Shown one piece after another: positions 1-41,657 of a stretch of DNA of 41,657 bases. This DNA is from an uncultured Synergistales bacterium. GTDB taxonomy: Bacteria > Synergistota > Synergistia > Synergistales > Aminobacteriaceae. A model generated the notes under the pieces. That model was not told the DNA's origin. It ran no database searches and was given only the letters and a program-made list of their open reading frames with translations. Made by a program: the position numbers and the translations under genes. The stretch covers positions 1 to 41,657 of the forward strand of contig CAJOEW010000012.1 in NCBI GenBank assembly GCA_905233525.1, given 5' to 3'. Position 1 is the stretch's first letter. Each line of letters opens with the position of its first letter.

Positions 1-1
1 A

Positions 2-76
2 TTTGATCCGCCTGAATGGGATTATACGCTTGGCTCTTGGGTTGAACTACCGAAAGAAAAACATATATCGGACTAA
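2..76 (+). CDS. C-terminal fragment of a CDS that starts before the window (…FDPPEWDYTLGSWVELPKEKHISD*)
   Basis: Open frame 2 from the left edge to TAA at 74-76, followed by a hairpin terminator. Confidence 0.5.
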   Translation, partial: FDPPEWDYTLGSWVELPKEKHISD

Positions 77-84
77 AAATAATT

Positions 85-112
85 CCTCCCTCAGTTAAAA
101 GGGAGGTCTTTT
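85..112 (+). terminator. Rho-independent terminator
   Basis: CCTCCC-tcagttaaaa-GGGAGG followed by TCTTTT. Confidence 0.7.
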
Positions 113-145
113 ATTTAATTACAGCTTTTAAAAATTTGCGTTCAC

Positions 146-1159
146 TTACATAAAGAAAAATCTTATTACGAAAATCATACCGGCGATCGCAGCTCCTAAC
201 ACTCCGAAGAAAAATATATCCTCTACAAATTTCATACTGCGTTCGTTTTTTTCTGGTTCCGGCTGGCCTTTTGTCTTTAACATAATATCTTTTGTGAGTG
301 TTAATAATCCGCGGATCTCATCGTTAATTCTGACGTAAATATATGCGCGGTCATTAACTTTTTCGACGGTCTCAACTGGAAAAACAGGAGCTTGTCCGCT
401 TTCATTCAGGAACTTACGAACAAGAGCAGCCGTGCCCTCGCCTTCGATCATTACTTCGATAATATCACCAGGTGTTATCGCTGATGAAGCTTTACCGCGA
501 ACAGGATCAACTATTGCGCCGCATTTAATGATCGTTTCTTTGCGCTTTTCTTCTTCAGGATTTTTTTGTTCTTCTTCTTTAGCCTTTTGAACTTGTTCGG
601 CTTTCTCTACAATGGATTTTGCAGGCTTTAAAACTTTTGCACGCTCCAATTCATTACGGCCTAACGGTTCAGCATCGCACATGGCCGTGAATACACATTG
701 AGTCGCTTCTTCAAAATTACGCCTGATTAAACTTTCGTATTGACGTAATTTGGGCTTAGTGTTGTTTTCAAAAAGGGCTTTGCGATCTTCGTTCTTAAGT
801 ATGTGTCTTAAACTTTCCTGTAATTGTTCGCCGAGATCTTTATCGAGAGGTCCCATTTGTTTAAAACGCTGTACGAATTTTCGCCACTCGGTCGAAGGTT
901 CTACAAATGCTTTTGAGGTGTACGGTTTAGCAGCCCAAAAAGCCTGGAAGACATTTTTACCTGTCTTACCTTCAAAAATCATACAGAACGCTCCGCCCAC
1001 ATCGCCGCGGCTTGGTGTGAATGTAAATTTAAATGCTAAATATCCAGGAGTTTTTTTACCTTCACTTTGTGCAGCGCGATCTTCATGTTGTCTTGCTTCA
1101 GAATTTGCTGAAGTAGCATTCTCTATATCACGAATATCATTTAAATCAAATTCAGGCAT
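146..1159 (-). CDS. Hypothetical protein with one C-terminal TM helix (possible tail anchor) and a charged central region
   Basis: 337-aa ORF; C-terminus VEDIFFFGVLGAAIAGMIFVIRFFFM; family not recognised. Confidence 0.75.
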   Translation of the reverse strand: MPEFDLNDIRDIENATSANSEARQHEDRAAQSEGKKTPGYLAFKFTFTPSRGDVGGAFCMIFEGKTGKNVFQAFWAAKPYTSKAFVEPSTEWRKFVQRFKQMGPLDKDLGEQLQESLRHILKNEDRKALFENNTKPKLRQYESLIRRNFEEATQCVFTAMCDAEPLGRNELERAKVLKPAKSIVEKAEQVQKAKEEEQKNPEEEKRKETIIKCGAIVDPVRGKASSAITPGDIIEVMIEGEGTAALVRKFLNESGQAPVFPVETVEKVNDRAYIYVRINDEIRGLLTLTKDIMLKTKGQPEPEKNERSMKFVEDIFFFGVLGAAIAGMIFVIRFFFM

Positions 1160-1242
1160 GTTAATTTATTTTCCTCCGTGAAAGTTCTTGATTTTTGATT
1201 GATTATATATTTTAACGCACTCATTGAAAACGGCTAAAGATA

Positions 1243-1277
1243 CAAAAAATCCTCCGGCTGTTAAAAACCAGAGGACT
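1243..1277 (-). terminator. Rho-independent terminator for the Spy-like gene (minus strand)
   Basis: Minus strand: TCCTCtGG…CCgGAGGA followed by TTTTTT. Confidence 0.6.
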
Positions 1278-1302
1278 AACAAAAAATTCAACCGTTCAAA
1301 AA

Positions 1303-1881
1303 TTATTTCGCAGGTTCTTTATTTTCTTCAGTTTTTGGTGCGCCTGTCGGGACTGTATGATTTAATTCGAGCTGGCGTTTATGTTCCTCAATCTTATCCA
1401 AATGGCGCTCAAACTTCCAAATATTGATCTCCTGTTCGATTGCTGACATTGCCTTGTAAATATTCATGAGCTTATTTTTGTCTAACGGCTTATCAGTAAA
1501 CGCAGCCTCTAAATCTATTTTAAGTTTTGCCAATTCAACAGCCTTAGCTTTAATTTCCGGTGTCATGCCTGGAATTAAAAACAATCCGTGCGCATGGCCA
1601 TGACTCATAAAATTATTTCCTGGTAAATTTCCGCATGGCTTGTCATTAAAATCAGGTCTTGAAAATCTCTCGCAAGTTTTTCCAAAATCATGAGCCTTAA
1701 AATCACGTCCGCGACATTCAAAATTTTTTTCCGGCGGCATTCTTCTTGGTTGATTATTAAAATCCGGTCTTCTCATTTCTTCACGAGGCATTTGGCGATC
1801 GTCATTGACTTGAGCAAAAACTAATCCTGCCGATAATGCAATTGATAACGCTAATAAACTTAATACAAATACTTTTTTCAT
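1303..1881 (-). CDS. Secreted Spy/CpxP/ZraP-like periplasmic helical protein (LTxxQ-like), His/Asp/Arg-rich
   Basis: Signal peptide MKKVFVLSLLALSIALSAGLVFA; helical region PGMTPEIKAKAVELAKLKIDLEAAFTDKPLDKNKL… typical of Spy-like proteins. Confidence 0.6.
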   Translation of the reverse strand: MKKVFVLSLLALSIALSAGLVFAQVNDDRQMPREEMRRPDFNNQPRRMPPEKNFECRGRDFKAHDFGKTCERFSRPDFNDKPCGNLPGNNFMSHGHAHGLFLIPGMTPEIKAKAVELAKLKIDLEAAFTDKPLDKNKLMNIYKAMSAIEQEINIWKFERHLDKIEEHKRQLELNHTVPTGAPKTEENKEPAK

Positions 1882-1905
1882 GATATTACCTCCAAAAATT
1901 TCAGA

Positions 1906-2229
1906 CTAATTATTTTTTAATTCAGGCGGCATAGCTGGACGCTGGTTATTATCATCGTCAGGTTTTTTGTCCGGGCGTTTACCGTTAATATTTTTAGGCT
2001 CAGGCGGTTTTTTATCTCCACTCATTTTAGGCGGGCGTTTTCCATCTTTTGGCGGTTCGGGTGGGCGTTGTCCGTTAATATTTTTAGGTTCAGGCGGATT
2101 ATTATTTGACGCGAGCCTGTGAATTTTCTGCTGACCGTCAAGATATGCTTTTACATTCACATCAGCAAATGCGGCAGCACTGAAACTTAACACGATTACA
2201 AAACACGATAAAAACAAAAACTTCTTCAT
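1906..2229 (-). CDS. Small secreted proline-rich protein with repeated PPEPKNINGxRP motifs
   Basis: Signal peptide MKKFLFLSCFVIVLSFSAAAFA; PPEPKNINGQRP / PPEPKNINGKRP. Confidence 0.6.
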   Translation of the reverse strand: MKKFLFLSCFVIVLSFSAAAFADVNVKAYLDGQQKIHRLASNNNPPEPKNINGQRPPEPPKDGKRPPKMSGDKKPPEPKNINGKRPDKKPDDDNNQRPAMPPELKNN

Positions 2230-2289
2230 GATTAAAAAAATCTCCTAACTAAAAAATTTTTAAACTTAATTTAAATTTCCTACAACGCT

Positions 2290-2754
2290 TTAAAAATGCG
2301 ATTGTTCTTCACGCGGATCGATCCTTTTCGGCTGTTGCGGTTTAGGCGCTGGCTGTTGTTCACGAGGTGTAACGCGCGGATGTCCTCCTTTTTGTGCCGG
2401 CTGCTTATGATCGTCAGGTCTTGGCTGTTCATGAGGTGCAACGCGCGGATGTCCTCCCTTTTGTGCCGGCGCTCTATGATCCTCACGAGGCGGATCTAAT
2501 CTCTGCGGCTCATGATGTGGCGGCTCGTTGTGCGGCGGTCTTCCTCTTGGATGTCCTCTATACTCATTAGAACTATCACTCGACGGTGGAGGCGGCGGAT
2601 CATCGTTATCGCTGTGTCTGTAAGTTATTTCAATATCATCAAGTTTCGTCTCAAGTCCTAAAAATTCTCTTGCGTTCGCCGTGCTGATACCATAAATTGC
2701 AGAGCCGGCTAAAGCTAAACATAACGCTGTTTTAAACTTCCTTTCTAGTTTCAT
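2290..2754 (-). CDS. Secreted Pro/His/Arg-rich low-complexity protein
   Basis: N-terminal signal-like segment; repeat AQKGGHPRVxPxEQ; upstream SD (aaggaggtt). Confidence 0.6.
   Translation of the reverse strand: MKLERKFKTALCLALAGSAIYGISTANAREFLGLETKLDDIEITYRHSDNDDPPPPPSSDSSNEYRGHPRGRPPHNEPPHHEPQRLDPPREDHRAPAQKGGHPRVAPHEQPRPDDHKQPAQKGGHPRVTPREQQPAPKPQQPKRIDPREEQSHF
2361..2498. repeat. About 2 copies of a 69-bp tandem repeat encoding AQKGGHPRVxPxEQPxPDDHKxP
   Basis: cacgaggtgtaacgcgcggatgtcctcc(…)tttgtgccgg at 2361 recurs at 2430 (period 69 nt = 23 aa). Confidence 0.7.
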
Positions 2755-2854
2755 TTTTATAACCTCCTTGCTTCAACGCTGATAGAATAACAGGAAAATA
2801 TGAATTAGCTATGAAGTAAAAACGGATTTTTCATGAAGGAGCTGTGTAAAAAAA

Positions 2855-3538
2855 ATGCGAATATTGATCGTCGAAGATGAGCCTTCAATTTCTGAAGTAG
2901 TTGAAGCTTACGCAAAACGTGAAGGATATGACACTAAATGCTGTTTTGACGGTGAAGAGGCTTTGAAAATTTGGGAGGCTGAAGAAAATTTTGATTTAAT
3001 CATTTTGGATCTCATGCTTCCAAAAATCAGCGGCGAAGACGTTTGCAGAATGATACGCCAAAAATCATCAGTGCCAATAATAATTTTAACGGCTAAAAGT
3101 TCTGAAAGCGATGTTGTTTCAGGATTGGACGCGGGCGCAGATGATTACGTCTCTAAACCTTTCAGTCCTCGCGTTCTCATGGCCAGAATACGCGCGCATT
3201 TAAGACCGTCCGATTTAAGAAAGAATACCGGCGTTGTGACATGTTGTAACGGAAGAATCGAGATCGATCCGGAATTAGTAGAGATACGAAAAGACGGTAA
3301 AGCTATTCAAGTTACAAAGAGCGAGTTTTTAATTTTCTCAACTCTTGCTTCAAAACCTGTTCGGACATGGTCAAGAGAAGAGATTATCAGAAATGCTTTA
3401 GGCGAAGATTATGACGGCTTCGATCGAACTGTTGACACATACGTAAAAAATTTACGCAAGAAATTATCAGAGCCAGGCCATGAAAATGGATTTATAAAAA
3501 CTGTTTACGGTTTCGGTTACAGATTTGATGAAAAATAA
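2855..3538 (+). CDS. OmpR-family response regulator
   Basis: REC domain MRILIVEDEPS…DLIILDLMLPKISG…LTAKS; C-terminal winged helix (TVDTYVKNLRKKL…VYGFGYRF). Confidence 0.95.
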   Translation: MRILIVEDEPSISEVVEAYAKREGYDTKCCFDGEEALKIWEAEENFDLIILDLMLPKISGEDVCRMIRQKSSVPIIILTAKSSESDVVSGLDAGADDYVSKPFSPRVLMARIRAHLRPSDLRKNTGVVTCCNGRIEIDPELVEIRKDGKAIQVTKSEFLIFSTLASKPVRTWSREEIIRNALGEDYDGFDRTVDTYVKNLRKKLSEPGHENGFIKTVYGFGYRFDEK

Positions 3539-4895
3539 AATGAGATCATTGCGCGGACATTTTTTATTGTTATATGTTTTGTTAGCTGTGCTTGCTGGAA
3601 TAATCGTACCTGCTTCAGGCGTATGGCTTAGTATGAAAGCTTTTAAGAACTATCAAATACAACGCCGTCACGAAGATTTGGAGAGCCTCATAAATTCATT
3701 GAATGAAATTTTTAACGAAGAGCATTCATGGTCACATCGGCGCTTAATGGACGTTTTGAGACCTGCACCGCAATGGGGAGGAATGACGATAAAATTATTT
3801 GACCTCGCAGGAAATGAAGTATTTACGCTGCAGCCCAACCAATATCATCATCGCGGACGTATGAATGATTATGAAGCTGAAAAATTTAAAAAGGATTCGC
3901 AAATAGAATTTTTAACAGCAAATTTTGAAAACGGCCGTCTTGAAATTGAACACAGATTTCCGCCGGTCAGAATAGAAGATTCTTTTGTTAGTTATCTTAC
4001 TCGTTACACAGCTGCAGGAGCTTTAATCGTAATAATTATTGCGTGCGGACTTGGTTATATAGTGTCAGGACGTTTAAGCAGACCTGTTATAAAAGCTATT
4101 GAACACACACGAAGAATCAGCCGAGCCGAATATGACAGCGTAAACGATTTTCAAACGATAGGCATTAAAGAATTAGACACGCTTTCAAAAAGTGTAGCAG
4201 ATCTCGGAAGAACTTTAGCTGGTCAGGAAAAATTGCGCCGGCGTTTAATGACAGATATAGCTCACGAATTGCGCACGCCTTTGACTGTTGCAAGGACTCA
4301 GCTTGAAGCGATCGCCGATGGTATTCTTGAGCCTGATCCCGAACGTTTAAATTTATGTGTCAGCGAAATGGAACGGCTTGGAAATTTAATTGAAGATGTC
4401 GAAAGCTTATCACGTCTCGAGGGTGATAATTTAAAGATACGGCCTCAACAAGTTGACATGAAAAAATTTTTGGAAAATGTTTCAGATGCATTTGAGCCGT
4501 TGTTTAAAAATGCCGGTATAAAATTCTCGTGTGAAATTCAAAATAATTTAACAGCAGAAATTGATCCGGATCAATTCAGGCACGTGATAGACAATTTATT
4601 ATCGAACGCATTGAGATATACAGACGCAGGCGGCCATGTAATTTTGAGAGGCTTTAATGAAAAAAATAATTTAATAATTCAAGTTCAGGACGACGGAATC
4701 GGAATATCACCTGAAGATCTGCCGAACATATTTGAGAGATTTTACAGAACAGATCAATCACGAGCTAGAGTTACAGGCGGACGAGGAGTTGGTTTATCAA
4801 TCGTCAAAGCAATTGTTGAATCTCACGGCGGTAAAATTTCAGTAACGAGTCGTCAAGGCTCAGGAAGTTGTTTTAAAATTGATATGCCTTGTTAA
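3528..4895 (+). CDS. Sensor histidine kinase, two TM + HAMP + HisKA + HATPase_c
   Basis: H-box HELRTPLTVARTQLE; N-box DNLLSNALRYT; DDGIGI and GGRGVGLSIVK; overlaps the response regulator gene. Confidence 0.95.
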   Translation: MKNKMRSLRGHFLLLYVLLAVLAGIIVPASGVWLSMKAFKNYQIQRRHEDLESLINSLNEIFNEEHSWSHRRLMDVLRPAPQWGGMTIKLFDLAGNEVFTLQPNQYHHRGRMNDYEAEKFKKDSQIEFLTANFENGRLEIEHRFPPVRIEDSFVSYLTRYTAAGALIVIIIACGLGYIVSGRLSRPVIKAIEHTRRISRAEYDSVNDFQTIGIKELDTLSKSVADLGRTLAGQEKLRRRLMTDIAHELRTPLTVARTQLEAIADGILEPDPERLNLCVSEMERLGNLIEDVESLSRLEGDNLKIRPQQVDMKKFLENVSDAFEPLFKNAGIKFSCEIQNNLTAEIDPDQFRHVIDNLLSNALRYTDAGGHVILRGFNEKNNLIIQVQDDGIGISPEDLPNIFERFYRTDQSRARVTGGRGVGLSIVKAIVESHGGKISVTSRQGSGSCFKIDMPC

Positions 4896-4916
4896 AATTT
4901 GGAGGTGTTTAAAAAA

Positions 4917-6068
4917 ATGTTCGATGATCTTGTTATATATAAAGTCGATTCGTTTATAGAGCCGTCGAATCTTCATGAGCTTGTAAATTATGCGCTTCGT
5001 AATGGAGTGGCGGACGGTGATTTGTGGCATAATTATTTGACGCATTTAATTTTATCGAATGAAAATTATTTTTCACTGGCATGTGAACGTCGTGAGGCTC
5101 CTAAAAATTCATTGAGTGAATATGCAAAACGCGATTTAATTTATTTCAGCGAGCTTTACAGATTTGCGGCGCATGGAAATTTTCAATTTGATTTTTCAGA
5201 AAATACAGATAATCCCATATGTTCACTAGGTAAGAAAATTGCGCAGTCAGTTACGAATCCTGACGCAGTATTTAATCTTGTGACATGGTATTATAAAAAT
5301 TACGGTGTAGGGATATTTGCGCAGAATAAGGCATTCAGGCTGGACGATTCCGGAAAAATTGAAGCTGTTGCGAACGTCGGCAATATAAACTTAAATGATA
5401 TATTAGGCTATGAAATTCAGAAGAGCGAATTGATTGCCAACACTGAAGCGTTTTTAAATAACAAGCCTGCGAACAACGTATTATTATATGGCGACGGCGG
5501 TACAGGCAAATCCAGCAGTATAAAGGCGTTATTAAATGACTATTACGGGCGCGGATTAAGAATAATTGAAATTTACAGACATCAATTTAAAAGAATACCT
5601 GAGCTTGTAAAAAACTTACGGACGCGGAATTATTATTTTATAATTTTCATCGATGATCTTTCATTTGAACATGATGAGAGCGAATATAAATATCTCAAGG
5701 CTGTCATCGAAGGCGGGATTGAAACGAGGCCGGATAATATTTTAATATACGCGACATCAAACCGCCGTCATTTAATCCGCGAGATCTGGAGCGATCGTGA
5801 TGACATGGAACATAACGGCGACGTTCACAGATCAGACACGTTAGAAGAAAAATTATCGTTGTCATCAAGATTTGGTATAGCGATAAATTATTCAAGTCCT
5901 AACCGTGAAATGTATCATGAAATTGTAAAAGAACTTGCGAGACGAGCCGGAATAAATTTTGACGAAGCCGAATTATTAAAAGGCGCTGACGCTTGGGAAA
6001 TTAAGCACGGCGGAAAAACAGGAAGGGCAGCGCGTCAATATATTGATTATTTGTCAGGCCGTAATTAA
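4917..6068 (+). CDS. DUF815-family AAA+ ATPase
   Basis: Walker A YGDGGTGKSSS, IDDLSFE Walker B, DUF815-like architecture; ATG at 4917 follows SD ggaggtg (the listed TTG at 4899 lies upstream of the SD). Confidence 0.85.
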   Translation: MFDDLVIYKVDSFIEPSNLHELVNYALRNGVADGDLWHNYLTHLILSNENYFSLACERREAPKNSLSEYAKRDLIYFSELYRFAAHGNFQFDFSENTDNPICSLGKKIAQSVTNPDAVFNLVTWYYKNYGVGIFAQNKAFRLDDSGKIEAVANVGNINLNDILGYEIQKSELIANTEAFLNNKPANNVLLYGDGGTGKSSSIKALLNDYYGRGLRIIEIYRHQFKRIPELVKNLRTRNYYFIIFIDDLSFEHDESEYKYLKAVIEGGIETRPDNILIYATSNRRHLIREIWSDRDDMEHNGDVHRSDTLEEKLSLSSRFGIAINYSSPNREMYHEIVKELARRAGINFDEAELLKGADAWEIKHGGKTGRAARQYIDYLSGRN

Positions 6069-6130
6069 AATTAAATACAGAGCCGTTCTTAAATTTTGAG
6101 GCGGCTTTAATTTTTTTAGAGGTGTTACAA

Positions 6131-7029
6131 ATGCTAAAGAAGTTTAAGAAAAAATGCAGCACGTTTATAAATTTATTAGCTGCCGGTGATTTTAGTGGGA
6201 TCTTTGCGCGTTTATTTGGCAATAGACTAATTAACAATGTAAGAGCATTAAAATTTACTTACGTTAGGAAGAAATATGGCTCTTTTTTATCTCAGTATAA
6301 TTACGCATGGTGGGGGGGGTACGATCCGAGCACGATAAAATAATTTGGTGGAGTTGGCTGCAAGGTTTAGAGAACGCGCCGGAAATTTGTAAGGCTTGTT
6401 TAAGATCGTGGCGCAAGTGTTATCCTGATTACAAGATTGTTATACTAGACGAAAAAAATATTTCCGATTATATTTCCATTCCAGATTACATAACAAAAAA
6501 ATTTCACGATAAAAAAATGCTTCCTGCTCATTACAGTGATATATTGCGAGCGCAATTACTATATACTTACGGCGGAATATGGGCGGACGCTACAGTGTTT
6601 TGCAGTGCTAGAAATCCCGAATATGAAAATCTGTTAACATTGCCTTTATTCGCATTCAAAGAGAAAAATAATACATCGTGGTGTGCAGCGTCAAGTTGGT
6701 TTATAGTTTCAGATAAAAATAATCCGATAATAAAATTAACGCGTGATTTATTGTTTTATCATTGGGAGAAATGCGAGCATCAAATTGATTATTTCTTGTT
6801 TCATATGTTATTTAAACTGGCGGCTGAAAAATATCCTGACGAATGGGCGCGCGTTCCTGTTTATATGAACGATATACCGCATAAGATTCAAGCTAACATG
6901 TACGAAAATTATTCTGACGAGGTCATGAACGGTTTTAAGGCACTCAGTGATTTTCATAAGCTCACGTATAAATTAAATAAGTCGCCTTCAAATAAGAGCA
7001 TATACAATCATATAATCGAGAGCGCTTAA
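6131..7029 (+). pseudogene. Capsular-polysaccharide-synthesis-type glycosyltransferase (Caps_synth/DXD sugar-binding-like), split by a frameshift at a G8 tract; possibly phase-variable OFF
   Basis: Frame 1 ends …YNAWWGGYDPSTIK*; frame 2 continues HDKIIWWSWLQGLENAPEICKACLRSW…YGGIWADATVFC; G8 at 6312-6319 in the overlap. Confidence 0.75.
6312..6319 (+). repeat. G8 mononucleotide tract within the glycosyltransferase gene
   Basis: catggtGGGGGGGGtacg read directly. Confidence 0.9.
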
Positions 7030-7107
7030 TTTTTTTCCCTGCATAAATAAAAACAGGAAGATATTTTTTTACGATACCTCCCTGTTATTTTTTTGTTTAT
7101 TTTTTAT

Positions 7108-8700
7108 TTACCTGGAAAATTTTTTTATTATTAACAGCGTCAAAACCATTAACAAAATTCCGCCCGGAAGAGATATTAAAGCACTTGGAATATATCCGGC
7201 GATTAAATACGTTATGAAACTTATAAACGCTGCTGTTAATGCGTATGGTAATTGCGTTGCGACGTGTACAACATGTTCACATTGAGCACCAAGTGAGGCC
7301 GCTATAGTCGTATCTGAAATAGGTGAACAATGATCACCGCAAACAGCTCCGGCTAATGAAGCTGATACGCATAAAATTCCTAAAGGCTCATTTAACGGAA
7401 ATATATTTAACGTTATCGGAATCAAAATTCCAAAAGTTCCCCATGATGTTCCGGTTGCAAATGCTATAAAACAAGATATAGCAAAAATTATCGCAGGTAA
7501 TAATGATCTAAAACCTGATGCCGTATTTTGTACAACAGTTTCTATAAATTGCTTGGATCCTAATGCGTCCGTCATGGTCTTTAACGTCCATGCAAGTATT
7601 AAAATCATCAAAGGAGGTATTATCATTTTTAAACTGTCAGGTACACAGCGCGCTATATCTTTTAAATTCATAGTACGGCGGCAGAATAATAATATATAAA
7701 TTATCATCAATATTAACGCAACAGAAGAGCCTAAAGCTAATCCGACAGCAGCATCAGCATCAGCAAAAGCTCCCGTAAATGTATTGCCTGCAAAAAATCC
7801 GCCTGAGTAAATTATTCCTAACACACATAACACCGTGAGCATAACAACCGGAAATATTAAGTCCATAATTTTACCGGCAGGCTTGTTTGATTTTTCGACA
7901 GAACTATTTAAATTTTGCGGCGCTTCCATTAAAGGCTCAAGCTCTTTATTTTGGGCGTAATACTCGTGATTTTTCATTGGGCCGAAATCAAAATCAATCA
8001 GCGCAAGCGTAACCATCATTGCAATCGTTAAGAATGAGTAAAAATTATATGGTATAGTCCTGATAAATAATGATAATCCTTTGTCGTCATCTGCATAACT
8101 CGAAACAGCCGCAGCCCATGATGAGATCGGAGCAATTATACAAACCGGTGCTGCTGTAGCGTCAAGTAAATATGCAAGCTTCGCACGAGATATATTATTT
8201 TTTTCAGTAACTGGTCTCATTACAGATCCGACAGTCAAGCAATTAAAATAATCATCGATAAATATCAATACGCCTAACAAAATCGTAGACAATTGCGCGG
8301 AACGTCTGGACTTTATTTTTTTAGATGCCCATTCTCCAAAAGCTTCTGATCCTCCTGTACGCTGCATTAAAACTATTATCATGGCCATCATTAAAATAAA
8401 TATTATTATTATCTGATTGCTCTGATCTGATAAAACTCTTATGAAGCCGTTATTAAAAATTTGTTCGATAGTTCCGTCAATCGTAAATTCAGAGCATAAT
8501 AAGCCTCCTGTCAAAATTCCTATTAACAGCGATATATATACTTCTTTTGTAATTAAAGCTAAGGCTATTGCTACAACAGGCGGTAATAATGACCATGCAG
8601 TACCATAAAAACCGCTCATAGCTCCTTCACTGGCAAAAGCACCATAAATAAAAATCACGCTGAAAAATAAAGCAAGCGGCAATAAAAAATATCTTCTCAA
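7108..8700 (-). CDS. nhaC: NhaC-family Na+/H+ antiporter, copy 1
   Basis: GTAWSLLPPVVAIALALITKEVYISLLIGI…IDDYFNCLTVGSVMRPVT…ATGTSWGTFGI…GDHCSPISDTTI. Confidence 0.9.
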   Translation of the reverse strand: MRRYFLLPLALFFSVIFIYGAFASEGAMSGFYGTAWSLLPPVVAIALALITKEVYISLLIGILTGGLLCSEFTIDGTIEQIFNNGFIRVLSDQSNQIIIIFILMMAMIIVLMQRTGGSEAFGEWASKKIKSRRSAQLSTILLGVLIFIDDYFNCLTVGSVMRPVTEKNNISRAKLAYLLDATAAPVCIIAPISSWAAAVSSYADDDKGLSLFIRTIPYNFYSFLTIAMMVTLALIDFDFGPMKNHEYYAQNKELEPLMEAPQNLNSSVEKSNKPAGKIMDLIFPVVMLTVLCVLGIIYSGGFFAGNTFTGAFADADAAVGLALGSSVALILMIIYILLFCRRTMNLKDIARCVPDSLKMIIPPLMILILAWTLKTMTDALGSKQFIETVVQNTASGFRSLLPAIIFAISCFIAFATGTSWGTFGILIPITLNIFPLNEPLGILCVSASLAGAVCGDHCSPISDTTIAASLGAQCEHVVHVATQLPYALTAAFISFITYLIAGYIPSALISLPGGILLMVLTLLIIKKFSR

Positions 8701-8859
8701 GTAAAAATATCCTCCTGAAATTCAAATTTCTTTCGTTCGCCGAAATTTTACAACATACGTATAAATACTGAAATATAAAAAATGACCGCCAGTCCCAAAA
8801 AAACTAACCAGCGATCAAAATTTTTACAAGCTCTTAAAAAATTCAGGCTCTAAATAAAA

Positions 8860-10479
8860 TTATTTCGCACTGAAAAATATCCGCATTATTATAAGCGTCA
8901 CGATCATTAAAATTATTCCGATGGGCAATACGATTAAAGCGTCTGGAATAAATCCGGCGATTATATAACTTACAAAACTGACACAAGCAACCGTTATAGC
9001 GTAAGGCAATTGTGTCGAAACGTGTACAACATGATCGCATTGAGCACCAGCAGAGGCCATTATAGTCGTATCAGATATAGGCGAGCAATGATCACCGCAA
9101 ACAGATCCGGCCATGCAAGCTGACACACATACAACGCCTAAAGGATCACTCAATGGAAATATACTTAATGTGATCGGTATTAAAATTCCGAAAGTTCCCC
9201 ATGATGTTCCTGTCGCAAATGATATAAAACACGCTATAACAAAAATTACAGCCGGTAAATACATTTTGAAATCAATAGCTGAACTCTTTACAAACGTTTC
9301 TACAAATTGTTTTGCGCCTAATGAATCCGTCATTACTTTTAAGCTCCACGCAAATGTTAATATTAAAATCGCAGGCACCATTGATTTAAAACCATCAGGA
9401 ATACAGCTCGATACCTCTTTGAATGACATCGTACGGCGGCACATAAAATAAGCTCCTATTAACGTAGCTATTAAAGTCATTGCAGAACCTAAAACCAATC
9501 CGACGGAAGCATCAGAATTTGCAAAAGCGTCTATAAAATTTTTATCTTCAAAAAATCCGCCTGAGTAAATCATTCCAAGGACGCACAACACCATTAAGAT
9601 CGCTACAGGTACGATTAAATCCCAAATTCTGCCCTGACGGCGTGAAGAATCTTTATCATCGTCATTATTATCAAGTCTGGAGCCTGAATATATATCGCCG
9701 TTGTTTTTAGCGTTAGCTTCGTGTTCTGACATTGGCCCGTAATCTAATCCCGTTAAAGCTATAAATATCATCATCACGATCGTTAATAACGCGTAAAAAT
9801 TATATGGAATGGCACGGACAAATAAATATAATCCGCTTCCGTCCTCAACATAACTTGAAACAGCCGCAGCCCATGATGAAATCGGAGCAATTATACAAAT
9901 CGGTGCAGCAGTTGCGTCAATTAAATATGCCAATTTCGCGCGCGAGATATTGCTTTTATCTGTAACAGGTCTCATAACAGATCCGACAGTCAGACAATTA
10001 AAATAATCATCGATAAATATCAGCATACCTAATAAGATCGTAGCTATTTGTGCGCCGGCTCTTGATTTAATATGTCTGCTCGCCCAATTTCCAAAAGCTG
10101 CAGATCCTCCAGCTCTGTTAATCAGCGTTACCATTATTCCGAGTATTACCAAAAATACAAGTATTCCGGCGTTCGATGTATTTGATATTACTGCTACGAT
10201 TCCATCGCGGAAAATATGGTTAATCGTTCCTTCAAAATTAAAATTAGAATACAATAATGCGCCTGTGAAAATTCCTATGAATAACGATGTATAAACTTCT
10301 TTCGTAATTAAAGCAAGTCCTATCGCTACAACAGGAGGCAGCAATGACCAAGCGGTGCCGTAAAATTTTGAAGTGTTCGCAGCTTCTTCAGCAAACGCAG
10401 CCGGAATAAAACATAAAAGCATTAACATAACAAACGCACTTAAAAAAATACGCCTGCCGATTCTGAGATGAGTCTTCAT
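8860..10479 (-). CDS. nhaC: NhaC-family Na+/H+ antiporter, copy 2 (tandem paralogue)
   Basis: Same motifs as copy 1; ATG at 10479 after SD gaggag preferred to GTG at 10491. Confidence 0.9.
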   Translation of the reverse strand: MKTHLRIGRRIFLSAFVMLMLLCFIPAAFAEEAANTSKFYGTAWSLLPPVVAIGLALITKEVYTSLFIGIFTGALLYSNFNFEGTINHIFRDGIVAVISNTSNAGILVFLVILGIMVTLINRAGGSAAFGNWASRHIKSRAGAQIATILLGMLIFIDDYFNCLTVGSVMRPVTDKSNISRAKLAYLIDATAAPICIIAPISSWAAAVSSYVEDGSGLYLFVRAIPYNFYALLTIVMMIFIALTGLDYGPMSEHEANAKNNGDIYSGSRLDNNDDDKDSSRRQGRIWDLIVPVAILMVLCVLGMIYSGGFFEDKNFIDAFANSDASVGLVLGSAMTLIATLIGAYFMCRRTMSFKEVSSCIPDGFKSMVPAILILTFAWSLKVMTDSLGAKQFVETFVKSSAIDFKMYLPAVIFVIACFISFATGTSWGTFGILIPITLSIFPLSDPLGVVCVSACMAGSVCGDHCSPISDTTIMASAGAQCDHVVHVSTQLPYAITVACVSFVSYIIAGFIPDALIVLPIGIILMIVTLIIMRIFFSAK

Positions 10480-10529
10480 AAAAAAATTCACTCCTCAAAA
10501 ATAAAATCTGGTAAATTTTACAACGTTAT

Positions 10530-12482
10530 TTATTTTTCGCGGTCCTTGTATTGAATTACAAAAGCAGCTCCTAATAATGCTAAACCTGTTAAATCACTGA
10601 TAAATCCAGGCACTAACATTAACAAGCCTCCGATTAACAATAACGCCCGTATAATTAAATTCGTCGGCCTGAATAAATAACCGTTCAAAGATGCCGCGAT
10701 TCCAAATATTCCGAATAATGCCGTAACGCAAATTAAAGTTATCTCAAAAAATGCTAACATGTCATTTAAAAACGGATCCGCGCCGGCTATTTGGCTTATA
10801 TTCTCGAATAATAATACAGGCTCAAAAGCAAATATATACGGAACTATAAACGCCGCGATCGCTAAACGTGTTGCATTAAAAGCCGTCTTCATTGGTGAAG
10901 CCTTTGCAATTGCTGATCCTGCGTAAGCTGCTAATGCTACAGGAGGCGTTATATCTGCAACGATACCGAAATAAAATACAAAGAAATGAGCGCAAATTTT
11001 TTCAATACCGATCGCAGGAGCCATTAAAATCGGTGCACAAGTAGCCGCCATAATGCAATAGTTCGCAGTCGTTGGAACGCCCATCCCTAAAATTACACAG
11101 CATATCATCGTAAGAATCAGAGCTATAAAAGCATAACCGCCGGAAATATTTACAACCATGGCGATCAATTGTGAAGCAAGCCCTGTTGACGTTATACAGC
11201 CTGCTACGAGTCCTGCCATAGCACAAGCTACAGCAACAGTTATTACACCTTTACCGCCTGCTTCTAGTGCATCAATTATCTTTGTAAAATTTATACGCTC
11301 ATCAGAATTAAACAAACCTACGAGAATTGCGAAGCCTATTGCTACAGCCGCTGAAAATTGCATCGTATAAATATTCATTGAAACCATAACAACAAGTACA
11401 ACGAGCGGCAGTAATAAATATATTTTCGGAAGCAGATCCAAAATTTTAGGCAGCTCATTTTTCGGAATGCCTTTCAAGCCTAATTTTTTCGCTTCCAAAT
11501 GTACAGCTATATAAATTCCTGCGAAATATAACACTGCCGGCAATATAGCTTTCAGTGCGATTTGAGAATACGGAACGCCTACATATTCAGACATTAAAAA
11601 CGCGGCCGCACCCATAATTGGAGGCATAATCTGACCGCCGGTTGATGCTGCTGCTTCGACTGCTCCTGCAAATTCCGGTTTATAACCTGTTTTTTTCATC
11701 ATTGGAATCGTTATGGAACCTGTTGTAACTGTATTTCCGACAGAAGAGCCTGAGACCATTCCGCATAAAGCTGAAGATATAACAGCAACTTTTGCAGGGC
11801 CTCCAGCTGATGAACCTGCGATCGCGTTAGCCATGTTTATAAAAAATTTTGATATGCCTGTTCGTTCCAAGAATGCTCCGAAAATTATAAACACTACGAT
11901 ATATTTTGCGCATACATCGATCGGAGTGCTTCTTAATCCGTCGCCGGTTGAGTAATATAAATCATAAATAACTTTACCAAAACGCACGTTACTGAATGCG
12001 TAAATCATTAAAGCTCCTACAACGCATAATATCGGTATTCCAACACAACGCCGGCATAATTCCATCGTTGATAATATTGCGAGTATAGCCATCGTGAGCA
12101 TGATTTTATAATTCGGATTTCTGGGACTCGTTACGCGTAAAGCCATTTTAATAATACTTTCAGCATTCCACGCAAAATAAAAGAACGGTACAGCGCCGGC
12201 GAGCATTATAAAAATATCATATATCGGAATTGTATTAGGCTTAACATGATGACGGCTGATCGGATAATTTAAATAGCCTATGATTAAAATCAAGCCTAAG
12301 AATATATTTAATTTTATTTCAGGCATTGCAACGCTAAACAACGTAACGTACAGACAATATAATGAAAACGCAGCCGATATCCATCTAATAATTTTTTTAG
12401 GTGTGCCTTCCCAGATTCTTATATTAGACTCGCGGTCGTATTTTTTCATTACGTCATCGAGATCATTTTTAAATTCGCTCAC
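10530..12482 (-). CDS. TRAP transporter fused permease (4TM/12TM)
   Basis: FxGRAP-like permease motifs GGPAKVAVISSALCGMVSGSSVGNTVTTGSITIPMMKKTGY; VPTTANYCIMAATCAPILM. Confidence 0.93.
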   Translation of the reverse strand: MSEFKNDLDDVMKKYDRESNIRIWEGTPKKIIRWISAAFSLYCLYVTLFSVAMPEIKLNIFLGLILIIGYLNYPISRHHVKPNTIPIYDIFIMLAGAVPFFYFAWNAESIIKMALRVTSPRNPNYKIMLTMAILAILSTMELCRRCVGIPILCVVGALMIYAFSNVRFGKVIYDLYYSTGDGLRSTPIDVCAKYIVVFIIFGAFLERTGISKFFINMANAIAGSSAGGPAKVAVISSALCGMVSGSSVGNTVTTGSITIPMMKKTGYKPEFAGAVEAAASTGGQIMPPIMGAAAFLMSEYVGVPYSQIALKAILPAVLYFAGIYIAVHLEAKKLGLKGIPKNELPKILDLLPKIYLLLPLVVLVVMVSMNIYTMQFSAAVAIGFAILVGLFNSDERINFTKIIDALEAGGKGVITVAVACAMAGLVAGCITSTGLASQLIAMVVNISGGYAFIALILTMICCVILGMGVPTTANYCIMAATCAPILMAPAIGIEKICAHFFVFYFGIVADITPPVALAAYAGSAIAKASPMKTAFNATRLAIAAFIVPYIFAFEPVLLFENISQIAGADPFLNDMLAFFEITLICVTALFGIFGIAASLNGYLFRPTNLIIRALLLIGGLLMLVPGFISDLTGLALLGAAFVIQYKDREK

Positions 12483-12513
12483 TTAAAAACAACTCCTTAT
12501 TTAAATTTAAATA

Positions 12514-12548
12514 TAAAAAACGGCCATGAATTTTTTTTTCACAGCCGC
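12514..12548 (-). terminator. Hairpin between the TAXI gene and the TRAP permease gene
   Basis: Minus strand: CGGCtgTG…CAtgGCCGTTTTTTAT. Confidence 0.55.
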
Positions 12549-12580
12549 TGTATGTTTTCAAAATTTCATGAGCAAAAAAT

Positions 12581-13561
12581 TTATTTGCCTTTTACAACGA
12601 TACCTTTTGCTGAAAAATATTTAACTGCTCCTGGATGATAAGGCACTGCTGTATACGAAGCGGCGAAATTTAAATCAAGTTCAGCTGCTTTAGCATGAGC
12701 CACGGCCAATTCATCTTTATATTCAAAAACTCCGTACAGAAAATTAAATACGTCAGCTTCTGAAACATCATCGCGGGCTATTACAACAGCACCTACAGCA
12801 ACCGTCCTGACATCCGAATCAGTGTTATACATGGCCTTCGAAATCGTGTACGGCGAATAATACGGCGAATGAGCTATCAATTTTAAAATATGCTCGTCAT
12901 CGAATCCGACTAAATAAATTTTTTTAGTCGTTGCCAATGAAGTTACAGCCGTTGTGGGAGCGCCTGCAACTATAAAAGCAGCATCGATTTTACCGTCTTG
13001 AAGAGCTTCTACACTGTCGCCAAAAGATTGATAAGTCGGCTTAATGTCTTTTTCGATATCAAGATCATAAGCTGAAAGGACATCGACGGCATTAAAATAA
13101 ACTCCTGAACCGGCTGCACCGACTGAAACATTTTTACCTTTCAGATCTGCAACGGTTTTTATATCAGGATTAAGCGTAATGATTTGCACCTGCTCCATAT
13201 AAAGATTTGCGACCGTTGAAAAATTATCGACCTTTCCGCTTTCTTCAAACAGTCTTGTTCCTTTGTAAGCATAAGCTCCTACGTCTGTCTGAACGAATCC
13301 TAATTGAGCGTCGCCGTCTTCCATAGCTTCGATATTAGCCTTTGAACCTCCTGATGTAACGGCTACGATTTTCGTTGAAGTAATTTCGCTGATTTTTCCG
13401 GCCAAAACTCCTCCGAAACCGTAATAAGTTCCTTGAGCGCCGCCTGTTGAAAAAATTAAATTTCTTCCTCCGGACATGGGCGCGATCACAAATTCTTCAG
13501 CAGCAGCACCAAAAGCAAGAGCCATTATAAAAACAGTAGCCATTAAAATTTTTTTCGTCAT
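12581..13561 (-). CDS. TRAP transporter solute receptor, TAXI family
   Basis: Signal peptide; LIFSTGGAQGTYYGFGGVLA…AVTSGGSKANIEAMEDGDAQLGFVQTDVG. Confidence 0.93.
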   Translation of the reverse strand: MTKKILMATVFIMALAFGAAAEEFVIAPMSGGRNLIFSTGGAQGTYYGFGGVLAGKISEITSTKIVAVTSGGSKANIEAMEDGDAQLGFVQTDVGAYAYKGTRLFEESGKVDNFSTVANLYMEQVQIITLNPDIKTVADLKGKNVSVGAAGSGVYFNAVDVLSAYDLDIEKDIKPTYQSFGDSVEALQDGKIDAAFIVAGAPTTAVTSLATTKKIYLVGFDDEHILKLIAHSPYYSPYTISKAMYNTDSDVRTVAVGAVVIARDDVSEADVFNFLYGVFEYKDELAVAHAKAAELDLNFAASYTAVPYHPGAVKYFSAKGIVVKGK

Positions 13562-13644
13562 GCTGATCTTCGAACTCCTTTATAAATATTTAAATTGTAC
13601 GAATATTTTAAGCAAACGTATTTAACACTGTCAATAAAATTATT

Positions 13645-15920
13645 TTACGCCGGCAATTTTTTATCGAGTTCAATATTATTTTCAGGCTCGTTATTATTTT
13701 CCGGCTTATTGTCTTCTTTATCACCTTCGTTTTCAGGCTCATTAACTCTTTCAGCCATATGTATCACACGCTGCGGATAAGGTATCTCAATTCCTTCACG
13801 TTTGAACACTGCTGCAATATGGTGGCGCATATCACTTGATACTTTCATGCCGGTCGACTGCTTAAGATCTATCCAGTAATATACCTCAAATTCCAATGCG
13901 CTGTCGCCAAAATTTTTAAATATAATCACCGGTGCAGGATCTTTTAAAACTTTTGAATGTCCTTTAACGATATCGTTTAACAATTCCTCAACCTTGCGAG
14001 TATCAGAATCATAAGCAACGCCGATTTTTAAAAGCTCGCGTTTTTTCATATCTGAGCCTGTCCAATTTGTAACGCTGTTCTCTAAAAAATATCTGTTCGG
14101 CATGCGACAATTTGGACCGCCGTAAACAGACGTCTTGGTCGCCAATTTTTTCAACTTCTTCTGCTGAAAATCACGATAAAGCCGCTGATCAAATTATTAA
14201 AAATATTTTGCATTCCGAAACCTATACCAACAGCCATAGCTCCGCCCATGAATGCGAATGCCGTTAAAGGTATCTCGACGATATTAAGAGCTATTAAAGC
14301 AAAAGCCACCCATAAAATATAAAATACTATTCTTTGAATTGCATTAACGGCTGTGATATTTGCGTTAACTCGTTTTAAAAGCCTGCGTTTTAATAAATTG
14401 CTTCCAAACGAACTCAAAAAGAAGCTCGACAAAAATACAAGTATTGCTATTATCAATTTGCCGACTGTTACAGCATAGCCTTCGCCTTCCCATAATTGAG
14501 TGTTAAAAAATCCTATGATTGTTTCACGGCTGTAATTACTTACTTTTTCGGCAATACGTAAAGCGCTTATATTATCATTGGCTTCGGCGTTTAATCTTTG
14601 CTGCAAAAATATCATGTCAGGTATTAACGCTTCATAACGGTTCATTACGTCCGATATTATTTTTCGTTGATTATCAACAGCTTGAATCATGTTTTGCTGA
14701 ATTACGCCTGTTACTCCTTCTGAATTAGCCTGCTGTTGAAGTTCATCGACTTGTTTTAAAATATTTGCTTCAAGCGCTCTAATTCCTTCTAATTCGCGTT
14801 CAAGGCTATTTATATTTTTTTCGGTGTTATCGCGGATTGCCCATATTTCCTCGCCTGAAGCCTTATCATTAAATAATTTAAATCTGTCCTTCCAAATCTG
14901 GATCAGTTCACGGTTATAAGCTATTTCTTCTTCGATGAGCAATAATAAATATTCCCAATAGCTTACGCGTGCAGAACGAGCTAAGAAAATTGCGGCCTGG
15001 CTTGTAATCGGTTGAGCGTTAGGATCTTTTGAACCTAATTGAGCGCGTGCCTTTGATAATGCAGAATTAGCGCCTTCAAGAGATTTGCGAGCCGAGTTTA
15101 ATTCTTCTGTTAACTCTGTGATTCTTGCTTGGAGCTTATCAATTTTTGAGTCCAGCATTTCTTTACTGAACACTAAATTTCCTGACATATCAGCGAGTCT
15201 GCGTCTTAGGCGTTTTATATTATCGACGTTTTGATCAAAAATTTTTTTGATATCTCTAACCTGTAAACGTGTTAATGCGATATTCAGGCGTGCGTTTTCA
15301 AGCTCTAATATATGCGTGCGCGGAGTCTCTAAACCTGAACCGCCTGACTCAGCTTCTTTTAATTCTTTTTTCAATTTTGCAGCGTCATCTAAATTTGCAC
15401 GGAGCTTACTTAATTTTGACTGTAAATAAAGAACTTGAGTAACAATTCCGCGCGAGACTTTGCTAATTTCTTTTCTCAAATCATCTTGAGCGAATATATC
15501 AGACGATGTAACGATTTCGAGTTCTGAAACGTCATTTGATTTTGTTTCGAGTTCTGCTGCTTTGATTACTTGACGGCTGCCCTGAATTAAAGAGCTGTAA
15601 CTTGACCATGATAAGCCCAATTCTGAAAGGACTCTTAAATATGCTTCGCGTTGTTCGTCCGTATAATTCCATAGCGTCATATCATCCGAAGCTGTTTCAG
15701 ATAATTTAGTTAATTCAGCGATTCGAGCTTCAATATTTTCAGGATCCAGATTGATTTCCGCAAGCTCTTCATCGATTGATTTTCTTAGGCGTGCGATATC
15801 GTTGCTTATTTCATTTTGGACGGTGATTATATAATCTGTTCCGACATCTTTAACTTCAGCGGCTTGTGCTGAAAATACGAGTGTGAAAATAAAAAGCAGT
15901 GTAACGAAAAATTTTCGCAT
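13645..15920 (-). pseudogene. MscS-family mechanosensitive channel with long coiled-coil N-terminus, disrupted near the TM3/beta-domain junction
   Basis: ORF 14151-15920 ends GIGFGMQNIFNNLISGFIVIFSRRS*; ORF 13645-14154 resumes …MPNRYFLENSVTNWTGSD; the intervening GD-V-V core is missing and EVEKIG is in a third frame. Confidence 0.75.
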
Positions 15921-16173
15921 GTGATTAAAAAAGACTCCTGTTAAAAATTTTTGAGATACGATTATGATAATACAGATTCAAAATTTTGTCCGGCAGCAAA
16001 AAAAACGCCTGCACCTTCATATTATTTAAATACAAAAGCACTACAGTATTGTTCTTGTTCAGTGTATTATTAATTTAATTTAATTATGACGCGTAAAATA
16101 AAAGCTCTTAATAAATTTCTGACATGTTGATAAATTTGCAAGCCTGCTTTAAAATCAAATGTGTTTTAATTTT

Positions 16174-16246
16174 GCGGACGTAGCTCAGGTGGTAGAGCAT
16201 CAGCTTCCCAAGCTGAGGGCCGCGGGTTCGAATCCCGTCATCCGCT
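16174..16246 (+). tRNA. tRNA-Gly (anticodon CCC)
   Basis: Cloverleaf: GCGGACG acceptor, anticodon stem-loop TCAGC-TTCCCAA-GCTGA, T-arm GCGGG-TTCGAAT-CCCGT; CCA not encoded; one C-A mismatch in the acceptor. Confidence 0.93.
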
Positions 16247-16264
16247 CCGTAAATCGAATATAAC

Positions 16265-16297
16265 AGGCTTCCGCTTTAAATACGGAGGCTTTTTTAA
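16265..16297 (+). terminator. Terminator downstream of tRNA-Gly
   Basis: GGCTTCCG-ctttaaata-CGGAGGCTTTTTT. Confidence 0.7.
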
Positions 16298-16383
16298 TGA
16301 TCGCGTATTCTTAATGATTGTTAATAGATTATTTTTGTTATAAAATCCCATAATTGAAAAAGAGGAGGCTCTAGAAATTTTTG

Positions 16384-16725
16384 ATGAATGACTGCATTTT
16401 CTGCAAGATAGTCAACGGTGAAATACCTGCAAATTTTGTATACAGTGATGAAGACGTAGCCGTTTTCCGTGATGTGAATCCTCAAGCTCCTACGCACCTG
16501 CTTGTAATTCCAAAACAGCATATCGCCTCCTCAGCAGCTGTTGATAAAGATTCTGGCGTATGGGATAAGCTGTTAGGATGTGCCGTGAAGATAGCCCGTG
16601 AATTAAATCTGGAAGAAGACGGCTACAGAATGGTGATCAATACTGGTTCACAAGGCGGTCAAACAGTACCTCACCTTCATTTGCATTTACTGGCAGGACG
16701 TAATTTAGGCTGGCCGCCCGGCTAG
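16384..16725 (+). CDS. HIT-family (HINT-like) nucleotide-binding protein
   Basis: CIFCKIVNGEIPA…HLLVIPKQHI…GQTVPHLHLHLLAGR (HxHxHxx). Confidence 0.95.
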   Translation: MNDCIFCKIVNGEIPANFVYSDEDVAVFRDVNPQAPTHLLVIPKQHIASSAAVDKDSGVWDKLLGCAVKIARELNLEEDGYRMVINTGSQGGQTVPHLHLHLLAGRNLGWPPG

Positions 16726-16764
16726 CGTGAACCTGACAAACACGAAGGGAGGGAATTTAAGAGC

Positions 16765-16962
16765 ATGACAACCGTAACACGTAAAGAAGGAGAGTCGCCT
16801 GAAGATACTCTCAAAAGGTTTAAAAGAGAAGTCGCGCGCGTCGGTACACTCAGAGAAGCACGTAGACGGGAGCATTACGAAAAGCCGAGCGATGCAAAGA
16901 AAATCAAACGCGCTGAAGCTGCCCGTAAGCGTAAGAGTATGAGACGCAGAAGTCCGAGTTAA
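16765..16962 (+). CDS. rpsU: 30S ribosomal protein S21
   Basis: [33 protein letters not shown]…[10 protein letters not shown]. Confidence 0.95.
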
Positions 16963-16990
16963 TAATCTGGACGCGATCAAGAAATTTATT

Positions 16991-17019
16991 AGGGGCCAAT
17001 TTCCGGCCTCTGTTTTTTT
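16991..17019 (+). terminator. Rho-independent terminator after rpsU
   Basis: AGGGGCC-aatttcc-GGCCTCT-GTTTTTTT. Confidence 0.75.
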
Positions 17020-17049
17020 GTCACATGAAAGGAGAATTTTTTTATAACA

Positions 17050-17508
17050 ATGCTCACTCAAGATATTACACATGATCTTACGCAGGCCATGAAAGATCGT
17101 AACGAAGAAAAATTATCGGCGTTAAGAATGTTGAAGGCCGAATTACAAAAATTTCAAGCTGATAAAGGCAAGGACTACACTATCACAGATGACGACGTTC
17201 ACACTATAATACGCAGGCTTGTTAAACAACGTAAAGAAGCAGCCGAACAATACAGCGCAGGCGGAGCAAAAGATCGTGCTGATGCAGAACTCGCTGAGAT
17301 AAAAATTCTTGAGCCTTATTTGCCGGCGCAGCTCACTGATGAAAAATTAGCTGAAATAATTTCTGACGTTGCAAAAGAAATTAACGCAAGCTCAATAAAA
17401 GATATGGGCAAGCTCATGAAATCAGTTATGCAAAAAATTTCAGGTCAGGCTGACGGCTCGCGAGTTAAAAATAAAGTCACCGAATTCCTTAACAAGATAA
17501 CAGCCTAA
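17050..17508 (+). CDS. YqeY/GatB-like domain protein
   Basis: ALRMLKAELQKFQ…RRLVKQRKEAAEQY…ILEPYLPAQLTDEKL…MGKLMKSVMQKISGQADG. Confidence 0.93.
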   Translation: MLTQDITHDLTQAMKDRNEEKLSALRMLKAELQKFQADKGKDYTITDDDVHTIIRRLVKQRKEAAEQYSAGGAKDRADAELAEIKILEPYLPAQLTDEKLAEIISDVAKEINASSIKDMGKLMKSVMQKISGQADGSRVKNKVTEFLNKITA

Positions 17509-17520
17509 CAAAAAAATGAA

Positions 17521-17547
17521 CCCTGGTTGTCCATGCCAGGGATTTTT
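17521..17547 (+). terminator. Rho-independent terminator after yqeY
   Basis: CCCTGG-ttgtccatg-CCAGGG-ATTTTT. Confidence 0.75.
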
Positions 17548-17697
17548 CGTCAAATCTGAAAGGTTATTTTTTTTAGAAAAGCAGTTTGTTTTCTGAAGTG
17601 TGCGTGAATTTTATTATGTGTCTGCGATTTTGTCAAATATACGTATTTTTTTCTAAGTAATATTAACTTGATTATTTAATTTATTTCCTTAACGCAT

Positions 17698-17731
17698 AAA
17701 AAAACGGCCAAGCATTGAAACGCCTGACCGC
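17698..17731 (-). terminator. Terminator downstream of the AzgA-type permease
   Basis: Minus strand CGGtCAgGC-gtttcaat-GCtTGgCCGTTTTTTT. Confidence 0.55.
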
Positions 17732-17753
17732 CTTTAAAATTTTTGCCACCAGC

Positions 17754-19136
17754 TTATAAAAATAATTCTTTCGCAGTGAACAATACAGCAAGAAATAACA
17801 TTAAGAAGCTTATATCTTTAAATCTCGCTGTAAATATTTTTATGATAACGTATGAAATGATCGCGATCTCGATTCCTGTTGAAATGCTGTAAGTTAAAGG
17901 CATCATTACAAATCCTAAGAAAGCCGGTACTAATTCCGTCCAGTCATCGTAATTTATATCTTTTAAGCTGATCATCATGTATACACCGACAATTATTAAC
18001 GCAGGTGCAGTCGCATAACTCGGTACGATTCTAATGAGCGGCGCAAAAAACATCGCTGCAAGAAATAATAACGCCGTTACAACTGATGTTAAACCAGTCC
18101 TTCCGCCCTGAGCAACACCGCTTGAACTTTCGACATATGACGTTACCGTTGATGTACCCATAACAGCGCCGGCTACAGTTGCTAAAGCGTCAGCCATTAA
18201 CGCACCTTTTGCACGCGGTAAATTTCCGTTCTCGTCAAGCAAATTACTACGACTGCAAACACCAACAAGAGTTCCTACCGTGTCGAAAAAGTCTACAAAG
18301 AAAAATGTAAACACTACGATCCAAAAGTCAGGCGATTTTATTAACGAGAAATCCAATTTGAAGAATAACGGCTCAATTGACGGCGGCATTGATACAATTT
18401 CTTTAGGCATTTCCACCATTCCGAGTCCTATTCCTGCGCCGGTTACTGCTAAAATTCCGATTAAGAGCGAGCTTTTGATCTTGAGTGCTGTTAAAACCGC
18501 TATGATTAAAATTCCTAACAGCGCTAATAATGCCGGCACTGATGGAATCTTTGCAAATACATCGTTTAAAAATGACACGCTGAAATTAGGAGCTTCCGGT
18601 GTTCCAAAACTAATAGAGCCGATCTTTAAACTTCCTAATTGAACAAGAGTAGCATCACTATTTGCCACCAAGCCTGCGCCCTGAAGTCCTATGAACGCTA
18701 TAAAAAATCCTATACCGGCTGAAATTCCAAGCTTTAAATCCTTCGGTATAGTGTTAACAATTTTTTCACGTAAGCTCGTTATCGTGAGTACTATAAAAAT
18801 TACGCCTTCAATGAAAACCGCTGCTAATGCCATTTGCCACGTAACTTTAGCGCCGTTAATCGTCATTGCTCCTACAACGCTGAAAGCAAAATAAGCATTT
18901 AATCCAACACCTGGCGCAAGTGCTACTGGATAATTTGCAAGCAACGCCATTAAAAACGTACCTAAAGCAGCTGACAAACACGTAACAACTACAAGAGCAT
19001 CAAAATCCATTCCGGTCGTGCTTAAAATTCCGGGATTGGCGAAAATAATATAGCTCATTGTTACAAAAGTTGTTATACCTGCAAGTACTTCGGTCATGAA
19101 CGTGCTGCCGGCCTCGCGAACTTTAAATAAACCCAT
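17754..19136 (-). CDS. AzgA/NCS2-family hypoxanthine/guanine permease
   Basis: AGITTFVTMSYIIFANPGILSTTGMD…ALAPGVGLNAYFAFSVV…FFDTVGTLVGV…TSTVTSYVESSSGVAQGGRTGLTSV. Confidence 0.95.
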   Translation of the reverse strand: MGLFKVREAGSTFMTEVLAGITTFVTMSYIIFANPGILSTTGMDFDALVVVTCLSAALGTFLMALLANYPVALAPGVGLNAYFAFSVVGAMTINGAKVTWQMALAAVFIEGVIFIVLTITSLREKIVNTIPKDLKLGISAGIGFFIAFIGLQGAGLVANSDATLVQLGSLKIGSISFGTPEAPNFSVSFLNDVFAKIPSVPALLALLGILIIAVLTALKIKSSLLIGILAVTGAGIGLGMVEMPKEIVSMPPSIEPLFFKLDFSLIKSPDFWIVVFTFFFVDFFDTVGTLVGVCSRSNLLDENGNLPRAKGALMADALATVAGAVMGTSTVTSYVESSSGVAQGGRTGLTSVVTALLFLAAMFFAPLIRIVPSYATAPALIIVGVYMMISLKDINYDDWTELVPAFLGFVMMPLTYSISTGIEIAIISYVIIKIFTARFKDISFLMLFLAVLFTAKELFL

Positions 19137-19359
19137 TATGGTTAATATACCTCCATAAAAAAAAGTGAGCCATTATTTTAACGCACAAATCTTAAAAAAA
19201 CGTGCACAACTCAAAATTTACGCGCATATAAAAATTACATTCATTTGAAAATTTTTTAGAACTCAATAATTTTTTAAAAGCTCATAAATTTTATTACAAC
19301 GCTCGCAAAAAATTCTCACGCAAAATTTTTATGAAAGCTTTTATAAATTTCTTGTATGC

Positions 19360-19365
19360 TATAAT
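19360..19365 (+). promoter_or_regulatory. Putative -10 element (TATAAT) for the 981-aa surface protein
   Basis: TATAAT 60 nt upstream of the TTG start; no convincing -35. Confidence 0.4.
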
Positions 19366-19424
19366 TCAAAAGGTTTTATTGGTAAAACTTTTCATAATAA
19401 ATTCTTTGTTAAGGAGGGCTTTTT

Positions 19425-22370
19425 TTGAAGCGCATTATCAATTTATTTGTTTGTTTAATGATTCTTTCAAGTACTGCGGCTTATGGTGCTAAAGTTGAAG
19501 TTACGACGACGCGCCGATTATTGCCGACGATGGTTTATTTGATCGGTACATATGACTCTGAAGGGAATCCCGATGTATGTATAGTCGATCGAGGAGGAAT
19601 TCTTGAGACCTCAACACCGTTGAAATATTACATATCGTTAAAGGACTCCCGCCAAACGACCAAAAATATTTTAGCGAATAAGTCTTTTACGATTAACATT
19701 CCTAATTCAGGTATTCTCGCTCAAATGGATTATATGGGACAAGTTCATGCTGACAGCGGCGACGCGTATTTTAATAAGCTCGGTGTTACAGGTTTGAATT
19801 ATGCTAAAGCTGAAGGATCCGGCGATATAAGCGTTAATGCTCCGATTTTAACTGATTGCAATATCGTTTATGAATGCGTTTTAGCAACCGATGAGCCTTA
19901 TACATTTGATGACTCTGATTATAAAATGTACGCTGCAAATATTGTAAGGACTCATGTAAAACCGGCCATAATGACAGATTCTGAAGCTGTTCCCGGTGTT
20001 GGAAATGTCAGTATCAAGAGCGCGGATATAATTTTCTTTTCAGGTGCGGGCGGAGATCTTGCAGGTTATTATAAAGCTAATGCTACAGGTTTAGCGCGTT
20101 ACAGCACTTGGAAAGAAGAATACTCAGATGAAGACGTTGCAGGACTGTTAACAGCTCCAGGCTCAAGCGGAAGCAGAGGCAGAAGCAGCAGCGGCGAAAC
20201 ACCTTCACAAGAACTTTACGAAGGCTTTGCTACAGTTTTAGGCGGATTGCATTTTTTGCCGGCTCCTGTAATGGTTTTGGGAGCATATACAAACGCAGGT
20301 AAAGCTACTAAGACAAAACCGAATTTTGCAACGTATCACAGAGGCGGCTTACTTGTGACAGGCGACGCTACGTATATTGGAATCGGTATCAAAGGCTCGA
20401 CCAGCTGGACTCGTGAATGCGTCTTATCAAATGATGGTTACGCTTCTATTTCGATTCCGTCAGTGGAATATTTACCGGAAGCCGATTTAGTAGGAACTTA
20501 TTCAGGAAGACCGTTATCAGGCGATGGATCTTTTGTCGTATCAACTGATGAAGAAGGCTATCAGGATAAAACAGCGCCATGTGTTGCAAAAGGCCGTATA
20601 ACTCTTGATACAACTTATGAAGCGCCAATGATTAACCAATTTCCGATTAACTTTATATGCAAGCACGTTAAAGATATAGTCGTGGCAGATGACACAAGCG
20701 CAAAATTGATGGTGTTCAAAGTTTTAAAAACGTTCGTTGATGAAAATTACATATCTGAAAACGGCGATAACGCTAAAATAAATCCGATCGTAGGAACTGA
20801 CACTGACACGGCGTTAACATTTTTTGCTCATCCTACACACGGCTATTTCTCGTACGGTGATTTCTTAGGCAAATCCGGTTTAAGCACGTCAAAATATCAG
20901 ACAAGCTCAACAGCTACGAGTTTCATAATCAATGATGATAATAACAAGGCTGAATTGATTTTCTTGCTGACTCCTGAAGGCTCAAACGCTGATGTTGATC
21001 AGACAATGCAGGAAAATAAATTTATCGGCGCTGTTAATCATACAACGATTTCAAGCAATACAACCGAAAATTATACAGACGACGGAGTATCAGGCGCAGG
21101 CTTTAAACTTAATATTACGCTGGATGGTATTCCGTCCGGCTATTCTGGAATTATCGGTATAAATAAAGTCTGTTATCTCACTGAAGAAAATTTAGGCGAG
21201 TTGTTTCCATATACTTACGCTGCATTCAATAAAGCTGCAGATATCGAAGGAGCACCAGGCTGGAAAGAAACAACAAGCGCAGATTTTAAAGCGGCAGGGC
21301 TTTCTGTTTGGGCAATGTCGTCCGATTCAACGCCGGCTTACGAAATAACGCCATATATCTCTGCAGGTGTATATATATCAGACGACAGCACAATGATTTT
21401 ATCTTATGGAACAGTCTTAATCGACGGTGCAATTGATGAAAACGAAGGAAAAGTTTACGCAATTAACCCTGAAGAAGGCGGAGAAGGTACAATGCATGAC
21501 GGTTCAGCCGATGGAAAAATCGCTGCTACATGGTTTGTAAAGGCTGTAAAGTCGGAAGTTAAGGCAATTCCTGAGGAGGATAATAAAGCTGAATTATCTT
21601 TTGTGATTACGCCGGCTGAACTTGATGACACTACAGCAAAAGAAAGCCTTGAGACTCATAAAATAAAATTCGTTACAGAAGAAAATATAGGCTCAGGCGC
21701 AAAAAGTGAGATCCGCGAAATTACAAACGATGATCAAATTGAAAACGGCGGTTTTAAAATGTCGATACCAATAAATTCAAAAGACTTCGACGAAACTTAC
21801 AGACCTGCGCTCGGAATTCAAAAAATGTTTGTATTTACGGCTGATAATATCGGTTCTGAAAGATATAACGCTTTGAAAAATGCTATAGCCTCACTCGAAA
21901 AAAAGAGCAACGGATTTTTAGCTGAACGTCCGTCAACAACAGTTTTAACAAACAGCGGTATTCATATTTTTGCAAGTTATCCCGAGAATGCTACAAGCTC
22001 ATCAGCTAGAGTAGCAGGCGTAAGCGATACGGATATCAGCGATCAAATCGATTTTAATTTAATGCAAAGCGATGATAGCTCTATTGTTATGGGTTATGGC
22101 GCAATAATCGTAGACCGTGCTTTAACAGCGAATGAAGGCGGAGAATATGAAACCTCTCAAGAAACAACAAGAGTAACAAGCGACGGAGCTTCGGATTATG
22201 TTTTAACAGCTGAATGGTATATGACAGCATCAGATGTAATCTATGACGAAGATGAAGACACCACAGAAGCAGGACAAATCCAAGGCCCAGGCAGTTCTTC
22301 AGGAGGCTGTGCTGTGTATTCATGGCCGCTTATGATTTTTGCAGCACTCGCAATTAAAAAGAGACGTTAA
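19425..22370 (+). CDS. Secreted, C-terminally anchored protein: two flavin-reductase-like split-barrel domains + two copies of an unrecognised ~200-aa domain + Synergist-CTERM-like tail
   Basis: SD aaggagg 7 nt before TTG; signal peptide MKRIINLFVCLMILSSTAAYG; LLPTMVYLIGTYDSEGNPDVCIVDRGG and LPAPVMVLGAYTNAGKATKTKPNFATYHRGG; C-terminus SSGGCAVYSWPLMIFAALAIKKRR. Confidence 0.8.
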   Translation: MKRIINLFVCLMILSSTAAYGAKVEVTTTRRLLPTMVYLIGTYDSEGNPDVCIVDRGGILETSTPLKYYISLKDSRQTTKNILANKSFTINIPNSGILAQMDYMGQVHADSGDAYFNKLGVTGLNYAKAEGSGDISVNAPILTDCNIVYECVLATDEPYTFDDSDYKMYAANIVRTHVKPAIMTDSEAVPGVGNVSIKSADIIFFSGAGGDLAGYYKANATGLARYSTWKEEYSDEDVAGLLTAPGSSGSRGRSSSGETPSQELYEGFATVLGGLHFLPAPVMVLGAYTNAGKATKTKPNFATYHRGGLLVTGDATYIGIGIKGSTSWTRECVLSNDGYASISIPSVEYLPEADLVGTYSGRPLSGDGSFVVSTDEEGYQDKTAPCVAKGRITLDTTYEAPMINQFPINFICKHVKDIVVADDTSAKLMVFKVLKTFVDENYISENGDNAKINPIVGTDTDTALTFFAHPTHGYFSYGDFLGKSGLSTSKYQTSSTATSFIINDDNNKAELIFLLTPEGSNADVDQTMQENKFIGAVNHTTISSNTTENYTDDGVSGAGFKLNITLDGIPSGYSGIIGINKVCYLTEENLGELFPYTYAAFNKAADIEGAPGWKETTSADFKAAGLSVWAMSSDSTPAYEITPYISAGVYISDDSTMILSYGTVLIDGAIDENEGKVYAINPEEGGEGTMHDGSADGKIAATWFVKAVKSEVKAIPEEDNKAELSFVITPAELDDTTAKESLETHKIKFVTEENIGSGAKSEIREITNDDQIENGGFKMSIPINSKDFDETYRPALGIQKMFVFTADNIGSERYNALKNAIASLEKKSNGFLAERPSTTVLTNSGIHIFASYPENATSSSARVAGVSDTDISDQIDFNLMQSDDSSIVMGYGAIIVDRALTANEGGEYETSQETTRVTSDGASDYVLTAEWYMTASDVIYDEDEDTTEAGQIQGPGSSSGGCAVYSWPLMIFAALAIKKRR

Positions 22371-22417
22371 AAATTTTCATCACACCTTTCAAAAATATAA
22401 CGGCATAAAATTTTTAT

Positions 22418-22473
22418 AAGGCAGTTCTTGAATTCTTGAATTATATTTTTACAAGATCATAGCTGCCTTTTTT
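22418..22473. terminator. Long hairpin terminator between convergent genes
   Basis: AAGGCAG … GCTGCCTTTTTT. Confidence 0.6.
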
Positions 22474-22478
22474 GTTGA

Positions 22479-24215
22479 TTAACGGATTTTATATAATTCA
22501 GCGTATAAACCTCCGGCGGATAATAATTCCTCGTGCGTGCCTTCCTGGATAATTCGTCCGCTGTCAATAACTAGAATGCGATCGGCTTCCTTTATGGTTG
22601 ATAATCTGTGAGCAATTATAAAAGATGTACGGCCTGCCATTGCTTGATTGATTGCTTTTTGAACTTGACGCTCTACAGCCGCATCGAGTGAGCTTGTTGC
22701 TTCGTCCAGTATTAAAATTTTAGGATCTCTAATGATCGCGCGCGCTATTGCAATTCTTTGACGCTGTCCTCCTGATAATGTCACGCCGCGCTCGCCGATC
22801 TCTGTGTTATATTTTTCAGGCAGGCTCTCAATAAATTCCCGTATGTCAGCCGTTTCCGCCGCTTGAATAATTTTTGACATACCGCAATCGTCAAGACCAT
22901 ATGAAATATTAAATGATATGCTGCCCTTCATTAAAATACATTCCTGCGGAACAATACCTATTTGACGGCGTAAAGACTTTAAATCAAATTCGCGAACGTC
23001 ATGGCCGTCAATTAACACGCGTCCGGAATTTGGAGTATAAAAGCCCGGAATGAGATCCGCTATTGTTGATTTCCCTGAGCCTGTCGGACCGACTAACGCA
23101 ATTTTTTCACCGGTTGAAACATTTATATTTATTCCGTGTAAAATTTCTTGGCCTGATTCGTATTCAAATCTGACGTTATCAAATTTTACATTACCTGCAA
23201 TTTTAAATGCCGTTCTGATTTTTGCGTGTTCGTCTGTTTCGATCGGCATGTCTAAAATTTCAAATATACGATCGGCTGCTGCTAAACCTGTCTGCAAATT
23301 GCTCATTTGATTCATTACAGTTCTTATAGGCTGAACCATAAAGGCTATATAACCAATAAATGACACAAGCTCGCCGGGCGTTAATGTTCCGTCAATGACA
23401 TTTGAACCTCCAAGCCAAAATACTACCGCTAACGCACATATTAAAAATACTTCGATCACACCGGCGAAAATTCCCTGGATTGATACAGAATGCAACAGCG
23501 CTCCGTAATTTTTATCGTTGGCGATTCTGAAACGCTCTAATTCTAAATCTTCAGTGGCAAATGATCTCACAACTCTTATCGCTGAAAAAGCTTCTTGTGC
23601 TGTCGCTGTGATGTCCGCTAAATTTTCCTGAACACGATGGCCGGCTTTACGTAACTTGTCAGAAGCTACAGATAACATTAACGCAACAACAGGTAATATT
23701 AAAATTATCAGGCTCGTTAATTTCCAGTTGATATAAAAAATAAATGCGAACATCCCTAAAAACGTAAGAAAGTTAAAAGCAAGATCAACAAGCGCACTTG
23801 AAACTAACGTCTGTAAAATTGAAACGTCATTTGTAATTCTGCTCATCAATTCACCGATTCTGGAAGCGTAAATTTTTTTGAGCGAGATCCTTTGCATGTG
23901 ATCATATAATTCTATTCGGATATCTTTAACAACACTTTGACCGGCTTCGTTCATCAAATATTTCTGCCAGTAAGTTGTTACAGCTTTGAGACCAAATATA
24001 ATTATTATTGACGCGCATATGATATTTAACATAAAAGTATTTTTTGAGATCAATACATCATCAACAACGCTTTTAAATAACCACGGCGGCAATACGTTCA
24101 AACCTGATGACAACAGCATAAAAATTACAGCGCCGAATAATTTTCCTTTATGTCTTGCCGTGTATTTGAATAATCTTTTAACGGGTGAATTATTATTTTT
24201 TTTCTTCATGTTCAA
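22479..24215 (-). CDS. MsbA-like ABC exporter (TM + NBD fusion)
   Basis: Walker A GPTGSGKST, signature LSGGQRQRIAIARAI, Walker B ILILDEATSSLD; six-TM N-terminus. Confidence 0.95.
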   Translation of the reverse strand: MNMKKKNNNSPVKRLFKYTARHKGKLFGAVIFMLLSSGLNVLPPWLFKSVVDDVLISKNTFMLNIICASIIIIFGLKAVTTYWQKYLMNEAGQSVVKDIRIELYDHMQRISLKKIYASRIGELMSRITNDVSILQTLVSSALVDLAFNFLTFLGMFAFIFYINWKLTSLIILILPVVALMLSVASDKLRKAGHRVQENLADITATAQEAFSAIRVVRSFATEDLELERFRIANDKNYGALLHSVSIQGIFAGVIEVFLICALAVVFWLGGSNVIDGTLTPGELVSFIGYIAFMVQPIRTVMNQMSNLQTGLAAADRIFEILDMPIETDEHAKIRTAFKIAGNVKFDNVRFEYESGQEILHGININVSTGEKIALVGPTGSGKSTIADLIPGFYTPNSGRVLIDGHDVREFDLKSLRRQIGIVPQECILMKGSISFNISYGLDDCGMSKIIQAAETADIREFIESLPEKYNTEIGERGVTLSGGQRQRIAIARAIIRDPKILILDEATSSLDAAVERQVQKAINQAMAGRTSFIIAHRLSTIKEADRILVIDSGRIIQEGTHEELLSAGGLYAELYKIR

Positions 24216-24228
24216 ATTTTTGTAAATA

Positions 24229-25326
24229 TTATTTAGCTGAGATGATATCGCACAATTTTGAAGCGGCTCCTTTTTTCCCTGACAGGCTTAATAATTCCGC
24301 GCGAGTCTTCTCAAGTTGTTCAGGATTCCTTAAATCTTCATACATAGCTTCAGCAGCATCCTCAGGCGTAATATCTCCGTACATCTCATTTAAAACTTTA
24401 TGGCGTGAAATTCTATTAGGTAACGACATAACGCCTCCCCATCGTTTTAACTTCTTCATGAGTGCAAATTTTTTTATTCTGCTTCCTATAAACGGCAAAT
24501 TCGATAAAAAATGAGCAACGCCTCCGACCGGAATAAGACTTATAAATTTTTCAGGCGCAACAACAAGACCAGGTAATCCGCAGTGCATAAGCTCAAAATT
24601 ATTTGTACCTGGCTGTGTTAAAGCGTAATCAGCATTCAACATCGCAGCACCGGCTCCGCATTTAATAGGATTCAATCCGGCTTTATCCCATTCCTGAAAT
24701 TCGCTGGCCGGCATAAATTGAGAGAATAATGTTCTGATTCTGACCGACGGCATTTTTTCAAGAATACATTTACGAACTTCTGACAGCCATTCTAAAGCGG
24801 CCGAACGTATTAAAGGTCTTGTACCCGGAAAAAATAACACCCTCGGCGAATCTTCAAGTTTAGGCCAATTCCATGATTGAAGCTGAACAGGAGTTTGATC
24901 AAGTTCTAAAGCGTCCTTAACAAGATCTCCGATCGCTTCTGCATTTGGAATCTTGCGAGCCTGTTTTGTAAAAGCTGTTAAAATTTTTGCGCCGGCCGGA
25001 AATTTTCTAGCTCCATATGTATAACAGGTTAAAGGCGCGTGCGCTGATTTTGATAATCTAGCTCCGAATAACATATCTCCGCCGAGCTGTATTACATGAT
25101 CAGTTTTCTCGCTTGCCATGTCGTGCCATATCCTAGCAGCGTTTGAAGGTCCTTCGAGTTTATCAACGCCCAATAACGACGCGGCCTCACGTTCATAACC
25201 TGATGAAAATTGACACGGCAGCAGCCACAACGAAACAATATGGCCTCTCTTGCGAAGCTCCATAACTACAGGGCGCGCCCATCCCCATAATTCGCCGGGA
25301 CCGTTCGTTAAAATGCTGACGCGCAA
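24229..25326 (-). CDS. Lipid-A-disaccharide synthase-related glycosyltransferase (LpxB-like)
   Basis: MRVSILTNGPGELWGWARPVVMELRKRGH…GGDMLFGARL…ALTQPGTNNFELMHCGLPGLVVAP. Confidence 0.75.
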   Translation of the reverse strand: MRVSILTNGPGELWGWARPVVMELRKRGHIVSLWLLPCQFSSGYEREAASLLGVDKLEGPSNAARIWHDMASEKTDHVIQLGGDMLFGARLSKSAHAPLTCYTYGARKFPAGAKILTAFTKQARKIPNAEAIGDLVKDALELDQTPVQLQSWNWPKLEDSPRVLFFPGTRPLIRSAALEWLSEVRKCILEKMPSVRIRTLFSQFMPASEFQEWDKAGLNPIKCGAGAAMLNADYALTQPGTNNFELMHCGLPGLVVAPEKFISLIPVGGVAHFLSNLPFIGSRIKKFALMKKLKRWGGVMSLPNRISRHKVLNEMYGDITPEDAAEAMYEDLRNPEQLEKTRAELLSLSGKKGAASKLCDIISAK

Positions 25327-25331
25327 AATTA

Positions 25332-26246
25332 TTACGCCTCCTTCTCTCCGTTCAACATGTCTATATTAACTTTCATAACGTGTAACATTCTGGACATATT
25401 CTTCATAATTTCGATCGAGTTTGAAGCGTTGAGTGTGATAAATTTTTCAAATTCGCTCCTTCCGATTCTAAGCACTAACAAATCACTGAAAGCTACCACT
25501 GTATAAATTTCCGGTTCGTCCGTTAACAATGAATATTCGCCGAATGTATTACCGTCTTTGAGATTGCCGATCACAAGCTCTTCATCAGTGCCGTAATTAA
25601 AATAACAAACAGCATTACCTGAAACGATTTTATACATGTCCTTGTTAACTTCGCCTTGACGTAAAACGACTTCATCTGCTGAAAATTTCAACATCTTTGG
25701 CTTCTCGACGTTCATTGTAAAATTATTAACGTCGTCTTCTTTTATCTGATCAAGAAATAACGAAGCATATACAAGCCGTGAATCACAATTATCGCCGATT
25801 ATAAATGACCTGCAAAAATTTACATCAGAGCTTGATAAAATCAACATGATATTACTTTCGCGGCCTTCCTTTTCTGCGAATGACTTTAAAGAACTCGTAA
25901 AAGCTAAATTGCGATCGCTCAAATTCGTAAAATTATCAAGTACTACGATTATGCGTTTGCCGTTTGATTTTTCAGATACGTACGATAATGCAGTCTTCCA
26001 AAATTGAAACGGCGTTTTATCTTCGTCGTTATAATGCTTACGCACCATTATGGAGAAGTTCAGCAAATTTTTTAAGCCGCTTTCATACGAGGCCATAAAG
26101 AAAATATTTTCCCTGCGTTTGCAAAATTCTTCGACTAGTGCAGTTTTTCCTACACCTCTAGCACCGCTGACTATTACAACCTGAAAGCCGCTTTGATTAT
26201 AAATTCTTTCGAGCGTTTCTAATTCTTTGTCGCGTCCTACAAACAT
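25332..26246 (-). CDS. P-loop ATPase + cyclic-nucleotide-binding-like domain protein, paralogue 1
   Basis: MFVGRDKELETLERIY…GARGVGKTALVEEFC; C-term LRQGEVNKDMYKIVSGNAVCYFNYGTDEELVIGNLKDGNTFGEYSLL; ATG at 26246 matches the N-termini of the paralogues. Confidence 0.85.
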   Translation of the reverse strand: MFVGRDKELETLERIYNQSGFQVVIVSGARGVGKTALVEEFCKRRENIFFMASYESGLKNLLNFSIMVRKHYNDEDKTPFQFWKTALSYVSEKSNGKRIIVVLDNFTNLSDRNLAFTSSLKSFAEKEGRESNIMLILSSSDVNFCRSFIIGDNCDSRLVYASLFLDQIKEDDVNNFTMNVEKPKMLKFSADEVVLRQGEVNKDMYKIVSGNAVCYFNYGTDEELVIGNLKDGNTFGEYSLLTDEPEIYTVVAFSDLLVLRIGRSEFEKFITLNASNSIEIMKNMSRMLHVMKVNIDMLNGEKEA

Positions 26247-26360
26247 GATATTAAATAAAAGTCCTCCGTGCGTGAAAAATTTTTTTATATCCGGCGTAAT
26301 AATAACAAATTTTAAAAACACGGACGCATAAAAAAATTAACGCTCAAAAATTATGCAGGC

Positions 26361-27308
26361 TCAATCAATTTTTTCAGGCAAATTTTCCGACGCTGATATA
26401 TCTTCGTATAAAATTTCCGTGTTGATTTTCATAACGTTTAGCATTTTTGCCATATGGCTCATAATATCTTTAAAGTTCGATGAATCCATTGATACAAATT
26501 TTTCAATCTCGCTCCAGCTCACACGAAGTAATAATAATTCACTCTCAGCAACTACCGTATAAATTCCAGGTTTGCCCGTCAATAATGAATACTCGCCGAA
26601 CATATTGCCCTCTTTGAGTCCTCCGACTACCAGTTCTCTGTCAGTGCCGTAATTAAAATAATAAACAGCATGGCCTGAAATAATTTTATAAATATCTTTG
26701 TTAATTTCGCCTTCACGTAAAACGATCTCATCTTCGGAAAATCTGATTATATTCGCTTTATCAACGTTCATTAACAATTTTTGTATGTCTTCGTCTGAAA
26801 CTTTATCAATAAAAATTGCTGCGTATATTCTTTTTGCGATGATGTCATTACTATTGATCAGGCTGTTATATAAATGCTCGTCATTTGTCGAAATAATTAA
26901 CATCATATTATTCATTATCAATTCTTGTTCCGGGATCTCCTGCAAATATTTTATTATTAACAGGCTTTTTTCCGTCGCGTTCGATAAATTGTCGATTACC
27001 AAAATTATGCGCTTGTCCTTATTTTTTTCGTATAAATAAGAAAATGCAATCTTCCAAAACGGGAATGTAAACTGGCTCGTGTCTTCGTCATTGAAATATT
27101 CTCGAATCATACGCGATAAGTTAGGCAGATTTGTTCGAGCTTCGTATTCTGAAGCCGTGAAAAAAATATTACGCTTATGTTTGCAGAATTCTTCAAGTAA
27201 CGTGGTTTTGCCAACGCCTTTTTTACCGCCTAACAATACAATGTGAAGGCCGTCTTGTTTATAAATTCTTTCAAGCTTTTCAATTTCTTTATCACGCCCG
27301 ACAAACAT
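26361..27308 (-). CDS. P-loop ATPase + cyclic-nucleotide-binding-like domain protein, paralogue 2
   Basis: GGKKGVGKTTLLEEFC; LREGEINKDIYKIISGHAVYYFNYGTDRELVVGGLKEGNMFGEYSLLTGKPGIYTVVA. Confidence 0.88.
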   Translation of the reverse strand: MFVGRDKEIEKLERIYKQDGLHIVLLGGKKGVGKTTLLEEFCKHKRNIFFTASEYEARTNLPNLSRMIREYFNDEDTSQFTFPFWKIAFSYLYEKNKDKRIILVIDNLSNATEKSLLIIKYLQEIPEQELIMNNMMLIISTNDEHLYNSLINSNDIIAKRIYAAIFIDKVSDEDIQKLLMNVDKANIIRFSEDEIVLREGEINKDIYKIISGHAVYYFNYGTDRELVVGGLKEGNMFGEYSLLTGKPGIYTVVAESELLLLRVSWSEIEKFVSMDSSNFKDIMSHMAKMLNVMKINTEILYEDISASENLPEKID

Positions 27309-27387
27309 GATTAAAAAAATTCCTCCTGTTAATAAAATTTTTTAAGTTCCGGCGTTAATAATAACAAACTTTCAAACGTGAACGCAT

Positions 27388-27424
27388 AAAAAAAAATCCC
27401 TGCCTGATATTTCACAGACAGGGC
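27388..27424 (-). terminator. Terminator after paralogue 3
   Basis: Minus strand CCCTGtCTG…CAGgCAGGGATTTTTTTTT. Confidence 0.7.
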
Positions 27425-27446
27425 GGTAATAAAATTTAAGGATTGA

Positions 27447-28373
27447 TTATTTCGTACTTGTTTGATCTCCGCTTAACATATCCATGCCGACTTTCATAAC
27501 GTTTAAGATTTTGGCCATGTTATGCATTATTTCAGTAAAGTTCGAGGCGTTGATCGTGATGAATCTTTCAAGTTCGGTGCGGCTGATTCTTAACACAAGC
27601 AATTCACTGAAAGCAACTACCGTATAAATTCCAGGTTTGCCCGTTAATAATGAATACTCGCCGAATGTATTGCCGTCTCTTAATCCTCCGATGACTAATT
27701 CTTTATCAGTGCCGTAATTAAAATAGTAAACAGCATGGCCTGAAATAATTTTATACATGTCGTTATTTATTTCGCCTTCACGTAAAACGATCTCATCTTC
27801 AGAAAATCTTAACATCTTCGCTTTATCAGTGTTCATTAAAAGTTTCTGAACGTCCTCTTCAGGAACGGTATTTATAAAAATCGAAGCATATATACGCCGC
27901 GATAAAGCATCGTCGCCTATGAGAATATTATTATAAAAATTTATATCATTCGTCGATAATATCAGCATTATATTATTATTTAATAATTCCTGTTCGACGG
28001 CGTGCTGTAAATATTTTATGATCGTGAAAACTTTTTCATTTCTGCTTGATAAATTATCCAGTACTATTATTACGCGCTTACCTTTTGATTTTTGTGATAT
28101 ATATTCGAGAGCTGATTTCCAGAAAGGAAAACTGAAGGGCGTTCTATCAATGTCATTGAAGTGCGAGCGGATCATAATTGAGAAGTTTGATAAATTCATG
28201 CGTCCGTTTCGTTCTGAGCCAATAAAAAAAATACTGTCTTTGCGTTTACAAAATTCTTCAAGTAACGTAGTTTTGCCCACACCTTTTTTACCGCCAATTA
28301 GAACGACATGAAATCCGCTTTGTTTATGAATCCTGTCGAGATATTCCAGTTCTTTCTCTCGTCCGATGAACAT
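27447..28373 (-). CDS. P-loop ATPase + cyclic-nucleotide-binding-like domain protein, paralogue 3
   Basis: MFIGREKELEYLDRIHKQSGFHVVLIGGKKGVGKTTLLEEFC; NNDMYKIISGHAVYYFNYGTDKELVIGGLRDGNTFGEYSLL. Confidence 0.88.
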   Translation of the reverse strand: MFIGREKELEYLDRIHKQSGFHVVLIGGKKGVGKTTLLEEFCKRKDSIFFIGSERNGRMNLSNFSIMIRSHFNDIDRTPFSFPFWKSALEYISQKSKGKRVIIVLDNLSSRNEKVFTIIKYLQHAVEQELLNNNIMLILSTNDINFYNNILIGDDALSRRIYASIFINTVPEEDVQKLLMNTDKAKMLRFSEDEIVLREGEINNDMYKIISGHAVYYFNYGTDKELVIGGLRDGNTFGEYSLLTGKPGIYTVVAFSELLVLRISRTELERFITINASNFTEIMHNMAKILNVMKVGMDMLSGDQTSTK

Positions 28374-28520
28374 GTTATATCAAAGTCCTCCTTATCCAGA
28401 AAAAATTTTCTTTAAATTCTGCGTCATGATAACAAAAATTTCAAGACACATGACACTAAAAATTTTTTGAAGTCTATTGTAAAATTTCCGGCCAAAAATC
28501 ATAAGGAGGTATAAAAAATA

Positions 28521-29714
28521 ATGTTCGTATATATGGATCATACAGCAACCACTCCAACAGATCCGGGAGTCCTGCAAGCTATGATGCCTTACTTTAATGA
28601 TAAATTCGGTAATCCTTCATCGGTGTATTCGTTTTCAAAAGAAAGCCGCTCCGCAATCGAACAGGCACGCGCACAAATTGCAAAGGCTTTTAATGCTGAA
28701 CCGTCCGAAATTTATTTTACAAGTTCAGGCTCTGAGTCTGATAATTGGGCGTTAAAAGGCACTCTTGAAAAATCAATCAAGCTTCACAAAGGCGACCACC
28801 TCATCACCAGCAAAATAGAACATCATGCAATTTTAAATACAGCTGAATATCTCGAAAAATATCACGGCGTGAAAGTTACTTATTTATCCGTCGACAGTGA
28901 AGGAAAAATAGATCTTGACGAGCTTAAAAATTCCATAACTGATAAAACCGCGCTCGTTTCGATCATGTTTGCTAATAACGAAGTCGGAACGATCCAGCCT
29001 GTTAAAGAAATTGGAAATATATGCCGCGAAAATAATATTATTTTTCATACAGACGCAGTCCAGGCAGCAGCACAATTAAATATTGACGTTAAAGCTTTAA
29101 ATATCGACATGATGTCAATTTCAGGCCATAAGATGTACGCTCCAAAAGGTATAGGCGCGTTATATATCCGTAATGGTGTGAGACCGGAAAATTTTTTACA
29201 CGGCGGAGCACAGGAACGTAAACGCAGAGCCAGTACTGAAAATGTCGCAGGTATCGTCGGATTTGGTAAGGCTGTCGAAATTTTAAAAGGCCGCCTGAAT
29301 GATGATAAGGCTAAAATTTCAAAATGGCGCGACAAAATTATTACAGGAATACTTGAAAAGATCCCTCACGCAAAATTAAATGGCACACGCGGTGATGAAC
29401 GTCTGCCGAATAATATAAATTTCAGTTTTATCGGAGTCGAGGGCGAAACATTATTACTTGATCTTGATTACAAAGGCATATCAGCATCAACCGGAAGCGC
29501 GTGTTCATCAGAAAGCCTCGATCCGTCTCACGTTCTTTTGGCCATGGGATTGAAACACGAACAAGCGCACGGCTCATTAAGATTTACGCTCGGAAGATTA
29601 ACAACGGACGAACATGTAAATTATTTGCTGGACGTTTTGCCGGAAATTATTTCCAGACGGCGCAATATGTCTCCGTTGTGGGAAGATTATTTAAAATCAA
29701 AAGGAGAATTATAA
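28521..29714 (+). CDS. nifS: Cysteine desulfurase (NifS/IscS family)
   Basis: YMDHTATTPTDPGVLQAM…FTSSGSESDNWALKG…HTDAVQAA…SISGHKMYAPKGIGALYI…SACSS. Confidence 0.95.
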   Translation: MFVYMDHTATTPTDPGVLQAMMPYFNDKFGNPSSVYSFSKESRSAIEQARAQIAKAFNAEPSEIYFTSSGSESDNWALKGTLEKSIKLHKGDHLITSKIEHHAILNTAEYLEKYHGVKVTYLSVDSEGKIDLDELKNSITDKTALVSIMFANNEVGTIQPVKEIGNICRENNIIFHTDAVQAAAQLNIDVKALNIDMMSISGHKMYAPKGIGALYIRNGVRPENFLHGGAQERKRRASTENVAGIVGFGKAVEILKGRLNDDKAKISKWRDKIITGILEKIPHAKLNGTRGDERLPNNINFSFIGVEGETLLLDLDYKGISASTGSACSSESLDPSHVLLAMGLKHEQAHGSLRFTLGRLTTDEHVNYLLDVLPEIISRRRNMSPLWEDYLKSKGEL

Positions 29715-29718
29715 AATT

Positions 29719-30135
29719 ATGGCGCTCGATTATAGTAAAAAAGTCATGGATCATTTTATGAATCCTCGCAATGTTGGTGAACTTGATAATCCTGACGGAG
29801 TGGGCGAAGCTGGTAATCCTAAGTGCGGCGACATTATGAAAATATATTTAAAAGTCAATGATGATACAAAAATTATCGAAGACGTTAAATTTAAAACATT
29901 CGGCTGCGCTTCGGCTATTGCTTCATCAAGTATGGCGACAGAGTTAATTAAAGGCAAATCGATCGATCAAGCATGGGACTTAACAAATAATGCTGTTGCT
30001 GAAGCTCTTGACGGACTGCCTCCTATAAAAATGCATTGCTCTGTTTTAGCAGAAGAAGCTATTCACACGGCTATAAATGATTACCGCGAAAAGCACGGCC
30101 TTGAAAAAATCCCTATGGAGATTCACGAAGAATAA
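29719..30135 (+). CDS. nifU: NifU/IscU-like Fe-S scaffold protein
   Basis: VMDHFMNPRNVGELDNPDGVGEAGNPKCGDIMKIYLKV…TFGCASAIASSSM…KMHCSVLAEEAI; three conserved Cys. Confidence 0.93.
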   Translation: MALDYSKKVMDHFMNPRNVGELDNPDGVGEAGNPKCGDIMKIYLKVNDDTKIIEDVKFKTFGCASAIASSSMATELIKGKSIDQAWDLTNNAVAEALDGLPPIKMHCSVLAEEAIHTAINDYREKHGLEKIPMEIHEE

Positions 30136-30153
30136 TGCAATTTTTTTAGCAGG

Positions 30154-30226
30154 GTGTTAATATATCCTGAGCCTATGGCTTGGAGCATTGCGCTTACACT
30201 TTGTCCTAAGCTGTTAGGATTTTTTA
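30154..30226 (+). promoter_or_regulatory. Structured leader/attenuator-like element between nifU and rpsO, ending in a terminator hairpin
   Basis: Helices GTGTtAA/TTACAC and CTGAGCC-tat-GGCTTGG, then TCCTAA-gctg-TTAGGA-TTTTTT. Confidence 0.5.
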
Positions 30227-30245
30227 ATGAGGTGGATTTTTTAAC

Positions 30246-30512
30246 ATGATCACAAAAGAAAAGAAACAGTCAGTCATAGCAGAGTACCGCACTCATGAAA
30301 ATGACACAGGCTCGCCGGAAGTTCAAGTAGCTGTTTTAACCGAACGTATTCGCGAATTAACAGAGCATTTAAAAGTTCATAAGAAGGATTTTCATTCAAG
30401 ACGCGGACTTTTAAAAATGGTCGGTTCAAGAAGACGTTTACTTGCTTATCTTCGTACGAAAGATTTTAATCGTTACCGTTCATTGATTGAGCGTTTAGGC
30501 TTAAGGCATTAA
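30246..30512 (+). CDS. rpsO: 30S ribosomal protein S15
   Basis: [53 protein letters not shown]. Confidence 0.97.
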
Positions 30513-30532
30513 ACCAGGAGGATTATTTAAAC

Positions 30533-30760
30533 ATGAAAAAAGATATTCATCCGGAGTATCAGGAATGTAAAGTAACATGCTCATGCGGAAATACTTTTAT
30601 GACACGTTCAACTCTGAAAGAAATTCGCGTGGGTGTGTGTTCAGTTTGTCATCCGTTCTATTCAGGAAAGCGCGGCAGAGTTTTAACAGAAGCCGGCCGT
30701 CTTGAGAAGTTCCAGAAAAAATATCAGGGTGTTAATTACGGTCAGAAGACTGAGGTATAA
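30533..30760 (+). CDS. rpmE: 50S ribosomal protein L31
   Basis: [27 protein letters not shown]…[14 protein letters not shown]. Confidence 0.97.
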
Positions 30761-30773
30761 ATTTTTATATTGC

Positions 30774-30799
30774 ACAAGGGGCTTTTAGTCCCTTTTTTT
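30774..30799 (+). terminator. Rho-independent terminator after rpmE, abutting the thyX ATG
   Basis: AAGGGgcttttagtCCCTTTTTTTT. Confidence 0.65.
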
Positions 30800-30800
30800 T

Positions 30801-31502
30801 ATGCTCATGAATGTAATTTTATTGGCTCATACTCCAAAACCTGACGCTGTCGTAGCTGCTGCCGCAAGGATGTGTTACAAAGATGTTACAGCGCAGGATC
30901 TGTTGAACTCAGAAGAAAATAATCTATCAAAAAATTTAATCGCTGAACTTTTCACAAGCGGGCATCTTTCAACTTTTGAACACGTAAATTTTACATTTGG
31001 CATCGACGGATTAAGCCGAGTCGCTTCACATCAATTAGTAAGGCACCGTTTAGCAAGCTTTTCACAACAAAGCCAGCGTTATGTAAAAATGAATTACGAT
31101 GAAAATGACTCAAGCGTAATTATTCCGCCGTCGATTGAAAATAATTCAGAGGCTCAAAAAATTTTCATACAACAGGCGCGTGCTTCACATGAGGCTTATA
31201 AAAAACTGCTTGAGCTTGGAATCAAAAAAGAAGACGCAAGATTTATATTACCGCACGGATTTTCGACCAGACTTATTTTGACAATGAACGCGCGCGAATT
31301 ACATCATTTTTTTAATTTGAGATTATGCCGCCGCGCTCAATGGGAGATACACGAACTTGCGCGCCGTATGTTAATTTTATGTCGTGAGAAAGCTCCGGTA
31401 TTATTCGAAAAAGCCGGCCCGTCATGTATTTTTGGAGAATGTAACGAAAAAAGATCATGCGGAAAAATTTATAAAGATATGGAGGAATTGTTATTTGTTT
31501 AA
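30801..31502 (+). CDS. thyX: Flavin-dependent thymidylate synthase
   Basis: Signature RHRLASFSQQSQRY (RHRxxSxNxxSxRY-like); ARMCY; HHFFNLRLCRRAQWEIHELA. Confidence 0.95.
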   Translation: MLMNVILLAHTPKPDAVVAAAARMCYKDVTAQDLLNSEENNLSKNLIAELFTSGHLSTFEHVNFTFGIDGLSRVASHQLVRHRLASFSQQSQRYVKMNYDENDSSVIIPPSIENNSEAQKIFIQQARASHEAYKKLLELGIKKEDARFILPHGFSTRLILTMNARELHHFFNLRLCRRAQWEIHELARRMLILCREKAPVLFEKAGPSCIFGECNEKRSCGKIYKDMEELLFV

Positions 31503-32412
31503 AAAATTAAATATGCTGCTTTTGATCGTGCTTAATTTATTTGAGGCTGAAGGCAAAAGAATCCCCGTTGGAGGTCAAGCTGTGATCGAAGGCGTTTTAA
31601 TGAAAGGTAAAAAATTATGGGGATTAGCTGTGCGAAAATCAACAGGCGAAATTTTCACAGACCAATGGCCTAACAGCTCACGTACTGAACGAATGCCGTA
31701 TAAACTGCCTTTTATCCGCGGCTTTGTTGTTATGTGCGAGATGATGGCGACGGGCTTTAAGGCGTTGTCAAAATCTGCTGAGGTTGCGCTTGAAGAAACT
31801 CACGAAGAATTTACATGGAAGGATCTTTTATTATCCGTGGCTGTTGCTATTTTTGCCGTAGGAGGATTATTTATAGCCTTACCTTTATGGAGTGCCAAAT
31901 TATTAAATTTACCGCCTCTCATGACAAATATTACCGAAGGAGTTTTCAGAGCGTTAATATTTATTTCTTATGTTGCTGTAATAGGATTATGGAGCGATAT
32001 ACAAACGGTATTCAAATATCACGGCGCGGAACATAAAACGATTAACGCATTTGAGAGCGGATTAAAAATGACTCCTGAAAATATTATGACATGTTCAAGA
32101 ATTCATCCAAGATGCGGAACTTCGTTTTTATTGATCGCTGTGATCGTAAGCATAATAGTATTTTCGCCGGTGAAAATTTTTATCGGAGGTAGTTTTATTT
32201 ATCAAGTGCTCGCGAGAATTATTTTAATACCTGTCGTTATCGGAATATCGTACGAAATAATCAGGCTTGCTTCAAATTCCGGAACAATTGGAAAATGTTT
32301 AATCAGTCCTTTTTTAACGCTGCAATATTTAACAACACGCGAACCTGATATAAAACAAGCTGAAGTCGGTTTAAAATCGCTTGATACGGCCATGAACGGA
32401 GGCATAATCTAA
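31495..32412 (+). CDS. DUF1385 family (YqhQ-like) membrane protein
   Basis: PVGGQAVIEGVLMKG…YHGAEHKTINAFE…HPRCGTSFLL; TTG at 31495 follows SD ggaggaa and overlaps the thyX stop. Confidence 0.9.
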   Translation: MFKKLNMLLLIVLNLFEAEGKRIPVGGQAVIEGVLMKGKKLWGLAVRKSTGEIFTDQWPNSSRTERMPYKLPFIRGFVVMCEMMATGFKALSKSAEVALEETHEEFTWKDLLLSVAVAIFAVGGLFIALPLWSAKLLNLPPLMTNITEGVFRALIFISYVAVIGLWSDIQTVFKYHGAEHKTINAFESGLKMTPENIMTCSRIHPRCGTSFLLIAVIVSIIVFSPVKIFIGGSFIYQVLARIILIPVVIGISYEIIRLASNSGTIGKCLISPFLTLQYLTTREPDIKQAEVGLKSLDTAMNGGII

Positions 32413-32413
32413 A

Positions 32414-33493
32414 ATGAATATAGAACCAAAATTGCAGGCGCTCGAAGAAGAATTTAACGAGACTGAAAAAAAAATGTCAGATCCTGAAATAATTTCGGAT
32501 CCTAAAGAAATTCAAATACTTGGCCAAAAACGCGCGAAGCTTGAGCCTGTTGTGAACATGTACAGAGAATATAAAGACGCTCAAAAATCTATAGCCGAAG
32601 CATAAGAATTATTAAAGAGCGGAGATTCTGAGCTTGAAGCACTCGCAAAAGAAGAGCTGGAAAATTTAGAGCCTAAGATTGAAAATTTCACGCGCGATTT
32701 AACGTTATTATTACTGCCGCAAGATCCTAACGATGAAAAAAGCGTCGTTATCGAAATTAGAGCAGGTACTGGAGGAGATGAAGCTACGTTATTTGCCGCG
32801 GACTTGTTCAGGATGTATACAAGGTTTTGCGAGCGTCAACGCTGGAAGATCGAAATAATTGACAGCAGCACTAACACGGCAGGTATAGGCGGTTATAAAG
32901 AGATCGTTTTCAGAATCGATACTAAAGGCGCGTACAGCAAAATGAAATATGAAAGCGGAGTGCATCGCGTTCAACGAGTGCCGATTACTGAAGCAGGCGG
33001 AAGAATTCACACGAGCGCGGCCACTGTTGCTGTATTACCTGAAGTTGATGATGTCGAAGTTGAAATCAGACAGGAAGATCTTAAAATCGACACATACAGA
33101 TCAAGCGGTGCAGGTGGTCAACACGTAAACATGACAGATTCGGCTGTGCGTATAACTCATTTGCCAACGGGAATCGTAGTAACATGCCAGGACGAACGCT
33201 CACAAATTAAAAACCGTGCGCGCGCAATGTCATATTTAAAAACAAAGCTGTACGATCTTGAACAGCAAAAGCAAAATTCTGAACAGGCTTCTGAAAGGCG
33301 CGGAATGATAGGTTCAGGCGATCGTTCAGAAAGAATCAGAACGTATAATTTTCCTCAGAACAGGATCACCGATCACAGAATAAATTTAACGTTGTATAAG
33401 CTCGAGGCATATTTAGACGGCGATCTGTATGAAATGATGGACGCTATGTTATTAGCTGAACAGACGCAAAAATTACAAGACATTGAAGGATAA
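32414..33493 (+). pseudogene. prfA: Peptide chain release factor 1 with an in-frame TAA at 32603-32605; both halves in the same frame
   Basis: …[36 protein letters not shown]…[25 protein letters not shown]…[26 protein letters not shown]…[10 protein letters not shown]; lesion read directly, functional status unknown. Confidence 0.85.
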
Positions 33494-34325
33494 TAATCTA
33501 CCTCCCTCCGTCGCAAAGACTGAGGGAATTTTTTTAGAGCGTTTGAAAAATGCAGGCGTGAAAAATTTTCGTCAGGAATTTATCTGGCTGGCTTGTCATG
33601 CATTGAACGAACCTGAGTATAAAATTTTATTGAAAAAAAATTTCAATGACATCGAATATAAAAAGCTCAGTGAAATAATTTCAAGACGTGAAGCCGGCGA
33701 ACCATTGCAATATATTTTGGGCAGCGCAGTTTTTTACGGACGCGAATTTATAACGGGTGAAGGCGTTTTGATTCCTCGTGAAGATACAGAAACTTTAATC
33801 GAAGCCGTTAAAAAATATTACGAGCCTGAAAAAATTTTTAAATTCTTAGATTTTGGAACCGGTACCGGCTGCATAGCTATAACATTATTGCTTGAATATA
33901 AAAATTCAATTGGATATATGCTTGAAATAAGTGAACAGGCTAAAAATTACGCATTAAAAAATTTATCACTGCACGGACTAAAAATAAATGAGCGCGTGTT
34001 TTTTTGCGAGCCTGATGAATGCAATTTAATTATCAGCAATCCGCCGTATATACCAAGTGAAATTATAAATACACTCGATCGCAGCGTTAAAGATTATGAA
34101 CCGGTTACAGCACTTGACGGAGGATCGGACGGCATGAATTTTTACAGGATGATATTTTCTAACGCGGTTAAGATTTTACGTTCAGGCGGTTTGTTAATAT
34201 TTGAGATCGGCGATTTGAATCAAGCTCAGGCATTAAGAGATTACGACGTTAAAAATTTTAAATTTCTTGAATATTTTCATGACTCTTCAAATTTTCCGCG
34301 CTGTATGGTTTGGCGTAAATGTTAA
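33483..34325 (+). CDS. prmC: Release factor glutamine N5-methyltransferase
   Basis: [21 protein letters not shown]…[12 protein letters not shown]…[10 protein letters not shown]…[12 protein letters not shown]. Confidence 0.93.
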
Positions 34326-34636
34326 GGCGTAAAGGCGAGACTTTAATAGAATTTATAACGGCCATGGCGATTTTAGCTGTGATTTTAGGCATGACCATGT
34401 ATTTTATTTCGTGCGGAACAAATTTTTTATCAAAGCTTATTCAACAGGACGAATATATTTTTAATGCTGAAAGCCTGGTAAATTATTCAGACGTTGACGA
34501 ATTAGAATCGGCATTAGAATTTTTAATTACCGAGAATAAAAACGATATAATATTTACACGCAATTACGACAGCGGTATATTTTTGACAGTCCGTTTAAAA
34601 TCCAGCAGTGTTAATATTTTTGAGATCACGCGGTAA
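34319..34636 (+). CDS. Prepilin/pseudopilin-like protein with type IV N-terminal methylation motif
   Basis: [32 protein letters not shown]|xTLIE motif plus hydrophobic helix; overlaps the prmC stop. Confidence 0.7.
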   Translation: MLRRKGETLIEFITAMAILAVILGMTMYFISCGTNFLSKLIQQDEYIFNAESLVNYSDVDELESALEFLITENKNDIIFTRNYDSGIFLTVRLKSSSVNIFEITR

Positions 34637-34644
34637 TTTTTTGA

Positions 34645-35370
34645 TTAGATTTTATATCCTCGCGGTGTTATAAATTTATCGTCATGTATATAGCTGAACG
34701 AATTGCCTATAATAATCGTCTCATTCATTTTAGGCTCATAATTTTTAATTTCATCAAGCGTTGTAATTTTGAACTCCTGCCCTTCACGGGAAATATTTTT
34801 AACAATTCCGGCAGGAGTATTTTTATTTTTATGTATTAGCATTATTTCGCAGGCACGTTTAAAATTTTCGCGTCTAGTATTGCTTCCAGGATTATAAAAG
34901 CATATTACAAAATCACCTTCACATGCTGCTTTAATTCTTTTTTCGATCACATCCCAAGAAGTTAAAAGATCGCTCAAACTTATCACGGCGAAATCATTTG
35001 ATAACGGCGCTCCTAAAATTGCTGCGGCGGTGTTAGCTGCTGTCAGACCTGGAATAATTTTTATCTCAAGCTCCTTAAAATTTTTAGCAAGTTCCAAAAT
35101 CGGACTGGCCATGCCGTAAATATCAGGATCACCGCCGGATATCAAGCCTATATTTATTTTTTGATCGAGCGCAATATTCAAGACATCTTTACAGCGCTCA
35201 AGCTCTTGACGCATTGAATAAGACATAAATTTTTTATCAGGAAAATATTTTTGCACGAGCTTAATATATTTTTCATAGCCGGCAATAAATTCGCAGTCAT
35301 GAATTGCTTCGACGGCTTCAGCTGTGAAATATTTTATACCGCCTGGGCCAATACCTATTACGTAAATCAT
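34645..35370 (-). CDS. cobJ: Precorrin-3B/cobalt-precorrin-3 C17-methyltransferase
   Basis: IYVIGIGPGGIKYFTAEAVEAI…GLISGGDPDIYGMA…IPGLTAANTAAAILGAPLSNDFAVISLSDLLTSW…CFYNPGSNTR. Confidence 0.92.
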   Translation of the reverse strand: MIYVIGIGPGGIKYFTAEAVEAIHDCEFIAGYEKYIKLVQKYFPDKKFMSYSMRQELERCKDVLNIALDQKINIGLISGGDPDIYGMASPILELAKNFKELEIKIIPGLTAANTAAAILGAPLSNDFAVISLSDLLTSWDVIEKRIKAACEGDFVICFYNPGSNTRRENFKRACEIMLIHKNKNTPAGIVKNISREGQEFKITTLDEIKNYEPKMNETIIIGNSFSYIHDDKFITPRGYKI

Positions 35371-37550
35371 AAGCTGTCGTCCTGGCTGTCGTCCTGAGTT
35401 TTATATTTGCAATTCGCACAATAAACCGTTGAGCCGCGCTTAAATAATTCATGGCCGCATTCTGGACAAGTTAATCCCGCCGGTTTGTTCCATGAAATAT
35501 AATCGCAGTCAGGGTACCGCGAACAACCGTAAAATGTTTTGCCTTTCTTGCTTTTTCGTTTAACTATTTCGCCGCCGTGAGTTTCTCCGCATTTTGGACA
35601 AGCTATACCTATCGTTGTTAATATCGGCCTCGTGTATTTGCATTCAGGATAACCGGAACAAGCTATAAATTCTCCAAAACGTCCGCGCTTTTTTATTAAG
35701 TCCTTACCGCATTCAGGACATTGTTCACCAATTGGTTCAGGTGCAGGCAATTCGACTCGCTCCGCATTTTCGGCCTCTTGTAACGTGTCTGAAAACTCAT
35801 GCCAAAATTCTCCGACTACATCAAGCCATTTTCTGCGAGCGTCTTCTATTTCGTCTAATTCTTTTTCCATTTGAGCAGTAAAGCCAGCGTCTACTATTGA
35901 TGATAAATCTTTACGGTTAAAATATTTCGCTAGAAACTCATCAACAAGCATTCCTAACGCCGTCGGATAAAATCTTTTTTCTTCGTTCTTTTCGATATAT
36001 CCGCGAGCCTCTAATGTCCCTGCGATCGTTGCATATGTCGAAGGGCGGCCAACTCCATTTTCCTCGAGAGTCTTTATTAAATTCGCCTCTGAAAATCTTG
36101 ACGGCGGCCTTGTAAATTTCTGTTCGCTCTTGACTGATTTTAAATCTAAAAATTCGCCGGCATTTATTTTTTTAAGCTCATCGCCTTTTAAATCTAATGG
36201 CCATAATTTGCTCCAGCCGTCAAAAATTAACATCTCGCCTTCCTGTTTTAATAACACTTCACCAGCGCGCGCCCTTAATGTCGTTTTTGCTGTGATTGCG
36301 TTCGTTAATTGACTTGCTGTGAATCTGCGCCATATTAAATCATAGAGCTTATATTGATCCGGTGTTAATTTGTCTTTGATATCGTCAGGTTTTAAATTTA
36401 TGTCCGTTGGTCTGATTGCTTCGTGAGCGTCCTGGATTTTTAACTTGCTTGAATTTTTTGCGTATACATTTGGATTTTCAGGTAAATATTCTTTTGAGTA
36501 ATTGCCCGCGATAAATTCTCTTGCTGAATTTATTGCCTCGTCCGAAATTCTTAAACTGTCCGTGCGCATATACGTTATTAAACCTGTATGAGATTTACCG
36601 GAAATATTTAAGCCTTCGTATAAACTTTGAGCTACACTCATCGTAATTTTTGGAAGCATTCCTAAACGCCTTGAAGCCTCTTGCTGTAATGTGCTTGTTC
36701 TGAATGGTGCCGGCGCTGTGTGTGGAACGTTACGGCTTTTAAATTCCATGACTTCGATTTTATCAGCATTGGCTTTGATCTCGTTAATGATCTCGTCAGC
36801 TTTTTCTTGAGTGTTGATTAACAGCGGCAGATTATTTTTACAAAGGCTTTCACCGTGAAATTTTTCAGGTCTTAATTCATAAGCGTTATCATTTTTTTCA
36901 CAACGAGCCGTAATTATAAAATATGGATCCGGTATAAATGCCTGTATCTCGCGTTCTTTAGCACAAATTAAATTTAATGCTACAGACTGAACACGGCCTG
37001 CTGATAATCCGTAACGTATTTTTTTCCAGAGCAAAGGACTTAATTTATACCCAACAAGACGATCTAAAATTCTGCGTGCCTGTTGTGCGTCGACTTTATT
37101 AAGATCTATCAGGTCAGGATTTTTCACAGCGGCTTTAACTGCATTCGAAGTTATTTCATAAAATCTGACGCGGCATTTCTGTTTTAAATCGACTCCCAAA
37201 ACGTCAGCCAAATGCCACGCAATAGCCTCGCCTTCACGATCCGGATCGGACGCTAATAAAATTTTTGATGAAGAATTTGCAAGCTTAACGAGTTCATTCT
37301 TCAGCGCCGCCTTACCTTTAACGAGAATATATTCAGGCTCAAAATTATTTTCGATATCAATTGCTAATCTGCTTTTAGGTAAATCTTTTATATGTCCTTT
37401 GCTGGAACGGACGATATAATTTTTTCCAAGCATTGTCGATAACGTAGCAGCCTTTGAAGGACTTTCGACGATGATTAAAATTTTTCCTTCGTCTTTATTT
37501 TTTGCAGCAGCGAGTGATTTTTTAGGCGTTGCAGATTTTTTTACGGTCAT
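35367..37550 (-). CDS. topA: DNA topoisomerase I (type IA) with C-terminal zinc ribbons; true start probably upstream at ~37635-37643
   Basis: ILIIVESPSKAATLSTMLG…LASDPDREGEAIAWHLADVL…SGRVQSVALNLI…ITYMRTDSLRIS; CPECGKDLIKKRGRFGEFIACSGYPEC. Confidence 0.96.
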   Translation of the reverse strand: MTVKKSATPKKSLAAAKNKDEGKILIIVESPSKAATLSTMLGKNYIVRSSKGHIKDLPKSRLAIDIENNFEPEYILVKGKAALKNELVKLANSSSKILLASDPDREGEAIAWHLADVLGVDLKQKCRVRFYEITSNAVKAAVKNPDLIDLNKVDAQQARRILDRLVGYKLSPLLWKKIRYGLSAGRVQSVALNLICAKEREIQAFIPDPYFIITARCEKNDNAYELRPEKFHGESLCKNNLPLLINTQEKADEIINEIKANADKIEVMEFKSRNVPHTAPAPFRTSTLQQEASRRLGMLPKITMSVAQSLYEGLNISGKSHTGLITYMRTDSLRISDEAINSAREFIAGNYSKEYLPENPNVYAKNSSKLKIQDAHEAIRPTDINLKPDDIKDKLTPDQYKLYDLIWRRFTASQLTNAITAKTTLRARAGEVLLKQEGEMLIFDGWSKLWPLDLKGDELKKINAGEFLDLKSVKSEQKFTRPPSRFSEANLIKTLEENGVGRPSTYATIAGTLEARGYIEKNEEKRFYPTALGMLVDEFLAKYFNRKDLSSIVDAGFTAQMEKELDEIEDARRKWLDVVGEFWHEFSDTLQEAENAERVELPAPEPIGEQCPECGKDLIKKRGRFGEFIACSGYPECKYTRPILTTIGIACPKCGETHGGEIVKRKSKKGKTFYGCSRYPDCDYISWNKPAGLTCPECGHELFKRGSTVYCANCKYKTQDDSQDDSL

Positions 37551-37790
37551 TGATGATGATTTCGAAGCAGCTGATTTTTTTGGTGCTGACGCTGACTTTT
37601 TAGTTGATGCCGCAGATTTTTTGATTGTCTTAGGCGTGATAATTACCTCCCTGAAAAATTGTATAACAAAAAAAATTAAGCTCCTGTTAAAAAATTTAGA
37701 GCCTGCGTTATTTATATCATACGTTGCAAATTAGAATATAATACCGCTTGAAAAATTTTGTAGTTGAAATTACGGAGATGATTTAAAAAA

Positions 37791-40700
37791 ATGCGTTTGC
37801 TCTGGTCGCTGGCCAAATTTATTTTATTTTTGGGTGTTATTACATTTGCTGCCGGTGCTGCGTTGTTTTGGTTACCTACAGGTTCGCAAGTTGTAAAGCC
37901 TTTATCAGAATGGGCGGTTAATTATTTTTTCAATCCTCTTGATCTTAAAATTGCTGATATGAACGGATCAATACATGACGGCTATAAAATTCAGGGATTG
38001 CGTTTACTTTCAGCTGACGAAGAATTATTAAAGCTCGATCATTTTTTAATCAGTCCTGACTGGGATATGGTGCTTAATGGTCTTGACGGAATACCTTTTA
38101 TAAAAATTATTGAGGCCGGCGGAATCAGCAGCGACCTTGATAAAGTTACACGCCTTGCAAATTTATTCACGCCTGAAAGTTCTGATAAAGCTTCAAATAA
38201 AAATAAAGACGATTCGCAGGCATTAACGTCCATAAAAATAAATCCGTTCACGATTTCCATTGATAATATATTTTTCTCAACGCCGCAAATCAATACGGAT
38301 ATACAAAAATTATTTTTAGACGAGGACGGAAATTTAATTTTAAAATCGCGGATAATATCAAAAGATAATATACTGCCTTTGAATATAAATGCGCTTCTGG
38401 ATTTTGAAACGCTCGAAATAAAATCAAGCGATCTTCAAATCGGTAAAGGCTCAGGAATTTTAAAAGCTAAGATTATGCCTTCGCCGGATATAAAATTATT
38501 TTTAACGGCTTTGCAGATTGATGAGTTCATGAAATTTTCACCGGAGAAATTAAACGCTTCAGGACGGCTTGACGCGAAATTATTCTATAACGATTCCGGC
38601 GCTTCAGGTGTTTTATCAATGCCTCGCGGAAATATTATGGACGTGCCTTTAAAATTCAGACTGCCTTTTAATTGGAACGGTGCTGATACGTTTAAAATTA
38701 CTGATGCCGATTTAAAGACTAATGCTGCGTCGTTACATCTTGACTCAAGCGCAAATATAAACACCATGAAAATTACAGCTAACGGTGAAGCTAAAAATAT
38801 TTCTCTGCGTGAGATCGGTAAAATTTTTGCGCCGGATATAAAACTTGAAGGTGAAGGCGGATATTTAAAATTTGACCTTGATATGATTGCGAGCGGTGAT
38901 ATTTTGAATAACATTACGTGCGATTTAAATTCAAGGATACCATTTATAAGCGTCATGAACATGAAAGTCTTAAATAATTTCACAGCTAAGGCCGTTTTAA
39001 AACCGAATGAGACTCCTAAAATTGCTCTTAACGGCGAAATTTTTAAGGGTAAATTATTCGCTCGCGGTGAAGCTGCAATGAACGATAAAGGCGAATTTAA
39101 ACCGCAGGCAGTTTTTTCAGTTGTTAATCTTGATTTGCCGACGCTCGTTAATACAATTCCGGACTTAAAAAAATCTGTCAAAAAGCCGTCAGGGAAATTA
39201 ACATTGCGCGCTGTCGTGGCTGAAAATCTTGATATTGACGCAAAATTAAATTCAGACAAGCTTTCAATGAACGGCGTTACGATTACAAATACAAAGGCTG
39301 ATTTAAGATACAGTGTTCAAAAAAATGAGGCCGCGCTAGAAAATTTCATTACGAATTTAGGCAAAGGCATTATAAAAGCTTCAGGATATGCAGATGTGAA
39401 TAAAAGTACTTTTAAATTTTTCGCTAATGTCAATAATCTTGAGTTAAAGGCGATTCCTGATTTAAAAGAAATTTCAGGAGTGTATAACGTTGACGCTCAA
39501 GCCTCCGGAAATTATGCGAACTTGAAAACTATAACGGCCTCTGCAAATTTAAGAGCGCGTAATATTGGTTATGGCGGTATGTCATTTGGAGATGTTGATG
39601 TGCCTGTAAATTTCGCGTCGAATAAATTAAATATACCCAGCGCTCGTGCAAAATTACCAGGCGGCGATGTCACATTCGGAGGAAATATAGATATCAATAA
39701 TGCGAATAATCCTAACATCGCTATTGCATTATCAAGTAAAGGAGTAGACCTCGCTAAAGTTTTTAAAGCCTTCAATCTCGAAAATAAAGACATGCCGATC
39801 AAGGGAAATGTCCGCGGTGTTGTGAATGTGTTAGGCCGTCTTGACAGTGCGAAAGTTTTTGCGGACCTTACAGCGAATAATATTAAAGCCGGTGAATTTG
39901 TTGATATGCCTACCGGAAAAATTAACATCGAAGGAAATATGAAGGAAATATTTTTAAAGAAGCTCGAAGCTAAAATTAACAAGGCCGATTTAAAAGCTTC
40001 AGGCAATTTAAAATTAAACCAGTCTGATATTATGCAAAGTACGTTTCTTGTAAACGCGAATGTAAAAAATTTCCTGCTTGATCCTGTTTTAAAGAAAGCC
40101 ATCGGCAGCACACCTGTTACAGGAATGTTAAGTGCGCGAGTTGTAGCTGATGGAAGTTTTGAGCAGCCGAAATTAAAATTAAATTTAACGAATCCGATTA
40201 CAGCGGGCGGAATCAAAATTGAAGACATCGAAGTGAGATTAGCCACGCCTGAAAAGAATTATTACAAAATTAACGCAGGCGCAAAAACGGGAACATTCAG
40301 AATTAACACGGATATTGACTTGAAAAATAAAAATAATGTCTGGTTTTATAACGTAGCTACGAAACCGATGAACTTAGGAAATTTAACAGACAGTTTTGCA
40401 CCGGACGCAAAAGGCATGGTATCAGGCCAAGCTGTTTTAAAAGTCGACGGCAGCACAAACATGAAAGATCCTATTAATATAAATTTGTCATCGAATAAGA
40501 TAAGCCTGCTTGAAAAAATTAACATCGAGAAATTAAACGTGCCTGTACAATATTTTCTTGATAAGAATCAAGTCAGCATGAAAGACGCTCGAGCTGTTAT
40601 CAGTGAAGGACAAATTAGATCCGGCTTTGAACTGAACGTGAACACATCTGAATGGAAGAGTAATTTACGCGTTCGAGGTCTTAATTTTGGAAAATTGGCA

Positions 40701-41429
40701 CAACCGTTTTTACCAGAAGGCGAATTGATCGGAAGCGCTGATCTTGATGTGCACGCAAAAGGGAATTACAGCAAGGTATGGCCTAACAGTTACGCAAACG
40801 GAAAATTTAGAACGAGCTCCGGATATTTTCACAAAATGAAATTACTTGACGACATAACACCGACGAAGCAAATAAGCTTTGAAAATATTAAGGGCTCATT
40901 TTTCTGGAACGGCAGCGATTTATTTTTCAATCCAGGCACACAGGCGACAGCAGCATATAGTGAGCCGTTATATCGTTACATATCTATGAGCGGTTCGTGC
41001 GGATTAGCTGGTAAGAATTTAAACCTTGTATTTGAAGGAAGATTTGATCTTAAAATTTTGGATCGTTTCTTAGGCGCTATGAAAGGCATATTTCAATACA
41101 TGGCCGGCAATCTTGCAAGGAATGTATTACGTGACGCAGCCGGCAGGGTGTTAGGAATGAAAACGCGTGATTTTCAGAATGTATCATTCAGGCTTGCGAA
41201 CAACTGGCAGGAATTGCACATGCTTGATCTCACGATAACGAAGCCTATTGAAGATTTTTTACCTGTTGATATTTTGAACAGAGATCAAGAAGTTCAAAAG
41301 GACGATAAACAATTTAAGCTCTCTATTAAAATTCCGACAGGTCCAGGCGATAAGAGCATTGAAGAAGAATCAACGACCGATCAATTTAAAGAACAGCTGA
41401 TCGATAATTTATTCAATATTGGACTATAA
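37791..41429 (+). CDS. TamB/AsmA-like translocation and assembly module protein (DUF490)
   Basis: N-terminal TM anchor, long beta-repeat body, C-terminal DUF490-like end (GRVLGMKTRDFQNVSFRLANNW). Confidence 0.8.
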   Translation: MRLLWSLAKFILFLGVITFAAGAALFWLPTGSQVVKPLSEWAVNYFFNPLDLKIADMNGSIHDGYKIQGLRLLSADEELLKLDHFLISPDWDMVLNGLDGIPFIKIIEAGGISSDLDKVTRLANLFTPESSDKASNKNKDDSQALTSIKINPFTISIDNIFFSTPQINTDIQKLFLDEDGNLILKSRIISKDNILPLNINALLDFETLEIKSSDLQIGKGSGILKAKIMPSPDIKLFLTALQIDEFMKFSPEKLNASGRLDAKLFYNDSGASGVLSMPRGNIMDVPLKFRLPFNWNGADTFKITDADLKTNAASLHLDSSANINTMKITANGEAKNISLREIGKIFAPDIKLEGEGGYLKFDLDMIASGDILNNITCDLNSRIPFISVMNMKVLNNFTAKAVLKPNETPKIALNGEIFKGKLFARGEAAMNDKGEFKPQAVFSVVNLDLPTLVNTIPDLKKSVKKPSGKLTLRAVVAENLDIDAKLNSDKLSMNGVTITNTKADLRYSVQKNEAALENFITNLGKGIIKASGYADVNKSTFKFFANVNNLELKAIPDLKEISGVYNVDAQASGNYANLKTITASANLRARNIGYGGMSFGDVDVPVNFASNKLNIPSARAKLPGGDVTFGGNIDINNANNPNIAIALSSKGVDLAKVFKAFNLENKDMPIKGNVRGVVNVLGRLDSAKVFADLTANNIKAGEFVDMPTGKINIEGNMKEIFLKKLEAKINKADLKASGNLKLNQSDIMQSTFLVNANVKNFLLDPVLKKAIGSTPVTGMLSARVVADGSFEQPKLKLNLTNPITAGGIKIEDIEVRLATPEKNYYKINAGAKTGTFRINTDIDLKNKNNVWFYNVATKPMNLGNLTDSFAPDAKGMVSGQAVLKVDGSTNMKDPININLSSNKISLLEKINIEKLNVPVQYFLDKNQVSMKDARAVISEGQIRSGFELNVNTSEWKSNLRVRGLNFGKLAQPFLPEGELIGSADLDVHAKGNYSKVWPNSYANGKFRTSSGYFHKMKLLDDITPTKQISFENIKGSFFWNGSDLFFNPGTQATAAYSEPLYRYISMSGSCGLAGKNLNLVFEGRFDLKILDRFLGAMKGIFQYMAGNLARNVLRDAAGRVLGMKTRDFQNVSFRLANNWQELHMLDLTITKPIEDFLPVDILNRDQEVQKDDKQFKLSIKIPTGPGDKSIEEESTTDQFKEQLIDNLFNIGL

Positions 41430-41435
41430 AATAAA

Positions 41436-41467
41436 AGCTCCTGCCTTAATGACAGGAGTTAATTTTT
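41436..41467 (+). terminator. Rho-independent terminator after the TamB-like gene
   Basis: CTCCTG-ccttaatga-CAGGAG-TTAATTTTTT. Confidence 0.75.
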
Positions 41468-41508
41468 TACATATATATTTTTTGTACGTTTTTTTATACG
41501 GTGATGCA

Positions 41509-41652
41509 TTAACTCTTATGATTTTCTGTGAATGCTAAAAATTTCATCATATGTTGCTGGGAGAAACGAGCCGCCCTAACAACGCGAGCAAACATCATAA
41601 ATCGTGCAACGACTAATAAAATCTTTCTATAGCCCTTTATACGATTGCTCAT
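41509..41652 (-). CDS. Possible small basic ORF (MSNRIKGYRKILLVVARFMMFARVVRAARFSQQHMMKFLAFTENHKS), maybe the 3' end of a longer gene beyond the window
   Basis: 47 codons open on the minus strand from ATG at 41652 to TAA at 41509; upstream context not visible. Confidence 0.3.
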   Translation of the reverse strand: MSNRIKGYRKILLVVARFMMFARVVRAARFSQQHMMKFLAFTENHKS

Positions 41653-41657
41653 AAAAA

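What the first reader, a model, noticed from the sequence alone, without database searches (positions are those of the whole stretch)
25332..28373. Three tandem paralogues fusing a P-loop ATPase to a C-terminal cyclic-nucleotide-binding-like domain
Each ~305-315-aa protein starts MF(V/I)GR(D/E)KE…, has a G(A/G)(R/K)(K/R)GVGKT(T/A)L(L/V)EEFC Walker A, and ends with a CNB fold (LR(E/Q)GE(I/V)N(K/N)D(M/I)YKI(I/V)SG…FGEYSLLT). I see no HTH, enzymatic effector or TM segment. This order (ATPase then CNB, with no DNA-binding domain) is unlike CRP/FNR regulators, and the local triplication suggests diversification for different signals. This is the strongest candidate here for an undescribed signalling module.
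Basis: partly seen in the sequence, partly recalled or inferred. Interest (0 to 1): 0.7.

Follow-up and report, generated by a model that had tools for sequence, protein, structure and literature searches.

The report
ATPase–CNB proteins of partner-switching operons
Three neighbouring genes encode a protein built from an ATP-binding half and a cyclic-nucleotide-binding-type half; relatives elsewhere in the same genus of gut bacteria usually sit directly behind the kinase gene of a phosphatase–kinase signalling switch, where a sigma factor sits in well-known systems, so they are probably an unusual part of that switch.

Summary
Three minus-strand genes (28373-27447, 27308-26361, 26246-25332; 51-64% identical) each join a PF01637 ATPase to a C-terminal PF00027 domain plus a helix, with no HTH. 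The fusion was found only in one Synergistaceae genus: 24 of 43 genomes there, none of the other 145 in the phylum. Other best hits are ATPase–DUF234-type proteins matching only the ATPase. In 20 of 33 testable copies the gene starts within −10 to +16 bp of an RsbW-type kinase (HATPase_c_2), in an operon with SpoIIE phosphatases and usually a STAS protein. The window's copies are displaced duplicates; the same genome carries one such operon elsewhere (L133) and only RpoD- and FliA-like sigma factors. The cNMP-contacting arginine is missing in all 34 sequences, though the glutamate is kept. The P-loop is lost in 5 of 34 while the CNB half stays conserved, so 'cNMP-gated ATPase' is doubtful. Against that, class III cyclases occur in 8 genomes, all fusion-positive. 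Best reading: an RsbW-linked component of a partner switch. Function is inferred; AlphaFold2 did not fold the CNB half.

The parts
27447..28373 (-). P1, ATPase_2–CNB fusion, 308 aa
   Evidence: ORF; Pfam PF01637 + PF00027 over cut-off
26361..27308 (-). P2, ATPase_2–CNB fusion, 315 aa
25332..26246 (-). P3, ATPase_2–CNB fusion, 304 aa (ATG at 26246)
28266..28292 (-). Walker A of P1 (GGKKGVGKT region, residues 28-36)
   Evidence: sequence; intact in 29 of 34 aligned family rows
27609..27668 (-). phosphate-binding-cassette region of P1 (FGEYSLLTGKPGIYTVVA, residues 236-255): Glu kept, cNMP-contacting Arg replaced
28421..28436 (-). leader element TTTGTTATCATGACGC upstream of P1
   Evidence: one of only two exact genome-wide matches to TTTGTTATNATNACGC; alignment
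26294..26309 (-). same leader element upstream of P3 (TTTGTTATTATTACGC); P2 has it with one extra base
27398..27423 (-). terminator-like hairpin + T tract between P1 and P2
   Evidence: 9-pair stem, 6 G-C; consensus match only

Best explanation
The three genes are displaced, tandemly duplicated members of a genus-specific protein family that belongs to SpoIIE-phosphatase / RsbW-kinase / STAS partner-switching systems. Proposed mechanism: an extracellular signal reaches a dCache-HAMP-PP2C phosphatase; the phosphatase dephosphorylates the STAS protein; the STAS protein draws the HATPase_c_2 kinase away; and the ATPase-CNB protein, which lies where a sigma factor lies in spoIIA and rsb operons, is then released (or engaged) as the kinase's client. 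The conserved CNB + C-terminal helix is most likely the binding/dimerising part and does not need a classical cNMP. The P-loop half is a faster-evolving, partly dispensable nucleotide-dependent switch. Shown: architecture, family limits, operon context, residue losses. Inferred: kinase-fusion binding, direction of control, downstream output. In this genome the three copies would act in trans with the operon on contig C8.
For: Gene order STAS - LPG_synthase_C - EamA - membrane protein - dCache/HAMP/SpoIIE - (HAMP/SpoIIE) - HATPase_c_2 - fusion. The fusion is the next same-strand gene after the HATPase_c_2 domain, stand-alone or fused to the phosphatase, at -10 to +16 bp in 20 of 33 testable copies, at more than one genomic location. 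It holds also for variants with an N-terminal coiled coil or a lost P-loop. The window's genome has one such operon (L133 = C8:673-7124), only RpoD-like and FliA-like sigma factors and no CNB protein other than these three. CNB mean pairwise identity is 0.60 against 0.38 for the ATPase.
Against: No interaction or phosphorylation data. In 13 of 33 copies, the window's included, the fusion is not beside the kinase. Nearly every genome of the genus has SpoIIE phosphatases, many without a fusion, so the switch does not need it, and where it is absent the operon often ends in solute-binding-protein genes. Partner switches without sigma-B-type factors can act on a housekeeping sigma (Chlamydia sigma-66, reviewed in PMC8256260), so RpoD or FliA may be the kinase's target instead. 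Copies are phylogenetically related, so 20 of 33 is not 20 independent events.
Confidence: 0.42

Rival explanations
1. A cNMP-gated ATPase: the CNB half binds cAMP or cGMP through an unusual cassette and switches the P-loop half.
For: Glu of FGE kept in all rows and the best PDB matches include cAMP-binding PKA and CAP. PAS–class III cyclases occur in 8 of 37 genomes of the genus, all 8 fusion-positive (20 of 37 are; one-sided Fisher p 0.003, not corrected for kinship), and in 5 of those 8 (G003, G005, G010, G011, G022) fusions are the only CNB proteins found. Popeye domains bind cAMP with an atypical cassette (PMC6726836).
Against: Phosphate-binding Arg replaced (G, E, S, N, A or V) in 34 of 34 rows, mostly with I and Y at the next positions. 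12 fusion-positive genomes, the window's included, show no PF00211 cyclase, although other cyclase classes were not searched. P-loop lost in 5 rows.
Confidence: 0.22
2. An upstream regulator of the switch: the fusion acts on the phosphatase or kinase (as RsbT does on RsbU) and is not its client.
For: Same adjacency data; terminal operon position does not fix direction; the position is sometimes taken by solute-binding-protein genes that look like inputs.
Against: No RsbT-like domain; the tight coupling is to the kinase end and not to the sensor end.
Confidence: 0.22
3. An unrelated hitch-hiker: the gene was captured behind the operon and does something else, for instance work like that of the parent ATPase–DUF234 family (it matches the PADLOC candidate PDC-S27 over the ATPase only).
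For: 13 of 33 copies lie elsewhere; the ATPase half is clearly derived from PF01637; PDC-S27 match E 1e-13 to 9e-18.
Against: Repeated coupling in divergent subfamilies at different loci; the part shared with PDC-S27 is the part that decays.
Confidence: 0.14

Closest known systems
ATPase_2–DUF234 proteins (PF01637 + PF03008; about 470 aa, e.g. L041)
   Same: N-terminal MF(V/I)GR…GxxGxGKT ATPase, about 30-40% identical over residues 1-151
   Different: the C-terminal DUF234 part is replaced by a CNB domain + helix
spoIIAA-AB-AC and rsbV-W-sigB partner-switching operons
   Same: STAS antagonist, HATPase_c_2 kinase, SpoIIE/RsbU phosphatase; a gene immediately after the kinase
   Different: that gene encodes an ATPase–CNB protein, not a sigma factor
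CRP/FNR regulators
   Same: CNB-type domain followed by a helix
   Different: no HTH; an ATPase precedes the CNB
PKA regulatory subunits / CAP (cAMP-binding CNBs)
   Same: among the best solved-structure matches
   Different: cassette arginine absent

Membership tests
CRP/FNR family | CNB domain followed by HTH | tested here: not met
   Pfam finds no HTH; protein ends about 30 residues after the CNB
Classical cNMP-binding CNB | PF00027 match | tested here: met
   over cut-off in all three
Classical cNMP-binding CNB | cassette Glu | tested here: met
   34 of 34 rows
Classical cNMP-binding CNB | cassette Arg contacting the cyclic phosphate | tested here: not met
   0 of 34 rows (PDB alignments)
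ATPase_2–DUF234 | PF01637 ATPase with Walker A | tested here: met
   Walker A intact in the window's three copies
ATPase_2–DUF234 | C-terminal DUF234 (PF03008) | tested here: not met
   present in the homologue L041
STAND NTPases | NTPase with C-terminal repeat sensor | tested here: not met
   no repeats found; nSTAND matches below cut-off
SpoIIE/RsbW/STAS partner-switching module | phosphatase and HATPase_c_2 kinase genes (with STAS) in the same operon as the fusion | tested here: met
   met for relatives; the window's own copies are not in it, but the genome has the operon (L133)
SpoIIE/RsbW/STAS partner-switching module | fusion binds the kinase as its client | not testable with these tools
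   needs an interaction assay
PADLOC PDC-S27 defence candidate | full-length match | tested here: not met
   at most profile positions 4-185 of 474 matched

The most novel reading that the evidence does not exclude
A partner-switching system in which the anti-sigma-type kinase sequesters an ATPase-CNB protein instead of a sigma factor, using a CNB fold turned into a ligand-independent docking/dimerising part, with a class III cyclase feeding the same network in some species.
Probability: 0.25. Interest if true: 0.75.

Novelty: new variant of a known kind. Interest (0 to 1): 0.5.

Why it matters
Partner switches are usually read as sigma-factor control. A genus in which a non-sigma, ATP-binding CNB-type protein repeatedly takes the slot behind the kinase, in a genome with only RpoD- and FliA-like sigma factors, gives a direct and cheap test of what else these kinases control. 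It also offers a natural series in which a CNB domain stays conserved after losing the cNMP-binding arginine, and even when its attached P-loop decays.

Tried and rejected
AlphaFold2 on the whole protein and on the CNB piece: CNB half not folded, so no fold search of that half was possible; the Foldseek run on the full model only recovers AAA+/ORC/STAND ATPases. Flagellar link: in G006 flgB-flgC-like genes lie just upstream and a FlgJ-like gene abuts the G011 copy, but most copies have no flagellar neighbour, so dropped. Defence: only the ATPase matches PDC-S27; dropped. Leader element as a regulon motif: exact matches only at the window genes, best explained by duplication; a first pattern with too many N was wrong. 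Literature: searches for the fusion or for CNB + SpoIIE found nothing describing it. Not searched: genomes of other phyla with the CNB half.

Full report
Observation. Three same-strand genes occupy 25332-28373: P1 (28373-27447), P2 (27308-26361) and P3 (26246-25332). Each has PF01637 from residue 2 and PF00027 at residues 187-273, both over Pfam's cut-offs, and no HTH. No NCBIfam model reaches its cut-off. They are 51-64% identical and under purifying selection (dN/dS about 0.17-0.24). Between copies the CNB halves have lower dS (0.64-0.92) than the ATPase halves (1.6 to saturated), which may point to gene conversion (inference). A terminator-like hairpin lies between P1 and P2. P1 and P3 share a leader element that has no other exact match in the genome, and P2 has it with one inserted base.

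Family limits. In the phylum scan (188 genomes, 63 genera) the full fusion occurs in 24 of 43 genomes of the window's genus and nowhere else; the other hits cover only the ATPase, in open frames of 445-654 aa. In 84,980 species genomes, the 7 best loci are fusions, all from MAGs titled Synergistaceae/Synergistales/Fretibacterium; the rest of the 80 loci kept (231 relatives in all) match the ATPase of mostly 460-490-aa proteins, one of which was confirmed as ATPase_2–DUF234. That scan started from peptide patterns in the ATPase half, so a fusion with a different ATPase would be missed.

Sequence anatomy. In 34 aligned rows (33 distinct; L034 and L182 are one MAG) the CNB half is the conserved part: mean pairwise identity 0.60, against 0.38 for the ATPase. 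Walker A is intact in 29 rows and lost in 5 (one of them N-terminally divergent/truncated); the Walker B Asp is often replaced. A subgroup carries an N-terminal coiled-coil-like extension in place of MFxGR. In the phosphate-binding cassette (PKA PRAATV) all rows read PGIYTV or a variant: Glu kept, Arg never present. The CRP-like CNB proteins of the genus that I aligned are also non-classical (e.g. FAETYALL…MVDVRA), so no classical cNMP-binding CNB was seen in the genus.

Context. Neighbourhoods of relatives show one operon: STAS, LPG_synthase_C-like, EamA, a membrane protein without Pfam match, dCache–HAMP–SpoIIE, HAMP–SpoIIE, HATPase_c_2 (alone or fused to the phosphatase), then the fusion. 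In 20 of 33 testable copies the fusion begins −10 to +16 bp from the kinase-bearing gene. One common location is beside secF-secD-yajC-ridA-enolase-like genes. The tree places G000 and G036 copies together (100/99), in a weakly supported group of orphan copies, and both genomes have them beside the same lpxB-like/msbA-like pair: one relocation and local duplication is the simplest reading (inference). In that tree call the labels of the three G000 rows and the two G036 rows collided, so each genome is represented by one row. G000's own operon is on C8 and ends in a solute-binding-protein gene at the contig edge. G000 has two sigma-70-type proteins, RpoD-like and FliA-like by sequence, the latter beside cheC/cheD-like genes (naming from sequence by eye), and no CNB besides P1-P3.

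Cyclic nucleotides. PF00211 cyclases (PAS + class III, with the metal Asp, Lys and Asn-Arg motifs visible by eye) occur in 8 of 37 genomes of the genus, all fusion-positive. A MATE–HATPase_c_2 fusion and an APH-family kinase lie next to the cyclase in L200, with relatives of the MATE gene at three other cyclase loci. This keeps a cNMP role open despite the lost Arg; kinship was not corrected for.

Mechanism. The operon position equals that of sigF after spoIIAB and sigB after rsbW (established knowledge; the switch itself is reviewed in PMC8256260). I therefore favour the fusion as a kinase-linked component, most likely its client, at 0.42. Direction of control, output and the role of ATP are inference. 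Chlamydia shows that such kinases can also act on a housekeeping sigma factor (PMC8256260), which is the main caution.

Noticed in passing
L137:9206-11877, L145:4590-7271, L147:4877-7556, L133:2-631: In many genomes of the genus the SpoIIE/RsbW operon ends in one or several tandem SBP_bac_3-like solute-binding-protein genes instead of the fusion, perhaps periplasmic inputs for the dCache sensor.
   Followed up: partly
L197-L204 (e.g. L200:2613-7186): PAS–class III cyclase in 8 genomes, in L200 behind a MATE transporter fused to a HATPase_c_2 domain, an APH-family kinase and a TIM-barrel-like gene; all 8 genomes carry the ATPase–CNB fusion.
   Followed up: partly
L140:8608-9804, L135:6347-7177, G000:C46:7772-8044: STAS domain fused to an APH-type phosphotransferase domain (both found by Pfam in L140, behind the RsbW gene; L135 and the 408-aa C46 frame look similar).
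   Followed up: partly
L122:8995-10074: The G026 C55 copy has an in-frame TAG between the ATPase part and the CNB part: a probable pseudogene.
   Followed up: partly
G005:C3:49857-50009: A duplicated tail fragment of the CNB/helix part lies just downstream of the G005 fusion.
   Followed up: no
window 24229-25326 and 22479-24215: A weakly LpxB-like protein followed by an MsbA-like ABC exporter, in the same order beside the fusions in G036; no Pfam hit over cut-off for the first gene.
   Followed up: partly
window 19458-22370: 970-aa protein whose only Pfam match is an N-terminal flavin-reductase domain.
   Followed up: no
window 37791-41429 and 14151-15920: 1212-aa and 589-aa proteins with no Pfam match at E 1e-5.
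   Followed up: no
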